This document shows positions 1-64,000 of a stretch of 64,000 bases of DNA, in pieces. The notes under the pieces are model-generated. The model saw nothing but the letters and a program-made list of their open reading frames with translations. It made no database searches and had not been told where the DNA came from. Source of the stretch: an uncultured Schlesneria sp. (GTDB lineage Bacteria > Planctomycetota > Planctomycetia > Planctomycetales > Planctomycetaceae); NCBI GenBank assembly GCA_903840265.1, contig CAIMFH010000021.1:62001-126000 (forward strand). Direction: 5' to 3'. Every line of letters begins with the position of its first letter. Position 1 is the stretch's first letter. The position numbers and the translations under genes are program-made.

Positions 1-599
1 CTGCTGTGATCAATGCGATGAGTGCCCATCGCCAGCACGGGGAAACCAACGCTGTCGGTGTAGACCGAGCGGATGAAGTGCCCGGGAATGCCCCGGGTCT
101 GCCCGGTGCCGTGACAAAGCAAGCAATTGTCGACTTGCCTGGCCAAGTGTGGTTTGAGCGTTGCGTCCTGCCCGAGCGTGTAAAAGACGGCCCCCAGTTG
201 CGGGTCGGCGACCGACAATTCCAGCACGTCGCCATTCTGACAGAAGCCGACATAGGTGTCGTCGCTGAAGTAGATGGCTCGCGGCGTCCTGGGGGTGATG
301 CGGTGCCGCTGCAGGCTTGTTTTAGAGTAGACGAGCGCCTGCGACGAAATCGGAATCTTCAGTTCGGCCAGCACGGACTTCAGGTAACCTGGCCCCTCTT
401 CAAACTTCAGTCGCGACGTTCCCCCGTCCAGTCGAGTCTGCAGCCGCGAGATCGGATTGTCTGGCTTCGCGGTGGCGTAGTTGATCGGTTCACGCTCGAA
501 GTCCTGAGCATGAAGTTCCATGGAGCTCGAAATGACGCTCGGCAGAATGGCGAGTATCATCCCGAGGACAAACGTTGATCGAAGCGGGCCAGTTAACAT
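1..599 (-). CDS. Secreted c-type haem protein (partial, 3' end off window)
   Basis: Reading the minus strand from an ATG at 599 gives an open frame that runs off the left edge, about 199 codons. Residues 1-31 form a signal peptide (hydrophobic core, cleavage near LHAQD). Near residue 159 there is a CLLCHG motif, the CxxCH attachment site of a c-type haem, so the protein should act outside the cytoplasm. The sequence before the haem site has no domain I recognise. Planctomycetes encode many secreted haem proteins of this kind, but I cannot name the family. It diverges from the Rrf2 gene, and the shared intergenic region holds an operator-like palindrome that could make this gene the regulator's target. 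The C-terminus is not visible, so further haem sites cannot be excluded. Confidence 0.8.
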   Translation of the reverse strand, partial: MLTGPLRSTFVLGMILAILPSVISSSMELHAQDFEREPINYATAKPDNPISRLQTRLDGGTSRLKFEEGPGYLKSVLAELKIPISSQALVYSKTSLQRHRITPRTPRAIYFSDDTYVGFCQNGDVLELSVADPQLGAVFYTLGQDATLKPHLARQVDNCLLCHGTGQTRGIPGHFIRSVYTDSVGFPVLAMGTHRIDHS

Positions 600-652
600 T
601 ACCGACTTCTCGAGAAAGTAGGTTGTGCATCTTGCGGCGAGTCACTTGTGAG

Positions 653-681
653 TTGACGTTCTCACATGCACTCCCCAAAAT
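653..681 (+). promoter_or_regulatory. Candidate promoter of the Rrf2 gene
   Basis: TTGACG at 653-658 is followed after 17 bp by CAAAAT at 676-681. The -10 box is weak, but it overlaps the left arm of the palindrome at 677-702, as expected for an autoregulated Rrf2 gene. Confidence 0.35.
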
Positions 682-702
682 TGGATAGTCACATCCACTT
701 TT
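677..702. promoter_or_regulatory. Operator-like inverted repeat between divergent genes
   Basis: Two 10-bp arms, AAAATTGGAT and ATCCACTTTT, are separated by 6 bp and match as an inverted repeat at 9 of 10 positions. The element sits between two divergent promoters and overlaps the predicted start sites of both. AT-rich dyads of this size are typical of Rrf2-family operators. That the adjacent Rrf2 protein binds here is inference. Confidence 0.55.
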
Positions 703-703
703 A

Positions 704-732
704 ACTGTACTGGCGTCCGTATGCGACGTCAA
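704..732 (-). promoter_or_regulatory. Candidate promoter of the haem protein gene
   Basis: On the minus strand TTGACG (732-727) and TACAGT (709-704) are separated by exactly 17 bp, a good fit to a housekeeping promoter. The expected start lies near 697, inside the inverted repeat at 677-702, which leaves a 5' leader of about 100 nt before the ATG at 599. This is predicted by eye only. Confidence 0.5.
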
Positions 733-761
733 TCTCTGGTCGAATGAAGTCGAGGGACGGC

Positions 762-1220
762 ATGTTTTCTCAAACCGTCGAATATGCGCTGCGAGCGATT
801 GTCTTTCTCGCCGACAAATCACCGGAGGCCTGCACGACTGAGCAGATCGCGGAAAGGACGCAAGTGCCAAAGCCGTATCTGTCCAAAGTGCTGCAGAACC
901 TAAGCCGCTGCGAGATCGTGCGAACTCAGCGTGGTATTGGAGGTGGCGTCACGCTGCTGCGTCCGCCCGCGGAATTGACGATCCTGGAAGTGGTCAACGC
1001 GGTCGAGCCAATTCAACGAATCGCCACCTGTCCGTTGGGACTAAAGTCGCACGGCAAGAAACTGTGTCCGCTACATCGCCGCATGGACGACGCGATGGCC
1101 TCGGTAGAAGCGGCGTTCCGCAATACGACACTCGCCGAAATCCTGGCCGAGCCGACCGGCAGCCCGCCGCTCTGCGACGATCGCAAACCCGATCACAAAC
1201 CGACTCTGGCGAAGGGTTGA
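762..1220 (+). CDS. Rrf2-family transcriptional regulator
   Basis: A protein of about 152 residues with the Rrf2 winged-helix layout. It opens MFSQTVEYALRAIVFLA, has a recognition helix in VPKPYLSKVLQNL, and a wing with RGIGGGVTL. Two cysteines in the sensor region (TCPLG and KLCPLH, 11 residues apart) could help ligate an Fe-S cluster or act as thiol switches; the usual three-cysteine spacing of IscR/NsrR is not clear. I prefer the ATG at 762 over the one at 744 because it gives the canonical Rrf2 N-terminus and has GAGGGA upstream. The gene diverges from the secreted haem protein and converges on the CMD cluster. Redox or NO sensing is a family-based inference. Confidence 0.9.
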   Translation: MFSQTVEYALRAIVFLADKSPEACTTEQIAERTQVPKPYLSKVLQNLSRCEIVRTQRGIGGGVTLLRPPAELTILEVVNAVEPIQRIATCPLGLKSHGKKLCPLHRRMDDAMASVEAAFRNTTLAEILAEPTGSPPLCDDRKPDHKPTLAKG

Positions 1221-1314
1221 GAGATTTCAAACTTCGCCTCTTATAACTCGGCAGTGGCAATTCCCGCTGCCGTGGATGTTGCTCGCTGCCGAGTTATTGA
1301 AAGGCACTCTTGGC

Positions 1315-3981
1315 TTACTTACTTGTTTCCGTAGTTTTTACCGGTGGGTTGGCAAAGACGTTATCCCGCTCCAGCGGCAGCTGGAACCCATCCGAGACGC
1401 GGGTCATGTACAGACCTCGACAGAGCCACCAGAAAGTTGCCATGGCTTTGTCGGAACCGAAGTCGACTTCCAAGGTCTTGTAATCGGCCGCGGACAATTC
1501 CCATGGTGTCTTGCTGAGCTTTCGCGCGTAAGCGAACGCTCGCTGTTCTGCAGGAGGAAACGCAGACCAGTCTGAACCGGCCAGAAGTTTTGTCCGCGCA
1601 GCGATGGCTTTCTGGTCGAGTCCAGCGACTTCCAGCAGCATTTCGCAATGACCCATGCAGTAGTTGCATTCGATCGCGCGAGTTTGAATCCAGAACAAAC
1701 TCTCTTCCAGGACGCGATCGGGTTTTGTTTCAGACCACATGGTTCGAGTGGCGATGCTCCAAGGGACAGCCAACTCGGGAACGTAGCCTGAACAGACCAA
1801 ATTCCAGATGATTCGAGTCGGACGCGCGGCCATTGCGGGGGGAAGTTTTTGTTTCACTTCGTCCCACGTGGGTATCGGCAGTCGCGGCTTGCGACTGCGC
1901 TGCTGCTCCAGTCGTGTCTGCAACTGGTCATACGAGATGGCAGACCAGGCGGGATCGTCATCGACGACATCCTGGCCTGACGATTTAAGGGCCACTGATG
2001 CGGCCTGAGGCGGGAAGATTGGCGCGACTTGAAACGCATCGTCGGCGAATTGAACGGCCAGTGGTGGCAATGGACCGCCGACTTCGATCGGTAGCTTCAG
2101 CCCCAGGACGAGACGATCCTGGAAGTTGCCGTAGGCTGCCAACAGCACCATGGCTGCAACTTGCTTGTCCCCGAACCGAACTTTCAGTCGCTCAAACATC
2201 TCATCGGGAATCGTCGGGGCTGCGACGGTTAACAATCTCGCAAATTCAAGAGGCTCTCGATCGGCTTCTGCCCACGAAGAATCATCCGTCGTAAACTCGC
2301 GAACCGCATCCAGGTCCAAGCCAGCTCGCTTCAGATCGGCAATAGCGTACGCTTGCGAGTAAAGGCATCGATTTGCCTTGCCGATGACCCAGCGCATCTT
2401 CGCACGCAGGACGGGATCAAGTGGGCTCTTGGTCCGCTGGGCGTGATCCAGTTGCAACATGGCGGCCGCTGTGCGTGGAAGAGAGGACGCCACGCCGCGC
2501 GCCCAGTTCGGCAGAGTCTGTCCACCGCCTGAAACGGTCGCGGGCATCCGCTTCCAGCATTCTTCGACGCTCAACAAGGGGACGACGGACGTTCCTTCCG
2601 CAGATGCGGCGGCGACTTCGGGCGACTTCACGTTGTAGTAGTCGTAAAACACATTGTCGCGTTCCAGTGTCAGTTGGAATCCGTTCGAGATGCGAGTCAT
2701 GTAGTGATAACGGCTGGCGTTCAGCATCACGATCATCGCGCGATCGGCACCGAAATCATCTTTGAGTTGGGTGGCATCGGCATTGGACACCGACCAGGGC
2801 GTGCTCGTCAGCTTTCGGGCGAATGTGAACGCGTGTTGGTCGGCGGGAGAAAAGCTCGACCAATCGTCACCGGCAAGTAAGCGGCTTCGCTCGGCAATCT
2901 CTGGAGTCGTCAAACCTGCGACTTCCCAATTCATTTCGCAGTGACCCATGCAGTACGGGCACTTCACCGCGCGAGTCGTGACCCAGAACAGACTCTGTCC
3001 GAAGATACGATCCCACTTCGAACTGGTTTCCGCCCCGGCTGTTCGCATGAACACTTCGAAGGGAACGGCCAGTTCGGGGGCATACCCGAAGACGATGCGA
3101 TACCAGACGATGTCGCTTGGTCGCGAAATCAGACCTTCGGGAAGGTTGCGAGCGACCTGATCCCAGGGGAGAACCGGCAATCGCGTCGGCTTAGTTCGCT
3201 GAGATTCCAGTCGTTGCTGCAGCACATCGTAGCTGGTCGCGGCCCACTCAGGATCGTCTGGCGTCTGATCCTTACCTGTTGGCTTCGGGAGGGGGACTTT
3301 CTTTAAGGGTGGTGGCGGGGTCGTCTTGATGACGAACGACTCGGGACTGAAATCGACATCAGCCGGTGTGAGTGAGCCCTCCGCCTCCAAGGGAGCACCA
3401 ATAGCCAGCAGAAACCGATCCTGAAAGTTGGCGTAAGCCATCATCAGGACCATAGACGCGGCCTGCTTGTCCCCAAACAGTTTGACGAGCTGCGCAAATT
3501 CCTCATCGGTCACCGAATCGGAATCGACGCTCATCTTGCGAGCGAATGCCAATGCCGCCTGTTCATCTTTGGACCACGCTTGATAGTCCGCAGACTTCAG
3601 GCCGTCGATCCGATTCTTGGTGGCTCCAGCGCGAACGGCATCAGCGGCGGCAATCGCTTCGGAATAGGCACACTGATTCGCATGCGCAGCGACCCAGCGC
3701 ATACCGGCACGAAGTTCTGATGCCACGGGACTTTTGGTCCGCTGAGCCAGATCGAGTTCCAAGAAAGCGGCAGTGGTTCGTGGTAACTCGGCCGCCAGCA
3801 TGCGTGACCACGTCGGTAACGGCTGATCACCTCCCTTATCGGCGGCTGGCAGCTTCTGCCAGGCTTCGCTGTTCGACAACACTGGGAAGCGAGGACCGTC
3901 GTTGGCGAGTGAAGCAGCAGCCATGGAACCAATCATCAAACCGGTCATCCAAAGTGAAGAAGAAAAGATGCGGGCTCGCAT
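1315..3981 (-). CDS. Exported tandem carboxymuconolactone decarboxylase/AhpD-like protein
   Basis: An 888-residue protein with an N-terminal signal peptide (MRARIFSSSLWMTGLM...). It is built as two homologous halves (about 35-450 and 470-880), each containing two CMD/AhpD-type helical units. In each half the first unit keeps only one cysteine (CAYS near residue 103, CLYS near 539), while the second has the full redox motif followed by His (CPYCMGHCE near 341, CNYCMGHCE near 772). AhpD proteins use such CxxC...H sites for thiol peroxidase or disulfide chemistry. The ATG at 3981 is preferred over 4011 because it has AAGG upstream and opens the signal peptide. It is the last gene of an eleven-gene minus-strand run with two further CMD paralogues. 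Export is unusual, since AhpD normally works in the cytosol. Substrate unknown. Confidence 0.8.
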   Translation of the reverse strand: MRARIFSSSLWMTGLMIGSMAAASLANDGPRFPVLSNSEAWQKLPAADKGGDQPLPTWSRMLAAELPRTTAAFLELDLAQRTKSPVASELRAGMRWVAAHANQCAYSEAIAAADAVRAGATKNRIDGLKSADYQAWSKDEQAALAFARKMSVDSDSVTDEEFAQLVKLFGDKQAASMVLMMAYANFQDRFLLAIGAPLEAEGSLTPADVDFSPESFVIKTTPPPPLKKVPLPKPTGKDQTPDDPEWAATSYDVLQQRLESQRTKPTRLPVLPWDQVARNLPEGLISRPSDIVWYRIVFGYAPELAVPFEVFMRTAGAETSSKWDRIFGQSLFWVTTRAVKCPYCMGHCEMNWEVAGLTTPEIAERSRLLAGDDWSSFSPADQHAFTFARKLTSTPWSVSNADATQLKDDFGADRAMIVMLNASRYHYMTRISNGFQLTLERDNVFYDYYNVKSPEVAAASAEGTSVVPLLSVEECWKRMPATVSGGGQTLPNWARGVASSLPRTAAAMLQLDHAQRTKSPLDPVLRAKMRWVIGKANRCLYSQAYAIADLKRAGLDLDAVREFTTDDSSWAEADREPLEFARLLTVAAPTIPDEMFERLKVRFGDKQVAAMVLLAAYGNFQDRLVLGLKLPIEVGGPLPPLAVQFADDAFQVAPIFPPQAASVALKSSGQDVVDDDPAWSAISYDQLQTRLEQQRSRKPRLPIPTWDEVKQKLPPAMAARPTRIIWNLVCSGYVPELAVPWSIATRTMWSETKPDRVLEESLFWIQTRAIECNYCMGHCEMLLEVAGLDQKAIAARTKLLAGSDWSAFPPAEQRAFAYARKLSKTPWELSAADYKTLEVDFGSDKAMATFWWLCRGLYMTRVSDGFQLPLERDNVFANPPVKTTETSK

Positions 3982-4054
3982 GAGAACCTTTCCATATGAT
4001 TTCAAAGGCAACCTTCAGAGATGGTGAATTCTGTTGATTCCAAATGGCTTGCCA

Positions 4055-5308
4055 TCACTTCGTCGAAGTTTGTGATGGAGCTTTTGGCGTGGCGGCTTCC
4101 AGCAGAGTCATCACCAACGCCTGCTCCATCTCACCCGGCTTGAATCCGAAGGGGCCGCGTCCTCCCTTGTACGCCACGCGACCGTTGGTATCGATCACAT
4201 ACAATCGAGCGGGCATGCCGCTGTAGGCGTTTCCGGTCGAATCATTGATGTCATCGACCAGCAGTGGCATCTTCAGCTTTAACAGCTGATTGCATTGCTG
4301 AGCGACAGCTTTGCGCTCGTCGTAGGTCTTGGGCTGAGCCACCGCCACGCCGACCTTGGTGTTGGATTCCATCTTCCAGCCGTCGGTGGGATGGGCTTCG
4401 CGAACATACACCCCGATGAAGACAGCATCGTCTTTGAAACGCTCATGAACTGTTTCGACGCCTGGAGAAATCGAACGGAAGGGGCCGCAGGTAAAGTTGC
4501 CGAACATCAGCACGACAGGCTTTTTCCCGATGACTTCGGACAGCTTGATTGTCCGTTCGCCGTCTTGTGTCTTCAGCGTGAAGTCCGGAGCAGGTGCGTT
4601 CAATGCCGGCCCTTCCTGAAGTGATCCAACTTCGCCGGAGAACAAACCACTCAGCAGAATCTCTTTCGTGGGAGCATCGCCCGGCAGGAAATTCCCACCC
4701 ATTCCCGTCAACCAGGCTTCTCGCAGGTCTTCGGAACTCACCGCTTTCTGACCCTGAGCCGTCGCGTCGTAAAACGCGATCCACTCGTCGCGAGTCAGCG
4801 CGCCATCGCCATTGGGATCTGCCTTGCGGAACAGGCGATTCACCAAGGAGGCGTTCTGGACCCAGAAGTTACGATCAGACCAGTCCAGATCTTCGGCGAC
4901 GATCTTGCCATCTTTGTTGCGGTCGAGACGCTTGAACCACGCCGCGTCGCCCTGAAACTTTGCGGCTTCAATTTCCCCTTTGGAAGTGATGCCATGTTTC
5001 TCGGCCAGCCAGGCCCAACTGTAGCGCGATGCTGCCGGCCCAAACCAGCCGTCGTTGCCACCCATCATCGCACCCTTGCTGATCGCCAGGTACATCCGGA
5101 TCGCTTCTGGCGGAGTCTTCCCTTCGTAGGCGGCTTCGATTTCTTCGTTGGGAACCTTGGTCAGCTCCGGAGTCACGGCGAACTTCGATTCTTCTTTCGC
5201 GGCAGTTGCTTCACTCTTGGCGGCCGCATCGTTCGCACTCGCTTGCGAGAGCAGCATCGCAGTGACCGATAAGACCGGAGCAGTTAGTTTCAGACAGGTC
5301 CATCTCAT
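4055..5308 (-). CDS. Secreted EF-hand and iodothyronine deiodinase-like redoxin
   Basis: A 417-residue protein. Residues 1-25 are a signal peptide ending in ASAND. The middle has two EF-hand loops, DRNKDGKIVAED and DPNGDGALTRDE. The C-terminal part, from APDFTLKTQDG onward, is a thioredoxin-fold domain with LMFGNFTCGPFRS and VYVREAHPTDGW, the hallmark of the deiodinase family (GSCTUPPF in animal enzymes), with Cys where animal enzymes have selenocysteine. Bacterial members are probably thiol redox proteins rather than hormone deiodinases. The ATG at 5308 is chosen over 5344 for its signal peptide and purine-rich upstream AAAGAGAT. It lies 73 bp before the tandem CMD gene and 51 bp after the lipoprotein, which suggests a shared transcript. 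Confidence 0.82.
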   Translation of the reverse strand: MRWTCLKLTAPVLSVTAMLLSQASANDAAAKSEATAAKEESKFAVTPELTKVPNEEIEAAYEGKTPPEAIRMYLAISKGAMMGGNDGWFGPAASRYSWAWLAEKHGITSKGEIEAAKFQGDAAWFKRLDRNKDGKIVAEDLDWSDRNFWVQNASLVNRLFRKADPNGDGALTRDEWIAFYDATAQGQKAVSSEDLREAWLTGMGGNFLPGDAPTKEILLSGLFSGEVGSLQEGPALNAPAPDFTLKTQDGERTIKLSEVIGKKPVVLMFGNFTCGPFRSISPGVETVHERFKDDAVFIGVYVREAHPTDGWKMESNTKVGVAVAQPKTYDERKAVAQQCNQLLKLKMPLLVDDINDSTGNAYSGMPARLYVIDTNGRVAYKGGRGPFGFKPGEMEQALVMTLLEAATPKAPSQTSTK

Positions 5309-5359
5309 GGTGATCTCTTTGACTAGGGAACTGGGGGACTTCAAATCAGGTGGCCAGTA

Positions 5360-5770
5360 TCAATGAAATATGTCACGAAAGACGGTCAAGACCGGACTGG
5401 TCCCCACCACATAACTGACCGTTTTTTCCGATTCGACATCTTTCGCATCGCGCAGCTTCAGTTTCACTTTGGCTTGCAGGTTGGCATCGACCGGCTTGGC
5501 ACCGTCGAGGACTTCATAGTCCACCAGCTTGGCACCGCTAGACCAATCCTGATCCTGAACGACGATTGATGGCGAACCCTTCTTCAGGCTCTCAACGGTC
5601 TGGCCGCTCTTCCAGGAGTCCAAGGCCGTGCGCAATGTCTGCTGGGCCACGTCGGGTTTGACGGCATGCGCGTTACCGCCACATCCGATCAATCCCGAGG
5701 AGAGTATCATCAGCAACAGGCATTGCCGCCCGGTGAAGCAATTCAACGATCGATGCGAACGAGGGCTCAT
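5360..5770 (-). CDS. Lipoprotein of unknown function (paralogue 1)
   Basis: A 136-residue predicted lipoprotein: a hydrophobic segment followed by the lipobox LIGCGG (Cys near residue 30). The mature part is small and hydrophilic and ends with YVVGTSPVLTVFR. It is clearly homologous to the product of 10737-11126, which shares the lipobox LIGC, the spaced W...DW...G segment and VEYVVGTSPVVTVFR. No known domain is recognised. Both copies follow a DUF1559 gene on the same strand, so the pair belongs to a duplicated cassette. In planctomycetes small lipoproteins often follow DUF1559 genes; the function is unknown. Confidence 0.75.
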   Translation of the reverse strand: MSPRSHRSLNCFTGRQCLLLMILSSGLIGCGGNAHAVKPDVAQQTLRTALDSWKSGQTVESLKKGSPSIVVQDQDWSSGAKLVDYEVLDGAKPVDANLQAKVKLKLRDAKDVESEKTVSYVVGTSPVLTVFRDIFH

Positions 5771-5819
5771 GGATGAAATTCTCGATGAAGTGGAGTTGGT
5801 AGAATTGCAATCGAAGAAG

Positions 5820-5838
5820 GACGGGTTGGAAACCCGTC
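5820..5838. repeat. Palindromic repeat downstream of DUF1559 gene
   Basis: GACGGGTT and AACCCGTC flank a 3-base centre in the gap between the DUF1559 gene and the lipoprotein gene. The same word (ACGGGTTGGAA) recurs near 23500 and 23580. It could form a hairpin in either transcript; there is no U-tract. Confidence 0.6.
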
Positions 5839-5871
5839 TTACGAGAAGACGGACTTCGAAGACGACGAGTC

Positions 5872-6819
5872 CTAGAAATCACCAATCACTTCGCCGCCGG
5901 CGCGACTCCCGACAGCTCGCCATGCCAAACGATCCACATTCTCGCTGACAAACCTCACCGATCCGTCGCAGAGTTGCACATGCACGCCGCCGACATGTCG
6001 GCTACTGGGCGGCATGTTGGCGCGCAAGACGGTGAAGAATCCGCATGATCGTGAGTTGGGACCGTTGATGTGCTGGTAAGTATGCTGCCCGTGCATCCAG
6101 GGCGCTCCCATGTACAGCGGGAACTGATTAGAGAGATTATTGATATCGACCGCGGCGCACATGGCGATCGCGTCGTCAGGGGTTGCCGGAGACGCCGGGC
6201 TGAAGAAAACATCTGCGATCGGACTGACGATTCCGTTGTTGCCGTCCGCCAGCATCCGCTCGCTGAATGCGGCGGTGTTGGTCGTCCCATCGGTAATATC
6301 GCCGATACGGACGGCGCTGGCGTAAAACATCACCCCCGTCTGTGGCGGCATCCCCGCGTTCGGCCCAGTAGCGTCCTGCCAAATCACGCCGCTCCCCTTG
6401 TTGGCCATGTAATTCGTCGGGCCACCTTGGCCGGAGAGATTGTTGTTACCATCACTCGGGCAGCGTAAGGCCGGCAGCACGGAATTGAGCGCCGTACTGT
6501 TCGCGGCATCGCTATACGGCAACGAGAAATTAATCAAGTTGTAGAGCGGAGCCTGATCGAAATAAGGGAGCATCTGACTGACAGCCGAGTACCCTTTTGC
6601 CGAGTCAATCTGGCCGAACGGAAAGCAATTGAATGTACCGTGATAATTGTGCAATCCCAGGCCCAGTTGCTTGAGGTTGTTTTTGCACTGGGTGCGTCTC
6701 GCAGCTTCACGGGCTTGTTGAACGGCGGGCAACAGCAACGCAATCAAAACAGCGATAATGGCGATGACGACGAGAAGTTCAATCAGAGTAAATGCGCGAC
6801 GACGAGAATGACGAATCAT
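5872..6819 (-). CDS. DUF1559 pseudopilin-like protein (intact copy)
   Basis: A 315-residue protein with a type IV prepilin-like N-terminus: [20 protein letters not shown], with cleavage expected before Phe and the conserved Glu at mature position 5. It is followed by [19 protein letters not shown] and the DUF1559 globular domain, which ends with the H-x-DG signature ([22 protein letters not shown]). These proteins are greatly expanded in planctomycetes. They are assumed to be pseudopilins or secreted surface proteins, and their role is not established. The second copy at 11271-12248 is closely similar but interrupted. The gene lies between a TCGDYL protein and a lipoprotein, as does the other copy. 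Confidence 0.92.
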
Positions 6820-6910
6820 GGATCAGGCCCTCGAAAGATCCGCACGACGGCGGAATATAGGATGGAATGACGATGCGCAACGAGCGCGCCGTCCAAATGA
6901 TGCGTGACAG

Positions 6911-6952
6911 CTCAATCGACAGATGATCGAACTCGTCGATCACTCGATTGAG
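6911..6952. repeat. Inverted repeat upstream of the intact DUF1559 gene
   Basis: CTCAATCGA (6911-6919) and TCGATTGAG (6944-6952) are perfect inverted arms 24 bp apart, about 100 bp upstream of the DUF1559 start at 6819. It may be a regulatory dyad or a hairpin. No function can be assigned. Confidence 0.4.
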
Positions 6953-6965
6953 CGAAGTTCAAACA

Positions 6966-7388
6966 TCACACCATCCGCGGAGGGCGAAAGATGCGGTCTG
7001 TAAAACCGCTGATAGCGGCGATCTGGATTGCTCGATCGCGATCAGATAGTTGCAGAGGGACGATCGAGGGAACTGGGGCTAGAACTGCTTCCATCATCGT
7101 CGAAGGCGCAATCTCGTTGGAGGGCTGCGCCGGAATCGGCTGGTGTCGACGGCAGTTTGGTCCCAGGCAGACGGGATAGTTGGCAGGCTCGCCAGTGGCA
7201 GGTATTGAACTTGCCCTGGATAGATCTCTGCTGAGACCGGCCGCCTGATCACCGTGTTTCTGGAGATAATCTCCGCACGTCGCTTCGGCCAAGCGCACTT
7301 GTCCAACGACAGCAGCGATCAACAGCAGCCACTGCAAGCAGTGGCGCTGGAGAGATCGGATTGTCGTTGATCGCACTTCTCGTTGCAT
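6966..7388 (-). CDS. Secreted small cysteine-containing protein, TCGDYL/FRPP family (paralogue 1)
   Basis: A 140-residue protein. After a basic start and a hydrophobic segment (WLLLIAAVVGQ) a signal peptide is predicted to end near AEA, just before TCGDYL. The mature chain has PVCLGPNCRR in the middle, a low-complexity Pro/Ala linker, and ends with IFRPPRMV. The copy at 12532-12957 shares ATCGDYL, C-x-GP-x-C and IFRPP with little in between, so these three blocks are probably the functional parts. The three cysteines suggest disulfide or metal chemistry. I recognise no named domain. It starts 24 bp after the CMD gene at 7413 and is probably cotranscribed with it. Confidence 0.7.
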   Translation of the reverse strand: MQREVRSTTIRSLQRHCLQWLLLIAAVVGQVRLAEATCGDYLQKHGDQAAGLSRDLSRASSIPATGEPANYPVCLGPNCRRHQPIPAQPSNEIAPSTMMEAVLAPVPSIVPLQLSDRDRAIQIAAISGFTDRIFRPPRMV

Positions 7389-7412
7389 TGTCTAATACCG
7401 TAGCGTGGTCGC

Positions 7413-8846
7413 TTACTTCTCGGCTCGCAAGCCTGCTGATTCCGTGATCCGATCAAACGAGGCTCGGTTGGTCGTGTAGCTGATAGTCTGAACAACTTCG
7501 CGTGGTCCCGCTTGCTTGACGGCCTCGGTGACATCGATGTCGGTCAGGATGACGGGAGTCGCCGCCAGCTTGCGAGCGAGTGTGAACAGCGATTTCTCGG
7601 CGGGCGTAAACTGCGACCAGTCTCCGTCCAGCGAATAGACCTGATCATCCGACCAGCCCAGATCCTTCAGTCGCTGTTTCGCCTGGGCGACGGCGTACCA
7701 GGCGCGATCCTGACGCGCGATGATCCAACTGAGTTGTGCTTTCAACAGCGGCTTCAAATCGTTTCGCTCTTCGGCCGAACGAATGCTGCTGATGCGACCT
7801 TTCGCACTGGTCGGGAAGTTTGCCAGCAACCAGACCCATTGGGGCAATGATCCATCCGGGAAGCCTTCGGGCACGACTTCGCGAGCCTTCTCATCGTCAA
7901 TCAGAGGAAGACGTGGAGCACGCTGCCGTGCTGTCGCCAAAGCCTTCTCAACATCGGCTCGCGATTCCAAGGGAGGTCGATTCGAAACTGTCGCCGAAGT
8001 GGTCTGGCCCGGCTTGGGATCGATGGCCGGGGCCACCTTGGTCGTCAGCTTTTGAAATTTCTCGGATGTCGGAGTCAGATAGCTGTGCGACGTGGTGGGT
8101 GCCGGACGTTCTGCGGTTGCCTCAGCGCCACCGGGTCGGCGATTGCCAAAGTTGCCACCGCCGGAGGACTGCGGAATGCCCGCTCCTTCTTTCCAGCGGT
8201 TGATCGAGTTGTTGCCGGCGACCGACAAGATCATTTCCAGGATCTGTTTGTCGGTGTAGTGCTTTCGCAAGCCATCAATGTCGGCATCGGTCAGGTTCTG
8301 AGGTTCATACGTGATCTTGCGAGCAAAAGCATACGCGACTTGTTGAGCGGGCGTGTGCTGCGACCAGTCGCCATCCAAAGCGGCGATTTCATCTTCTGTC
8401 ATCCCCGCGCCCAGCAGCTTGGATTCCTGATGCCCCAGGCAGTACTGGCAGTTATTGGTGCGCGACACGATCCAGAACAATTGAACCTTGAACGCATAAT
8501 CAAGCGTCATATCCGGATCGTTGTCGCGACCGCCATTACCCGCCCCCCTACCTTCGCCACGTCCCTGTCCGCCTGGCCCCTGTCCCTCGTTCGGCTGCAT
8601 GTAGTGATATCGCAGGCGACCTTCGTAACTACCACCTCGCTCACCCAGCCGCTCCTTGTCCGCATCCGTCAGTTCGGGAAGAGGGATCCGCGGCGTTCGG
8701 CCCTTCATGTCTTCCAGAAACTCTTTCATTTCCGGACGTGTCAACGGAATCGGACGCGGTGCGTTGACGGAGTCGATTGCGAACGCCGCGCCTGCAGACA
8801 GCAAAGACAGCCCAATGGTAAGCGTTTGAAAAGAACGTTTGAGCAT
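7413..8846 (-). CDS. Exported carboxymuconolactone decarboxylase/AhpD-like protein 1
   Basis: A 477-residue protein with a signal peptide (MLKRSFQTLTIGLSLLSAGA). It has two CMD-like units. The first carries the redox motif NNCQYCLGHQESK. The second, near residues 370-470, keeps the fold-type sequence (WYAVAQAKQRLKDLGW, DGDWSQFTPAE) but has lost the CxxC. A Gly/Arg/Gln-rich loop (about residues 88-110) and a Pro/Thr-rich linker separate conserved parts. The ATG at 8846 is chosen over the upstream TTG at 8858 because of the signal peptide and the GGAAA before it. It is a clear paralogue of the next gene (8997-10361), sharing RPEMK, RIPLPEL and the CQYCLGHQE site. Confidence 0.82.
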   Translation of the reverse strand: MLKRSFQTLTIGLSLLSAGAAFAIDSVNAPRPIPLTRPEMKEFLEDMKGRTPRIPLPELTDADKERLGERGGSYEGRLRYHYMQPNEGQGPGGQGRGEGRGAGNGGRDNDPDMTLDYAFKVQLFWIVSRTNNCQYCLGHQESKLLGAGMTEDEIAALDGDWSQHTPAQQVAYAFARKITYEPQNLTDADIDGLRKHYTDKQILEMILSVAGNNSINRWKEGAGIPQSSGGGNFGNRRPGGAEATAERPAPTTSHSYLTPTSEKFQKLTTKVAPAIDPKPGQTTSATVSNRPPLESRADVEKALATARQRAPRLPLIDDEKAREVVPEGFPDGSLPQWVWLLANFPTSAKGRISSIRSAEERNDLKPLLKAQLSWIIARQDRAWYAVAQAKQRLKDLGWSDDQVYSLDGDWSQFTPAEKSLFTLARKLAATPVILTDIDVTEAVKQAGPREVVQTISYTTNRASFDRITESAGLRAEK

Positions 8847-8866
8847 GGTGTTTTCCAAAGGTATTT

Positions 8867-8984
8867 CGGTGAGCCGCGCTGCGTTAGCACGCGGATAACT
8901 TGATTTGAATCACATGGCCACGATTCGATGCTGTTGATCATTGGGGGTGAAGTTATCCGCGTGCAGACGCAGCGCGGTTCACCG
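8867..8984. repeat. Long inverted repeat between two CMD genes
   Basis: Arms at 8867-8901 and 8950-8984 (35 nt each, 32 of 35 positions matching as an inverted repeat) flank a 48-bp centre. The core words are CCGCGCTGCGT and CACGCGGATAACTT. The repeat fills the 150-bp gap between the stop of CMD 2 and the start of CMD 1. It could be a pair of inverted REP-like elements forming a large hairpin that separates or protects the two messages. Confidence 0.75.
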
Positions 8985-8996
8985 GGAACTTCTCAT

Positions 8997-10361
8997 TCAC
9001 TGAACTTGTCCGATCGTTGTCGATCCTCCTTCGAGTGGTAATCGCAACATTTCCGTGACGCGGTCAAACGAGTTGCCATCACACACTAGGAAGATGATCT
9101 CGGCGACTTCGTTATCGCTGAACAGGTTTCGCAGTCCGGCAATGTCTTCATCGACAATCGTGTGCGGCGCCGATGTCAGCTTGCGTGCGAAGGCGAATGT
9201 CGCCTGTTCTGCCGGTGTGAACGAACCTTCGTTCGTACCGATCGAATAGAGTGTGTCATCCGTCACGCCGAGCGCATTCAACCGCGTCCTGGCGTGGGCG
9301 GCGGAGTACCAGGCGCGGTTCTCGCGAGCCGTGACCCAGGCGATCAGGGCTTTCAAGTTCGGATTCAGCTTGCCATCTCGAGCAACAGCCTGTCGATGCT
9401 TCCACCAGCGCAATGCCGTTTGAGGAGCATAGGCCATGGCTTGGCACCAGATAGGGGGCGTGATTCCCGGCGTGTCGGCTGCCAGCGCTAGTCGCGCAGC
9501 TTCCATTGTCGGCAACTTGATCAACGGCGAACGACCGCGACAGGCAGCGATGGCGGCTTCGACTTCTGCACGTGATTCCCAAGCCGCGCGCGGCTTGTAG
9601 TCGTAGGGGGCGACGCTGGTTTCGACGGAAGAGAATTCTGCTGATGTCGGAGTATCAAGTTGGCTGGGCTCATCGCCGCCGAAAGAACGATCTTGTGGAA
9701 TGCCAGTCGAGGCCGTCCAGCGATTCGTCGAGTTATAGCCAGCCACAGTTTGAATGATGTCGGCGACCTGGGCATCCGTGTAGTGCTTCTTCAGCGCCGC
9801 CAGATCATCGTCGGTCACCAGGTGCGGAGTCAGCGTGATCTTGCGAGTCAACCGGATAGCGGCCTGTTCGTCGGCTGGAAACGCAGACCATTTGCAGTCG
9901 AGCGATGCGATCTGGTCGTCGGTCATGCCGGCGCGACGCAGCTTCAGTTCTTGATGTCCCAGGCAGTACTGGCAGTCATTCGTTCGCGAGACGATCCAGA
10001 ACAAGCGTGTTTTGAACGGATAGTCAGGAGCTTGCTGTTGCTGGTTCAGATTCGCGGCGACGCTTTGAGCACCGGCTGCCCGGCCCTGCGTGTTCGGCGT
10101 CGCCCCACGATTTGCTTGCCACGATTCGGGAAGGTAGATCGATCGTAATCGGCCATTGTTGACTGATCGTTTCCCCGACGCAATTTCCTCGGCGGTGAGC
10201 GCCGGCAACGGAATCCGAGCTTCGCGCTCCTTGAGTGCTTCAATTCGCTTTTTCATTTCGGGGCGAGTCTTCGTCAGACCGCTGTTGATCTCTGCACCCC
10301 AGCCACTTGAACAAATAGCGGCGATGCACAAGGCACCGCTCCATCGAGAAAGTGTTCGCAT
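8997..10361 (-). CDS. Exported carboxymuconolactone decarboxylase/AhpD-like protein 2
   Basis: A 454-residue protein with a signal peptide (MRTLSRWSGALCIAAICSSG, cleavage near WGAE). The first CMD unit has NDCQYCLGHQELK. The second unit (about 300-440) retains the helical pattern (RENRAWYSAAHARTRLNALG) but not the catalytic cysteines. A longer frame opens at 10535, but it would overlap the STAS gene and put the signal peptide inside, so the ATG at 10361 is chosen. The gene follows the STAS gene by 34 bp. Together with the genes at 7413 and 1315 it forms a family of three exported AhpD-like proteins in one cluster. Confidence 0.82.
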   Translation of the reverse strand: MRTLSRWSGALCIAAICSSGWGAEINSGLTKTRPEMKKRIEALKEREARIPLPALTAEEIASGKRSVNNGRLRSIYLPESWQANRGATPNTQGRAAGAQSVAANLNQQQQAPDYPFKTRLFWIVSRTNDCQYCLGHQELKLRRAGMTDDQIASLDCKWSAFPADEQAAIRLTRKITLTPHLVTDDDLAALKKHYTDAQVADIIQTVAGYNSTNRWTASTGIPQDRSFGGDEPSQLDTPTSAEFSSVETSVAPYDYKPRAAWESRAEVEAAIAACRGRSPLIKLPTMEAARLALAADTPGITPPIWCQAMAYAPQTALRWWKHRQAVARDGKLNPNLKALIAWVTARENRAWYSAAHARTRLNALGVTDDTLYSIGTNEGSFTPAEQATFAFARKLTSAPHTIVDEDIAGLRNLFSDNEVAEIIFLVCDGNSFDRVTEMLRLPLEGGSTTIGQVQ

Positions 10362-10395
10362 ATTGGAAGGTCTCTGAAATGGAATGGAAGTGAAT

Positions 10396-10719
10396 TCAAG
10401 CTGCCACTCGATAGCACGGAAATAACCGATCGAGCTTGGTGATTTGGAGAACTTCGCGCAGGTCTTCGGACGGGTTGAAGAGACAGACGCTGATCTCTTG
10501 TTGATGCACGGAAACGAGCAATCCCAGCAACCCACTGGGAATGATCCGAATTCCGGTCAGATCAATCGCCAGCATCTGGCAACGATGATCGCGGATCAGA
10601 TCAAAGACATCATTTCGGCAGGCGGCCAGATCGAACTGGTCCAGCGTATCGCGCGTCCCGAATCCAATCACGGTCAGCGGTCCGGGCTCATAAACTTCGA
10701 ATTGTGCTAGAGTCTGCAT
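10396..10719 (-). CDS. STAS-domain protein (anti-anti-sigma-like)
   Basis: A 107-residue single-domain protein. The central stretch CQMLAIDLTGIRIIPSGLLG matches the STAS/SpoIIAA core, in which a Ser or Thr after the conserved Asp-containing strand is normally phosphorylated. Here IPSGLLGLL supplies the serine. The ATG at 10719 has CAGGAG five bases upstream and is preferred to the GTG at 10725. It starts 17 bp after the lipoprotein gene and ends 34 bp before CMD 2, so it is probably cotranscribed with both. No partner kinase or sigma factor is nearby. STAS proteins in planctomycetes are often orphan, so the role here is open. Confidence 0.8.
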   Translation of the reverse strand: MQTLAQFEVYEPGPLTVIGFGTRDTLDQFDLAACRNDVFDLIRDHRCQMLAIDLTGIRIIPSGLLGLLVSVHQQEISVCLFNPSEDLREVLQITKLDRLFPCYRVAA

Positions 10720-10736
10720 TGGCACTCCTGAATGAT

Positions 10737-11126
10737 TTATTCGTCTCTTCGGAAGACAGTGACGACAGGAGATGTTCCCACGACGTATTCCACTTCTTGC
10801 TGTTGCGAAGCACCCTCTGGCGCTTTGATGGTTCGGCGGACGGTCAAAAACAGATTGGCTCCATCTGTCCGTTCGTCGGGCAGGATTTCAAAGGATTCCA
10901 GGATCTTTCCGGCTTCCCAGTCTGAGTCATTGCCGGTGATCTTTGGTCGCAGATCCGCCGCTTTCTTGCCGTCTTTCCAGGCGGTCAGAAAAGTCGTACA
11001 GAATTGCCGGGCACCTGCCTTATCAACCGCCAGGCCGCGCGCATTCTGTTCACAACCAATCAGGCCGATTAGGACAGTGATCGCCAGCAAGGAGCGCAAG
11101 AATGAAGTGGTCGAAGTATGAAACAT
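10737..11126 (-). CDS. Lipoprotein of unknown function (paralogue 2)
   Basis: A 129-residue predicted lipoprotein with lipobox LIGCEQ (Cys near residue 25) after a hydrophobic helix. The mature part carries FLTAWKDGKKAADLRPK, DSDWEAGKILESFEIL and VEYVVGTSPVVTVFRRDE. It is homologous to 5360-5770, most strongly in the last 15 residues. It follows the interrupted DUF1559 copy, just as paralogue 1 follows the intact one. No domain is recognised and the function is unknown. Confidence 0.75.
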   Translation of the reverse strand: MFHTSTTSFLRSLLAITVLIGLIGCEQNARGLAVDKAGARQFCTTFLTAWKDGKKAADLRPKITGNDSDWEAGKILESFEILPDERTDGANLFLTVRRTIKAPEGASQQQEVEYVVGTSPVVTVFRRDE

Positions 11127-11150
11127 CTGTAGGGAATTCCTGTTCGGAAT

Positions 11151-11232
11151 AGGAATCCGCCGGAAGGCGGTTCCTGGAATCGTGGACGTAATAGACTGCC
11201 TGAAGCTTCGAACCGCAGGTTCGAAACTTCAG
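11151..11232. repeat. Two adjacent hairpins between DUF1559 copy 2 and the lipoprotein gene
   Basis: The first hairpin (11151-11175) pairs AGGAATCCGCC with GGCGGTTCCT around GGAA. The second (11200-11232) pairs CTGAAGCTTCGAACC with GGTTCGAAACTTCAG around GCA, with one mismatch. Neither is followed by a T-tract in the direction of transcription (minus), so they resemble the intergenic palindromes seen elsewhere in the window more than terminators. Confidence 0.65.
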
Positions 11233-11270
11233 ACATCCTGATTCTGGTCGAGACGTTGTGAGCGATCCGA

Positions 11271-12248
11271 CTAGAACTCGCTTACCACTTCGCCGCCATT
11301 GCGTGATCCAACAGCCCGCCAAACTTTGTTGTCAATGTTTTCCGACACAAATCGGACGGCACCATCAGACATCAATGATTGGACCCCACCCGTGTGGCGG
11401 CTGTTGGCCGTCGTTGTGATCCGGCTGGGTGGATACATGCACGACAGATCGTTCGGCGACAGCACGTGGTGGTAGTACGTCGTCGTATGGTCTGGAGCAA
11501 GCCACGAAACGCCGCCGTTGGACTTCCCCTGCTTCGAGAGATCGGTGATATCCGTGGCACGGCACATCGTATAAGCTTCGTTCGCATCGGCGGGATAAGT
11601 CCCCGGCTGGAACGTGTCACTCCTGCGTGTGCTGATCCCGTTGCTTCCGTCGCCCAAACAACGCTCAGACACCATCACCGTATTGCTCGTTCCATCGGTG
11701 ATGTCGCCCAATCCGACGAAACTGTCTTGGAACATCACACCATCCGGCATCGGCATCCCATAGTTGGTGCTGCCAACAGTCGTGCCCGGCAGCGAATTCC
11801 CGATGATGGTTCCATAGTTCGTGTAGTAATTGTTACGACCGCCAGCGACCGCCTGCATGGTGTCTTAATCCGACGGACAGCGAAAAGCGGGAACCGTATA
11901 AGCATACGGTACCGCATTGGTTGGATCCGTTGATTTCCCGTTGAAGTTGATCTGATTAAAGAGGGGTGCCTGATCTAGCTGAGCCAGAATTCGAGCCTGA
12001 GCCGGAAAGTTGGTGGGAGCCGCGGCCGAACTCGTGTTCTTCGCCATCGGCAGGCCGCGATAGGTGTCGTGGTAGTTGTGGAATGCCAGCCCCAACTGCT
12101 TCAAGTTGTTCTTGCATTGAGTACGGCGAGCCGCCTCGCGGGCCTGTTGGACTGCCGGCAATAGCAGAGCGATTAAGACAGCAATAATGGCGATGACGAC
12201 CAGCAGTTCGATCAGCGTAAATCCGCTTCGACGAGTTCTTAAAGACAT
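11271..12248 (-). pseudogene. DUF1559 pseudopilin-like gene with in-frame TAA
   Basis: The ATG at 12248 has a strong GGAGGAATCACC upstream and begins [20 protein letters not shown], a prepilin-type start. The reading frame stops at a TAA (11865-11867) right after AFRCPSD, then continues in the same frame as DTMQAVAGGRNNYYTNYG through to a complete DUF1559 C-terminus (HTGGVQSLMSDGAVRFVSENID). No frameshift is needed; one base substitution would restore the gene. The intact copy has the same RCPSD junction. Options are a recent nonsense mutation, a sequencing error, or readthrough. If real, the product is a 127-residue fragment. Flanking gene order mirrors that of the intact copy. Confidence 0.85.
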
Positions 12249-12531
12249 GGTGATTCCTCCAAAAGCATCCGACAATGAATCGCGCGATCGCGCGAAGAAA
12301 ATGACGATACACGGGCCCGCGAATGTGCATGGCAGAAGTTGATGGCGCAGCAGGCCACACTTTCTGACCGGGTCACCGACAGTCGCTGAGAGGTGCCAAG
12401 TTGAGGACCGCGGGTAGGTGGAGGGCGATCGAGTCGCGCTCTTACCTGTCTTCATCCCGCGGTCGGCCCACGCCAAATAAGCCAGAAGCCTTTTTGGCGA
12501 AGCTTATCGCAACCGGCACATCAGCACGCAG

Positions 12532-12957
12532 TTACGCAACCTGCGGCGGGCGGAAGATGCCACCGACAAAACCCGTGATCGGGTGGTCGGTATTGGCAAT
12601 TCGGTCGCAAGAGAAATCATCTGCACTCGTCAGTGCAGCGACAACCATCAAGATGGCATCGCTGGAGACGGGAACAGGAACCGACTTAGCCGGAGCGACA
12701 GGAGTTTGACGATTCTGCTGACATTGCGGTCCCGTACACTTTGGTCGGGGAGTTGGACCGCGGTCCTGATCCGCCCTCGGCATACCGACAGGACTATCGG
12801 AACGAATGGCGACTGCCGGACTGTGGCCGTGCAGATAATCACCGCAGGTGGCCCATGCTGGACGAGCATCGCAAGCCAGAAACGCCAACAAGCACAACGA
12901 TAGCAAGCTACCGCGCGTGATGTATCGAATCGGCGCTGAAGTGCGTCGGGCGATCAT
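12532..12957 (-). CDS. Secreted small cysteine-containing protein, TCGDYL/FRPP family (paralogue 2)
   Basis: A 141-residue protein. A hydrophobic segment (GSLLSLCLLAFLACDARPAWA) acts as the signal peptide, followed directly by TCGDYLHGH. The middle has PKCTGPQCQQN and the end has GGIFRPPQVA. Homology to 6966-7388 is limited to the three blocks TCGDYL, C-x-GP-x-C and IFRPP, so these are under selection while the linkers drift. It is the first gene of the minus-strand run. No known domain; the two paired cysteines and the terminal FRPP could be a binding or anchoring site. Confidence 0.7.
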   Translation of the reverse strand: MIARRTSAPIRYITRGSLLSLCLLAFLACDARPAWATCGDYLHGHSPAVAIRSDSPVGMPRADQDRGPTPRPKCTGPQCQQNRQTPVAPAKSVPVPVSSDAILMVVAALTSADDFSCDRIANTDHPITGFVGGIFRPPQVA

Positions 12958-13268
12958 TTCACAGTGCCAGGGTTTCGGGATTCAACTCGCGAAAGCGTCC
13001 ACGACTGATGTCAGAATGGGTTTCGAATTCGTCGGCATTTCACTGAATATTCTTGCGAAGATGCCAAGACAGAGTACAGAACTCCGTTTCAGAAATGCAA
13101 GAGCGATCCACAGACCTGTCCCCTTTTGTCGAGAGATGCGGCCGTTCAGGGGATCTCGGCGACCCTGCGGATTCGTCTTGGCGGTGACTTTCTGCGTGCG
13201 TGTTGACGATGTTCCAAGGCCGCCGCAAACTTCACCAGTCGAGACCGAAGTCCGTGGAATGATCGACG
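12958..13268. other. Intergenic region between divergent genes
   Basis: About 310 bp between the TCGDYL gene (minus) and the methyltransferase-like gene (plus). Promoters for both should lie here, but I see no convincing -35/-10 pair, RNA gene or long palindrome. Short reading frames in it lack ribosome sites. Confidence 0.5.
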
Positions 13269-14174
13269 ATGGGGATCCTCTTTAGTCATGTTGCCTTGCT
13301 CGCCCAAGCCAAGCAAGCCGGGGCTTGTTTTGATCGTGTACTGACGATCGGCCATCAGCAGAGCTATTTGTCGCAATCCCAGATTCAACGGCTGGCGACG
13401 CGGTACGGTCCGCAACTGGACGCGACGGCACTGGCTCGGGAAAAATACGTAGACGATCTCTTCAAATCATTCCTCGGTGCGAGCGTTGTCCAGTCGCTCG
13501 ACTACTCGGACTTTGAAGGGAGTGAGATTGTTCATGACATGAATATTCCGATCTGCGCGGCTCTACATGACCAATTCGATGTCGTGATCGATGGCGGTTC
13601 GCTGGAACACATCTTTAATTTTCCGTTGGCGATTGCGAACTGCATGAAGCTGGTCAAGCCGGGTGGCAGCCTGTTCGTCTTCACGATGGCCAACAATCAC
13701 GCTGGCCACGGTTTCTATCAGTTCAGCCCTGAACTGTTTTTCCGCATCCTGCAGCCCGAGAACGGATTCGAAGTCCGCCATGTCATCCTGGAGGAGCACC
13801 GCTATCCGGGAGCGGAACTCGGCCATCAAACGCAGTGCTACTCAGTCGTTGATCCGGCGTTGTTGAAGACTCGTGTCGGGCTCGTTTCCAAGTCGCCAGT
13901 CATGATGATGGTCCACGCGACAAAGACGGCGACGGTGCCACTCTTCGCCAAGTCGCCGATTCAATCTGATTATGCGACGGCCTATCAAAGTGGCGATAAG
14001 CGGGCCGATGCAACGCCGACTTCACGTTCGGTCTATCAAGCGTGTCGACGACTCGCACGAGCTTGTTATCGCGCCTTACCGATCCGTTGGCAGCATTATG
14101 TCGACGGCCAGCGCCAGTTGCGGCACTACTCATTCTCCAACAAGCAGTTTTACCAGCGCTGGGATCCCATCTGA
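13269..14174 (+). CDS. SAM-dependent methyltransferase-like protein
   Basis: A 301-residue protein. The middle has a class I methyltransferase pattern: DQFDVVIDGGSLEHIFNFP corresponds to motif IV, where an acidic residue and a short helix follow strand 4, and MKLVKPGGSLFVFTMANNH matches the strand-5 LkPGG motif of Methyltransf_11-type enzymes. The usual glycine-rich SAM loop near the N-terminus is not obvious; the region VLTIGHQQSYL may stand in for it. The C-terminal 80 residues are basic and Tyr/Arg-rich. It is convergent with the Hsp70 gene, with one base between them. Substrate unknown. Similar proteins occur in polysaccharide or surface-modification loci, but nothing around it supports that here. 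Confidence 0.6.
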   Translation: MGILFSHVALLAQAKQAGACFDRVLTIGHQQSYLSQSQIQRLATRYGPQLDATALAREKYVDDLFKSFLGASVVQSLDYSDFEGSEIVHDMNIPICAALHDQFDVVIDGGSLEHIFNFPLAIANCMKLVKPGGSLFVFTMANNHAGHGFYQFSPELFFRILQPENGFEVRHVILEEHRYPGAELGHQTQCYSVVDPALLKTRVGLVSKSPVMMMVHATKTATVPLFAKSPIQSDYATAYQSGDKRADATPTSRSVYQACRRLARACYRALPIRWQHYVDGQRQLRHYSFSNKQFYQRWDPI

Positions 14175-14175
14175 A

Positions 14176-15969
14176 TCACGTTTCCACATCGTCACGGACG
14201 CTGAATTCCAGCTTCCAGCGACCACTGCCGCGCGTGCTGACACACCACAGTTCTAACAAGCCAAGTTCCGTGATCTTCGTGTGGAACTGCACGGGAACAT
14301 AGTTGTCATCGAGCGCTTCGTCCTTGGGCAGAGTGGCTTCCAGGGAATCGGTTTCCGAGAGTTCGTCGTCAGTCCAGCGCTGCAGTCGCACTCCAGCGTC
14401 ATCGTCTTTTCGAGTGGACGAGCTAAAGAATCGGAAGTGAGCCGGCGTGCCGACAATCAGGCCGATCGCTTCCGATGGCACATCGACTTCGGTTCCTTCT
14501 TCCATCCCAAACGGAACGACGCAGAGGGCTCGCAGCGGACGAGGAGCCCCCGGGATCGCCAAGCCTGCGGATTCGATACCAACATAGTACGACCGGGCCG
14601 CCCCACCTCGAATGCGGACTCCCCCATTGGTCTTGGCCCAGCCGTAGTAGGCGGCTCCACGAGCGACCGCGTAATCGAGATCATGCGTTCCTTCGAGCGT
14701 CTGTGGCACCGAGTCAGGGAACCAGGTCTTCAAGGTTTCCAGCAATCGATCTCGCAATGGATCGGCCTTGAACACACCGCCATTGAACAGGATATATGTT
14801 GGTCGAGCGGGTTGGCCTTCGGCCTCACCGTGGTTTTGCAGGAACGCCGCCAGATGCTTGGTGACGGCGGTGTCCGCTTCGTAGGGCAGTCCCAATTCCT
14901 GAAAGCCCGAGGCGCGTTGACGAGCGGGTCGATCTTCCACGCTGCAGGTCGGGAAAAAGCCGTTGATCAGCAGATCCATCGTCGCATCGCGCGGGACATC
15001 GACCGTAACCGTGCCGCCAATCAGCTTGCTGCCGCGACCCAGGATTGAGACTGGATGCTTCTTCGGGCCATCGGGTGCCATCAACGCTTCTTTGGCCAAA
15101 CGGCACGCATGCCACAGAGAAACGGATTGCCAAGGATCGAGGTTGACTCCCTTTTTCGCAAACAAGCCGGCGACATAGTGAGCGAGCGCCAAGTCCATGT
15201 TGTCGCCGCCCACCAGCAGATGATTGCCAACAGCGATTCGCTTCAGGATGAGCTCGCCAGCTTCTTCAGCAACGCCCACCAACGTGAGATCGGTAGTTCC
15301 TCCGCCCACGTCACAGACGAGCAGCGTGTCGCCAACCTTCAGCACCTTGCGCCAGCGTTCGCCGATCGCAGTGAGCCACGAATAGACCGCCGCCTGCGGT
15401 TCTTCGAGCAATACCATGCCGTCTGGGAGTCCGGCCAGCGATGCCGCTTCGCGCGTGAGTTCGCGAGCACTCGCATCGAACGACGCCGGGACAGTGAGCA
15501 CCACTTGTTGTTCGGCAATCGGGTCATTCGGAAACGCATCGTGCCACGCAGCGACCAGATGCTCGAGATAACGACGAGCGGCCGTCACGGGGCTCACCTT
15601 GGGAACATCGTCGCCAGCTCCCCACGGCAGGATCGCCTGATGCCGATCGACGCGGCTATGCCCGAGCCACGACTTCGCCGCGCCCACTGTTCGTTCAGGC
15701 AACTCGGCCGACTGACGCCGGGCCATCTCACCCACGGCGAATTCTCGATCGGTCGCCCATGGCAAGTCGTACGCACCCGACGACGCTTCCAGTTTGTTGG
15801 CGAGATACAAGAACGACGGCAACAGATTCCGGTTCTCAACAGTCGCCGGCGCGACCAATTGAGGAACAGGCAACAACTTGACATCGGGCCGATCCGCATC
15901 GAGCGCGGCGTATGCCAGAGCGCTGTTCGTGGTTCCGAGGTCAATTCCGACAATATACTTGGCTGGCAT
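14176..15969 (-). CDS. Hsp70-family protein (DnaK-like ATPase)
   Basis: A 597-residue protein starting MPAKYIVGIDLGTTNSALAY, the Hsp70 phosphate-1 motif. LLVCDVGGGTTDLTLVGV is phosphate-2, and TYILFNGGVFKADPLRDR is the adenosine-binding motif. The nucleotide-binding domain occupies about residues 1-420. The C-terminal part is shorter than in DnaK and does not match the standard substrate-binding domain. This suits the planctomycete/proteobacterial Hsp70 type that sits next to DUF2760 genes. It follows the DUF2760 gene on the same strand by about 100 bp. There are no DnaJ or GrpE genes nearby, so its co-chaperones are elsewhere or not needed. Confidence 0.92.
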   Translation of the reverse strand: MPAKYIVGIDLGTTNSALAYAALDADRPDVKLLPVPQLVAPATVENRNLLPSFLYLANKLEASSGAYDLPWATDREFAVGEMARRQSAELPERTVGAAKSWLGHSRVDRHQAILPWGAGDDVPKVSPVTAARRYLEHLVAAWHDAFPNDPIAEQQVVLTVPASFDASARELTREAASLAGLPDGMVLLEEPQAAVYSWLTAIGERWRKVLKVGDTLLVCDVGGGTTDLTLVGVAEEAGELILKRIAVGNHLLVGGDNMDLALAHYVAGLFAKKGVNLDPWQSVSLWHACRLAKEALMAPDGPKKHPVSILGRGSKLIGGTVTVDVPRDATMDLLINGFFPTCSVEDRPARQRASGFQELGLPYEADTAVTKHLAAFLQNHGEAEGQPARPTYILFNGGVFKADPLRDRLLETLKTWFPDSVPQTLEGTHDLDYAVARGAAYYGWAKTNGGVRIRGGAARSYYVGIESAGLAIPGAPRPLRALCVVPFGMEEGTEVDVPSEAIGLIVGTPAHFRFFSSSTRKDDDAGVRLQRWTDDELSETDSLEATLPKDEALDDNYVPVQFHTKITELGLLELWCVSTRGSGRWKLEFSVRDDVET

Positions 15970-16072
15970 AGATTCAGATTCAGTTAAAGGCAGATTTCAG
16001 ATTTCGAAGCGTGGACGGCTGGCATCAGTGAAGGCCACGGTCGTGTATTTCAATTTGCGGTGTGAACTCGTT

Positions 16073-16630
16073 TCATCCTAGCTCAACTTCCGCCGGCGCA
16101 ATTGTCTTCGCGGCGGAGTCGCTTCCGGTGAACTGCGGCAACTCGCAACGACTCGCTTCCCAGCCGTGATGTCGCAACGTTCCGCGGAATGGAGCTTCAC
16201 CCGCAACTTTACCGGTCAACCGATAACGAGCCGCATCGAAGCCTGCGGGAACTTCCACGGCCGCGCCTTCTTCGTCGCTGACGACCGCACGGAGCGAGAA
16301 TAGCCGGTCTAGCACCTTGGCAGCGTCTTGATGGATCGCTCGCACGGCTGCGCCGACTTGATCGTCGGTGTAACCGGAGAGATCTTCTTTCAGGAAGTCG
16401 ACCAGTCGTGCTTCGCGTTGTAAGGTGGCCAGAAGCGTGACAGCTTCGCTTTGATTGGGTCGTTTCGGTTCCGGACGGGGTCGCTCTTCGGCCTTGGGGG
16501 CAGGAGCGGGCTGAACGGGGGCTGGCTCGGGTGCGGCGAGTCCTACCAAAGCTCGATCAACGCGCGACGCTACTTCGCCGTTGAACAGCACCTTAAAGAA
16601 CACTCGAAACGCAAGCAAAATCCGGCCCAT
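16073..16630 (-). CDS. DUF2760 protein, Hsp70 partner
   Basis: A 185-residue protein. The N-terminus (ILLAFRVFFKVLFNGEVA) is amphipathic or membrane-associated. A Pro/Ala/Glu/Lys-rich linker follows, and the DUF2760 domain (from EAVTLLATLQREARLVDFLKED to the end) contains VGAAVRAIHQDAAKVL and GTLRHHGWEASRCELP. DUF2760 genes are regularly found beside this Hsp70 type, as here. The role is probably in assembly or delivery to the Hsp70, but it is not experimentally defined as far as I know. Confidence 0.88.
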   Translation of the reverse strand: MGRILLAFRVFFKVLFNGEVASRVDRALVGLAAPEPAPVQPAPAPKAEERPRPEPKRPNQSEAVTLLATLQREARLVDFLKEDLSGYTDDQVGAAVRAIHQDAAKVLDRLFSLRAVVSDEEGAAVEVPAGFDAARYRLTGKVAGEAPFRGTLRHHGWEASRCELPQFTGSDSAAKTIAPAEVELG

Positions 16631-16912
16631 GAAGGGTCTCTCCCGATGTCATAATCAGTCGTGCAAACCCCAAGTAGCGCGGGTGAAATCGCAATTGTCA
16701 ACCAAGTCCGCCGAACAGACTGGCAATCACCTATCTGAAGAGTCTGTGAAACATGTTGCATTCGGTAGACGCTGTGCGTTTCCGCGCGTAGAGTCATTCA
16801 CGTCTACAATCTGTCGCTCGAAAGCTGAGGCCTTTTCATCAAGCCTTTGCACCCCGCACGCTGTGTGTGCGAATGCCATTGAATACCAGAACAACCGAAA
16901 GTTGATCACGCG

Positions 16913-18412
16913 ATGAAAGTTCAGCAGTTCCTTGACCATCACGGTCTGAAACAGAATCCGTTCAGCCAGGAAGATGCTCAGACCGACCCGCTATTCCAGC
17001 AATTCTGCGCCCGCGGAACCTTCCACCCCGCCTGGGACAAGATTTACGGCGACCCTGCCACACCGTCCACGGCCGTCGTCTTCGGTGAAAAGGGAAGTGG
17101 TAAAACCGCGCTGCGGCTGCAGATCGTTGAACACACGGCCGAACACAACAAAGCAAATCCCGACAATCGCGTCTTCATTATCGAGTACGATGACTTCAAT
17201 CCATTCTTGGATTGTTTCAACGAAAAGATGGCCTGGCCCGGCGGGACACCCGAACGGACCCTGACCAAATGGCGGCTGTGGGATCACATCGACTGCATCC
17301 TATCGATCGCGGTGACGCGTTTGATTGATGATGTGCTCGATGAACGAACTCACGGCGCGCCGCAGCCGTTTGAAGTCGTCGGCGACAAGTTGCAGAACAT
17401 GACGCGTTCCCAGAAGCGCGATCTGCTGCTGCTGGCTGCGTTCTACGACCGCAGCACGCATGTCAGTCCGCAGCATCGCTGGACCAGCCTGCGTCGCAAG
17501 CTGCGATTCCAGAACTGGAAGACCTGGTGGCAATTGGGTCTGGGGGCAGGGGTGTCGCTGGGACTGTTCGGGTTGCTCGCGCAACTCGGCAGTTTGAAGC
17601 AGTTTGGACAGTGGTGGACCTGGGTCATCCTGATCGCAGCCTGGGCTCCTTTCTTGTACAAGCATGGCCAATTGACGTGGCTGAGCTGGAAGATCAAGCG
17701 CCAGGTCCGAGTGCTCGATCGTCACGTCAATCCGCTGCGTGAAGTCTTGTCGGGATTTGAAGCGGGCGATCTGATCGGTCAACCGCTGCCCGCTCGCGAA
17801 CGCAGCGACGATCGTTACGAATTACTCGGCAAGCTGCTGGCGATTCTGAAGTCGCTGGGATTTACCTCCGTCACGGTGCTGGTCGACCGCGTCGACGAAC
17901 CGCATCTGATCAACGGTTCGCCTGATCGGATGAAGGCATTCCTGTGGCCGATGTTCGATAACAAGTTCCTCAAGCTGGCGGGACTCGGCTTCAAGCTGCT
18001 GCTGCCGGTCGAAGTCAGCTTCTATCTGGCGAAGGAAGACAAAGAGTTCTACGAGCGGTCTCGCTTAGACAAGCAGAACCTGATCCGCTCGCTCGAATGG
18101 ACTGGCGAATCGCTCTACGATCTGGCCAATGATCGCATCCGCGCCAGCAATCCTCAGAATCAGGCTGCGGCATCGAAGCTGAAGTCGTGGTTTGACGATT
18201 CCATCAGCGAGCCTGAACTGGTCAGCACGTTGGCTCGATTGCGAGTCCCCCGGCACCTGTTCAAGTTCCTGCACCGACTGCTAGTTGAACACTGTCACCG
18301 CTATACCGACGAATCGCCCAAATGGCAGATCAGTCGCGAGACGCTGCAGTCGACTCTGGCTGTCTACATGCGGGATCTGGAAGCCTACGATCGCGGCCTG
18401 GGAACGGGTTGA
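16913..18412 (+). CDS. Membrane-associated P-loop ATPase
   Basis: A 499-residue protein. Walker A is VVFGEKGSGKTALRLQ (about residues 56-70). A candidate Walker B is SVTVLVDRVDEPH (about 317-329), with the acidic pair DE. Two hydrophobic segments between residues 205 and 255 (LGLGAGVSLGLFGLLAQL and WWTWVILIAAWAPFLY) should anchor it in the membrane with both ATPase parts on the same side. The N-terminal GLKQNPFSQEDAQTDPLF resembles the start of ExeA-type AAA proteins. The gene stands alone, divergent from the DUF2760/Hsp70 pair with about 280 bp between. The family is not one I can name; STAND-like or ExeA-like ATPases are alternatives. Confidence 0.65.
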   Translation: MKVQQFLDHHGLKQNPFSQEDAQTDPLFQQFCARGTFHPAWDKIYGDPATPSTAVVFGEKGSGKTALRLQIVEHTAEHNKANPDNRVFIIEYDDFNPFLDCFNEKMAWPGGTPERTLTKWRLWDHIDCILSIAVTRLIDDVLDERTHGAPQPFEVVGDKLQNMTRSQKRDLLLLAAFYDRSTHVSPQHRWTSLRRKLRFQNWKTWWQLGLGAGVSLGLFGLLAQLGSLKQFGQWWTWVILIAAWAPFLYKHGQLTWLSWKIKRQVRVLDRHVNPLREVLSGFEAGDLIGQPLPARERSDDRYELLGKLLAILKSLGFTSVTVLVDRVDEPHLINGSPDRMKAFLWPMFDNKFLKLAGLGFKLLLPVEVSFYLAKEDKEFYERSRLDKQNLIRSLEWTGESLYDLANDRIRASNPQNQAAASKLKSWFDDSISEPELVSTLARLRVPRHLFKFLHRLLVEHCHRYTDESPKWQISRETLQSTLAVYMRDLEAYDRGLGTG

Positions 18413-18435
18413 GATCTTGCGGGCCCTGACCTCAT

Positions 18436-18466
18436 CAGGGCCATGTTCTTCAAGGACATGGCCCTG
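18436..18466. terminator. Hairpin after ATPase gene
   Basis: CAGGGCCATGT and ACATGGCCCTG pair perfectly around a 9-base loop, 24 bp after the ATPase stop codon. No U-tract follows, so it may be a pause or mRNA-stabilising hairpin rather than an intrinsic terminator. Confidence 0.6.
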
Positions 18467-18542
18467 TGTCATTCACGGCACTCCCAATGTTGTTAGAATC
18501 GCCGCGTGGCATTCTATGACGATTCAACGGGAGGGTGGCTCG

Positions 18543-19730
18543 ATGTCGCGTTTTGCATGGTCTATGGTTGTCTTCGGAGTTCTGCTGGCGTTGCCTGCGT
18601 TGGTCAATGCGGCCGGGCCTGAGCCCATTCTCATCTGGCCGCATGGGGCTCCCAACGCCGCAGGGGATGAAGAACGCGACAAGCCTGAACTTCGAGCCTA
18701 CTTGCCTGCCAAAGACAAGGCGACCGGCGCGGCCATCGTGATTTGTCCTGGTGGCGGATATGGCGCTCTGGCGACCGATCACGAAGGGCATCAAGTCGCC
18801 AAGTGGGCCAATTCGATTGGTGTCGCGGGCTTCGTGCTGAAATACCGCCTGGCACCTCGCTATCGCCATCCGGCCCCACTGCAAGACGCTCAGCGAGCGA
18901 TCCGCTACGTCCGTGCGAATGCCGAGAAACTCGGTGTCGCTACTAACCGGATTGGGATCCTGGGGTTCTCGGCCGGCGGACATCTCGCTTCCACGGCGGC
19001 GACCCATTTTGATGAAGGAAATAAAGCGAGCACCGACCCCGTCGCTCAACAAAGTTCGCGCCCCGACTTTGCGGTTCTTTGCTATCCCGTGATTAGCCTG
19101 ACCGAGAAGTTTGCACATACCGGATCGGCCAAGAATCTCTTGGGTGATCAGGCGACGCCTGAACTCTTGGAGAATCTCTCCAACGACAAACAGGTCACGC
19201 CGCAGACCCCACCGACCTTCCTGTTTCACACCGGTGAGGATTCAGGTGTCCCCGTCGAAAACAGTCTGGCGTTCTATGCGGCCTGTCGAAAAGCAAAAGT
19301 CCCCGCCGAATTGCACGTCTATCAGAACGGGCCTCACGGTGTCGGTCTCGCCCCCGCCGATCCTGCGGTCTACGGCTGGAAAGATCGACTCGGTGAATGG
19401 CTGCAGGCCAACGGTTTCCTGGCTGATGTGAAGCGAGCCCCCGTCGCAGGCGAGATCACACTGAACGGCAAGCCGCTTCGCTGGGGGATGATCGCGCTCG
19501 TGCCGCAAGACAAAAACAAACCGCGAGCGTGGGCGATGGTCTCGCAAGGCAAGTATTCGATCGACGCGGCTCACGGCCCAGCACTGGGAACGAACTCCGT
19601 GATCATCTATGACCTGGGATCCGTCGAACCCAAGCCGACAATCGAAGACTTTGTGGTTTATGACAAGCTAGGTCTGATCGTCGATGTCCATGAGAGTGGC
19701 AATGCGTTCACGTTCGACCTTGGCAAGTAA
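18543..19730 (+). CDS. Secreted alpha/beta-hydrolase (acetyl-xylan esterase-like) with C-terminal beta domain
   Basis: A 395-residue protein. The signal peptide (MSRFAWSMVVFGVLLALPALVNA) precedes an esterase domain of the BD-FAE/axe type: VICPGGGYGALATDHEG (oxyanion HGGG-like loop), GILGFSAGGHLAS (nucleophile GFSAGG), FLFHTGEDSGVPVENS (acid) and YQNGPHGVGL (His). After about residue 300 an extra domain, EITLNGKPLRWGMIALVPQD...GKYSIDAA, resembles the carboxypeptidase-regulatory-like domain common in planctomycete lipoproteins. The ATG at 18543 has GGGAGGG upstream and opens the signal peptide. A paralogue without this extra domain is at 26129. Likely role: deacetylation of plant or algal polysaccharide. 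Confidence 0.87.
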   Translation: MSRFAWSMVVFGVLLALPALVNAAGPEPILIWPHGAPNAAGDEERDKPELRAYLPAKDKATGAAIVICPGGGYGALATDHEGHQVAKWANSIGVAGFVLKYRLAPRYRHPAPLQDAQRAIRYVRANAEKLGVATNRIGILGFSAGGHLASTAATHFDEGNKASTDPVAQQSSRPDFAVLCYPVISLTEKFAHTGSAKNLLGDQATPELLENLSNDKQVTPQTPPTFLFHTGEDSGVPVENSLAFYAACRKAKVPAELHVYQNGPHGVGLAPADPAVYGWKDRLGEWLQANGFLADVKRAPVAGEITLNGKPLRWGMIALVPQDKNKPRAWAMVSQGKYSIDAAHGPALGTNSVIIYDLGSVEPKPTIEDFVVYDKLGLIVDVHESGNAFTFDLGK

Positions 19731-19755
19731 CCCCGTGTTTTCCGCCTGTCGGAAG

Positions 19756-20535
19756 TCACGATTCCGGCAGTTGGAACAGGCGGCGGGCGTTTCGTGTGGT
19801 TGCGGCGGCGACTTCTTCTTTGGAGATCCCCCGCGACTCGGCCAGGCAGGCGGCGGTCAATCGAACGTGAGCGGGTTCGTTGCGCTTGCTGCGATAGGGA
19901 GTCGGTGCGAGATACGGCGAGTCTGTCTCGACCAGCAGCCGATCCAGTGGCAGTGTCGCCGACAATTGCCGCAGCGTATCGTTCTTCTTGAATGTCAGCA
20001 TGCCCGCGAACGACAGATGCATCCCCATCTCGAGGCAGGCGGCCGCTGTTTCTGCGGAGCCGCAGAACGAATGCATCGCGCCGTTGAAGGGACCGGCCGC
20101 GGCATGGTGCCGCAGCACGGCGAGCGTTTCGGCTTCGGCTTCGCGGCAATGAACGACGAACGGCAGGTTCAACTGTCGCGATAGTTCGATGTGCCGATTG
20201 AAAAACTCGATCTGCAGATCGATCGGCGCGTAGTCCCAGTATTTGTCGAGCCCCGTCTCGCCCAGACCCACGACTTTGGGGGCCTTCATCAGTTCGACGA
20301 TCTGCTCCCAGTCGCCCGGCTGCGCCGCCAACACATAGTTGGGATGCAGACCCACGATTGCATAGACGCAGGAGTATTTCTGGGCGAGTTCGACGACTCG
20401 ACGGCAGCTATCGAGCGTGATACCCACGGCGATCATCGTCTTCACACCGGCGTCGACAGCACGTTGAATCGTGTCGGCGCAGTCCTGCGTAAACGATTCT
20501 TCGTCCAGGTGGCAGTGTGTATCAATCCATTCCAT
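19756..20535 (-). CDS. TatD-family metal-dependent hydrolase (DNase-like)
   Basis: A 259-residue TIM-barrel hydrolase of normal family length. Metal ligands are all present: IDTHCHLD (HxH), GLGETGLD (Glu), FVVHCREAEAE (His), AMHSFCGS (His) and LLVETDSPYLAP (Asp). TatD enzymes are 3'-5' exonucleases or phosphoesterases. The ATG at 20535 is chosen over the in-frame GTG at 20550, which lacks support. Five bases upstream of the start begins one copy of a 90-bp dispersed repeat that is also found just upstream of the aquaporin gene. Confidence 0.93.
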   Translation of the reverse strand: MEWIDTHCHLDEESFTQDCADTIQRAVDAGVKTMIAVGITLDSCRRVVELAQKYSCVYAIVGLHPNYVLAAQPGDWEQIVELMKAPKVVGLGETGLDKYWDYAPIDLQIEFFNRHIELSRQLNLPFVVHCREAEAETLAVLRHHAAAGPFNGAMHSFCGSAETAAACLEMGMHLSFAGMLTFKKNDTLRQLSATLPLDRLLVETDSPYLAPTPYRSKRNEPAHVRLTAACLAESRGISKEEVAAATTRNARRLFQLPES

Positions 20536-20540
20536 TAAAG

Positions 20541-20630
20541 CGCATCTCACTTAGCTGTGGCGTCCCGCGAGCAGAACACCGCTTAGTCTAACCCTTGTTT
20601 CAACGCGACACGTAAGTGCTACCCGCACCA
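20541..20630. repeat. 90-bp dispersed repeat, copy A
   Basis: Aligns without gaps to 62821-62910 with about 73 of 90 bases identical. The best-conserved core is CAACGCGACA plus TAAGTGCT. In both places the element starts a few bases upstream of the start codon of a minus-strand gene (tatD here, the aquaporin there), in the same orientation. It therefore occupies the 5' leader or promoter of both genes. Confidence 0.75.
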
Positions 20631-20817
20631 GCAGTCATCTCCAGGCGAAACGCCAGATCGGCTCCGCCTGAACAAGACGGCAATCAGACGCGAAGTTCGC
20701 CATAATCGCGGCACGAGCGGCTCGCGGCAAGCTGACGAGAGAAATCAACGGTTGCAGCATCTGATCAACTTCCACTTGCGGACTGCGACCGGCTTACTTT
20801 CACAGCCCTCGTTTCAT

Positions 20818-22422
20818 TCAAGTCGACGTGACCTTCGTTTGATATTCAGGTGATTCCATCCACTCATCCAAGCTCAATTCGATAAACCGCTGGATCGGAA
20901 TCGTCGTCACGCCCATTATCGCAGTGACCATGATAAAGCCGGGCCAGATCGGAAAGTTGATCCAGATCACGGCGCAAAAGACGACCAGAGCCAGGAATCC
21001 CAGCATCTGACTGGGGCCACTCCACCAGTGCTTGGCAGTGACATAGTAAATCGCAGACACCTGGCATAGTAGCACTCCCGCCAAGGCGGCAATGACGCCC
21101 GTCATGAAAATGACCGTCGGATCGCGAAGGGCAGCAAAAGCAATGGCGATACCGATCGGCAGTGCGGCCAGTTGATGTTCCCAGCAGATCGCTCGAGCCT
21201 TGGCCCAGAGGACAGTGGATCGATCAATCGGCAATAGCATCAGGTCGTGCCAGGTCTTCTGTCGAAATTCGGCCGAGAGCAACGAATCGAATCGAACCGC
21301 GAACAGGATCGGACAGGCACACTCGGCCATAATCCCAATTGCCAGGGGAAAAGTGGTGTTCCATTGCAGCAGCGCCGAAAAGACGACCACATTCGCCAGC
21401 AGGAAGTAGACCACGTTCCAGCTTCGCTGCGATCGCAACCCGATCAACACGTAGGCGTCCTTCCAATAAAGCGGGGCCGCTCCACATCGGGGTCGTCCGG
21501 TGACGACAGAGCCCTCACTCACTTCTGACGACTCCGCGTGATCGGTACTCGTCAGCGAGCGGAAGCGATTGATCATGATGACTGCGGCGTAGCGAAAGAT
21601 GCAGCACGCTGCCAGGAAATGCATCCAGTAAGAGGGTGACAAGGGATCAAATAATTCGGGAGCCGAACTGATCCGCAGGATCACCATGACGGGTGCCGAC
21701 TGCCACGGCAAATCGGTTAGGCTTCTCCACCACGACGTATGCGGGGCGGACCAGTCTCCCGTCGCAAGCCAGGTCACGACGAGGATCGCTAGTGCCGTCA
21801 ACCAGAACAACAGGTGATACAGCAGCATCAGGATAAACGTTGTCATCGCGGCCGTGGTCGACGTGTTTGCGCTTTCAGTCGAAATCACTCCGGCCAGTGC
21901 GGCCATGCTGGCTGTCAGCAGAGTCAACATCAGTAGTCCCCAACCATACGCAGCAAGTTGAGCCATGTTCGCTCCGCCCAATGTCATGGTAAAATAGACG
22001 AGCGGAGTCAGCACCAGCACCGAGCAGGCGATCGTGACCCAACGAGCCAACGATTTGCAGCAGAGCAACGCCAGCGGACCGATTCCCGTCAATCGGACAA
22101 GTTCGCGTAGTTCGCTGGAAACCTCCCAGCAGATGGCTTGCGCGGCATGAGTCGCTCCACCACCAAGAATCAGCAGCACGGCGATCGCGAATAAAACTCG
22201 CAGGCCATCGCGACCCTGATTTGCATACCAATGATCGGACCAGAACAGGTAGCAAAACAGACTGATTAACAAAAGTGGGGCGACGAGGAAGATTTGAGGC
22301 AGGATAAAAAAGGCTTCGCGTCGCAGGCACCATTCCCAAAGTACCGCGATCCGCTGCCGGTAAGTCAGTGCGTAACCTGAGCCGGAATTGCTCGGAGCGT
22401 CTGCAATGGAGAGAGTGCTCAT
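20818..22422 (-). CDS. Multi-spanning membrane protein, ABC-2 permease-like
   Basis: A 534-residue integral membrane protein with about 11-12 hydrophobic segments. The N-terminus is cytosolic (RQRIAVLWEWCLRREAFF), followed by a helix LVAPLLLISLFCYLF. The segment SSELRELVRLTGIGPLALLCCKSLARW resembles the coupling region of ABC-2 type exporters, in which a motif such as ELELLLLTPI follows a helix. No ATPase subunit is adjacent, which would be expected for an ABC permease. The ATG at 22422 is preferred over the upstream in-frame start. A role in export or gliding-type machinery is possible; I am not certain of the family. Confidence 0.65.
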   Translation of the reverse strand: MSTLSIADAPSNSGSGYALTYRQRIAVLWEWCLRREAFFILPQIFLVAPLLLISLFCYLFWSDHWYANQGRDGLRVLFAIAVLLILGGGATHAAQAICWEVSSELRELVRLTGIGPLALLCCKSLARWVTIACSVLVLTPLVYFTMTLGGANMAQLAAYGWGLLMLTLLTASMAALAGVISTESANTSTTAAMTTFILMLLYHLLFWLTALAILVVTWLATGDWSAPHTSWWRSLTDLPWQSAPVMVILRISSAPELFDPLSPSYWMHFLAACCIFRYAAVIMINRFRSLTSTDHAESSEVSEGSVVTGRPRCGAAPLYWKDAYVLIGLRSQRSWNVVYFLLANVVVFSALLQWNTTFPLAIGIMAECACPILFAVRFDSLLSAEFRQKTWHDLMLLPIDRSTVLWAKARAICWEHQLAALPIGIAIAFAALRDPTVIFMTGVIAALAGVLLCQVSAIYYVTAKHWWSGPSQMLGFLALVVFCAVIWINFPIWPGFIMVTAIMGVTTIPIQRFIELSLDEWMESPEYQTKVTST

Positions 22423-22710
22423 GCGAATCAACTCAAAGGGCGGCCGATAGATGTGTCTGTCGTTTCAATCGTATCGCCCAGGTCTCTGTAACGACATTCG
22501 TCGCGTGATATCAAATCCGAGACGAGGCGATGTCGCGAGAAATTCTTCGCCGCATTTTGCTGATCCCCCAAAATTCTGTTAGGAGGACAATTGATTCGGA
22601 TGTAAAATAGAGGTGACGGACGACTGAGGAGACGAGAATGGCTGCGGTAAAAGCTCAGTAGAGTCTGTCAACCTCTGTTCGTGTTTGCTTTGATTTGGCA
22701 GCCATAACTC

Positions 22711-22877
22711 GTAGGGAGGGCGTTGTCGGCGTCAGCGGATTTCGCGATACGTTTTGAAGGTTTCGCCCGGGTTTATCCCGAAGGTCTTCACCTCAAATCC
22801 TGTTAACGGGGAATCACGATCCAAAACTCGCCGTAAAGCCCGATGAAAGGCCACCCTCTGGTGGCCTTTCTTTTTTT
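22711..22877 (+). ncRNA. Candidate structured RNA with intrinsic terminator
   Basis: Paired segments can be traced by eye. GGGC (22718-22721) pairs with GCCC (22838-22841), CGGCG (22727-22731) with CGCCG (22829-22833), and GTTTTG (22751-22756) with CAAAAC (22822-22827). Inside are small hairpins such as CGGG-TTTAT-CCCG. This makes a rod with internal bubbles, about 125 nt long, followed at once by a textbook terminator. It could be a free-standing small RNA (a 6S-like rod is one option) or a cis-acting leader of osmC. I could not match it to a known Rfam family from memory. Confidence 0.5.
22846..22877 (+). terminator. Intrinsic terminator
   Basis: AAAGGCCAC (22846-22854) and GTGGCCTTT (22861-22869) form a perfect 9-bp stem with a 6-base loop, followed by C and seven T. 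It ends whatever is transcribed upstream on the plus strand; the only candidate is the structured element at 22711. Confidence 0.88.
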
Positions 22878-22968
22878 GCACAAGGCGCGGACGTGGAACG
22901 ATAGGCAGGGTTCACGTAGATGCGGTATCCTGCGGAAAACAATCCGATCTCTCTGAGTGAAGCCCGCC

Positions 22969-23469
22969 ATGAACGCTACTGAACTCCGCGCCAAACAAGC
23001 TCCCTTCAAGAATAAGTATCGCGACGATCCTGCATCGGCACTGGTCACGTTGCGAGCCGTCGGGCGGCTGGATATCGACAGCGTCACCTGCCAGCTCGAT
23101 CTGCATCCAAATCCCTCCTGTGCCGGATTGCATCCGCTCACAGGTGGCGACGGCAGCGGAGCCTGCTCGGCCGAGATGCTGCTGCATGCGCTCGTTGGCT
23201 GTGCGGGAGTCACACTGGGTGCGGTTGCTACCGCAATGGAAATCGCGATTCGTACCGGTTCGATCACAGCCGAAGGAGACGTTGATTTTCGCGGCACGCT
23301 GGGGATCAGTCGCGACGTACCAATCGGCTTTCAAGAGATTCGTTTGAAGTTCGATCTGGATTCAGACGCGCCACCAGAAAAACTGGCCAAGCTGATCGAG
23401 CTGACCGAGCGATACTGCGTCGTGTATCAGACGCTGAAGAATTCGCCTCGATTGGTGCAGGCCGACTAG
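22969..23469 (+). CDS. OsmC-family protein
   Basis: A 166-residue protein with the OsmC/Ohr fold pattern: GACSAEMLLHALVGCAGVTL carries the first conserved Cys in the central helix, and LIELTERYCVVYQTLK carries the second. These two cysteines form the peroxidatic/resolving pair of OsmC enzymes, which reduce organic hydroperoxides. The ATG at 22969 is chosen; an in-frame GTG lies four codons upstream. It lies 91 bp downstream of a strong terminator and a structured element, so its expression could depend on antitermination. It is monocistronic. Confidence 0.85.
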   Translation: MNATELRAKQAPFKNKYRDDPASALVTLRAVGRLDIDSVTCQLDLHPNPSCAGLHPLTGGDGSGACSAEMLLHALVGCAGVTLGAVATAMEIAIRTGSITAEGDVDFRGTLGISRDVPIGFQEIRLKFDLDSDAPPEKLAKLIELTERYCVVYQTLKNSPRLVQAD

Positions 23470-23487
23470 GCTTGCTGTAGTGCTTAT

Positions 23488-23600
23488 TCGTGGGATGGGC
23501 TTCCAACCCGTCGCTTTGGCTTCGGCCTTTGAGCTGAGTTTTTGTCTTCGTGGCACATCGTGCGCTGCGAAGAAAGACGGGTTGGAACCCCGCCCCACGA
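23488..23600. repeat. Inverted pair of 25-bp repeats after osmC
   Basis: Arms at 23488-23512 and 23576-23600 match as inverted repeats at 22 of 25 bases (core TTCCAACCCGTC). Related words occur at 5820-5838 and near 45170. This fits a family of intergenic palindromes common in this genome. The pair lies between osmC and the next plus-strand gene. Confidence 0.7.
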
Positions 23601-23742
23601 AAGAAAGCCACGTCACTTCGCAAGAGATTGACATTGAACACGGCGTTCGCTGGAATGAATGCGGAGCCAGACATCGACTGTGATGGCCCGTTCTACTCTT
23701 CTCGATCATCTGACGTTCTCGTCCATTTAGGGGGCCACCTTG

Positions 23743-24708
23743 ATGTCGATGAAACTTTTCATGTCAGCGGCCTTGATCGGTACGCTCCTTAGTATGCAGG
23801 TGTTCGCCCAGGACAAGGCACCCGCTGCTGCCGGGGGAAAATCGGAACCGGCGGCAGAGAAAGAGACCTCGGCTAAGAAGGATGAACCGGTAACGAAGCC
23901 CACCGCCAAGCCAGTTTCTAAAGCCGGTAAGACACCACCCGCCAAGCCGCTGGATAAGCGAACAGGAGCGACGAGTGGAAAGGGTGGCTCAGCAGCAGCC
24001 GATGGCACCGCACCTGGGGCAGGGGGTGATCCCGCGTCAGATTCCTCTGCCAGCAAGACGGGGACAGCAAACGGCGTTGCTGCGGAACCCAACTGGCAGT
24101 TCGAAGAAATCGCCTTGCAACCCTACGGCACCACAGGGTTCACCCGCGATAAGATCAGTCTGAATCCACCGGACGGCCATTCGTTCGTTGAAGTCCGGTT
24201 TCGAGTGACCGCCCTGCGCCCCGATCCGAAGGCGATCGACAACTACGCGAAGGTGTGGAAGAACGTCAATCGGAAAGACCTGACGCAACGTTCGAAGCTC
24301 GGCGCCCGCGCGTTTGAAATGAGGCACCTCGCACTCACGGATTCTGCGGGAGTCCGATACCAAGCCCTTTGGAATCTGGACGAGGCCGTGCGGTACAACG
24401 TCTACACGGCCGAGATCCAGCAGAACAGCACCAGTCAGACTCACCAAGGATTCTGGAAGGCCAACAACGCGGCCAACACGCCCTATAAGTGGGTCGACTC
24501 GGAACAATCATTCCTCACCAGGACGATCCGGCCTCCCAATCGACCGGCCATTGTCGAGCAGGTCACGTATTTCTCGGGCATTCTGGAAGTCGCAAATGCA
24601 GTCGATGTCAACTTCCTGTTCGGCATCCCCAACTCGGTTGATCGAGAATCGCTGAGTCTGGTCTATGAATCGCGACCGTATGCGATGAAGCGGACGACGG
24701 TGCCGTAG
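23743..24708 (+). CDS. Secreted protein with Lys/Ala/Pro-rich linker, unknown function
   Basis: A 321-residue protein. A signal peptide (KLFMSAALIGTLLSMQVFAQ) is followed by about 85 residues of low-complexity Lys/Ala/Pro/Gly sequence, then a globular domain from about residue 105. That domain has ALRPDPKAIDNYAKVWKNVN, FEMRHLALTDSAGVRYQALWNLDE and FSGILEVANAVDVNFLFGIP, and looks beta-rich. No family is recognised. The linker suggests that the domain is held away from the membrane or wall. The ATG at 23743 is chosen because AGGGGG lies upstream; an ATG at 23749 is also possible. It stands alone. Confidence 0.7.
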   Translation: MSMKLFMSAALIGTLLSMQVFAQDKAPAAAGGKSEPAAEKETSAKKDEPVTKPTAKPVSKAGKTPPAKPLDKRTGATSGKGGSAAADGTAPGAGGDPASDSSASKTGTANGVAAEPNWQFEEIALQPYGTTGFTRDKISLNPPDGHSFVEVRFRVTALRPDPKAIDNYAKVWKNVNRKDLTQRSKLGARAFEMRHLALTDSAGVRYQALWNLDEAVRYNVYTAEIQQNSTSQTHQGFWKANNAANTPYKWVDSEQSFLTRTIRPPNRPAIVEQVTYFSGILEVANAVDVNFLFGIPNSVDRESLSLVYESRPYAMKRTTVP

Positions 24709-24769
24709 AGGCTCACTTCATCTTCCCATCCACGGGGGGGCATGACAGAGCTGGCGAGCTGAGCGCAAT

Positions 24770-24803
24770 AAAAACGCCCTGCGTTCGTAACGCAAGGCGT
24801 TCA
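24770..24803 (-). terminator. Intrinsic terminator for the DUF892/DUF6496 genes
   Basis: On the minus strand AACGCCTTGCGTTA and AACGCAGGGCGTT form a stem around a tiny loop, followed by TTTTTATT. It lies about 150 bp after the DUF6496 stop and would end that transcript. On the plus strand no T-tract follows. Confidence 0.7.
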
Positions 24804-24955
24804 GCCAGTCTGTTGAGGGATCGACCCACCGGCTTGCTCGCCAGCACCGGTCGACGGATGCGAACATCACATCGGCCGCTGTTGTACTGGCGGGTTTACT
24901 CGTTTGTGTTTGACACTGGAATTATTTCACCTGTCTCATCGGGGTCAACCGCTTT

Positions 24956-25141
24956 TCACGACTTCGATGACTTACTCGGCACTTTGGCTCCCTGCTTACG
25001 AGCCTTCGACAGGCCAATCGCGATCGCCTGCTTCTTGCTCTTCACCGGTTCCTTCGATTTGCCGCTGTGTAGTTCACCATGTTTCATTTCTTCCATGGCA
25101 TGCTTCACTTCGGTTCCCGCCTTCTTACCATACTTCGCCAT
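24956..25141 (-). CDS. DUF6496 small basic protein
   Basis: A 61-residue protein, very Lys-rich: MAKYGKKAGTEVKHAMEEMK and KKQAIAIGLSKARKQGAKVP match the DUF6496 family. These small proteins resemble the plasmid-stabilisation/histone-like KGG type and may bind nucleic acid. It lies 30 bp after the DUF892 ferritin-like gene on the same strand and is probably cotranscribed with it; both families are linked to general stress in other bacteria. Function unproven. Confidence 0.82.
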   Translation of the reverse strand: MAKYGKKAGTEVKHAMEEMKHGELHSGKSKEPVKSKKQAIAIGLSKARKQGAKVPSKSSKS

Positions 25142-25171
25142 GATTTCCTCCGTGCGGACAAGCCGCTTCGT

Positions 25172-25666
25172 TCATGCCTGAGCTTCGACGTTGATTTCAG
25201 ACTCTGCCAATTCGGTGAGCTTCTGGTCCGCGGCCTTTTCTTCGTCGAGCGTCGCCTGCAGTAGTTCTTCGATGTCGCCGTGCCCCAGCAACCTGGCGAA
25301 CGAGATCAATGTGCCATAAGTGGCGATCTCGTAGTGTTCCACTTTGTTGGCAGCCGCGATGATTGCGGCATCTCGAACGGCATCTTCAAAGTCGTCTTCC
25401 AGGACTTCAGCACCCTCTTCAACCAGTCCTTCCATGGCGGCACATTTGATGCCCCGCGCGCCGACCTCCAATAGCTGAAACACCTGCTCCAGCCGTTCCA
25501 CTTGACCATGCGTTTCCTGCAGATGATCCAGGATTGCTGTTCGCAGATTTTCAGACGTGGCCCCTTTGGCCATCTTCGGTAACGCTTTGACCAATTGCTT
25601 CTCGGCGTTGTAGATGTCCTTCAAGTTGTGAAGGAACAGGTCATCGAGGGTCTTTTTACTCTTCAT
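25172..25666 (-). CDS. DUF892 ferritin-like protein (YciE/YciF family)
   Basis: A 164-residue all-helical protein. TLDDLFLHNLKDIYNAEKQL is the family's opening helix. Further helices carry the expected carboxylate/His positions: HLQETHGQVERLEQVF, NKVEHYEIATYGTLI and LQATLDEEKAADQKL (ExxH-type di-iron ligands). These proteins are ferritin-like and induced by osmotic or oxidative stress in enterobacteria. It precedes the DUF6496 gene. Confidence 0.9.
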   Translation of the reverse strand: MKSKKTLDDLFLHNLKDIYNAEKQLVKALPKMAKGATSENLRTAILDHLQETHGQVERLEQVFQLLEVGARGIKCAAMEGLVEEGAEVLEDDFEDAVRDAAIIAAANKVEHYEIATYGTLISFARLLGHGDIEELLQATLDEEKAADQKLTELAESEINVEAQA

Positions 25667-26128
25667 GGTTGGATCCTTGAGGTATGGACGAGTGTGAGCG
25701 ACATGCTAATAGCGCAGGCATTTTCTGTTCCAAAATTGCGCCTTTAAAACTGCGGCCTGACGTTGAAGCGGAATCCATCTCAAGGCGGCGTTCCCAAGGA
25801 CCGACGGATACGAACAGCGATCTCTCACGCCTCATCGTCCATGATTTCATGGCCTGCGCGTGGACCACACGTTGTGACTGGTCCGCGACCAAGTCGCTAG
25901 AACAAAAGACACCTCACCATTCGGCCCGCCAAGTGACGAATGAGAAGGAGTTAGTCATTCTGTTGATCACCCGCTCTCGCCAAGAGATTGGCTACCTCTC
26001 TCCTCCAACGGAATGACGGAGGCGCAGCGATGATGCCGTCAACTGTTCGTACTGCTGCAGCGACCCACCTGAATGGTTACGATAATTCTCTTCCTGAGAA
26101 TTGTCCTCCCCGGCACCGGATCACTTCG
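25667..26128. other. Intergenic region
   Basis: About 460 bp between the divergent DUF892 and esterase genes. It holds one short hairpin word, CTCGCCAAGAGATTGG (25975-25990), which recurs at 29526-29541 after the sulfatase gene. No RNA gene, promoter pair or credible small gene was seen; reading frames here have no ribosome site or recognisable product. Confidence 0.5.
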
Positions 26129-27013
26129 ATGAGAAATAGCGGTTGGTGGCTTGTGGTCGCATTCGTTTTCGGGGGCCTCGACAACACGACCTGGGGCGAT
26201 GAGTTGCCCGTGATCTCGATCTGGACCGGGCAGGCTCCTGGTGAAACTGGCGACTTTGGCCCGGAGGTGGCTCAACCCAACAAGCCGGACGAGCAACCTC
26301 CGGTAATTCGGCTGACCAATGTCAGTCAACCGACTCTAACAGTGATGGTGCCACCGAAAGAGCGGCGAAACGGCACGGCGGTCGTGATCTGTCCCGGCGG
26401 AGGTTTCAGTATCCTCGCGTGGAACAAAGAGGGCTTGGAAGTGGCCGAGTGGTTCAATTCGATCGGCATCACGGCCTTTGTCCTGAAATATCGCAGCCCG
26501 ACATCGAAACGCCAGATCCCCTGGCTGGCACCCGCTCAGGATGCTCAACGAGCGATCCGGATCGTCCGTAGTCGCGCGGCCGAATGGGACTTGAAGCCCG
26601 ACCGGATTGGCCTGCTGGGATTTTCCGCGGGCGGCTCGACCGCGGCCAATGCGGCCATTAAATCAGAAACTCGCCTGTATGACGCTATCGACGACACCGA
26701 CCAATTGTCCTGTCGACCCGACTTCGTCGCGTTGATCTACCCCGCCTACTTGGTGGATAAGCAGGGCCAACTGAAGCCTGATCTGATCGTCACCAAGCAG
26801 ACACCTCCCATGTTCCTGGCCCACGCGTTTAACGATGGAATCACCTGCGAAAACAGCGTGCAATTATTTTTGGCCTTGAAGAAAGCTGGAGTCGCATCGG
26901 ACTTACACCTCTACTCCACTGGAGGACACGGTTTCGGCCTGCGACCCAGCGAGCATGCCGCATCGACCTGGCCCAAGCGATGTGAAGATTGGCTCAACGG
27001 ACTGTATCGTTGA
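26129..27013 (+). CDS. Secreted alpha/beta-hydrolase (acetyl-xylan esterase-like)
   Basis: A 294-residue protein with a signal peptide (MRNSGWWLVVAFVFGGLDN, cleavage near TWGDE). The catalytic motifs are VVICPGGGFSILAWNKEG (oxyanion loop), IGLLGFSAGGSTAAN (nucleophile), PMFLAHAFNDGITCENS (acid) and LYSTGGHGFGL (His). It is a paralogue of 18543-19730 but has no extra C-terminal domain. The frame is open upstream to 25988, but only the ATG at 26129 gives a signal peptide at the N-terminus. Likely role: removal of acetyl groups from polysaccharide outside the cytoplasm; a sulfatase lies about 0.9 kb downstream on the same strand. Confidence 0.85.
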   Translation: MRNSGWWLVVAFVFGGLDNTTWGDELPVISIWTGQAPGETGDFGPEVAQPNKPDEQPPVIRLTNVSQPTLTVMVPPKERRNGTAVVICPGGGFSILAWNKEGLEVAEWFNSIGITAFVLKYRSPTSKRQIPWLAPAQDAQRAIRIVRSRAAEWDLKPDRIGLLGFSAGGSTAANAAIKSETRLYDAIDDTDQLSCRPDFVALIYPAYLVDKQGQLKPDLIVTKQTPPMFLAHAFNDGITCENSVQLFLALKKAGVASDLHLYSTGGHGFGLRPSEHAASTWPKRCEDWLNGLYR

Positions 27014-27066
27014 TGCATCCAACGATTCGTCATCGGCGATAAATCGAAACGGAAGGAAGATCGATC

Positions 27067-27852
27067 ATGTTGATACGACACTTCTTGACAGGCACTATTT
27101 TAGTACTGAGCCTGACCTGCCCGGTTAGGGCGGACGACCCAATCTCGTTGCCAATGTTCGCTGGCGGCTCGCAGATTACTCGCGACAACGCCGAACGGAT
27201 TGAGTTGGCGCTGCGAAGCCCAGCCGAATGCGGTTTCGTTGATGAATCCCTCGAAAAGGCAATCACGACACTCGGTCAGCGACACCACATCGAGACTTGG
27301 ATTGATAAACAAGCGCTCCAAGATGAGGGCGTGGCGAGTGACCAACAGGTCACACTTGTGAAGTCGGGGATCTCGTTGGAAACAACGTTGGAGCTCCTGC
27401 TGCACCCGCTGGGCCTAACCTTTGTAAGCGAAGACGGTGTCTTGAAGATCACCACACAAACAACAGGGTGCGAAATCATGTCGACGCGAATTTACCCCGT
27501 TGGTGATCTCGTGGGGACGAATTACAAAGTCTTGTCGCAGCTCGTGATCGACAACACAAGTGGTCAGTGGGTCAGCATCGACCAGGAAGGAGGCATCATC
27601 ACTCCTTTCCCGCGATCGAGATCGCTTATCATTCGCCAGACTTACAAAGTTCATCGCGAGATCGAAGGGCTGCTCACCGCGCTCCGCCAGGCCAAGAAAA
27701 TGCAAGTCAGCTCGCTGCCGATCAGATCAACTGATCCTCACAGATTGAACGCCGCCGAAGCTTCGACAAAGATTCGGCCGACACAGCGGACGCAACAACG
27801 GAGTCCCTCCCCCGTCACTCAACCGACACGGATGTGGTCGGCAGGTGGATAG
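27067..27852 (+). CDS. Secreted STN-like domain protein
   Basis: A 261-residue protein with a signal peptide (MLIRHFLTGTILVLSLTCPVRA). Residues 55-135 (SLEKAITTLGQRHHIETWIDKQAL...VSGISLETTLELLLHPLGLTF...GVLKITT) have the beta-alpha-beta pattern of the secretin/TonB short N-terminal (STN) domain, in the form common in planctomycetes, followed by STRIYPVGDLV. The last 60 residues are basic and unstructured. In secretins an STN domain precedes a channel domain; here there is none, so the protein is a stand-alone periplasmic module of unknown partner. It follows the esterase gene by 53 bp. Confidence 0.7.
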   Translation: MLIRHFLTGTILVLSLTCPVRADDPISLPMFAGGSQITRDNAERIELALRSPAECGFVDESLEKAITTLGQRHHIETWIDKQALQDEGVASDQQVTLVKSGISLETTLELLLHPLGLTFVSEDGVLKITTQTTGCEIMSTRIYPVGDLVGTNYKVLSQLVIDNTSGQWVSIDQEGGIITPFPRSRSLIIRQTYKVHREIEGLLTALRQAKKMQVSSLPIRSTDPHRLNAAEASTKIRPTQRTQQRSPSPVTQPTRMWSAGG

Positions 27853-27937
27853 CCAACGAAGATGCCTTGATATCGACGACTAATGTCCCTCTAAACGACC
27901 GTGCGCGATTCCTCCCATCACCTCACGAGATGTTTGA

Positions 27938-29485
27938 ATGCGATCTCCTTCACATTGGTCTAGCTGGCTGACAATCACGCTGGTATTCGGCCTGATCATC
28001 GCGCCGCTCCGCTTGTGGGCTGCGGACAAACCGACCACGAGTCGTCCCAACATCGTGCTGATCTATGCAGACGACATCGGCTACGGCGATTTCAGTTGCT
28101 ATGGAGCCACCAAGATCGCAACGCCGAATGTCGATCGTGTGGCTCGCGAGGGACTGCGCTTTACCGACGGGCACTGTGCATCCGCCACCTGCACACCGTC
28201 GCGATATGCGATGCTCACCGGTGAATATGCCTGGCGAAAGAAGGGAACCGGCGTTCTGCCGGGCGATGCATCGCTCATCATCGAACCAGGTCGAGTGACC
28301 CTGGCATCGATCTTGAAACAAGCCAAGTATCACACCGGGGTCGTCGGCAAGTGGCATCTGGGCCTGGGGAACGCGGGCATGAATTGGAACGGCGACATCT
28401 CGCCCGGGCCACTCGATCTGGGCTTTGACGAATGCTTCCTGATGCCCGCCACGGGCGATCGAGTCCCCTGCGTCTACGTCGAGAACAAGCGAGTCCTCGA
28501 TCTGGACTCGACTGATCCAATTCAAGTGCGATTCGGCCAGAAGATCGGCCAGGAACCGACTGGCAGAGAACATCCCGAACTGTTGACGATGCATCCCAGC
28601 CACGGACATGACCAGACGATCATCAACGGTGTCAGTCGCATCGGGTTCATGACCGGTGGCAAGGCCGCACGCTGGGTCGATCAAGACATGGCCGACACGT
28701 TTGTCGACCGAGCGAAGTCGTTCATCACGCGGCACGTCGAAGCGGACGCTCAGCAACCGTTCTTCCTCTACTTCGCCACGCACGATGTCCATGTCCCGCG
28801 ATTGCCTCACGCACGGTTCCTCGGCAAGAGCGGACTGGGCCCCCGCGGAGACGCACTGCTTGAATTCGACTGGTGCGTCGGTGAACTGCTGGATCTGCTC
28901 GACAAGCAACATCTCACGGACAACACGATGGTCATCATCACCAGCGACAACGGGCCCGTCGTTGACGATGGTTATAAGGATGAGGCCGTTGAAAAGCTGA
29001 GCGGCCATCGTCCCGCCGGTCCGCTACGAGGTGGCAAGTACAGTAACTTCGAAGCAGGGACTCGAGTCCCATTCCTCGTTAGCTGGCCCGGTCGCATCAA
29101 GCCCGGTGTCTCAGACGCACTCGTCTGCCAAGTCGACTTCCCGGCGACCTTTGCGGCCTTGACTGGAAGCACTTTCGACAAGACGACAGCGCGCGACAGC
29201 CAGAACATATTGCCCGCACTATTGGGCGATTCCCAAACCGGCCGACAAACGTTGGTCGAACATGCCGGAGTGCTCTCGTTGCGTCAGGGAACGTGGAAGC
29301 TGATCGAAAAAGGGAAGGGCCCCGCGCGAAATGCCGCGACCAACACCGACCTTGGAAATCATGAAGCGGCGCAACTCTACGACCTGAAGGCGGACATTGG
29401 AGAGACCACTAACGTGGCCGACACTCACCCCGACAAAGTGTCGGAGATGCTCTCGATCCTCGAATCAATCCGCGAAGCCAAATGA
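27938..29485 (+). CDS. Secreted sulfatase (arylsulfatase family)
   Basis: A 515-residue protein with an N-terminal signal segment (SWLTITLVFGLIIAPLRLWA). PNIVLIYADDIGYGD supplies the first metal-binding Asp pair. CTPSRYAMLTGEYAWR is the sulfatase signature, with Cys oxidised to formylglycine by a maturase encoded elsewhere. VVGKWHLG and IITSDNGPVVD give further active-site Lys/His and Asp/Asn residues. This is family S1. Planctomycetes use large numbers of such enzymes to desulfate algal polysaccharides. It follows the STN protein by 85 bp and ends 126 bp from a convergent small gene. Confidence 0.94.
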   Translation: MRSPSHWSSWLTITLVFGLIIAPLRLWAADKPTTSRPNIVLIYADDIGYGDFSCYGATKIATPNVDRVAREGLRFTDGHCASATCTPSRYAMLTGEYAWRKKGTGVLPGDASLIIEPGRVTLASILKQAKYHTGVVGKWHLGLGNAGMNWNGDISPGPLDLGFDECFLMPATGDRVPCVYVENKRVLDLDSTDPIQVRFGQKIGQEPTGREHPELLTMHPSHGHDQTIINGVSRIGFMTGGKAARWVDQDMADTFVDRAKSFITRHVEADAQQPFFLYFATHDVHVPRLPHARFLGKSGLGPRGDALLEFDWCVGELLDLLDKQHLTDNTMVIITSDNGPVVDDGYKDEAVEKLSGHRPAGPLRGGKYSNFEAGTRVPFLVSWPGRIKPGVSDALVCQVDFPATFAALTGSTFDKTTARDSQNILPALLGDSQTGRQTLVEHAGVLSLRQGTWKLIEKGKGPARNAATNTDLGNHEAAQLYDLKADIGETTNVADTHPDKVSEMLSILESIREAK

Positions 29486-29522
29486 TTCCTCTCGAGCGCC
29501 GCCAATCTCGCTTCCTGTAGCG

Positions 29523-29593
29523 AATCTCGCCAAGAGATTGGGTGAAGTCGATGTGCAACCAACCTCGATTGCCGCTCGCCCAAGGTCTGGGCG
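29523..29593. terminator. Two hairpins between convergent genes
   Basis: AATCTC-GCCAA-GAGATT (29523-29539) and CGCCCA-AGGTC-TGGGCG (29577-29593) lie between the sulfatase gene (plus) and the small membrane protein gene (minus). They could act on both transcripts. There are no clear U-tracts. Confidence 0.5.
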
Positions 29594-29610
29594 ATCTTTG
29601 CGACAATGCG

Positions 29611-29796
29611 CTAATACGTCCGCGATACGAGATACACCACGATCGCGGCGATGGCGACGAATGCTGCCAGGCTTACGACATTTTGACGCACTAGATCAGC
29701 GCCACTTGACGAGTTGGACTCGGTCGGACTTTGCCGAGCGAAGACCGCATGGCGTGGATTCAATGGCAACATCTCATCGGTCAGATTTGTTGACAT
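29611..29796 (-). CDS. Small single-span membrane protein
   Basis: A 61-residue protein: a hydrophilic N-terminus (MSTNLTDEMLPLNPRHAVFA) and a C-terminal transmembrane helix (VVSLAAFVAIAAIVVYLV) ending in SRTY. The ATG at 29796 has AAAGGAAAG upstream at good spacing. It resembles a tail-anchored protein. No family known. It is probably real because of the ribosome site and the coherent topology, but it is short. Confidence 0.6.
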   Translation of the reverse strand: MSTNLTDEMLPLNPRHAVFARQSPTESNSSSGADLVRQNVVSLAAFVAIAAIVVYLVSRTY

Positions 29797-30111
29797 CACG
29801 CTTTCCTTTCATTCAACCTCGAACATCAGATCCCTAATGGGGATACTGGCGGCGATATAAAACCTTTCATGAAAAATGACAAGACTTCTATTGTGAGTCT
29901 ATTTTCTCCAGCTTCGCCCCCCCCCCTCGCCCTCGAAGGACATTCGAGCCGTGGGACATTTCCACGGCCGGTCAAACTGACGCTAAAAGTTCATCCATGT
30001 CAAGGATTTGCTACAATCCGTTGGTCCAATTCCTGTCTGAGCACATCCGCGCTTCCATTGCTGTAAGGGTCTGCGACTTCAACAAGACTGCATTCAGGAA
30101 GGCCACGCATC
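29797..30111. other. Intergenic region upstream of the serpin gene
   Basis: About 315 bp. It contains an A+T-rich stretch (29855-29910) suitable for promoters and a run of about nine C near 29917-29926. No RNA gene or palindrome of note is seen. Confidence 0.45.
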
Positions 30112-31686
30112 ATGCATCCCGCCGCTCATCTTCGATCGTCCCTGACCATCAGCCACGTCTTATTTTTCGTGGTCGGCCTCACTGTGACTGCAATCGTCGG
30201 CGCAGAACAACCGTTGCCGGAACAGGGCTCGACAGCAGCCCCAGGTGATGTCTTGGCGGCCTCCCAGGCCAATGGTCGTTTTGCGATTGATTTGTATCAT
30301 CGACTGGCCGAGGAGGAATCTGGCAAAAACATGTTCCTCTCGCCGTTCTCGGTTTCCCTCGCGCTGACGATGACTGCCGAGGGTGCTGTCGATCAGACCC
30401 TCGACCAGATGACCGATGTCCTGCACATCACTAAAGGGGACTTGGCAAGGATTCATCCGGGCCAACACGCACTGCAACGCTCGGCGATTCCTCAAGTCCC
30501 GCCAGAAGTCGTCAAGCGTCTCACCACGCTGCGGGCTCAATTGAAAGGAGCCAACTATCGCACCAAGGCGTTCGAGATCGTGCAGCAATTCCGTGAAGCA
30601 GAGGCATCATCCGAGACCGGACAGAAGCTCGCGGATGAAATCAACGCGCTCTTGAAGCGGACCTCGGCTTACGAATTGCAGATTGCGAATGCACTCTGGC
30701 TGGAAAAGACGTACTCGATTCAACCGAGCTTCCTCACCGTCTTGAAGCCAAACTATGGAGCGGTCTTGTTTCCCGTCGATTTCAAGCAGCGCGCAGAACC
30801 CGTGCGTCTGCAGATCAATCAGTGGGTCGCTCAGCAGACGAACGATCGGATCCAGGATCTACTCGCTCCACGGAGCATTACGGATCAGACGACGCTGGTG
30901 ATTACGAACGCGGTTTATTTCAAAGGGGACTGGGCCCAGCCCTTTGAGCCTTCACAAACCCGTCCAGAATCATTTCAGGTGTCGAACGATCAATCGATCA
31001 AGCTCAGCATGATGCGTCAGTGGAATAGGGATTCCGTCAGCTACGGCGCATTCGTCGCAAATGGGGATCTCTTCCCGACTCCCCGCGAAGTCCGTATCGA
31101 TCTCAAGGACGACGACTCATCGCTCTACCCTGACAAAGACGGCCATACGATGCTGTCATTGGGCTATCAGGGCGGCAAGATCCAGATGGTGTTCCTCGTG
31201 CCGCAATCCGCGACCGGACTGGCCGATCTCGAGACTTCATTAACATACGAGAAACTCAAACGTTGGATCGATCAGTTGGAATCCCGCACCGTCGATCTTT
31301 CGATTCCAAAGTACAAACTCGAATCGACGCACCATTTGACGAAGACGTTGCAATCCTTGGGGATGGTGCGAGCTTTTGTCGATCCAGGACAGGATCCACA
31401 CGGGGCACAGTTCGACAAATTGGTTGCAACTGCACGCCCCGAAGATCGTCTGTACATATCTGACGTGCTGCACAAGACGTTTGTCGAGGTCAGCGAAATC
31501 GGCACAGAAGCGGCCGCGGCCACTGCTGTCCTCACTAAATCGGCGGCCGAGCCTCGGCCGGATCTACCGAAGACGAGGCCTTTCAACCCTATCTTCAAAG
31601 CCAACAAACCATTCGTCTTTTTGATTCGTGATCGCGAAACCGCCAACATCCTGTTTATGGGGCGCTACGTCAGTCCGAAGTCATGA
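30112..31686 (+). CDS. Secreted serpin (serine protease inhibitor)
   Basis: A 524-residue protein, longer than the usual 370-400. The first 35 residues are a signal peptide (SHVLFFVVGLTVTAIVGA). Serpin hallmarks are NMFLSPFSVSLALTMTAEGA, LVITNAVYFKGDWAQPFE, the hinge EIGTEAAAATAVLTKSA, and the C-terminal FVFLIRDRETANILFMGRYV. The hinge is rich in small residues as in inhibitory serpins, so loop insertion and trapping of a target protease are expected. Extra residues between helices (e.g. PPEVVKRLTTLRAQLKG) account for the length. The target is unknown; an exported inhibitor could protect the cell envelope from its own or foreign proteases. Confidence 0.93.
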   Translation: MHPAAHLRSSLTISHVLFFVVGLTVTAIVGAEQPLPEQGSTAAPGDVLAASQANGRFAIDLYHRLAEEESGKNMFLSPFSVSLALTMTAEGAVDQTLDQMTDVLHITKGDLARIHPGQHALQRSAIPQVPPEVVKRLTTLRAQLKGANYRTKAFEIVQQFREAEASSETGQKLADEINALLKRTSAYELQIANALWLEKTYSIQPSFLTVLKPNYGAVLFPVDFKQRAEPVRLQINQWVAQQTNDRIQDLLAPRSITDQTTLVITNAVYFKGDWAQPFEPSQTRPESFQVSNDQSIKLSMMRQWNRDSVSYGAFVANGDLFPTPREVRIDLKDDDSSLYPDKDGHTMLSLGYQGGKIQMVFLVPQSATGLADLETSLTYEKLKRWIDQLESRTVDLSIPKYKLESTHHLTKTLQSLGMVRAFVDPGQDPHGAQFDKLVATARPEDRLYISDVLHKTFVEVSEIGTEAAAATAVLTKSAAEPRPDLPKTRPFNPIFKANKPFVFLIRDRETANILFMGRYVSPKS

Positions 31687-31725
31687 ATGATGGTGCGCGG
31701 TTCAATTCGCACCACGTATTCGTTC

Positions 31726-31763
31726 GGGTGCCACGGACTTGGAGTCCTCGACATGGCCGTGTC
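31726..31763 (-). repeat. 38-bp dispersed repeat, copy 1
   Basis: Its reverse complement is identical over all 38 bases to 61404-61441 and closely similar to 51980-52017. It carries two internal dyads (GACA..GGCC..TGTC and GGACTCCAAGTCC). It lies between the serpin and ExbD genes, which converge. Confidence 0.85.
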
Positions 31764-31905
31764 TTCGATCCAAACATACGGCGCGCGTAGTAGTGAATCA
31801 CGACCGTGATCGCATCGCGGCAAGTCCTGCGCGGGAATGACAGGAGCAGCAGTTCCAGAGAGGTCGACCGCCGTGTGAATAATCCAAGCAAGGTCGGCTG
31901 AGTCC

Positions 31906-32322
31906 CTAATTCTGCTTGCGTGGCAGATGAGCAACCGAGACGTTGTGGATTCCCGCCTCGGTACAAACGGACAAGGCGTCCATGACCTGCTGATACTGGC
32001 AGCGGCCGTCACCGCGGATGACGACGCTTTGCCCGGGGAATTGCGTCCGTGCCGCGGTCAGCAACGCCATCAGCCCCTCCAGCGTTTTGGTCTCACCCTT
32101 CACCGTCACCTGGCCATCGGTAGCAACGTTGACGACGATCGCATCGGGAGCGCCGGACAACGTCGAAGCCGCCATCGCACTGGGAATCTGAATATCCGTC
32201 GTCTGTTCATTCTCCGAGAAATGAGCCCCGATCATGAAGAACATGACCAGAAATAGAATGATGTCCAGCAAAGACGTCATGTTGATGGCTGGCTCTTCCA
32301 GCGGTGCCATTTTGAGAGGCAT
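31906..32322 (-). CDS. exbD: ExbD/TolR-type biopolymer transport protein
   Basis: A 138-residue protein with the ExbD layout: a short cytosolic N-terminus (APLEEPAINMTSLLDIILFLVM) in which LLDIILFL holds the conserved proton-path Asp, one transmembrane helix, then a periplasmic domain (SVVIRGDGRCQYQQVMDALSVCTEAG). With ExbB it uses proton flow to drive outer-membrane transport. It lies 155 bp after the amt gene on the same strand. An ExbB/MotA-like gene is divergent at 34433, so the partner is not in the same operon. Confidence 0.9.
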   Translation of the reverse strand: MPLKMAPLEEPAINMTSLLDIILFLVMFFMIGAHFSENEQTTDIQIPSAMAASTLSGAPDAIVVNVATDGQVTVKGETKTLEGLMALLTAARTQFPGQSVVIRGDGRCQYQQVMDALSVCTEAGIHNVSVAHLPRKQN

Positions 32323-32477
32323 TGGTGCGATCCATGCATAAATGAGAACTGTTACTCAACTGACTTACTGCCATTTGAGCGAGTTTCGGGTGGATCGCCA
32401 ACTCCAATTGACTGTAAAGTGCTAACGGGAACCTCACCGACCGCAATCGTCGATCGGCGAGGTTCATCCGATTCTGA

Positions 32478-34016
32478 CTAGAGGCGGTAAGCCGATTCGC
32501 CATGCTCGACGATGTCCAGTCCCTCGTCTTCTGTCTTCTCATCGACCGTAAAGCCGATTGTCTTATGGATGAGCAGTCCGATGATCAGCGTACAGACAAA
32601 CGCGTAAGCTCCCGTGAATAACAGTCCCTGCGCTTGCAACAACAACTGCGCTCCATTATCGACGACCGGACGGATCGCAAACACACCTACGAGCAATGCT
32701 CCCAGTGCTCCACCGACACCATGCACGCCAACGACGTCCAGCGAGTCATCATACTTGATGTACTGTTTGACATAGACGAAGAAGAAGCAGACCAGGCCAC
32801 CGATCAGCCCGATCAGCAACGCACTAAACGGACTGACGTGACCGGCACAAGGGGTGATGACAACTAAGCCTGCCACCATGCCTGAAGCGAGTCCCAGCGC
32901 TGTCGGTTTACCGATCACCAGCTTTTCCGCCAGTAGCCACGAACCTGTCGCAGCACTTCCCGCAATCGCGGTCGTCGCAAACGCCAACGCAGCGACGGCA
33001 CCAGCCACTGGCAGGAAATCTTTGCCCACAGCAATCGCCGAACCCGCATTGAAGCCGAACCACCCGACCATCAGGAACGCGGCCCCGATCAAAGTCCAGC
33101 CGATGCTATGTGGCATGAACTGGGCACCTGGATAACCGCGACGCTTGGGCAGGATCAAGATCAGCGCGAGTGCCGAAACACCGGCAAGAACGTGAACCAC
33201 TGTTCCCCCGGCAAAATCCAGCACGCCCTTCTGGAACAGCCAGCCGTTAACGTTCCACACCCAATGACAGACGGGGTCATAGACGATGGTGGACCACAGG
33301 ACGACGAACAGACACCACGGTCCGAACTTAATTCGTTCGGCCACCGCACCCACGATCAGCGCGGGGGTGATGATCGCAAACATCATCTGGAACATCGCAA
33401 ACAGCAATTCGGGGATCCCGATCGGGACCGCATCAACCGTATCACCGCTGGTCAGAATCTTGCCGTAACTGGCTGGACCGTCCATAGGCGTCACTACGTT
33501 GAATGACTTCAGGAAGACCAGTTCGGGATCCCAGCCAAGGTAGCTCAGCTTCGGCTTGTCCGTTCCGTCGTCATTCTTACCTGCATCGACGGCGATCGCC
33601 GAAGGGACAGAGAACGCCAGGCTGTATCCGAACGCGACCCATTGCACAGCAATCAGCGGCGCGCAAACCATGACACACATGAACATGTTCAGCAAGTTCT
33701 TCGAACGGACCATGCCGCCATAAAAAAGGGCCAGACCTGGCATCATAAAAAAAACTAATGCGGCACTGACCATCAGCCAGGCGATCGATCCTGTGTCGTA
33801 CTTCGCAGCCGATGGGGTCGCTACAGGCTCGGCCGGCGCGACGACCGGGGGGACTGATTTGGCTGCTGCATCCGCCTGTGCCACAGTTGCGTCACCCGAC
33901 GACTTCGCGGTGTCTTGCGCCCGGACAGCCGTTGCGCAGAAGCTCAGACCCAACACCATCACAAAAAGTGCCGCCACGCCAAGGGACGTGACCCGGTTCC
34001 GCAATTCAGCCAACAT
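32478..34016 (-). CDS. amt: Amt ammonium transporter with cleavable signal peptide
   Basis: A 512-residue protein. It starts with a signal peptide (MLAELRNRVTSLGVAALFVMVLG, cleavage near AVRAQ), then an Ala/Pro/Val-rich periplasmic linker, then an 11-helix Amt domain. DTGSIAWLMVSAALVFFM, GLALFYGGMVRSKN, the twin pore His (in VVHVLAGVSA and VGVHGVGGALG) and GWFGFNAGSA match the Amt/MEP family. The ATG at 34016 has GGAGGAGGTGC directly upstream; the frame extends to 34226 without such support. No glnK/PII gene is adjacent, although most amt genes have one. Confidence 0.94.
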   Translation of the reverse strand: MLAELRNRVTSLGVAALFVMVLGLSFCATAVRAQDTAKSSGDATVAQADAAAKSVPPVVAPAEPVATPSAAKYDTGSIAWLMVSAALVFFMMPGLALFYGGMVRSKNLLNMFMCVMVCAPLIAVQWVAFGYSLAFSVPSAIAVDAGKNDDGTDKPKLSYLGWDPELVFLKSFNVVTPMDGPASYGKILTSGDTVDAVPIGIPELLFAMFQMMFAIITPALIVGAVAERIKFGPWCLFVVLWSTIVYDPVCHWVWNVNGWLFQKGVLDFAGGTVVHVLAGVSALALILILPKRRGYPGAQFMPHSIGWTLIGAAFLMVGWFGFNAGSAIAVGKDFLPVAGAVAALAFATTAIAGSAATGSWLLAEKLVIGKPTALGLASGMVAGLVVITPCAGHVSPFSALLIGLIGGLVCFFFVYVKQYIKYDDSLDVVGVHGVGGALGALLVGVFAIRPVVDNGAQLLLQAQGLLFTGAYAFVCTLIIGLLIHKTIGFTVDEKTEDEGLDIVEHGESAYRL

Positions 34017-34432
34017 GCACCTCCTCCACGAGTTGTTTACTGTCGACGAACACCCACTTGTCCAAGCAGATGCTGTTCGCAGCGGAGGCGCTTCGCTACG
34101 AGCCTGCTCGGATGGGTATTTCAGCCGCTTTGCGTGCTTGTCGCAGTACACACCGTACTCCGCACTTCGCAAGGCGGACGACATTGTGCCCACGCGGCTG
34201 CCTGCAGCTGTCAGTGAAACACGCAACTATTTGTCAGGCATTTACTGACACGTGAATTGCAATTTTGTCACCACATTCGCGTCTTGGGTTCATTGAGGGT
34301 GGAAATCCGCTATTGGACTTCTCACTTCCCTGACAGACGCCCGTTCGGTCTTCGACTAGAACGCGACCTCGTGGCAGGCGGCGATGACGATCTGGCAACC
34401 AGATCACAAGTCACTCTGAAGAGGCAATGTGA
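34017..34432. other. Intergenic region between divergent amt and exbB-like genes
   Basis: About 416 bp. It should hold both promoters. TGTCAGT and ACTGACA (about 34215-34250) form a loose dyad. I looked for a sigma-54 (GG-N10-GC) site ahead of amt and did not find a convincing one. No RNA gene seen. Confidence 0.45.
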
Positions 34433-35707
34433 ATGATGCGGCGCGGCAAGATTCTTTCTTTCCTGAAAACAGACCCCGCTTTAATGCTGGGACTCGGATG
34501 CAGCGTCTTCTACTACGTGATCATGTTTCAGCCGGCGATGCAGCACACGGTGCTGGCTCATTATACGACGGAACATGCCGTTGAATATGTCATCGTCACG
34601 CTCTTCTTCTGGGGAATGTTCGATGTCGCTTTGAAACTACTCTCGTTTCCGCGAGAGCTGCTGGCGGCGCGTCATCAATGGTTGCCACCGCGAACGGGTC
34701 GCGAGCCCGCCACCAGAGCGCGCGAACTACTGGACGAAGTCCTTCAGAACCCCCCTTGGCTGTTGGCATCGGGCCCCGGACGGCGGATTGTCAATGCCCT
34801 GAACTTTGTGGCTGACAAGGGATCGGCCGATGACTATCGCGAGCATATTCGCCACCTGGCAGACCTCGACGATCAGGATCTCCACGGCAGGTTTACTGTG
34901 ATCCGCTTTGTGATCGCAGTCACGCCGATCCTGGGGTTCCTGGGCACTGTGGTTCACTTCGGCGGGGCCATCGGTAGCTTTTCGTTCGATGACATGACCG
35001 CCAAGCTTCCGGAAATCGTCAGCGGCATGGGAACCGCGTTCAACACGACAAGTGTGGCGCTGGCAACCGCCATGACGATGATGTTCCTCAGTTTCCTCTG
35101 CGAACGCATTGATCAAAGCTTTGTCGCGTCGACCGATCGGCTGATTGATCGAGAATTACTGCATCGCTTCGAGATCAAAGATCCCAACATCCTCCCTTTC
35201 CTCATGGTCATCGAAAAAGCGAATGAAGAATCGCTGAACGTGATGGCAAGGACACTGCATCAACAGGTGCAATTGTGGTCGCAAAGTCTCGAGACGCTCT
35301 TCGAGCGATTCGACAAGCGGCAGCAGCACGAAGTGACCCGCGCGCACGGAGTGCTCGAAAGCCTGCTCGCCAGTCATCGGATCTACGAGAGATCGCACGA
35401 AGATCGGTTAAGGCAAGTCGTCGCGATCATGGATCTGAAGCATGACAAGAGTACGGCGCAAATGATGGCGGTCGTGGACCGTGCCGCAGCATTTCGTGAC
35501 GACATCGCGGGTTTGCTTCAATCACTGAATGCAATTGCCCGCGGCGAAGGACGTCTGGTGGAATTGCAGGCGTCGCTCTCGACCAATCTTCGTGTCCTGC
35601 ACGAAACCAGTCAGCTCGATTCGGCCCTGCACGGCCTGAGCGCTGCCATCCACTTGCTGACCTCCCGAAATCGCGAAATCGGTATCTCCGAGTCAGAAGC
35701 CGCGTAA
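34433..35707 (+). CDS. MotA/TolQ/ExbB proton channel-like protein
   Basis: A 424-residue protein. Two hydrophobic segments near the N-terminus (LMLGLGCSVFYYVIMF and YVIVTLFFWGMFDVAL) are followed by a cytosolic region. Then comes the core of the family: VIRFVIAVTPILGFLGTVVHFGGAIG and GTAFNTTSVALATAMTMMFLSFL, the two helices that line the proton channel in ExbB and TolQ. The C-terminal 190 residues are hydrophilic and helical, probably coiled coil, and longer than in ExbB. It could pair with the ExbD encoded on the other side of amt. A motor or uptake role is inferred. Confidence 0.82.
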   Translation: MMRRGKILSFLKTDPALMLGLGCSVFYYVIMFQPAMQHTVLAHYTTEHAVEYVIVTLFFWGMFDVALKLLSFPRELLAARHQWLPPRTGREPATRARELLDEVLQNPPWLLASGPGRRIVNALNFVADKGSADDYREHIRHLADLDDQDLHGRFTVIRFVIAVTPILGFLGTVVHFGGAIGSFSFDDMTAKLPEIVSGMGTAFNTTSVALATAMTMMFLSFLCERIDQSFVASTDRLIDRELLHRFEIKDPNILPFLMVIEKANEESLNVMARTLHQQVQLWSQSLETLFERFDKRQQHEVTRAHGVLESLLASHRIYERSHEDRLRQVVAIMDLKHDKSTAQMMAVVDRAAAFRDDIAGLLQSLNAIARGEGRLVELQASLSTNLRVLHETSQLDSALHGLSAAIHLLTSRNREIGISESEAA

Positions 35708-35800
35708 ATGCCCTTGCACGACAGTGGACGATTGTGTTTTCAAAACACTTCTTGCCTTCGGACCGGCCTGCTCCCGAATCATGTACCTCCACGCACGCGA

Positions 35801-36439
35801 TCAATCGTCGCGCAGCCAGCCGCGACTGATCGCATACTTGACGATGTCAGACCGACCATGCAGGTCCAGCTTGATCATGGAACGCGCCTTATAGGTCTCG
35901 ACTGTCTTGATGCTGATATCCAGCGTGGCCGCGATCTCCTTCGTTGCGAACCCTTTGGCAATCAACCGCATCACTTCTTCTTCGCGTTCACTCAACTGAA
36001 CGCCGCTGGTGCTGGTGTTGTCAGAGATATCCTGAACAAGCGCGCTCACAACCTCGGCGTCGATATAGCGGCGGCCAGCCGCGACGGTGCGAATCGCTTG
36101 AATCAGATCATCCGCCGCCGTTCTCTTTAGTAGATATCCCGCAGTCCCCAGTTTCAGCAATTGCTGCATGTAAGCGCGATCTTCGTTCGCCGTCAAAGCC
36201 AGGGCCTTGGTCGAAGACTGCAATTCGTTCATGCGGGCGATCAGGCTTAAGCCATTCATCACGGGCATGCTGATGTCGACGATGGCCACATCCGGCACCA
36301 ACTCCAGGATGATTTTCAAAGCCTGCTCGCCATTCCCGGCTTCACCAACGACCTTCAGATCTTCTTGAGCGTTGATCAACATCTTCAATCCGTCGCGGAC
36401 CACTTGATGGTCTTCCGCGAGCACGATGCGAATCGTCAT
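35801..36439 (-). CDS. NarL/FixJ-family response regulator
   Basis: A 212-residue protein. The receiver domain (1-120) has the acidic pair in VLAEDHQ, the phosphorylated Asp in VAIVDISMPVMNG, a Thr in LALTANEDR and Lys in YLLKRTAAD. The LuxR-type helix-turn-helix (about 148-205) is LSEREEEVMRLIAKGFATKE followed by IAATLDISIKTVETYKARS. It starts 30 bp after the histidine kinase gene, so the two are one operon and a cognate pair. Target genes are not evident. Confidence 0.94.
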   Translation of the reverse strand: MTIRIVLAEDHQVVRDGLKMLINAQEDLKVVGEAGNGEQALKIILELVPDVAIVDISMPVMNGLSLIARMNELQSSTKALALTANEDRAYMQQLLKLGTAGYLLKRTAADDLIQAIRTVAAGRRYIDAEVVSALVQDISDNTSTSGVQLSEREEEVMRLIAKGFATKEIAATLDISIKTVETYKARSMIKLDLHGRSDIVKYAISRGWLRDD

Positions 36440-36469
36440 AATATTTCGTCCTGAATAAACTGCGCTGCA

Positions 36470-37567
36470 TCAACTGCTCAGCGGGATTCTAGCAAACACC
36501 GTGGTCCCGGTGCCGATCATGGATTCGATCTCCAGGTGCCCGCCGATCGCTTCGATCCGTTCCCGCATGCCCAGGACCCCCAGATGCTGCTTCAAATCTG
36601 CGGCCGACGACAGCGTGCCGATATCAAAACCCCGCCCCTCATCTTCGATGATTTCGACGATCCCCTGTTCCGTTCCCTCCAGGATGACGCTGACACGTTT
36701 GGCTTCGGCATGCCGAGCCACATTCGTCAGTGCTTCCTGCAGAACGCGATACAGCGCCGTCTCGAACTCTTCGGGAATCTGCTTGCGACTCAGACCCTGA
36801 CAGGCAAAGCCCGCCGCAATTCCCGTCCGCGCACTCCACGCCGTGACGTAGCTCTCCATCGCAATTTGCAAACCAAGGTCGTCCAACGCAGGGGGCCGTA
36901 GTTCAATCGCGATGTGATGCATCTCCCGAGCGAGCTGATCGAGCAGCTTGCGCAAATTGTTGAAATGCTGATCCGAATCGGCGCGAACAACCACAGACTC
37001 TTCCAGGGATTTGAGACACAGGCGCATCGCTGTCACGTCCTGGCCGCATTGATCGTGCAACTCTCTCGAAATGCGCCGTCGTTCTTCTTCCTGAACGCGA
37101 ACCAGTCGACGAAGCAAGTCGACGTGGGCAGCCTGGGCTTGCCGTCGCTCATCAATTTCATATTCCAATTCCGTCTGTTTATTCAGCAAAGCCGCTGCAG
37201 ATTGACGCGCCAATCGGTTGGCCGCATGCATCGATTCGCTGAAAACAATGCTCGAGATTCCCACCGCAACGTACAGGACCATCCCCACCTGAGGTTCGAC
37301 CCCATAGACCTCGACCGACCCGCGCGGATTGAGAAAGAAGTAGGCGGCCGACATGAACCCCAAGACCAGAGCCACCATCGCCGGCCCAACACCCCCGTAC
37401 CACGCCGTCAAGATAATCGCGAACATGAAGGTGATGAAGGGGTAGTGTTCGCCAAAGATAGGATCAAATGCCTTTCGCGCCAGAATCGCTGCCACCGTCG
37501 AAACAATGGCCAGACCATAGCTCAGGGCCTGACGACGATAGCGGGGTCGATCCACACGATGGCTCAT
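36470..37567 (-). CDS. Membrane histidine kinase (HisKA_3 type, DUF4118-like sensor)
   Basis: A protein of about 365 residues. The N-terminus has four hydrophobic segments of the DUF4118/KdpD-like type (LSYGLAIVSTVAAIL, PFITFMFAIILTAWYGGVGP, MVALVLGFMSAAYFF, VGMVLYVAVGISSIVF) with the short periplasmic loops typical of that sensor. The dimerisation/phosphoacceptor helix is EERRRISRELHDQCGQDVTA. The ATPase domain has ALTNVARHAEA, EDEGRGFD, HLGVLGMRERIEAIGG and GTGTTVFARIPL. The frame continues to 37714; I chose the ATG at 37567 because the membrane domain follows directly, but 37615 is possible. It forms an operon with the regulator at 35801. Confidence 0.88.
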   Translation of the reverse strand: MSHRVDRPRYRRQALSYGLAIVSTVAAILARKAFDPIFGEHYPFITFMFAIILTAWYGGVGPAMVALVLGFMSAAYFFLNPRGSVEVYGVEPQVGMVLYVAVGISSIVFSESMHAANRLARQSAAALLNKQTELEYEIDERRQAQAAHVDLLRRLVRVQEEERRRISRELHDQCGQDVTAMRLCLKSLEESVVVRADSDQHFNNLRKLLDQLAREMHHIAIELRPPALDDLGLQIAMESYVTAWSARTGIAAGFACQGLSRKQIPEEFETALYRVLQEALTNVARHAEAKRVSVILEGTEQGIVEIIEDEGRGFDIGTLSSAADLKQHLGVLGMRERIEAIGGHLEIESMIGTGTTVFARIPLSS

Positions 37568-37973
37568 AGAGGAAACAGCGAACACGGATCCGATGTCGGC
37601 ATCGACGTACGGCATAACGACTTCAAATCGTGTCAGCAGAACACGACACGCCCGAAATGTCATCCGTCCGCCTGTCATCAAATTCCCGACACGCGTCGTC
37701 ACGAACCCCGACACGGAACCGTTCCGGCAAGCGACGAAATCGCAATTCTGTCGAATAACGAGTTCGTAGATATCCTGGCAGTCTCTCGCCCTTTCATTTC
37801 TGAGGTGCTCCGCGCTGGCTCACGCACAGTTTACCAAGACTAGCTATTCCGACATCGGCGAGAGTGGACATACAATATTCACTCATCGGAACGCCGGAAT
37901 TATGTCGAGCCCTCTCTAACCGAAGTTAGAGTTCGGCGTGGGACACTTTTCTTTCGCGACCAGGACTGCTTTC

Positions 37974-39206
37974 ATGACGATTCCATTCCCGATCAGCGCC
38001 GGCACATTCGTGTTGCTGGGTGCTTTGCTGCTGATGCCCGGCAAGCCCGCATGTGCCGAGTTTGAACCGACCAAGGGGTGGAGTGGGCACCTTTTTCCGT
38101 CTTTCATCGTTGCCACGGCCACAAGGAAAGTCCCTGAGCCGGAAGATGACGATACCGACAGCGAAGTCGAAGTGCTGGGTGATAAGCAGGGTCTGTTGGG
38201 GGTCACTCTGGAAGCCGACGAGGACGATCAGGAAGTCACTGTTACCATTTCTTGCGACGAAATCATGGAGCCGAGCAAGATCACGTGTATCCTGTCTGAA
38301 GCGGGGGAAACTTACATCGTGAACCCCAAGATCAAATACAAATACGACAAGTTAACCAAGCACACTCAGACTGGCCCGATCACCGTGACGTACAAAGTCG
38401 AAATCGGCGATGAAGTCGAAGAGCAGACCGAAGTCCTGACCTTGCGCACGATCAATGATTGCCCGTTCAGCATCGTCAAAGATGGTGTCTGGACCAGCAT
38501 CCGATTCATGTTCACGGCGTACGTGAACGAGCAGCATCCGTTTGTCGACAAGATCCTGCGCGAAGCCTTGGACACCGGCATCGTCGATTCATTCTCGGGA
38601 TACCAGGCCAAGGAATCGACCGAAGTCTATCGACAGGCCTATGCACTGTGGCACGTGATGAGCAATCGCGATGTTCGTTACAGCAGCGTGACCAAAAGCG
38701 CCGCCATCTCGGACACCGTCGGCAGCCAGCACATCCGGCTACTCGATGAATCGATCAATAACGGCCAGGCCAACTGCGTCGATGGCAGCGCGCTGTTTGC
38801 CTCGCTCCTGCGAAAGATCAACATCGAACCGATGCTCGTGCATGTCCCCGGTCACTGTTACCTGGCATTCTATCTGGACGCCGAAGGGAAAGAGCTGACC
38901 GCCTTGGAAACGACGATGATCGGCAGCCTGATCGAAGGAGAGGCCCTGAAAGTCGGCGGCCTTGAAGACGTTATTGACGAGGAAGCGCAAGCCGAGAATT
39001 CCTGGAAGACGTTTGCCGCCGCTATCGCCCACGGAACAGCACACCTGAAAAAGCACGAGAAGGAATTTCGCGACCCGAAGAATGGCGACTACAGCATGAT
39101 CTCGATCTCGGCCGCTCGCAAAGCCGGTATCCTGCCCATCGGCTTCAAATCGAATCAGAAGCTGATCGAAGCACCGCAGGCCGAAGAAGAGGACGAGAAA
39201 GAGTAG
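37974..39206 (+). CDS. Secreted transglutaminase-like (cysteine protease fold) protein
   Basis: A 410-residue protein. The signal peptide (PFPISAGTFVLLGALLLMPG...ACA) is followed by a beta-rich acidic region (about 40-170). A transglutaminase-like domain follows: NNGQANCVDGSALFASLLRK holds the Cys, VHVPGHCYLAFYLD the His, and ELTALETTMIG may hold the third catalytic residue. This Cys-His arrangement is that of bacterial transglutaminase-like peptidases. The C-terminus is acidic and Lys/Glu-rich. The ATG at 37974 is preferred over an in-frame GTG at 37938 because it opens the signal peptide. Convergent with the lipoprotein pair; function in protein cross-linking or proteolysis is inferred. Confidence 0.75.
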   Translation: MTIPFPISAGTFVLLGALLLMPGKPACAEFEPTKGWSGHLFPSFIVATATRKVPEPEDDDTDSEVEVLGDKQGLLGVTLEADEDDQEVTVTISCDEIMEPSKITCILSEAGETYIVNPKIKYKYDKLTKHTQTGPITVTYKVEIGDEVEEQTEVLTLRTINDCPFSIVKDGVWTSIRFMFTAYVNEQHPFVDKILREALDTGIVDSFSGYQAKESTEVYRQAYALWHVMSNRDVRYSSVTKSAAISDTVGSQHIRLLDESINNGQANCVDGSALFASLLRKINIEPMLVHVPGHCYLAFYLDAEGKELTALETTMIGSLIEGEALKVGGLEDVIDEEAQAENSWKTFAAAIAHGTAHLKKHEKEFRDPKNGDYSMISISAARKAGILPIGFKSNQKLIEAPQAEEEDEKE

Positions 39207-39326
39207 GCTGGCAACTCGCCGCCGCCCCGATCTGGATCGGCCTTGGGGTAGCGTGATAGCGCGGACGCTCCACCTGATCTTCGAAGACAATTGCGAGACC
39301 GCTAGCCAAACGTGGAGACGACAACT

Positions 39327-39683
39327 TTAAGAAGGTGGCGACAGATGTTTGAAGTAATCTGCGACAAGTTGCGTTTCCAGTTCCGATTCGGTCAGCAATC
39401 CACTGTCCAAGCAAACCTCAGGTCCGCTAAAAACGGCTCCGAAGCAAGTCGTGCATGCCAGGCAGTGCGGACCAATTGAGACTTTCGTAGCCTTTTCCAA
39501 TCTTGACTGTTGCACGAATTCCAAGGCGGCCAGTGCCAGTCGCAAATAGGCATCTACTGTGCCGACGACCGCTGCCTCATCCGGTCCCGTTTCGATGACA
39601 ACCGACAGACGAGCGGTGGAGTCAACCATCTGACTGCGGATCAAGCGGCAGGCCTCGTCAATTTCGGTCGTAAAGGTTGTCAT
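39327..39683 (-). CDS. Small cytosolic protein of unknown function
   Basis: A 118-residue protein beginning MTTFTTEIDEACRLIRSQMV. A CLACTTC cluster (residues 74-80, CxxCxxC) could bind a metal. No signal peptide and no domain recognised. Its start codon overlaps the stop of the upstream lipoprotein gene by ATGA, so the two are translationally coupled and probably act together. Confidence 0.65.
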   Translation of the reverse strand: MTTFTTEIDEACRLIRSQMVDSTARLSVVIETGPDEAAVVGTVDAYLRLALAALEFVQQSRLEKATKVSIGPHCLACTTCFGAVFSGPEVCLDSGLLTESELETQLVADYFKHLSPPS

Positions 39684-40240
39684 TGATCCTCGCTTGCTCG
39701 AGATCCACTCTCGGGCCGTTTCCCCAAGCTTTGGCGGCGACCGCTCTTAAATACAAACGAGTCCACCGTGTAATCGCAGCCATCTTCCATTGCTTCGCGC
39801 GAATCGAAATTCGGTGGTGGCGGAGAGATGACGAGAAAATCGGTGATGGACGATGTTTTGAGAGATTCGAAAGGGACATGGCTGGTCTTCTGCATCTTTC
39901 CATTGGGACCACTCACGATCTCTTTCGAGATGCAACTCATCAGTTTGATGTTGTCCCGATTCGCACTCAGTAGTGTCCCCGTTAACCGACGATCAGATTT
40001 ATCGACGAAGCTAACTTGCGATCCGCGAGGCGTACGGAACAGCAGTTCTTTCTGAAACTCGCGGTCCCGGTTCGCCAAGTCCTCTCGGATTCCGGTGGGG
40101 TTCTCCAAGTCGATATCCAGAGAGACGTCGTCTTCGATTCTTGGACCCATTTCCGAGTACAGGTCGCTCGAAGTGAGGGACTGGCAACCGATCACCGAGC
40201 AACACAACAGAAGCGGTATCCAAGTCCAATGGCGAAGCAT
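39680..40240 (-). CDS. Lipoprotein of unknown function
   Basis: A 186-residue predicted lipoprotein: MLRHWTWIPLLLCCSVIGCQ with lipobox SVIGC. The middle part (GSQVSFVDKSDRRLTGTLLSANRDNIKLMSC) resembles small beta-barrel folds that bind RNA or form Sm-like strands, but this is only a pattern. The C-terminus is Pro-rich then basic. The ATG at 40240 is chosen over 40315 because it opens the lipoprotein signal. It overlaps the next gene by four bases (ATGA). Confidence 0.7.
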   Translation of the reverse strand: MLRHWTWIPLLLCCSVIGCQSLTSSDLYSEMGPRIEDDVSLDIDLENPTGIREDLANRDREFQKELLFRTPRGSQVSFVDKSDRRLTGTLLSANRDNIKLMSCISKEIVSGPNGKMQKTSHVPFESLKTSSITDFLVISPPPPNFDSREAMEDGCDYTVDSFVFKSGRRQSLGKRPESGSRASEDQ

Positions 40241-40605
40241 TTCAGATCCCCTCTTCGGCCAAACCGCCCGAGTCCTGTCGAATCTTCGCTGGACTCTATT
40301 TTTGAAGGGAATCAACGGTCAATATGGAACCTACCGCCACATCGTCAGTGGGTCGCAAGTTCAAGCAATTGAACTTCAAACCGGCCGAAGGTGCCGATTG
40401 TCATTCCACTTGTTACCCGGCGGCGATCGTACGGTTTTCAGTTCGTAATTTTCGTGTGTTCCGTGGTTCAATCTCTGCTTTCCCATCACGACTGGCTGAT
40501 CAACGGAATTGACATTCAATCTGAGGGTTAGAGAATGACTGGTTCGCTGCTGGTTCTGCCTGAGTCGCGATGTTGAACACATTGCCAAACGAGAGCGGTT
40601 TTGAG

Positions 40606-42600
40606 ATGTCACGTTGTAATTTTCTGCTCGCAATGCTGATTCTGGTCGCGTTGACGGCCAGTGCCTCTGCAGCCGAAGTCGCCTCGTCGGCAAACTCTCC
40701 GGCCAGTCTCGGGTTTCGATTAACCGACGCCGACGGAAAAGTGACCGAGGTGGCGGCTCAAGCCAAGCAGCAACTGACCGTCGTCTGCTTCCTGGGGATC
40801 GAGTGCCCCATGGCCCGACAGTATGGGCCGCGATTGAATAAGCTGGCGACAGAATTCGCCGCGCAGAATGTTCGGTTTGTGGGTGTGAACAGCAACTCGC
40901 AAGATTCGAAAAAAGAAGTGGCTGCCTTCACGAAGGAACATGGGATTGCGTTCCCTATTCTTAAAGATCCTGGCAACAAGATCGCGGACCAGTTCGGTGC
41001 CCGTCACATGGTCGAAGTATTTGTGCTCGATCAGACGCTCGCAATCCGCTACCACGGGCGAATCGACGATCAGTTCCTGCCGGGCGTGATGCGTTCACAG
41101 CCGACTCGACAAGATCTGCGGATTGCACTGGAAGAGTTACTCGCTGGCAAGCCAGTCAGTGTCGCTGTGACCGAGACCTCCGGTTGCTCGATCGGACGAG
41201 TCCGCACGCCCCTGGTCGCTTCCGAATATAAGTTCTGCAAACAAGTCTCGCGAATCCTGAATCAGCACTGCGTCGAATGTCATCGCCCCGGTGAAATCGG
41301 CCCGTTCTCATTGACCGACTACAACGAGATCACAGGTTGGGGCGACACGATCCTGGAGTCGATCGATTCGGGCCGCATGCCTCCATGGAATGCCAACCCA
41401 AACGTCGGTCACTTCCAGAATGCTCGCTCGATGCCCGAGGCCGATAAGCAGGTACTGCGCGACTGGGTCAAAGCTGGCATGCCCTACGGCGAAGCGACGG
41501 ATCTCCCTCCGACTCAGGAATATACTTCTGGCTGGCTGCTCAATCGCGAACCCGAACTGGTACTGAAAATGCGAGATCGGCCGTTTCATGTTCCGGCCAC
41601 GGGAACGATCGAGTATCAGTACTACGTCGTGGACCCTCACTTTGAAGAAGACCACTGGGTCTCGGGGGCCCAAGTCATTCCCGGAAGTCGGCCGACAGTC
41701 CATCACACGATTGTCTTCGTGCGAACGCCCGATGGAACCGATGTCCGCGGCGTCGGCTATCTGACGGGCTATGTCCCCGGCCAACGCAGCTTCATGCTGC
41801 CGGAAGGGTACGCTCGTCGAGTTCCCGCCGGATCCAAGTTTGTGTTCCAGATGCACTACACGCCGAACGGCATCGAGCAGGATGATTTGACACAGCTCGG
41901 GATGACGTTCATTCCTGAGTCGAAGGTGACACACGAAGTCTTGACGCTGCTGGGGATCGATCAGGAATTCGAGATCCCGCCGTATGCCCCCGACTTCCCG
42001 GTGCATGGAAACGTGGGATGGTTTCCCAAGCGGGCCGAGTTGCTCGCGATCATCCCTCACATGCACGTCCGCGGGAAATCTTTTCAGGCCACCAGCCGAC
42101 AAGGCGACAAAACGGAAACCTTGCTCGATGTGCCAAGGTATGACTTCAACTGGCAGCATGTCTATGAACTGTCGAAGCCACTGAAACTGGAATCGATCGA
42201 CAAGCTGGAGTTCACGACGCGGTTCGATAATTCCAAACAGAACCCCTCGAATCCCGATCCGTCACAATCGGTGACGTGGGGCGATCAGACCTGGGAAGAG
42301 ATGTCGATCGCGTTCTTCGAAGTCTCTGTCCCGCACGACGGAGTCATCGAGCAGGAGCCGCAACGCAACAAACAGAAACTGATCGTGAAAACAGGCCCTG
42401 AAGGCAACCCACGAGAATCGGACGATAAGTTCGTCGCCGACTTCTTCAAGCGGTTTGATAAGAATGGCGACGGCATTGTGGAGGCCAAGGAAACACCCCT
42501 CGGCTTCCGCAAATTTGGCTTCCACGAGTTTGATTCGAATCGCGATGGCAAATTAACTCGCGAAGAAATTCAATCCGCAGCAGAACATCGAAAACGCTAA
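40606..42600 (+). CDS. Redoxin - cytochrome c - copper monooxygenase-like - EF-hand fusion
   Basis: A 664-residue secreted protein. In order: signal peptide (MSRCNFLLAMLILVALTASASA); a redoxin domain with VVCFLGIECPMARQYG; a short haem-type domain with NQHCVECHRPGEIGPF and GRMPPWNA (distal Met candidate); then about 260 residues resembling the C-terminal domains of ascorbate-dependent copper monooxygenases. That region has VHHTIVF, FQMHYTPNG, IPHMHVRGKSF and WEEMSIAFF at the right order for CuH and CuM ligands. Two EF-hand loops (DKNGDGIVEAKE, DSNRDGKLTREE) close it. Such fusions are known in planctomycetes. It may be an oxidase or hydroxylase with its own electron path. The ATG at 40606 is preferred over 40570. 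Confidence 0.85.
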   Translation: MSRCNFLLAMLILVALTASASAAEVASSANSPASLGFRLTDADGKVTEVAAQAKQQLTVVCFLGIECPMARQYGPRLNKLATEFAAQNVRFVGVNSNSQDSKKEVAAFTKEHGIAFPILKDPGNKIADQFGARHMVEVFVLDQTLAIRYHGRIDDQFLPGVMRSQPTRQDLRIALEELLAGKPVSVAVTETSGCSIGRVRTPLVASEYKFCKQVSRILNQHCVECHRPGEIGPFSLTDYNEITGWGDTILESIDSGRMPPWNANPNVGHFQNARSMPEADKQVLRDWVKAGMPYGEATDLPPTQEYTSGWLLNREPELVLKMRDRPFHVPATGTIEYQYYVVDPHFEEDHWVSGAQVIPGSRPTVHHTIVFVRTPDGTDVRGVGYLTGYVPGQRSFMLPEGYARRVPAGSKFVFQMHYTPNGIEQDDLTQLGMTFIPESKVTHEVLTLLGIDQEFEIPPYAPDFPVHGNVGWFPKRAELLAIIPHMHVRGKSFQATSRQGDKTETLLDVPRYDFNWQHVYELSKPLKLESIDKLEFTTRFDNSKQNPSNPDPSQSVTWGDQTWEEMSIAFFEVSVPHDGVIEQEPQRNKQKLIVKTGPEGNPRESDDKFVADFFKRFDKNGDGIVEAKETPLGFRKFGFHEFDSNRDGKLTREEIQSAAEHRKR

Positions 42601-42725
42601 GCAACTATCCGCTTGCCGCCGCTCGCACTTCAAAATAAGTCCTATTCTGCCCGAGGCGATGGGACAAATAAGACTGATGCAGATGATTCCAACTATTATT
42701 CGTAATCAGTGATGAGAGGGTCCGT

Positions 42726-45092
42726 TTGTCTATTTCTCATCGCTTCGGCCGCTCGACAGCTTGGATCGTTGATCGTCCCGCCTGGGCCTACCTGTTTCTT
42801 TTCGTGATGAGTTCGATTGCCACTGTGGGCTATATCGCTCCAGAACGAGTCAGAAACTTCTTCCAACCTCCGCCAGTTCCAGTGGCTGCACCTCCGGTCG
42901 CGACGATCGCTGACGCTCCTGTCGCACCGCGTAAACCTCGACCCAATGTTCAGGCACTCGATCTGACTCGGTCTGATGCCATCCTGGTGATCGAATCGAA
43001 CGATGTCTTTACGCCCTCGGGTGCGAAGGCCTTGCGGCACATGATCGAAACGTTGGAAGCGGTCCCCTACGTGAGCCGCGTGCTGTGGATGGACCGCGTT
43101 CCGGTCCTCAACATCTTCGGCCTGCGTGAGCCGCTCTTTCCCAAGTCAGATGCGTCGCCCGCTCGTTTCGCCGCCGCCAAAGATCATGCTCTGCGCCACC
43201 CGTTGGTGAAGGGACAACTAATGTCGGTCGATGGCCGGACACTGATCGTGACGGTCAACTTCGATTGGCTGTACGTGACCAGCGACGACGACTGTATGGT
43301 CAACCTGAGAAAGACCGCCGAAGCCGCGTTGGCCGAATATCCCGATGTGAAGTTCACGGTCGGTGTCACCGGCAACGTTCCGATCCGTCTGACGATGATG
43401 CAGACTCACGAGCGAAACAACATCAAGTTTCGCGTGATCGGCTACGGCGTCGTGCTGATCATGGCCGCGATCCTGTTTCGCGGCGTCGTCTCGGTCGTGA
43501 TCCTGTCGACGGGGCCGGCACTGGGCATCTTCTGGACGATCGGCTTCCTGAATTTCTTCAACATGCAGGACAATCCGTTCAACGATGTCGTGTTACCAGT
43601 CTTGTTGAGTCTGGTCGGCTTGGCCGACGGCGTACACATGATGGTGCAGATCAGACGATTTCACGCGGCGGGGATGAGCGACAAAGACGCCGCTCGAGCC
43701 GGACTGGAGGAAGTCGGCCTCGCCTGTTTCCTCACAGCGATCACAACCAGTATCGGCTTCTGGTCGCTGTCGCTCGCTCAACATGAAATCGTCCGCGAAT
43801 TTGGCTGGAGTTGCGTGCTGGGAGTTGTTCTCACCGTGCTCGCCATCCTCACTGTTATCCCGCTGGCCTACCTGTCGCGGCCCGCGAAGGTGCTAAGAAA
43901 AAGCCTCAGCTACAAAATCCTGGGGATGCGATTGGAGCCTATCGAGCAACAAGAAGGCTTCGTCGAGCGTCACCTGCATCGCGTGATCTCGCTTGTCGAC
44001 CTTGTCTTGCGGCGACCCAAGCCTGTCGCGTGGGCAGGAATTGCCGTGACCTTAGTCTGTGCCGCAATAGCACTTCAGCTTCGACCGGATGAACGACGGT
44101 CCAGCTTCCTGCCCGAATACGCAGAAGCGACTAAGGCACTGCATCAAATGGACAAAGCCCTGGGAGGCCTGGAGTTCTCCGAGGTTCAGATTCGCTGGTC
44201 AGCAAAAGTGCCGTCCGATTCGGCCGAAGTCTTGAAGGTGGTAACGCAGGTTGATGACTTGTTGAAGTCCGAACCATTGATCGGCACGTCGATCTCCATC
44301 CGCAGCCTATTGGACGCACTCCCCGGTGACAGCCCCACCGAAGAGCGAGCGTCGATGATCGAACTGCTGCCACCTCCGCTGAAGCGAGCCTTCTACAAGC
44401 CGGAAGATCAATATGCGACGGTCAACTTTCGCGTGCTGGACATCGGCATCGCGCGCTACGACGCCGTGTTTCATCGCATTGAAGGCGGGTTGAAAGAGAT
44501 CGTCAGTCAACATCCCGAATTCAGTTTGTCACTAGCCGGGTCGGCGATCAATCGCTGGCGAGACCTGTACCGCATTGTCGTCGATCTAGGCTCCAGCTTA
44601 GGGAGTGAGACCTTCATTATCATCTGCATTCTCGGACTGGTGTTTCGCTCAGTGCGATTGGGGTTGATTGCGATGATCCCCAATATCTTCCCTTTGGTGA
44701 TCTGCGCGACATGGATGTACTTTACCGATCAACCGTTGGAGATTGTGACCGTCTGCAGCTTCACAATCTGCCTGGGGATCGCCGTTGACGACACAATCCA
44801 CTTTCTGACTCGGTTCCAAGAAGAACTGCCACGCTCGGCCAGTCGCAAGGAAGCGATCCGCAATACCTTCCAGGCGGTCGGAACATCAATGCTGATGACC
44901 ACGATGGTTCTGGTGGTCGGGTTCACCACCGTCACGTTCAGCGACATGCGCGATCAGCGGATCTTTGCCAGCATGGGGGTTCTGACGATGCTGACCGCGA
45001 TGATCGGTGACCTGATCATTCTGCCAGCACTGCTCGCCGTGTACGCGCTGCCAACAGCCGAGGAAAAAGCAGCGAACAGCGCATCGTCGTAG
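42726..45092 (+). CDS. RND/MMPL-family exporter
   Basis: A 788-residue protein with the RND/MMPL duplication. There is one helix near the N-terminus, a periplasmic loop (about 75-225), five helices around residues 230-390, a second loop (about 440-610), and five more helices up to 775. The helix-4 motif with charged residues (LVGLADGVHMMVQIRRFHAAG and GIAVDDTIHFLTRFQEEL) supplies the Asp pair of the proton relay. Members move lipids, hopanoids or drugs. The start is a TTG at 42726 with GAGAGGG upstream at good spacing; no ATG occurs before the first transmembrane helix. It stands 125 bp after the fusion gene and could share its transcript. Confidence 0.88.
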   Translation: MSISHRFGRSTAWIVDRPAWAYLFLFVMSSIATVGYIAPERVRNFFQPPPVPVAAPPVATIADAPVAPRKPRPNVQALDLTRSDAILVIESNDVFTPSGAKALRHMIETLEAVPYVSRVLWMDRVPVLNIFGLREPLFPKSDASPARFAAAKDHALRHPLVKGQLMSVDGRTLIVTVNFDWLYVTSDDDCMVNLRKTAEAALAEYPDVKFTVGVTGNVPIRLTMMQTHERNNIKFRVIGYGVVLIMAAILFRGVVSVVILSTGPALGIFWTIGFLNFFNMQDNPFNDVVLPVLLSLVGLADGVHMMVQIRRFHAAGMSDKDAARAGLEEVGLACFLTAITTSIGFWSLSLAQHEIVREFGWSCVLGVVLTVLAILTVIPLAYLSRPAKVLRKSLSYKILGMRLEPIEQQEGFVERHLHRVISLVDLVLRRPKPVAWAGIAVTLVCAAIALQLRPDERRSSFLPEYAEATKALHQMDKALGGLEFSEVQIRWSAKVPSDSAEVLKVVTQVDDLLKSEPLIGTSISIRSLLDALPGDSPTEERASMIELLPPPLKRAFYKPEDQYATVNFRVLDIGIARYDAVFHRIEGGLKEIVSQHPEFSLSLAGSAINRWRDLYRIVVDLGSSLGSETFIIICILGLVFRSVRLGLIAMIPNIFPLVICATWMYFTDQPLEIVTVCSFTICLGIAVDDTIHFLTRFQEELPRSASRKEAIRNTFQAVGTSMLMTTMVLVVGFTTVTFSDMRDQRIFASMGVLTMLTAMIGDLIILPALLAVYALPTAEEKAANSASS

Positions 45093-45112
45093 GACGGATT
45101 TGCAATCCGTCC
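45092..45112. repeat. Perfect 9-bp palindrome at the end of the MMPL gene
   Basis: GGACGGATT-TGC-AATCCGTCC overlaps the last base of the MMPL stop codon. It is another member of the planctomycete-type intergenic palindromes and may stabilise or end the transcript. A related word, GGAAGCCCATCCCAC, lies at about 45184-45198. Confidence 0.65.
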
Positions 45113-45247
45113 TCCTTCGCGGCGGGCGACCACACGCCACCCAACATGCAATCAAAGATGAAAGCGACAGGCTGGAAGCGCTGGAAGCCCATCCCACAAA
45201 GAAGCAGGCGATGTCACCGTAGAGCCTGTGTGCATCAACTAGACGTC

Positions 45248-46624
45248 CTACATCAACTCGCGGATTAGAGCGATCCCTGAATCGACCAGGTATTGCGGCA
45301 CGCCGCTATCGTCGAAGGCACGGATCTGACCCACGTCGAGGCCCATCTTCGTATACAGAGTCGCGAAGACTTCCTGGAATTGGACCGGGCGGTCGACGGC
45401 GTATTCACCGAGGCGATTCGTGGAGCCGATCGCCTGACCCATCTTCATGCCGCCGCCAGCCAGCATTGCGCACGATACCTGTGGCCAGTGATCGCGACTC
45501 GCGTCTTTGTTGATGCGCGGCGTGCGGCCGAATTCGCCCCAGACGACAACCGAGACATCGTCTTGCATGCCGCGTTCGTGCAGGTCGCTGACCAACGCGG
45601 ACAAGCCCTGATCCAACAGAGGCATGTCCTTGCGGCCTTGAACGAAGTTCATCCCATCGGGACCGTGCCAGTCCCAGCGTGTGAAGTTCATCGTGACAAC
45701 TCGAGCACCCGCTTCGACCAGTCGGCGCGCAATGCAGAAGTTACGCACCATCCGCGGAGCACCATCCCGTTCGAATTCAATATTGTCGACACCGTAGCGT
45801 GCGACGACTTCGGGATCTTCCTTCGACAGATCGAGCGCATCAGCCAGCGTGGTCGAGGTCAGGATACCGACCGCTTGATCGTGGAACGAATCCATCCCGC
45901 CCATCGATCCCGTCAGATCCGCTTCGCGTTTGAATCCGTCGAGCGATTGCAGCAACTGACCGCGATCCTGCAGTCGTTCCAGCGTGATCCCCTGCAGGGT
46001 CATGTTGTCCGACTTGAGATTGTTTTCGCGTCCGCCGACCAGACCGAATGGGGTGTGCGACATGCCCAGGAAACCACCATCACCAGGTTCGCCCCAGGTG
46101 CGGTTACCAGTGCGGTACATCAACGACAGGTTTGGTGGGATCGCCTTGTTGACTTGTCCCTTGTACTTCGACACCCAGGCTCCCATTGAAGGCCAGCCAC
46201 CTGGTGGTTTGCGGTCGCTCTTCTTGCGACCGGTCATACACTGATAGGCATCGTGATCTCCGCTGCAACCAACCAGCGAACGGATGACCGCGAACTTGTC
46301 CATCATCTTGGCGATGCGCGGGAAGTGTTCGCAGATTTCCAGACCAGGAACATTCGTCTGGATCGGATTGAACTCGCCACGAATTTCCGTCGGCGCGTTC
46401 GGCTTCAAGTCCCACATATCGATATGGGGAGGTCCACCCGGCAGGAAGACGTTGATGATCGCCTTGTGGGATTTTCGCTGACCAGCAGAGGCTTCCGCAG
46501 CCAGCAGTTTCGGCAGCGTCAATCCGCCGGCGAGCACCGATCCACCGATCGTGAGGAAGTCGCGGCGCGAAACACCGTCACAAAATCCTCCTTGACGATG
46601 AGCCTTTCCAAAAATGGTCAGCAT
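45248..46624 (-). CDS. DUF1501 protein with Tat signal (copy 1)
   Basis: A 458-residue protein. VSRRDFLTIGGSVLAGG is a twin-arginine signal, so it is exported folded. The DUF1501 domain (sulfatase/alkaline-phosphatase fold) shows INVFLPGGPPHIDMWDLKP, RSLVGCSGDHDAYQCMTGR, VVWGEFGRTPRINKD and SRDHWP, where conserved Asp/His residues may bind metal. DUF1501 genes normally sit beside a DUF1549/DUF1553 cytochrome gene; none is adjacent here. A second DUF1501 protein is at 53946. The enzymatic role is unknown. Confidence 0.92.
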   Translation of the reverse strand: MLTIFGKAHRQGGFCDGVSRRDFLTIGGSVLAGGLTLPKLLAAEASAGQRKSHKAIINVFLPGGPPHIDMWDLKPNAPTEIRGEFNPIQTNVPGLEICEHFPRIAKMMDKFAVIRSLVGCSGDHDAYQCMTGRKKSDRKPPGGWPSMGAWVSKYKGQVNKAIPPNLSLMYRTGNRTWGEPGDGGFLGMSHTPFGLVGGRENNLKSDNMTLQGITLERLQDRGQLLQSLDGFKREADLTGSMGGMDSFHDQAVGILTSTTLADALDLSKEDPEVVARYGVDNIEFERDGAPRMVRNFCIARRLVEAGARVVTMNFTRWDWHGPDGMNFVQGRKDMPLLDQGLSALVSDLHERGMQDDVSVVVWGEFGRTPRINKDASRDHWPQVSCAMLAGGGMKMGQAIGSTNRLGEYAVDRPVQFQEVFATLYTKMGLDVGQIRAFDDSGVPQYLVDSGIALIRELM

Positions 46625-46868
46625 CGGCGGAATCCTCAGATCACTGCGACGAAGGTCGCAAAGTGGTGGCTATCGGGTTAGTTCATGACGGCGGGAGTCA
46701 GTTTCGGCGAGCACTTCAGTTTATCATAAACATCGGCTGATGAGCAACAGGTTCTTCGTTATCTTTTGGGGATCCAGAGCATCGCTTGACCACCGATTGT
46801 CGTCTGAAGTCCAATAGCCACCAAATCTCCACAAATTATCCTTACCCCATCATGAAATCGGGATGCAA

Positions 46869-47795
46869 ATGTCAATCGCCGTGACTTGCTCGGGCTGCGA
46901 GGCGAAATTTCAGGTCAAGGATGAATTTGCCGGTCGCAAGGTGCGGTGCAGCGAATGTGACACGGTCATCGACCTTCGCCCAGCCGAAGAGTTAGTCGTC
47001 GATTTTCCGCTGGACTCGACCCTGGATCCGGCATTTCAGCGGGATAAGTTCCTGCTGCATCAGAAGCTGCTGTCGATCAACACTCGATATGCCGTGTGTG
47101 ATGAAGCAGGTAAGGAAATCATGCATGTGCTGCGGCCGACTCACGTGTTTCGGACTTTGGTGGCGATGTTTGCCATCATCTTCGAAGTGCTGCTGGTCTT
47201 GGGAGGATTGATTGCACTCGGGTTGGCCGTCTCACCCTCGATCGGCGAAGTCGCCACCGGCGTTTTGATCGTGGTCGGAACGGCCATTGGACTGGTCCTG
47301 GCGATCTACACCTACTGCCTGCTGGCACCGAAACGACACATCACGTTTTATCGAGACGATCGGTTTGAGCAAAAGCTGCTGGAAGTTCTGCAGGATCAGA
47401 AGTTGGCCCTCCGGATGATGGGGTACACCGTGCGTGATGCAAACGGAGAGGTCTTGGGACGATTTCGCAAGGATTATCTCGCCAACATCCTGCGCAAGAA
47501 ATGGGACGGGTTTGATGCGGATGGAAAGCATCTGTGCGTCATTCGCGAAGACTCGATCATTCTGTCGCTATTGCGTCGGTTTCTAGGCTCGTTCTACGGA
47601 ATCTTGCGCACCAACTTCGTCATTCATGAAGTGGGCAGACCAGGTGAGGACGGACCGTTGATGGGTGAGTTCAACCGGAAGTTTACGCTACTCGATCGCT
47701 ATGTCCTCGATTGCAGCCCCGATCGAACAAGGACGCTCGACCGCCGGATGGCGATTGCGATTGGCGTACTGCTGGACACGGCTGAAAGTCGCTAA
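46869..47795 (+). CDS. Zinc-ribbon and scramblase-like (tubby-fold) membrane protein
   Basis: A 308-residue protein. The N-terminus is a zinc ribbon (TCSGCEAKFQVKDEFAG...RCSECD). Two hydrophobic segments (about 95-145) break the next domain, which begins LLHQKLLSINTRYAVCDEAG and resumes with LALRMMGYTVRDANGEVLGRF, KKWDGFDADGKHLCVIRED and MGEFNRKFTLLDRYVLDC. This is the pattern of the LURP-one/phospholipid scramblase-like tubby fold. ATGs occur at 46863 and 46869. It lies 34 bp before the rhomboid gene, so the two are probably one operon. The role is not known. Confidence 0.7.
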   Translation: MSIAVTCSGCEAKFQVKDEFAGRKVRCSECDTVIDLRPAEELVVDFPLDSTLDPAFQRDKFLLHQKLLSINTRYAVCDEAGKEIMHVLRPTHVFRTLVAMFAIIFEVLLVLGGLIALGLAVSPSIGEVATGVLIVVGTAIGLVLAIYTYCLLAPKRHITFYRDDRFEQKLLEVLQDQKLALRMMGYTVRDANGEVLGRFRKDYLANILRKKWDGFDADGKHLCVIREDSIILSLLRRFLGSFYGILRTNFVIHEVGRPGEDGPLMGEFNRKFTLLDRYVLDCSPDRTRTLDRRMAIAIGVLLDTAESR

Positions 47796-47829
47796 GCGAT
47801 CGACGTGGCAATCCTTGAGGGACATTTCT

Positions 47830-48591
47830 GTGGCTAACAAGGATCACGATATTGAGGAAGAAATCCCGGTCCTTGATGCCAGCATGCTGCACTCGTCGGT
47901 TGATTTTGAAACGGGGATGAGTTGGTGGCCGCCGGTGACTTTGCTGCTGACGGCAGCCTGCATCATCGTGTTTGCTTGCGAAGTGGCGACGGGGGCATTG
48001 CACATCCCTGGTCGCTTGCTGCAGATGGGAGCGTTGTCGTCGCCGCATGTTCAACAAGGCGAACTCTGGCGACTATTGTCTGCGACGTTTCTCCATGCCG
48101 ATCCCGAACACCTCGTCAGCAATCTGCTGATCTTGCTGATCCTGGGAATGGCTTGCGAACACGCATTCGGCAGTTCGCAGTTCTTGTTTCTGTACGTGGT
48201 GGTCGCTTTGGGTGGATCATGTGCCAGCTTGGCGAACGACAAAATATCCGTGGGTGCTTCGGGGGCCATCTTTGGCATGGCCGGTCTATTGATTGCACTG
48301 TTTCGACGGCATCGCGACATCTTGCATGCGCGTGATCGCCGCATCGGCTTCGTGATTGGCATTTGGGCGATCTATCAGATCGTGTCGGGATGTCTGAATC
48401 CGCAAATTGACAATCTGGCTCATGCCGGTGGATTCGCGACAGGCCTGGTTCTCGGTTGGTACGTGCCTCCGATCATTCTGCACGACCGAGAAGACTTCCT
48501 CGGCCGACCAAGCGTCACGGTGATGCTACTGGCGGGGCTGATCCCTTTGGCCGCAACGTCGTATTACTTCATTCCGCGACTGATTGGCTGA
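47830..48591 (+). CDS. Rhomboid-family intramembrane serine protease
   Basis: A 253-residue protein with six or seven helices. The catalytic Ser is in SVGASGAIFGMAGLL and the catalytic His in DNLAHAGGFATGLVLG. LLSATFLHADPEHLVSNLLIL has the HxxxxHxxxN-type oxyanion region, and the L1 loop (ELWRLLSATF) is present. The GTG at 47830 has TTGAGGG upstream at good spacing and is preferred to the ORF start inside the upstream gene. It lies 34 bp after the scramblase-like gene. Rhomboids release or process membrane proteins; the substrate is unknown. Confidence 0.92.
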   Translation: MANKDHDIEEEIPVLDASMLHSSVDFETGMSWWPPVTLLLTAACIIVFACEVATGALHIPGRLLQMGALSSPHVQQGELWRLLSATFLHADPEHLVSNLLILLILGMACEHAFGSSQFLFLYVVVALGGSCASLANDKISVGASGAIFGMAGLLIALFRRHRDILHARDRRIGFVIGIWAIYQIVSGCLNPQIDNLAHAGGFATGLVLGWYVPPIILHDREDFLGRPSVTVMLLAGLIPLAATSYYFIPRLIG

Positions 48592-48617
48592 TGGAGTGGG
48601 CAGTGATGGAGTCGCCT

Positions 48618-49973
48618 CTAATTCCTGGCGAAGACTCCTTCGCGTGGGCCGACCATTGCCAAGGTACTGGCACCGCGCAGCAGGTTGTGCTGAATCACCA
48701 CGTCTTTGCTGGGTCCGACCAATCGAATCGCGTGCTTCATGCGGGCGGGATCGCGACGATCGACGATGCTGTTGCCTGTGATCATGCAGCGAGTACAGGT
48801 TTTCAGTTCCAGGCCGGCATGGATGGGATCGATGATCTGACAACCCGTCATCTGCAGATCACGGCAATTGTGGAACATGATTCCGGCTCCGGTGTCGTCG
48901 CTACCCGAACCGAGTCGCTCGGCGGTCAGTCCCGTGATCGTGATCTGCTCGCAATCATCGAACAGGAGACCATCTCGAGGGGGCAGGGCGTCGTCGGCTT
49001 TCCAGCAGATCGTGTTGGAGCCAATGGCCAGGCCTCGACACGACTTCGCCAGGATCGAGTATTCGCCTGAATCGTAGATTGTATTGCCAGTCGCGGTGAG
49101 TCGATAGACGTGACTCAGGTCCAAGCCACGTGAATTGCTGCCAATCACATTGCCGGTGATCGCGATCAAGCAGGCTCCTTGATTCGTTCCAGACTGGGAT
49201 CCTCTGATGCGGACGTTCGCACCGCCGGGCTGGATCGTCGACTGGATCGTGTTGCTGCAAATGGTGACTTCGCTGATCGCGCCTTCGACAGCATCGAAGT
49301 CGATCTCCGCTCCTCCTTCGTCGGCCGTATCGATGCCGGGCCGGTTGTTGTATTCGATATCGTTGCCGGTGATCTGCAGATTGTGGACGTCACCTGCCAG
49401 CGACTTGATGCCCGCTCGCTTGTTAAAACTAATGTGACAGCCTGTAACGTTCGTCTGGTGCAGATCGCAGTGGTCGAAATACAGACCGTAGACTTCGTTG
49501 TCGAACAGGTGGCAATCGGTGATCAAGATGTTGCGGTTACGTTCGGTCAGATGAATGCCATAGCGACAGCGGCGAATAGAAACTTGCGAGATGGTCGGCT
49601 GAAAACAGCGTATCAGTTCAATCCCGACAGCAGCGGGATGATCGCCAACGATTTCGAAACCGGATAGTGTCGGAAATCGCTCCTTCTGCCACGTGGCATC
49701 AGTCACGGATTTGGGCACCGAAGTCCCCTGATGAGTCCCGACGATCTTGATCGCGGGACCTGGCCCGGTCATCAGCAATCGCGATGTTCCTCCGTCACCA
49801 ATGATCGCGGCATAGCCCGTCTTCGACAGATCGATTACCAGTGGTCGCGACAGCCGGAACGTCCCTTTGTGTAGACGCAGCACACCATCACCGTCGTGCA
49901 ACGCATGTTCGAGCGCGGCGGTATCGTCGGTGACGCCGTCACCGCTCGCCCCAAAATTGGCAACTTCTGCCAT
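48618..49973 (-). CDS. Right-handed beta-helix protein (pectate lyase-like)
   Basis: A 451-residue protein. The N-terminus NFGASGDGVTDDTAALEHAL is the start of the pectate-lyase-3 (GDGVTDDT) fold. The rest is a ladder of about 22-residue repeats with N/D-G-turns typical of the PbH1 beta-helix (ITGNVIGSNSRGL, LTATGNTIYDSGEYSI, ITGLTAERLGSG). No signal peptide is visible. The ATG at 49973 is preferred to the upstream frame start because it begins the fold and has AAGGAACC upstream. It follows mutY by 40 bp. Binding or lysis of polysaccharide is likely; catalytic residues are not certain. Confidence 0.82.
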   Translation of the reverse strand: MAEVANFGASGDGVTDDTAALEHALHDGDGVLRLHKGTFRLSRPLVIDLSKTGYAAIIGDGGTSRLLMTGPGPAIKIVGTHQGTSVPKSVTDATWQKERFPTLSGFEIVGDHPAAVGIELIRCFQPTISQVSIRRCRYGIHLTERNRNILITDCHLFDNEVYGLYFDHCDLHQTNVTGCHISFNKRAGIKSLAGDVHNLQITGNDIEYNNRPGIDTADEGGAEIDFDAVEGAISEVTICSNTIQSTIQPGGANVRIRGSQSGTNQGACLIAITGNVIGSNSRGLDLSHVYRLTATGNTIYDSGEYSILAKSCRGLAIGSNTICWKADDALPPRDGLLFDDCEQITITGLTAERLGSGSDDTGAGIMFHNCRDLQMTGCQIIDPIHAGLELKTCTRCMITGNSIVDRRDPARMKHAIRLVGPSKDVVIQHNLLRGASTLAMVGPREGVFARN

Positions 49974-50013
49974 AGAAGACGGTTCCTTGTCGACTTGGTT
50001 AAAAACAATGAAC

Positions 50014-51198
50014 TTAGAACAAACTCTCGGCCAGCAGTTTGGCGAACTTGCGGCCAGTGACCGATAACGCAAAGTCGTCAAACTTGGCCGCCTTGACCCA
50101 CTGCCATTCTTCGCCGTCGCGAAGCGTGCCCGCCACGGAATCGGCCACGAAGCACTTGAGCGTGATGCGATAGCGCGTGACTCCGTGTTTCAGCTCGGCC
50201 AGTTGCGGTCCCAGATCAATCTTTAAACCTGTCCGTTGATGCACCGAGTCCACGATGTGCGGGACATCGTCCGTTGTGGTAGTGGCCAGTTCGAATCGGA
50301 CAAAGTCCCACAGTCCGGCCCAGCGCTCGCCCGTGGTTCGACGACGCAGCAGGTAAGCGTTGTTACGACGAACAGCGATCGAGGCTTCGGTGACGTCGGT
50401 GATGACAGCTCGCTTGGCTAGTCGTGGGATTTCGAGCTGTGTTTGATCGCGAAATGCTCGGCAGAAGCCACTCACCGGACATTGTTCGCAATCAGGTAAT
50501 TTCGGCGAACAGAGGCTGGCCCCGAGTTCCATCAGAGCTTGATTGAAGCGACCTGGCTGCGTCTTCGGCAGGATCGCTTCGGCGAACGACCACAACACCT
50601 GTTGACCCTCTTTCGAACGAGGATCGCCGTCATAGCCCAATAGCCGGGCGTAAAGGCGCAGCGTGTTCGCCTCGACGATGGGGGCTCGCTTGTCATACGC
50701 GAAAGAAACGATCGCCCCTGCGGTGTACCGGCCGATCCCTGGTAGCTCCTGCAGGCCCGCCACGTCAGTGGGGAAAACTCCGCCGAGCTGAGTGGAAACG
50801 ATCTGAGCCGCTTTGTGAATGTTGCGAGCTCGACTGTAGTAACCAAGTCCTTCCCACAGCTTCAGCACTTCAGATTCCTCGGCTTCGGCCAGTTGCTGGA
50901 CCGTAGGAAAGCGAGTCATGAAGCGTTCGAAATAGGGAACGACAGCCACGACGGTCGTCTGCTGCAGCATGATCTCGCTGATCCAGATCCGATACGGATC
51001 CGAAGTCCGCCGCCACGGCAGATCGCGGGCAAACTGTTGGTACCAGCGAATCAGCGGTTTGCGGAAGGCAGCGTATTGCGAAGCGTCCAGTGGAATGTCC
51101 TTGTATTCAATGCCTGCGAGCGTAAGGGGAGCACAACGAGGATAGTGAACCGCAGAGCCCTTCGAAATGAAACACGTGATTTTGATGCGAGTGGTCAT
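50014..51198 (-). CDS. mutY: Adenine DNA glycosylase MutY (variant active site)
   Basis: A protein of about 394 residues that removes adenine mispaired with 8-oxoguanine. WISEIMLQQTTV has the catalytic Glu. LPGIGRYTAGAI is the helix-hairpin-helix, followed by APIVEANTLRLYARLL, where the usual catalytic Asp (VDGN) is replaced by Glu. The Fe-S loop is intact: LCSPKLPDCEQCPVSGFC (C-x6-C-x2-C-x5-C). The C-terminal NUDIX-like domain recognises the oxidised base, but the FSH motif is not visible (KHGVTRYRI at that place). The ATG at 51198 is a choice; the frame is open to 51267. It is followed by the beta-helix gene. Confidence 0.9.
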   Translation of the reverse strand: MTTRIKITCFISKGSAVHYPRCAPLTLAGIEYKDIPLDASQYAAFRKPLIRWYQQFARDLPWRRTSDPYRIWISEIMLQQTTVVAVVPYFERFMTRFPTVQQLAEAEESEVLKLWEGLGYYSRARNIHKAAQIVSTQLGGVFPTDVAGLQELPGIGRYTAGAIVSFAYDKRAPIVEANTLRLYARLLGYDGDPRSKEGQQVLWSFAEAILPKTQPGRFNQALMELGASLCSPKLPDCEQCPVSGFCRAFRDQTQLEIPRLAKRAVITDVTEASIAVRRNNAYLLRRRTTGERWAGLWDFVRFELATTTTDDVPHIVDSVHQRTGLKIDLGPQLAELKHGVTRYRITLKCFVADSVAGTLRDGEEWQWVKAAKFDDFALSVTGRKFAKLLAESLF

Positions 51199-51299
51199 GT
51201 TCGGTGCGAGCAAAGGCGCTCGCGTGATTCGTCGCGTGATTCGAGCTAGAATGTTCTCAGTGATCAATTTTCTGCCGCCGCCATCGAGTGATCGTATCT

Positions 51300-51890
51300 A
51301 TGAGTTCTCGCGATGAAATCCTATTGGCCATCCGCAAACATTTGCCCGAGGCGATGCCGTTGCCCGATTTGGATGGCCCTTGGATTCAATACCCCGATCC
51401 GATCGCTCAGTTTGCCAGCGTGCTCGAAATGATCGGCGGGCGCTGTGTGCGTGTGCCGAACATGCACGCGATCAATGCCGAGTTGGAGACGCTGCCCGTC
51501 TACGTATCGGCGAAGCAGGTGGTCTCGACGATCCCCGGGCTGGGAACGCCGACCGTTGATCTGAATGCCATCGCCGATCCTCACGCGTTGGAAGACATTG
51601 ATTTCGCGATTCTGCCCGGTCAATTTGGCGTCGCGGAAAACGCCGCGGTCTGGGTGAGTGACGAAGCTGTCAAGCACCGCGTCATTTACTTCCTGTGCCA
51701 GCATCTGTCGCTGGTCATCTCCGCGCAGGACTTCGTACACAACATGCACGAAGCCTACGCCCGATTGAGCGTTGGCAGTTCTCCCTTCGGCGGCTTCATC
51801 GCCGGCCCGTCGAAGACCGCCGATATCGAACAGTCGCTGGTGATCGGAGCCCATGGTCCCCGATCGATGACGGTGTTTGTCGTCGGCTAA
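51300..51890 (+). CDS. LUD-domain protein (LutC/YkgG-like)
   Basis: A 196-residue protein with the LUD fold of the LutC subunit: IADPHALEDIDFAILPGQFGVAE, AAVWVSDEAVKHR, VISAQDFVHNMHEAYARL, and the end GGFIAGPSKTADIEQSLVIG followed by AHGPRSM. The motif GPSKTADIE is the family hallmark. LutC is part of the LutABC lactate oxidation complex, but no lutA or lutB is nearby, so this may be a stand-alone relative. The ATG at 51300 is used; a GTG lies four codons upstream. Confidence 0.9.
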   Translation: MSSRDEILLAIRKHLPEAMPLPDLDGPWIQYPDPIAQFASVLEMIGGRCVRVPNMHAINAELETLPVYVSAKQVVSTIPGLGTPTVDLNAIADPHALEDIDFAILPGQFGVAENAAVWVSDEAVKHRVIYFLCQHLSLVISAQDFVHNMHEAYARLSVGSSPFGGFIAGPSKTADIEQSLVIGAHGPRSMTVFVVG

Positions 51891-51979
51891 TCGCACCAGA
51901 TAACACCGTTGCGATGATCGCTGTTTTGAGGTGAGTGTCACGGTCTCATCGTCTTCAGAGTAGCCGTGCTTCCGTCAAA

Positions 51980-52017
51980 GACACGGCCACGTCGAGGGCT
52001 CCCAGTCCGTGACACCC
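51980..52017 (+). repeat. 38-bp dispersed repeat, copy 2
   Basis: Same orientation as 61404-61441, with five or so differences over 38 bases, and inverted relative to 31726-31763. It lies downstream of the LUD gene. Confidence 0.75.
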
Positions 52018-52076
52018 GCTCGTCGCGACTTCAGCGAGTTGAATCGCTCACAGTCATCCAGCAACCAATCGAACAG

Positions 52077-52112
52077 AAACAAGCTTGGAAGTGAACTTCC
52101 AGGCTTGTTTTG
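52077..52112 (+). terminator. Intrinsic terminator after the LUD gene
   Basis: AAACAAGC plus TTGGAAG (52077-52091) pair with CTTCCAG plus GCTTGTTT (52096-52110) around TGAA, a stem of 15 pairs with one G-T. It is followed by T-rich TGTTGT. It should end the LUD transcript before the rsgA promoter. Confidence 0.75.
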
Positions 52113-52165
52113 TTGTCCATAACAACGGCCGATGTTGATCAAACGACAGAGTGCGTCGCGCGCTG

Positions 52166-52171
52166 TATAAT
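52166..52171 (+). promoter_or_regulatory. Candidate -10 box of rsgA
   Basis: A perfect TATAAT lies 49 bases upstream of the GTG chosen for rsgA. No good -35 hexamer is found 16-18 bp upstream. Its position supports the internal GTG start over the frame start at 52151. Confidence 0.45.
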
Positions 52172-52219
52172 GACGGCATCTTCCAACGTCTTTTTGATCC
52201 GTCAGAGCTATATCCGAAC

Positions 52220-53365
52220 GTGCCCAAGAAACAGGCCAAGAGCAAACTACGAGTCGACTTTCGCAAGAACCGCAATCACACCGCGCGGCGAAACGACATT
52301 ACGCGCGCTGTGCATTCCGAAGGGGTCGATGTCGACAATCTGGATCGCGGCCAGCGCGTCTCCGGTAAGGGCGATCAAACTCGCAAACGGACGATCGTGG
52401 GGGCGCATCTCGAAGGAGAAAACGTCGTCATTGATGTCGACGAGACGCTGTGCCGACGCGGACGCGTGCTGGCGGCAATCGGGTCGACGCAGTGCATCGT
52501 CCAGGCGGATGCCGGACAGATCGAAGCGGGCCGCCGCTATGAATGCACGGTTCGTCGAGTGGTCCGCACGGTCGCTCGCGAAGCCCGCAATGCCGTGGTC
52601 GCGGGCGACCATGTGCTGTTCCGACCGCAAGATGACGAGTTTGGCGTGATCGAGCGGGTGGAACCTCGACAGGGGGTGCTCGCTCGCGGACACCAGTACA
52701 AGCAGCACATCCTGGTCGCGAACGTCTCGCAGGTAGCGATTATCGCGTCAGCGAATGATCCCCCGCTCAAGCCGGCCCTGATCGATCGCTTCCTGGTCAG
52801 TGCCGCGAAGGGAGAAGTCGCACCGGTCATCGTGATCAATAAGTGTGACTTGATCGACGTGGCCGATCTGCAGCCATTGATCGGGATGTATGCTCGTCTC
52901 GGCTGCACGATCATCACGACCAGCGTGACCACCGGCCAGGGGATGCCTTGTCTGCGTCGACAACTGCACGGCCACCAGACCGTATTCACGGGTCAAAGCG
53001 GCGTCGGCAAATCGTCGCTGCTGAACTCGCTGCAACCGGGTCTGGCATTGCGAGTCGGCGAAGTGAGCCAGGTCACTCAGAAGGGCCGGCATACCACGCG
53101 GTATTCGGAACTGCTGGAGCTGAAGACGGGCGGCTGGGTTGTTGATACTCCCGGGATCCGCCAACTGGAACTGTGGGATGTGCAACCGGTCGAAGTCGAA
53201 GGCTACTTCACCGAGTTTCGGCCGTTTGTCCCACGCTGCAAGTATCCCGACTGCCTGCATGTTCACGAGGAAGGCTGTGCCGTGCGGTTGGCTCTAAAAC
53301 ACGACATGATCTCGCCGACGCGTTATGAGAGTTACCTGCGGATGATCGTAGACGACGCGGGATGA
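52220..53365 (+). CDS. rsgA: Ribosome small-subunit GTPase RsgA
   Basis: A 381-residue protein involved in 30S ribosome maturation. It has a basic extended N-terminus (KLRVDFRKNRNHTARRNDIT), an OB domain, then a circularly permuted GTPase. G4 is VINKCDLID, the P-loop is GQSGVGKSSLLNSL, and G3 is VDTPGIR. The zinc-binding C-terminus is CKYPDCLHVHEEGC. The start is a GTG at 52220, giving MPKKQAKSKLRVDFRKNR, which matches the N-terminus of planctomycete RsgA proteins; the ORF start at 52151 lies before the TATAAT box. It is monocistronic. Confidence 0.95.
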   Translation: MPKKQAKSKLRVDFRKNRNHTARRNDITRAVHSEGVDVDNLDRGQRVSGKGDQTRKRTIVGAHLEGENVVIDVDETLCRRGRVLAAIGSTQCIVQADAGQIEAGRRYECTVRRVVRTVAREARNAVVAGDHVLFRPQDDEFGVIERVEPRQGVLARGHQYKQHILVANVSQVAIIASANDPPLKPALIDRFLVSAAKGEVAPVIVINKCDLIDVADLQPLIGMYARLGCTIITTSVTTGQGMPCLRRQLHGHQTVFTGQSGVGKSSLLNSLQPGLALRVGEVSQVTQKGRHTTRYSELLELKTGGWVVDTPGIRQLELWDVQPVEVEGYFTEFRPFVPRCKYPDCLHVHEEGCAVRLALKHDMISPTRYESYLRMIVDDAG

Positions 53366-53406
53366 TCGTCACACCGCCTGAACATCGACGCGGGCAGCCT
53401 GCGAAC

Positions 53407-53901
53407 TCAGTGATCGTTCTCAGATAGTGCCTCTACAAACACGGTCTCGCGTTTACCGGTATTGAACGAGATCAGGCAGACGAGTGTCTCGGTGCCAATA
53501 TTCGCCAAGTTGTGCGTGACGCCGAGCGGAATCCTCAATGTCATTCCGGGACGCAGTTCGATGGTGTCATCTTCGAAGCGGTGTTGCCCGGTTCCGGCGA
53601 GCAGATGCAACACCTCTTCGCAGTTTGGATGATAATGGAGCTGGTTCTGGCAGCCCGGTTTGATATGGCACAGGCCGACAGTCTGCTGAGCACCTCGGAA
53701 AAGGCGACCATTGCACAGCCACTGCAGCGTTCCCCACTCGAATGTCTCGACCGGTAATCGACTGATTTCGGAAACGTATTTCAGAGGATCGAACAATTCG
53801 GCTCTCCAGAACTTTGAATGACGCTCGCCCCAGGTCTTGGCAGTCTTGGCTGCGATTGGAACAACTGTTCCGTTGACCTGCCGTGGCGAATGCTTCAGCA
53901 T
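53407..53901 (-). CDS. Cupin-domain protein
   Basis: A 164-residue protein with one cupin barrel. CHIKPGCQNQLHYHPNCEEV carries the HxH...E metal motif, and GMTLRIPLGVTHNLANIG the second His. The ATG at 53901 is used; the ORF start at 54195 overlaps the divergent DUF1501 gene and is not credible. Only 44 bp separate it from the DUF1501 start, so the two may share a bidirectional promoter. Cupins of this size bind small metabolites or act as dioxygenases or isomerases; the substrate is unknown. Confidence 0.85.
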   Translation of the reverse strand: MLKHSPRQVNGTVVPIAAKTAKTWGERHSKFWRAELFDPLKYVSEISRLPVETFEWGTLQWLCNGRLFRGAQQTVGLCHIKPGCQNQLHYHPNCEEVLHLLAGTGQHRFEDDTIELRPGMTLRIPLGVTHNLANIGTETLVCLISFNTGKRETVFVEALSENDH

Positions 53902-53945
53902 GGTACGCAATCTTAGACGCGGCAAACATTGATCGGGGATGTGCC

Positions 53946-55394
53946 ATGAATCCATTCGATTCAAATTATGAAGCAGCTCGGCGCGAAGTGTCGCGGCGGT
54001 CGTTTCTGACGCGATCCACCAGCGGCCTGGGGGCGATGGCGCTGGCGTCGCTGCTGAACCCGAAACTGCTGACCGCGGCTGACGCAGAATCGGCAAACTA
54101 CCAGCAAGGTGTCGTGGCACCACTGCACTTTCCCCGCAAAGCAAAACGAGTGATCCACCTGTGTATGGCGGGCGGGCCCAGCCATCTGGAGACACTGGAC
54201 TACAAGCCAGAACTGGCCGCTCAAGACGGCAAGCCGATGCCGGAATCGATCACGAAGGGTCAGCCGATTGCCCAATTGCAGGGGCAACAACTCAAGTGCT
54301 TGGGTCCACAGCATAAGTTCGCCAAATACGGCCAGTCCGGGCAGGAGATCTGTGATCAGTTTCCCAAGCTGGGAAGTGTCGCCGACGATTTGTGCATCAT
54401 CCGATCACTGGTGACCGAAGCGATCAATCACGATCCGGCTCACACGTTCATGAACACCGGCACCGCGATCTCAGGCCGTCCCAGCATGGGTTCCTGGGCC
54501 TGGTACGGATTGGGAGCCGACTGCGAAGACATTCCCGGTTATGTCGTGCTGACATCGACCGGCCGCAGCGGCCAGCAGCAGCCGATTGCGTCGCGTCAGT
54601 GGCACAGTGGTTTCCTACCCAGCCGCTTTCAAGGTGTCCGCTTCAATTCCAAGGGAGACGCAGTCTACTACATCAACAACCCGGCCGGAGTCTCGCGCGA
54701 TCAGCAGCGCGATGTCGTCGACGCGGTGACGCAGCTCAATCGACAACTGGATGCCAGCATCGACGATCCTGAAATCGCGACGCGCATCAATCAGTACGAG
54801 ATGGCGTTTCGGATGCAGGCGAGTGTCCCTGAACTGATGGACCTGTCCAAGGAACCGAAGCACATACTGGACGCTTACGGCTGCACAGGTCTGGACGGTT
54901 CATTGAACGCGAACTGCCTGCTGGCTCGACGACTTGCCGAGCACGGTGCGAGGTTCATTCAGCTTTATCATCGCGATTGGGATCATCACGGAGGCGTCCG
55001 CGATGGGATCGCCCAGATTGCTAAGGAAGTCGACACGCCATGTGCGGCACTCATCGCAGATCTCAAGCAACGCGGCATGCTCGATGAGACGCTGGTGATC
55101 TGGGGCGGCGAGTTCGGTCGAACACCGATGGCCCAGGGAAATGGCCGCGACCACCATATCAAAGGCTTTTCCATCTGGATGGCCGGAGGTGGAATCAAGG
55201 GAGGCATCAGTCACGGCCAGACCGACGATTTCGGATACAACGCCGTCACCGATGTGGTGCATGTGCATGACTTGCACGCGACGATCCTGCATCAACTGGG
55301 TGTCGATCACAAACGCCTGACCTACAAGTTCCAAGGCCGAGACTTCCGCCTGACGGACGTCAGCGGAAATGTGATCAGCAGCATTTTGGCGTGA
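53946..55394 (+). CDS. DUF1501 protein with Tat-like signal (copy 2)
   Basis: A 482-residue protein. VSRRSFLTRSTSGLGAMALA is a twin-arginine signal. The domain shows VIHLCMAGGPSHLETLDYKP, MNTGTAISGRPSMGSWAWYG, QLYHRDWDHHGGVRDG, LVIWGGEFGRTPMAQGNGRD and HHIKGFS. It belongs to the same family as 45248 but a different subgroup: here the conserved block reads NGRDHH. No DUF1549/DUF1553 partner is beside it. It ends at a large hairpin (55400-55466). Confidence 0.92.
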   Translation: MNPFDSNYEAARREVSRRSFLTRSTSGLGAMALASLLNPKLLTAADAESANYQQGVVAPLHFPRKAKRVIHLCMAGGPSHLETLDYKPELAAQDGKPMPESITKGQPIAQLQGQQLKCLGPQHKFAKYGQSGQEICDQFPKLGSVADDLCIIRSLVTEAINHDPAHTFMNTGTAISGRPSMGSWAWYGLGADCEDIPGYVVLTSTGRSGQQQPIASRQWHSGFLPSRFQGVRFNSKGDAVYYINNPAGVSRDQQRDVVDAVTQLNRQLDASIDDPEIATRINQYEMAFRMQASVPELMDLSKEPKHILDAYGCTGLDGSLNANCLLARRLAEHGARFIQLYHRDWDHHGGVRDGIAQIAKEVDTPCAALIADLKQRGMLDETLVIWGGEFGRTPMAQGNGRDHHIKGFSIWMAGGGIKGGISHGQTDDFGYNAVTDVVHVHDLHATILHQLGVDHKRLTYKFQGRDFRLTDVSGNVISSILA

Positions 55395-55399
55395 GAATT

Positions 55400-55466
55400 T
55401 CTCGTAGGTTATGCTTCAGCATATCTCTTTGAGCTGCGGAGATATGCTTCAGCATAACTTACGAGA
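55400..55466. terminator. Large nested hairpin between convergent genes
   Basis: Arms at 55400-55427 and 55439-55466 (28 nt, 25 matching) with an 11-base loop. Each arm itself contains the palindrome TATGCTTCAGCATA. It lies 6 bp after the DUF1501 stop and 7 bp before the stop of the next, minus-strand gene, so it could end both transcripts. No U-tract. Confidence 0.75.
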
Positions 55467-55472
55467 TACCGT

Positions 55473-55796
55473 CTATTGCGACTTGAGATCGTAAACCGAC
55501 GGTTCGACATGCGTCTCCATCCAGATGCCATCGACTGACCGACAGCTCGCTGCAACGAAGTGTCGCCCGCAATCATCCGAATAAATCGCAAACGATTCTG
55601 GCAGGCGCGTTGCCGCCATGAGTTCCGCCGATCCACGACATTCCTCGTCACAGGCTTGATCGATCGGCGCGGCGATCCCCTGCTGCCAGATGTATAGTGC
55701 GCAGGCCCCGTCTTTTCCCTGCCACTCAATCAGCGAAGTTCGACACACGGGACAAACGTGTGTACCGGAGGGCCGATACCAATCGAACATGCTCAT
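55473..55796 (-). CDS. Small cysteine-rich zinc-ribbon-like protein
   Basis: A 107-residue protein. CPVCRTSL near the N-terminus and three further cysteines (ACDEEC and DDCGRHFVAASC) could bind zinc. It has no signal peptide and no named domain. The ATG at 55796 is used, with ATG 55790 and GTG 55802 as alternatives. Convergent with DUF1501. Confidence 0.65.
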   Translation of the reverse strand: MSMFDWYRPSGTHVCPVCRTSLIEWQGKDGACALYIWQQGIAAPIDQACDEECRGSAELMAATRLPESFAIYSDDCGRHFVAASCRSVDGIWMETHVEPSVYDLKSQ

Positions 55797-55827
55797 CGAC
55801 ACATCTCTGATAGACGGCCCGTCGGAC

Positions 55828-56259
55828 TCAAAGACTTAAGAGGCGGGCCTTCGTCTCACTGAGGACGTATTGGAAGACGGCAACTTTGGCGAAAAATAAC
55901 AACGAGATGGACACGCCATACGCAATGGCGACGCGCAGCCCAATCTGCCTGCCAATCCAGCGAGCGACGAGGAAGTCGAGGATCAAGGCGACGGGCGATA
56001 CCGGAACGAGAAGGTACCAGTAGTTCACAACCATGTCGCTCATGCGGATGATCAAGATCGTTAACGCCGGGATCTCGACCCCGAAGTCGTTAAAGTCGTG
56101 TTTGAATCGTGGCACCAGGAAATAGAACCACCCGACCAATGCTATACCCGATAGCAGATGAGCGACCGCAATGGTCGCTGCCAAAGGAGTTGCCCATTGA
56201 TCCCGAGTTGATTGATGGAGTTCGATCTCGCTTGAGTCGGACAGCAGTGTTGCGGCCAT
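55828..56259 (-). CDS. Small membrane protein, three to four helices
   Basis: A 143-residue protein with hydrophobic segments at about residues 25-50 (LAATIAVAHLLSGIALVGWF), 65-90 and 110-135. The N-terminus is hydrophilic. The ATG at 56259 has GGAG eight bases upstream; the ORF start at 56283 is a TTG. It resembles small subunits such as GspF-like membrane anchors only in general character. Family unknown. Confidence 0.65.
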   Translation of the reverse strand: MAATLLSDSSEIELHQSTRDQWATPLAATIAVAHLLSGIALVGWFYFLVPRFKHDFNDFGVEIPALTILIIRMSDMVVNYWYLLVPVSPVALILDFLVARWIGRQIGLRVAIAYGVSISLLFFAKVAVFQYVLSETKARLLSL

Positions 56260-56316
56260 GGGGTCGACTCCGCTGTCCGTCAATGAAGTTCGTCGGCTAT
56301 GACAAGATCCTGCGAC

Positions 56317-58380
56317 CTAGAACTCGACCTTCAAACCTTCGCGGCGATAGATCGGCAGGTGTCGGTAGTAGACTTCCAGAGTCATGATGCACAGACAGCT
56401 CATGTACAGCCGGCCACCGGTGGCTCCATGCGGATCGGCGAGATCCCAGCTTCCTTCCATGTGACCGTCCTTAGACTTCTTCTGAGTGCGGATCAGTTGA
56501 TCTCGCATCGCACCGTTCCAAGTGGTCCACTCATCGCCGCCCCAGTGATGCATGACCTGGGTCGCATAGTAGTTGTAGTACATGTTGTTGGGAGCAGGCT
56601 TCGCGGCCGCCAGATACTTCACCCCTTCTTGCAGCGACTTGTTCTTGCGGTCCCAACCGAGGTACATGCGGCAGAGCAATCCAGCCGCAGTCATTGTGGG
56701 GGTCGGAGCCTTCTGCTGAAGGTCGTACATGTACTGGGCACCGCCATTGGTTTGAGCGGAATTCAGGTACAACTCGGCCCCTTTGAACGCGCTGCCCGGA
56801 ACGGGAAGCTTCGCATTCTTGGCACTCTTGAGCGCCATGATCTGCCACCCCACAACCGATGTATCTCCAGGATCGGCGCTGGCGGGATAGGGAACGTATC
56901 GCCATCCGCCCGATTTCGGGTTCTGACCGGAAACGATGAATTTCACGGCACCGGTGGCAGCGGTCTTGACGCGATTGTCTTTGGTCAATGCCGCCAGTTC
57001 GGACAGTGCGATTGTGCACAGCCCCTGCGTGTACATCTTTTCGTTAGCGACAACGGTCGGGCACAGGTCCAGGCCTTGTGGAGTGTCCTTGGCATTCTTC
57101 AGCAGGAACTCGATCCCGTTCTTAACTTCCTTCTGATAATCGCCGTTCTGATGAGTGTGACCTCCGCCGAGGAAGGCCAGCAGTGCCATCCCGGTCGCAC
57201 CAGTTCGACAGCCACCTTCCAGTGTGCCATTCTGGGTGCATTGCCCTTTGCAATCGGCATGCGCCTCATGCTTGAAACTCCAGCCACCGTCCGGAAACTG
57301 GTGCTTCGACAGCCAACGCATTCCGTGAGCCACGGCCGCTTCACTGGCTGAGTTACCACCCATTGATCGCACCAGAGCTGACTTGGCCGCGGTCGACATA
57401 CGCCCGCTCGCGGCATTGTCGAACTTGATGTCGGCCAATCCGACCCCATCGCCTTCGACCTTAACCTGCGCCGGCGCCAGATCGTTGATGTTCATGTTCG
57501 CCGGTCCCAGATCGAAGACCTGGTCCGACGAAGTCATTGTTTGGTCATCAGGGGCTTCCTGGACATCCTTCTGCTGATCGAGCGACTGTTCCACGATCGG
57601 TTCGTCGGGAACTTCTTCTTTGGTATCCATCACCTCGGTGAAGATTTCTTCGAGAATCTGCGGGTTGCTTAAGGCGATCAATCCTAGAGCCGCCAATCCG
57701 ACGCCGTGCATGGCCAGACTGATCATGACCACCGTGGAAAGCGTTTTCCAATCGGTCTTCGGCTTACCATATCGCGTTGGCGGAATGATTTTCGGAAGGG
57801 GTTTCGCCGCCGGTTTTGGTGCGGCTGCGGCGGGTTTTGCGGCGGCTGGTTGAGGAGTGGCAACCGCTGCCGTCGTCGCAACTGCGGCAGGAGCAGCAGC
57901 ACGCGGCGGCGTTACTGCCACTGGGGCTTGTGCGACAGGAGCGACAGCGATTGGCGCGGGTGCGACTACAGCTTGAGCGACTTGCGCTGCGGGTGCCGCG
58001 GCAATCACAGGTGCGGCCGCCACTGGTGCTGCTGCCGCTTGAACGACTGGAGCCGCGGTGGCAATCACCGGAGCCGCTACGGGGGCGACCGGGGCGGAGA
58101 CGACAGGTGCAGCAACCGGGGCCTGGACCACAGGGACTGCCTGAGGAGGGGCCACGGCGACAGGAGCCGCTACTGGCGTTGCCACCACAGGAGCTGCAAC
58201 TGGAACAGCGACGACGGGAGCCGCAATCGGCGGAGCGACGGGGACCACGGCCGCAACGGGCGGCTGAATTGTTGCCACCGGAACGGCAACCGCCGCAATC
58301 GGAACAGCGCCATTGGGCGGCGGCGACGCTCCATTCAGAGGAGCGACCGTAGGTGGGGGGGTCACGTGCTGAGTACTCAT
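56317..58380 (-). CDS. Ala/Pro/Val-rich TonB-like anchor fused to a terpenoid-toroid domain
   Basis: A 687-residue protein. Residues 1-205 are almost entirely Ala, Pro and Val (VAAPVVAVPVAAPVVATPVA type), then a basic patch and one transmembrane helix (VVMISLAMHGVGLAALGLIAL). An acidic segment (DTKEEVPDEPIVEQSLDQ) follows, and from about 330 the protein has the prenyltransferase/squalene-cyclase repeat: MRWLSKHQFPDGGWSF, GATGMALLAFLGGGHTH, YTQGLCTIALSELAAL, LLCRMYLGWDR. This alpha/alpha toroid is often found without enzymatic residues in planctomycetes. The order (Pro-rich part before the helix) is the reverse of TonB, so the Pro-rich arm would be cytosolic if the helix is in-out. The ATG at 58380 is used. 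Confidence 0.8.
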   Translation of the reverse strand: MSTQHVTPPPTVAPLNGASPPPNGAVPIAAVAVPVATIQPPVAAVVPVAPPIAAPVVAVPVAAPVVATPVAAPVAVAPPQAVPVVQAPVAAPVVSAPVAPVAAPVIATAAPVVQAAAAPVAAAPVIAAAPAAQVAQAVVAPAPIAVAPVAQAPVAVTPPRAAAPAAVATTAAVATPQPAAAKPAAAAPKPAAKPLPKIIPPTRYGKPKTDWKTLSTVVMISLAMHGVGLAALGLIALSNPQILEEIFTEVMDTKEEVPDEPIVEQSLDQQKDVQEAPDDQTMTSSDQVFDLGPANMNINDLAPAQVKVEGDGVGLADIKFDNAASGRMSTAAKSALVRSMGGNSASEAAVAHGMRWLSKHQFPDGGWSFKHEAHADCKGQCTQNGTLEGGCRTGATGMALLAFLGGGHTHQNGDYQKEVKNGIEFLLKNAKDTPQGLDLCPTVVANEKMYTQGLCTIALSELAALTKDNRVKTAATGAVKFIVSGQNPKSGGWRYVPYPASADPGDTSVVGWQIMALKSAKNAKLPVPGSAFKGAELYLNSAQTNGGAQYMYDLQQKAPTPTMTAAGLLCRMYLGWDRKNKSLQEGVKYLAAAKPAPNNMYYNYYATQVMHHWGGDEWTTWNGAMRDQLIRTQKKSKDGHMEGSWDLADPHGATGGRLYMSCLCIMTLEVYYRHLPIYRREGLKVEF

Positions 58381-58902
58381 TGGCTGTCTCACTATTCACC
58401 GGCTGGCGATCAATCACCTCCGGCGAACACGGAAACGTTCGAAGAATTCACGACAAATTCATCAGAAAAGACTGGGTTGCAAGCGGACAAAGGGTGAGCA
58501 ACTCCAGACAGTGATGCTACGGCTCCCCGAAGGGAGGGTCAAGCAGTGATTGCTGAGGAGACCAAACACCTTACGAAAATATTGCCTTGCCAGTGGGTTA
58601 TGCTCACACAGAAAAATCTGGCAGATGCCCGACAACCGTCAAACTTTCACTGCAATAGCAATCTCGGCAAAACCGATACAACTGATGCGACCAGACTCGG
58701 AACCAGTGCGTTTCGTGTCGCGCCTGCGGCAGACGAGTAGCTTAGCACATCAGGTTCGTCGGTATGGCAGAAGCATAAGTCTACTGCATGTAAATAGATG
58801 CGATTTTGACTCGGAGATCGGCCGGGGCGAAATCCATCATCCGGAAGCAGATTAAGTGACAAGTTCGGTGGCCAGCCAGAGGCCACGCGAGGGGGGGATG
58901 TC
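58381..58902. other. Intergenic region between divergent genes
   Basis: About 520 bp between the toroid protein (minus) and the TPR protein (plus). Near the right end GTGGCC (58868-58873) and GGCCAC (58881-58886) form a hairpin just before the ribosome site GAGGGGGGGATG. A 64-codon frame at 58546-58740 has no recognisable product. No RNA gene seen. Confidence 0.5.
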
Positions 58903-60438
58903 ATGCGAGTCGTTCGCGCCGTCAAGTTGGGTCTATTGCTCGCTTGCGTGTCGTCAATTTTCTGCACCGGCTGCGCCAGCTTGTCGCCCAAGTTGCGAGT
59001 CCTGCCGTCGCTCGCCCGTCACCGAGCCGATTCGCAATATCATGCCGCCCGGCAGGCCGAACAACGTGGTCAGTTGGAGAAAGCACGCGAACTGTACGCG
59101 ACTCTTCAACGGCACTCGCCCAATGTTCCGCAATACTCACATCGAATGGGTGTGGTCTGCACGGAATTGCAAGACTATGCCACTGCCGGAAAATACTTCG
59201 AACACGCTCGCGGCTTGGCCCCGCACGATCCTGAACTGCTCGCGGATATGGGTTATTGCGCCTACCTGCAGAAAGACTACACGAGCGCCGAAACCTTGCT
59301 GAGCGAAGCAGTTCGACTGGCTCCAGGTGATTCTCGGGCCGTCAACAACCTGGCGATGTCGCTGGGATACCTGGGGCGTTACGACGAAAGCCTGGCGCAA
59401 TTCCGCCGAGGCAACTCGGAATCGCAGGCCCAGGTGAACGTCGCCTTCATCCAGAACCAGCGCGGTGAATCAACCGCCGCCATGGCGACTTATCGCCGCG
59501 TCCTCGCCCAAGATCCGGGCAACAAAATCGCATCCGCCTCGCTGCAGCAGTTGCATACCGCACAACAGCGACAGCCAAACGTGCTCGATCAAGTGGGCGA
59601 TCAATTCGCCTCACTCGCAGGCCTCCCCTCTCCGTCAGCAGCACCGGCTTGGGAAGTGGCTCCACTGCCTCCCATGATCGCCGCCGTTCCTCCAAGCCCC
59701 CCCGCCCAAACCACAGCGTCAGCCGATCGAGATCTGGCATCGAACACCGCTCCTGATGTCCCGATCGTCATCATCCCCATTGATGCCCAGTGGACAACCA
59801 CCCCGACCGCCGCTCGACAACATCCGCTTGAGACTGCTGCCGACAAAGCGTTCGAACTGCCAACACGTTCGGCCCCACCCAGCGAACTGGCCGAAGTTCC
59901 GGCCCAGCCTGCAATGCTTAGCGACTCGACGACGACCGCCGCTACCAAAGCCGCGATTCCCGATGACATCGCCAATGTCTTCGAAGTGGGCGACGCCGCG
60001 AAGGAAACACCAATGGCCGATCCGGGTGAACTGGCCAGCCTCGATTGGGCCAAAGAGGGACTCGCCCACGAAAAAGCAGCCGTCGACGCAGGTTTGAAAG
60101 AATCACCACTGGCAGACGATTTCCTGCACGGATTCTGCCCAGTGGCTCTCCGCGACGAACGTCGGTTGGCCGCCGCCCAGGCCGAGTTCACTCACGAGCA
60201 TCAGGCTCAAACTTATCGATTCAGCTCCGCCGTAGCCCGAGACCAGTTTATCGCTCATCCCGACTGGTATGTCCCCGCCGCCGGTGGATTGGACGTGATC
60301 GAAGTCCAACGCGGACATTCCGTGGCCCAAGGGTCGCTGGATCATGCCTGCTGGCTCCGACATAAGCTGCACATGTTCAGCACTGCCGAGAACCTGGCCG
60401 CCTTCCGAGCCACCCCACGAAACTTCGCCATTTACTAA
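58903..60438 (+). CDS. TPR lipoprotein with YHS-like C-terminal domain
   Basis: A 511-residue protein with lipobox CTGCAS (Cys near residue 25). Residues 45-205 are TPR-type helix pairs (AARQAEQRGQLEKARELYAT, AGKYFEHARGLAPHDPELLA, AVNNLAMSLGYLGRYDESLA). A low-complexity Pro/Ala/Thr linker follows (about 220-380). The last 105 residues (HGFCPVALRDERRLAAAQAE, YRFSSAVARDQFIAHPDWYV, HKLHMFSTAENLAAFRATP) look like one or two YHS-type units, in which Cys and His bind metal. It has a strong ribosome site (GAGGGGGGGATGTC) and is followed by an intrinsic terminator. Role in envelope assembly is likely but not shown. Confidence 0.75.
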   Translation: MRVVRAVKLGLLLACVSSIFCTGCASLSPKLRVLPSLARHRADSQYHAARQAEQRGQLEKARELYATLQRHSPNVPQYSHRMGVVCTELQDYATAGKYFEHARGLAPHDPELLADMGYCAYLQKDYTSAETLLSEAVRLAPGDSRAVNNLAMSLGYLGRYDESLAQFRRGNSESQAQVNVAFIQNQRGESTAAMATYRRVLAQDPGNKIASASLQQLHTAQQRQPNVLDQVGDQFASLAGLPSPSAAPAWEVAPLPPMIAAVPPSPPAQTTASADRDLASNTAPDVPIVIIPIDAQWTTTPTAARQHPLETAADKAFELPTRSAPPSELAEVPAQPAMLSDSTTTAATKAAIPDDIANVFEVGDAAKETPMADPGELASLDWAKEGLAHEKAAVDAGLKESPLADDFLHGFCPVALRDERRLAAAQAEFTHEHQAQTYRFSSAVARDQFIAHPDWYVPAAGGLDVIEVQRGHSVAQGSLDHACWLRHKLHMFSTAENLAAFRATPRNFAIY

Positions 60439-60475
60439 GCAGGGCCCTCGCCCCTGCAATTCGTCTCGCGACAGA

Positions 60476-60523
60476 GCCCGGCCGCTCTGACTGCTTCGGC
60501 AGTCGGGGCGGCTGGCTTTTTTC
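60476..60523 (+). terminator. Intrinsic terminator with UUCG loop
   Basis: GCCCGGCCGCTCTGACTGC pairs with GCAGTCGGGGCGGCTGGC around TTCG (a stable C-UUCG-G tetraloop), followed by TTTTTTC. It lies 38 bp after the TPR gene stop codon. Confidence 0.85.
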
Positions 60524-60647
60524 TTAATTGACCGTACAAAACGATAGTCTCTTCAGGCCTGCCTTGGGTGCCACGTCTCACCGCGTGGGTATCTGATTAT
60601 TTTGCCCGGCCGTAACCCGAGTGATCGCCCGTCGGTCCATTGTTCTT

Positions 60648-60736
60648 AGGCCCAAGGGGCCGGTACTTTGTCCAGCCAGGGCCCTTCGGCCCTGGAATTA
60701 GGCCCATAAAAAACTTCCAAAGGCCTGAAGGGCCGG
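60648..60736. repeat. Left REP-like arm of the RAYT element
   Basis: 89 bp with three nested GC-rich palindromes (GGCCCAAGGGGCC, CCAGGGCCCTTCGGCCCTGG, GGCCTGAAGGGCC). It is the inverted counterpart of 61218-61307. Confidence 0.8.
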
Positions 60737-60756
60737 ACATTTCAGAGGAGTCGCCC

Positions 60757-61213
60757 ATGCCACAATCCTTATCGCGAGTTTGGCTGCATGTGACGTTCAG
60801 CACCAAAAGAACGACGCGCGTACCTTCAGCGCGATGATTTTCGCGACGAAATGCTAAGTATCCTCTTCCATCAGATCGAAAGGGCGGGTTGTGTCCCGTT
60901 GCAGACTGGTGGCTGGATTGATCATGTGCATCTGGTGTGTGGGCTATCACGCACGGTCGCAATCGCTACTCTCTTGGAACATGTCAAAGTCGAAACATCC
61001 AAATGGGCCAAATCAGCAACTCACGGCAGCCCGACATTCTCGTGGCAGTCGGGCTACGGAGCATTTTCGGTTAGTCAATCAAACCTTGATCAGGTCGTCG
61101 ACTATGTCCGTCGCCAGCCGGCCCATCATGCGAAGCAATCATTTCAAGATGAGTTCCGCGAACTGTGCCGTCGGCATGAACTCGAACTTGATGAGCGATA
61201 TGCGTGGGATTAA
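60757..61213 (+). pseudogene. REP-associated tyrosine (Y1/HUH) transposase, frameshifted
   Basis: The ATG at 60757 has AGAGGAG upstream and begins MPQSLSRVWLHVTFSTKR. The frame stops at a TGA (60835-60837), while the family continues in another frame: AYLQRDDFRDEMLSILFHQI. The shift falls at the AAAA run near 60803-60806. The rest is complete: GGWIDHVHLVCGLSRTVA has the HUH motif (HVH), and DQVVDYVRRQPAHHAK the catalytic Tyr. About 150 residues in total if repaired. It is either a dead copy, a sequencing error, or a gene using frameshifting; one extra or two missing bases would explain it. Confidence 0.85.
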
Positions 61214-61217
61214 AAGA

Positions 61218-61307
61218 CCGGCCCTTCAGGCCTCAAGAGATGTTATGAGAGGGTCTATTCCGGGGCCGAAGGGCCCCGGCTGGAAAATGTTCCGGCCCCT
61301 TGGGCCT
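61218..61307. repeat. Right REP-like arm of the RAYT element
   Basis: 90 bp, five bases after the transposase stop. Contains CCGGGGCCGAAGGGCCCCGG and the two 16-bp terminal palindromes; inverted relative to the left arm. Confidence 0.8.
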
Positions 61308-61403
61308 CATGACAGAGGCAAAAGCATTTCAAAACGAGTACATCCGAGATGTGTAGATACCTATGGTCTCACCGCCTTCGGTGTGGTCGTGTCTCCGGTC
61401 AAC

Positions 61404-61441
61404 GACACGGCCATGTCGAGGACTCCAAGTCCGTGGCACCC
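61404..61441 (+). repeat. 38-bp dispersed repeat, copy 3
   Basis: Identical over 38 bases to the reverse complement of 31726-31763 and similar to 51980-52017. It lies about 100 bp beyond the RAYT right arm and downstream of the DUF4870 gene, which is on the minus strand. Confidence 0.85.
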
Positions 61442-61456
61442 CGCCCCATGATTGAT

Positions 61457-61942
61457 TTACACGAATTCAATCGTCAGCGGATACTTCCAGACTTCTCCCG
61501 TGCTGGCTTTCACCGCGGCAATGATCGGAAACGCAATCCCGCAGGCGGCCAATGCCAAGAGCATCAAGACGCCAATCCCCGCCAAGACGCAGATTCCGGA
61601 AATGACGCAGTAAATCAAAAATGAAATGATCCAGTTCGTGGCGTTGCGTCCATGAATATCCAAGCCAGGTAACTGGTCCTTCTTGATCTGCCAGATCAGG
61701 ATCGGCCCCACGAGCCCAGCCCCCGGAACGAGGACAATTCCAGCTAACGCAGACAGATGCAGAAGCATTGCCCACTGTCGAGTGGCCCGCTCCAATTCGT
61801 CGCCTGCGATGGTTGGCGATTCCCCATACCCTGCGGGCGATTCGTTCAAAACTTTCGCTTTCGCAGCGGCGTACTCCGCGTCATCAATCGCACCGGAATC
61901 GCGAAGCTGCTGCAGCTTTTCAAGTTCGTCGCTCACGCTCAT
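61457..61942 (-). CDS. DUF4870 membrane protein with SHOCT-like N-terminus
   Basis: A 161-residue protein. The N-terminus DELEKLQQLRDSGAIDDAEY is a SHOCT motif. The DUF4870 domain follows, with three helices: LHLSALAGIVLVPGAGLVGP, ATNWIISFLIYCVISGICVL and LLALAACGIAFPIIAAVKAS, including HGRNATNW. The ATG at 61942 has AGAGGA eight bases upstream and is preferred to 61960. Function unknown; common in Gram-negatives and planctomycetes. Confidence 0.9.
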   Translation of the reverse strand: MSVSDELEKLQQLRDSGAIDDAEYAAAKAKVLNESPAGYGESPTIAGDELERATRQWAMLLHLSALAGIVLVPGAGLVGPILIWQIKKDQLPGLDIHGRNATNWIISFLIYCVISGICVLAGIGVLMLLALAACGIAFPIIAAVKASTGEVWKYPLTIEFV

Positions 61943-62099
61943 TTTGTCAGTCCTCTTCATGCCATCGAAGGATTGGCTGGTCCGATTCTATTATAACATC
62001 CGCACTGGATGGTACAGCGGTACACGCGGCTGGTCGGTTCCGTATCTCTTCCTCAGAACGGAGAATCGGTCATGGCGGATCAAGGGGCGTCTTGAGAGG

Positions 62100-62804
62100 C
62101 TATTTCAAACGAAAAAGAACCGCCGCCAACACGGCCCCGGCGATCGGGCCCAGCACCGGAATCCAGGCGTACGGCCAGTCGCTGTCTCGTTTATTCCGAA
62201 TCGGCAGCAGAGCATGCATGATTCGCGGTGCCAGATCCCGAGCCGGATTGATCGCGTAGCCGGTCGTCCCACCCAGCGACAACCCGATCGCCAGCACAAC
62301 AAGTGCCACAGGTAATCCGTCCAGTGACCCCAAGCCGCCCGTCGGACTGGAAATGTGTAGCGCGGCATAGACCAGCACAAACGTTCCCAGCAGTTCAGAG
62401 ACGAAGTTCAACACGGGTGATCGGACCGCCGGACCCGTGCAGAAGACCGCCAGCTTACTATCGCGATCGTCAGTCAAATCGAAGTGCGACTTGTACTGCA
62501 CCCAGACCAATCCTGCTCCGCAGGCCGCGCCGAGCAATTGGGCGATGATATACCCAGGCAGCAATGTGGCATCAAACTTCCCGGCCAAGGCCAAGCCAAT
62601 CGACACGGCGGGGTTCAGATGCGCCCCGCTCGATCCCGACGCAATCAGCACACCGACAAACACCGCCATCGCCCAGCCAAACGTTACCACAATCCAGCCG
62701 CTGCCGTGTCCCTTAGTCCCCTTCAGCACGACGTTGGCAACAACGCCGTCACCCAGCAGGATCAACAGTGCCGTCCCAATAAATTCGCCAAGCCATGCGG
62801 TCAT
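62100..62804 (-). CDS. glpF: Aquaglyceroporin (MIP family, GlpF-like)
   Basis: A 234-residue channel with six helices. Both NPA boxes are present: GAHLNPAVSIG and GYAINPARDLAPR. The Asp after the second box (NPARD) is characteristic of glycerol-type channels rather than pure water channels. The ATG at 62804 has AAGGAACGC upstream and is preferred to 62825. A copy of the 90-bp dispersed repeat lies just upstream. No glycerol kinase gene is adjacent. Confidence 0.93.
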   Translation of the reverse strand: MTAWLGEFIGTALLILLGDGVVANVVLKGTKGHGSGWIVVTFGWAMAVFVGVLIASGSSGAHLNPAVSIGLALAGKFDATLLPGYIIAQLLGAACGAGLVWVQYKSHFDLTDDRDSKLAVFCTGPAVRSPVLNFVSELLGTFVLVYAALHISSPTGGLGSLDGLPVALVVLAIGLSLGGTTGYAINPARDLAPRIMHALLPIRNKRDSDWPYAWIPVLGPIAGAVLAAVLFRLK

Positions 62805-62820
62805 GAGCGTTCCTTTAGAG

Positions 62821-62910
62821 CGCATTCCACGTCACTGCGGCGTCCCTCGAGCAGAAAGCCACTCAGTCTAACCCACGTTTCAACGCGACACCTAAGTGCT
62901 ATCAGCACTA
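62821..62910. repeat. 90-bp dispersed repeat, copy B
   Basis: Aligns to 20541-20630 with about 81% identity and no gaps. It begins 17 bases upstream of the aquaporin start codon. Confidence 0.75.
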
Positions 62911-62945
62911 AATAAGTCCACAACCGAACAGGAGTGATTGTCTTC

Positions 62946-62972
62946 TGGGAGGGCGAGGCTACTGCCGAGCCG
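62946..62972. repeat. GC-rich palindromic repeat
   Basis: GGGAGGGCGAGGCTACTGCCGAGCC-type word with GGCT/AGCC pairing; I recall very similar words (GGCTCGGCAGGAGCCTCGCC type) as common intergenic repeats in planctomycetes. Confidence 0.45.
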
Positions 62973-63088
62973 CTAAGTCTCGTTGCGTTCGATGAACAAA
63001 GGAACGCTCTGTTATTGCTGTGGATCTATTTAGTGGCAACAAGAAGCTGCTACCTTCAATCAGATCCGCAGGCAAAACACTGCATGAC

Positions 63089-64000
63089 TTACTTCGCAGC
63101 AGGAAGCTGCTTGTCCGCATAGTCCAGAAAGATGCCCCAGTCTTCGCGATCCATCGAATGCTTGCCGGGACGAATGTAATAGCCCAGCCGGCTGTCCAAC
63201 AACTTGCGTAAACCAGGGCGCTCGGTCGCGTCGAGTCCCACGCCGAACTGGCGATACACGGGATCGGCCGCCTTCAGCATCTCGAACTGTCCGTCGGGAT
63301 TCGCCCATTGGTCTTCGGTCGCGTTGCTGAACAACACCGCCCGCGGCGCACAAATCGCGACCAGGCAATGCTGATCGAATGGCAGTTTGTCGGGCGCTTC
63401 ATTGAACAGCGGGAAGTTGTCGCAGAACCAATGCGGGAACACCGTGTTGATGCGACGAATGGTCTCGACATCTTTGCGATCGATCGCCACTCGGTCAGGG
63501 GCTGTGCCCCCACATCCCGCCTGATGCGGAATCGCCAGCGCGATGCGTTCATCCAGTGCCGCTGCCAACAGCGTCGTCTTGCCGTTACGAGAATGCCCCA
63601 CAGCCGCAATCCGCTTCGGATCAATCGTCGCAGCCTGCTTCTCGACCAGGAAATCAACGACGCGATGATAGCCCCAGGCCCACGTCGCAATGGCACCGGG
63701 ATCGCTGGGGGCAGGGGCTGTCTGCCCCGGCTTATAGAACGCAGGCTCAATGCCGTCGCTGAAATCGGCCGTATCAGGATCCAGGTCGCCGCTATAGAAG
63801 CACGCCAGTCCATAACCGCGGTCAACGATCAGATCCAGATTCCAGACATCGGCCTGAGTCCCCCGGCCCTTCTCGGTCGCCTTGTCGTTCTCGGACCCAC
63901 CGCACGATTTGTAGACCCATCCATCGGGAATATGGATCGAGGGATGATCCGCCAAGGCGTGATTGCCACAGAAGTTCATCCCCACAAAAACCGGGACGGG
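63089..64000 (-). CDS. Glucuronoyl esterase-like (CE15) hydrolase, 5' end off window
   Basis: 304 codons; the frame stays open to the right edge (PVPVFVGMNFCGNHAL continues across 63985), so the N-terminus is missing. Motifs of the CE15/acetylxylan esterase group are IAAVGHSRNGKTTLLAAALD (nucleophile in GxSRxGK), IALAIPHQAGCGGTAP, and a C-terminal RPGKHSMDREDWGIFLDY, which should hold the catalytic His. These enzymes split ester links between lignin and glucuronoxylan. It is the third polysaccharide esterase in the window. Confidence 0.85.
   Translation of the reverse strand, partial: PVPVFVGMNFCGNHALADHPSIHIPDGWVYKSCGGSENDKATEKGRGTQADVWNLDLIVDRGYGLACFYSGDLDPDTADFSDGIEPAFYKPGQTAPAPSDPGAIATWAWGYHRVVDFLVEKQAATIDPKRIAAVGHSRNGKTTLLAAALDERIALAIPHQAGCGGTAPDRVAIDRKDVETIRRINTVFPHWFCDNFPLFNEAPDKLPFDQHCLVAICAPRAVLFSNATEDQWANPDGQFEMLKAADPVYRQFGVGLDATERPGLRKLLDSRLGYYIRPGKHSMDREDWGIFLDYADKQLPAAK

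Follow-up and report, generated by a model that had tools for sequence, protein, structure and literature searches.

What the segment 22711-22877 encodes, and whether it serves the gene next to it, is the question raised by this locus of the window, by which we mean the whole 64,000-nt stretch of Schlesneria DNA analysed here. On one side of the segment lies a permease-like gene in divergent orientation (20818-22431, minus strand), for which Pfam gave no match; on the other lies osmC (22969-23469, plus strand, PF02566), which is a neighbour only and is outside the RNA unit; all RNA features given below are on the plus strand. The initial annotation had placed a structured RNA with a terminator at 22711-22877, coordinates that proved right, and had proposed two readings for it, a free small RNA with the rod shape of 6S RNA or a terminator-type leader controlling osmC. 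It had also seen no protein frame in the segment, in agreement with the relatives described below, where no long frame is conserved across it and 1-nt indels occur in the arms. Directly 3′ of osmC the window also carries a REP-like inverted repeat (23484-23606; CGTGGGATGGGCTTCCAACCCGTC ... GACGGGTTGGAACCCCGCCCCACG), which has 8 other near full-length copies in the genome, at 77-83% identity, together with many partial ones.

The core (22717-22842) and the terminator (22845-22877) were predicted to adopt a rod-like fold. The whole 170 nt gave −64.6 kcal/mol (z = −3.1), and only 1 of 200 shuffled sequences was as good. This value is carried by the terminator, which alone reached z = −5.7, while the core without it gave z = −1.7 and was equalled by 12 of 200 shuffles. 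On one sequence alone the core is hardly above chance; it is comparison that makes it real. The annotated structure was thus borne out in part, by the comparative evidence, which is strong, and not by the folding energy of the single core, which is weak. The terminator and its run of seven T (22871-22877) are real, and the stem, described as 9 bp, is better than described, with 11 bp (22845-22855/22860-22870) closed by the loop CTCT.

Relatives were collected with BLASTN, using the window segment as query, and then with a covariance model (R1), whose matches were used to build a second model (R2). BLASTN matched 6 other genomes of the genus, one of them twice; the distribution is patchy, with no convincing match in 8 of the 15 genomes of the genus. 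R1 identified 38 copies with E-values of 2e-6 or below, which are rough owing to a short calibration; they are spread over 29 of the 170 genomes searched in the order, where contigs of metagenome-assembled genomes (MAGs) are fragmented. The carriers belong to 13 of the 58 genera of the order, all in one family, and R2 returned the same genomes. A wider set of 392 genomes, sampled from the whole phylum, gave no convincing match beyond this family; we discounted a single weak one (G456, E = 0.0014), which seems to fall within protein-coding DNA. When named genomes were scanned with a pattern, the BLASTN matches could be assigned to Schlesneria and to an unclassified Planctomycetota MAG, and a virus scan with a pattern of the core gave no match. 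Carrier genomes hold one to six scattered copies, with one in the genome of the window and six, including degenerate ones, in G007. Rfam 15 at gathering score matched neither the window copy nor any of 19 member loci, and scans of three members at weak thresholds produced scattered low scores only, those of the window mostly at the terminator. No description of this RNA was found in the open-access literature, subscription papers being outside the scope of the search. The locus belongs to an RNA family outside Rfam that is confined, within the searched genomes, to one planctomycete family.

Alignment of the core revealed invariant blocks interspersed with compensatory changes. Changes on both sides were seen in 27 of 39 pairs of the alignment fitted to the model, in which 92% of the cells were paired, a result that none of 500 shuffles equalled. 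As a check against circularity, 23 divergent copies were aligned blind to structure with MAFFT and folded with RNAalifold. The same fold was recovered, with 20 of 28 pairs compensatory and again none of 500 shuffles matching it; when the partners were slid along this alignment, the paired cells fell from 94% to 24-46%. The covariance check that the initial annotation had called for therefore found both conservation and covariation in the relatives.

The consensus comprises four helices, P1 to P4, whose pairs could be compared with the three long-range stems annotated earlier. The first of these, GGGC 22718-22721 with GCCC 22838-22841, forms the outer section of P1, a helix that is conserved and covaries family-wide (consensus GGCCTCGT/ACGAGGCC): all four pairs are kept, with changed letters, in 7 of the 8 aligned copies of the genus, and three of the four in the remaining copy. 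The second, CGGCG 22727-22731 with CGCCG 22829-22833, corresponds to the inner P1 helix and forms in the window copy and in a 98%-identical relative, but other members use another register, so that this version is lineage-specific. The third, GTTTTG 22751-22756 with CAAAAC 22822-22827, did not hold: it is absent from the minimum-energy fold of 22717-22842 and only partly kept in relatives, where the conserved pairing is that of UUUG 22753-22756 with CAAA 22794-22797. This pairing closes P3, an arm of variable length and sequence (22753-22797) with compensatory changes. The 5′ strand of P2, with the conserved UUCG of the adjoining junction, lies at 22737-22744 and pairs with 22817-22822 (consensus GCGAA/TTCGC). 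P4 (22798-22812) is an invariant hairpin, UCCUG..AyGGGGA, whose sequence is better conserved than any other in the family; conservation is strongest in P4 and the P2-P3 junction. A tandem second RNA copy in G007 (contig C39, L047 1242-1337) lacks P4 but retains both a long closing helix and a terminator of its own. We also considered a hairpin, CCTCG-TGAC-CGAGG, that would compete with P1 as a switch; it is present in the Schlesneria copies and lost in several other genera, and was rejected.

Does this RNA control osmC? The window and G012 each have a co-directional osmC ~90 nt downstream of the terminator, and in some members a short frame precedes the structure, as is the case in attenuators; both features would suit an attenuator or riboswitch. 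The wider neighbourhoods argue otherwise. Among the osmC orthologs of nine genomes of the genus, those of the seven others lie elsewhere than the RNA; two genomes (G009 and G010) have an osmC gene but lack the RNA, and in G008, where a single contig carries both, 1.6 Mb separates them. At the orthologous permease-osmC junction of G011 the gap is ~86 nt, compared with 537 in the window, which leaves no room for the RNA, and the two RNA copies of that genome are on other contigs, away from this gene pair. Across the family, no constant co-directional gene follows the RNA: the downstream genes, called mechanically except where Pfam confirmed them, include those for a P450, a LonB-like and an RlmL-like protein, ribonucleotide reductase, DUF1501 and others, and are often convergent. 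With a random gene next to it, frequently in the wrong orientation, the family is not a cis regulator, and the leader proposed for osmC is extremely unlikely. A terminator beside a gene can mislead when it is read as belonging to that gene's leader, and it is the comparison of neighbourhoods that settles the question.

The same shifting positions, different in each genome, the insertion-like presence between permease and osmC and the six copies of G007, degenerate ones included, would also be compatible with the mere spread of a mobile or selfish RNA element. Beyond promoter and terminator, however, the copies had no shared flanks that we could see, Pfam scans of 19 flanking genes revealed no transposase, reverse transcriptase or TnpB, and the pairing has been maintained through compensatory changes, all of which make such an element highly improbable. 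The other reading of the initial annotation, a free small RNA, is the one upheld by the conserved and covarying core, its own terminator and the unrelated neighbourhoods. The terminator stands at most 75 nt from the core in 26 of 35 family copies, with stems that are unlike in sequence between genera. Taken together, the core structure and terminator, the independence from neighbouring genes and the presence of paralogs are shown by comparison.

The relatives also share an organization upstream of the core. Their order is a promoter-like motif, GGAgGGA, one or two hairpins, a Shine-Dalgarno-like (SD-like) site, the core and the terminator. The promoter-like motif, CCAACA-N15/16-CGTAgtAA, was found upstream of 18 of 25 dereplicated copies (e.g. 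L048, L055 and L067). It resembles an ECF sigma promoter. The SD-like site, AAAGGAGG or a shorter form, lies ~40 nt 5′ of the core and is shared by most members. The window copy is different: it lacks the promoter motif, AAAGGAGG and GGA enrichment, and a sigma-70 scan of its intergenic region found no promoter. Its likely 5′ domain (22609-22676), predicted to contain a long stem (22609-22621/22663-22676), is not alignable with that of other members. Its 5′ half, like that of G012, is of another kind, with an SD-like GAGGAG (22626-22631), an ATG and seven codons at 22626-22661, a putative frame (ATGGCTGCGGTAAAAGCTCAGTAG, 22638-22661) that G012 shares. Because its 5′ domain has diverged and the motifs are missing, the window copy may work differently from the others or be undergoing decay. 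With this reservation, 22717-22877 of the window is probably a free-standing sRNA gene, with a likely start around 22610.

An SD-like site followed by a start codon could indicate a small mRNA, with a short peptide as the product and the core as its structured 3′ end. In 12 of 27 copies an ATG indeed occurs 3-8 nt 3′ of the SD, where chance predicts 3.9 (P = 0.0005, an optimistic value because the copies are related and the test was devised after the sequences were seen). Where the full AAAGGAGG is present, however, an ATG at this distance is mostly missing, and the peptides, of 3-25 codons, are unconserved, differing in sequence, length and frame. A conserved small protein was ruled out on the same differences in frames and peptides between members. 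Since conservation resides in RNA pairs and not in codons, a peptide-coding role is very improbable. The 5′ SD-like site points to an interaction with the ribosome or a regulator that recognizes SD sequences.

CsrA would be one such regulator, and the GGA motifs of the 5′ domain might titrate it, as in the CsrA-sequestering RNAs CsrB and RsmZ. We approached this possibility in three ways, with mixed results. The 5′ domains contain 159 GGA against 113 ± 7 expected, but without the two conserved motifs the excess becomes marginal (68 versus 59, P = 0.05, again optimistic for a post hoc test on related copies), and the window copy is not enriched. GGA occurred in hairpin loops in 22 of 25 copies, which is not above the 20 obtained from shuffles; the placement of A(N)GGA in such loops that is expected of a CsrA sponge was therefore not found, whereas CsrA itself is present in the hosts. 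CsrA (PF02599) was detected in 170 of 170 genomes of the order, and RNA carriers have more copies (11.6 versus 9.0, P = 3e-4, corrected for genome size and not for phylogeny). The gene is greatly multiplied in these bacteria, with 3-17 matches per genome, ~5-17 in most near-complete genomes and 12 in that of the window; our literature search found no paper on CsrA expansion in planctomycetes. A sponge would leave the core, the best conserved part, unexplained, and we regard CsrA sequestration as improbable.

What, then, does the RNA do? That the family is a class of free-standing structured sRNAs is, on comparative grounds, very probable. As the best overall explanation we favour a free-standing sRNA gene whose core acts in trans and docks a partner, which we consider likely. 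Its transcript would start with a 5′ domain bearing an SD-like or start-codon-like site, continue through the rod-like core and end at the intrinsic terminator. Because conservation peaks in P4 and the P2-P3 junction, we infer that the function most likely lies in the core together with a partner, most likely a protein, for which the hairpin and the junction would form the docking site. P1 would hold this scaffold together, and the SD-like arm may contact the 30S ribosome or an SD-binding regulator such as CsrA. We propose more tentatively, as a possibility short of even, a new class of planctomycete regulatory RNAs with an ECF-like promoter and up to six copies per genome, in which P4 binds a dedicated protein or the SD-like arm acts on the ribosome. 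The specific mechanism, a trans-acting RNA with a protein-docking core, is rather unlikely when taken in that exact form. In the literature searched, structured regulatory RNAs of planctomycetes are almost absent, although these bacteria have large genomes. Strong covariation, an invariant hairpin and a shared promoter-like motif make this family a concrete target for partner hunting.

Three known systems offer a comparison. 6S RNA is likewise free-standing and rod-like, with a terminator at its end, and the 6S-like rod proposed initially was correct as to rough shape. The window RNA, however, has a branched core: its consensus contains a branch point with two apical helices, P3 and P4, the latter being the invariant hairpin, in place of a single rod with a central bubble. 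RF00013 did not match 22711-22880 at gathering score or at E values up to 10, and a separate 6S gene was located elsewhere in the genome (G000:C128, L031 1501-1699; 48.2 bits, cut-off 46.4), so that a literal identity with 6S (SsrS) was rejected. Attenuators and terminator-type riboswitch leaders resemble the family in the succession of an SD-like site, a structured region and a terminator; they differ from it in their constant downstream gene, the place of which is often taken here by a convergent one. CsrB/CsrC and RsmY/RsmZ share with it a GGA-rich 5′ domain, a free-standing gene with a terminator, duplicated copies and a CsrA-rich host. Here, in contrast, no Rfam family matches, GGA is not concentrated in hairpin loops, and it is the core, not the GGA-rich part, that is mainly conserved.
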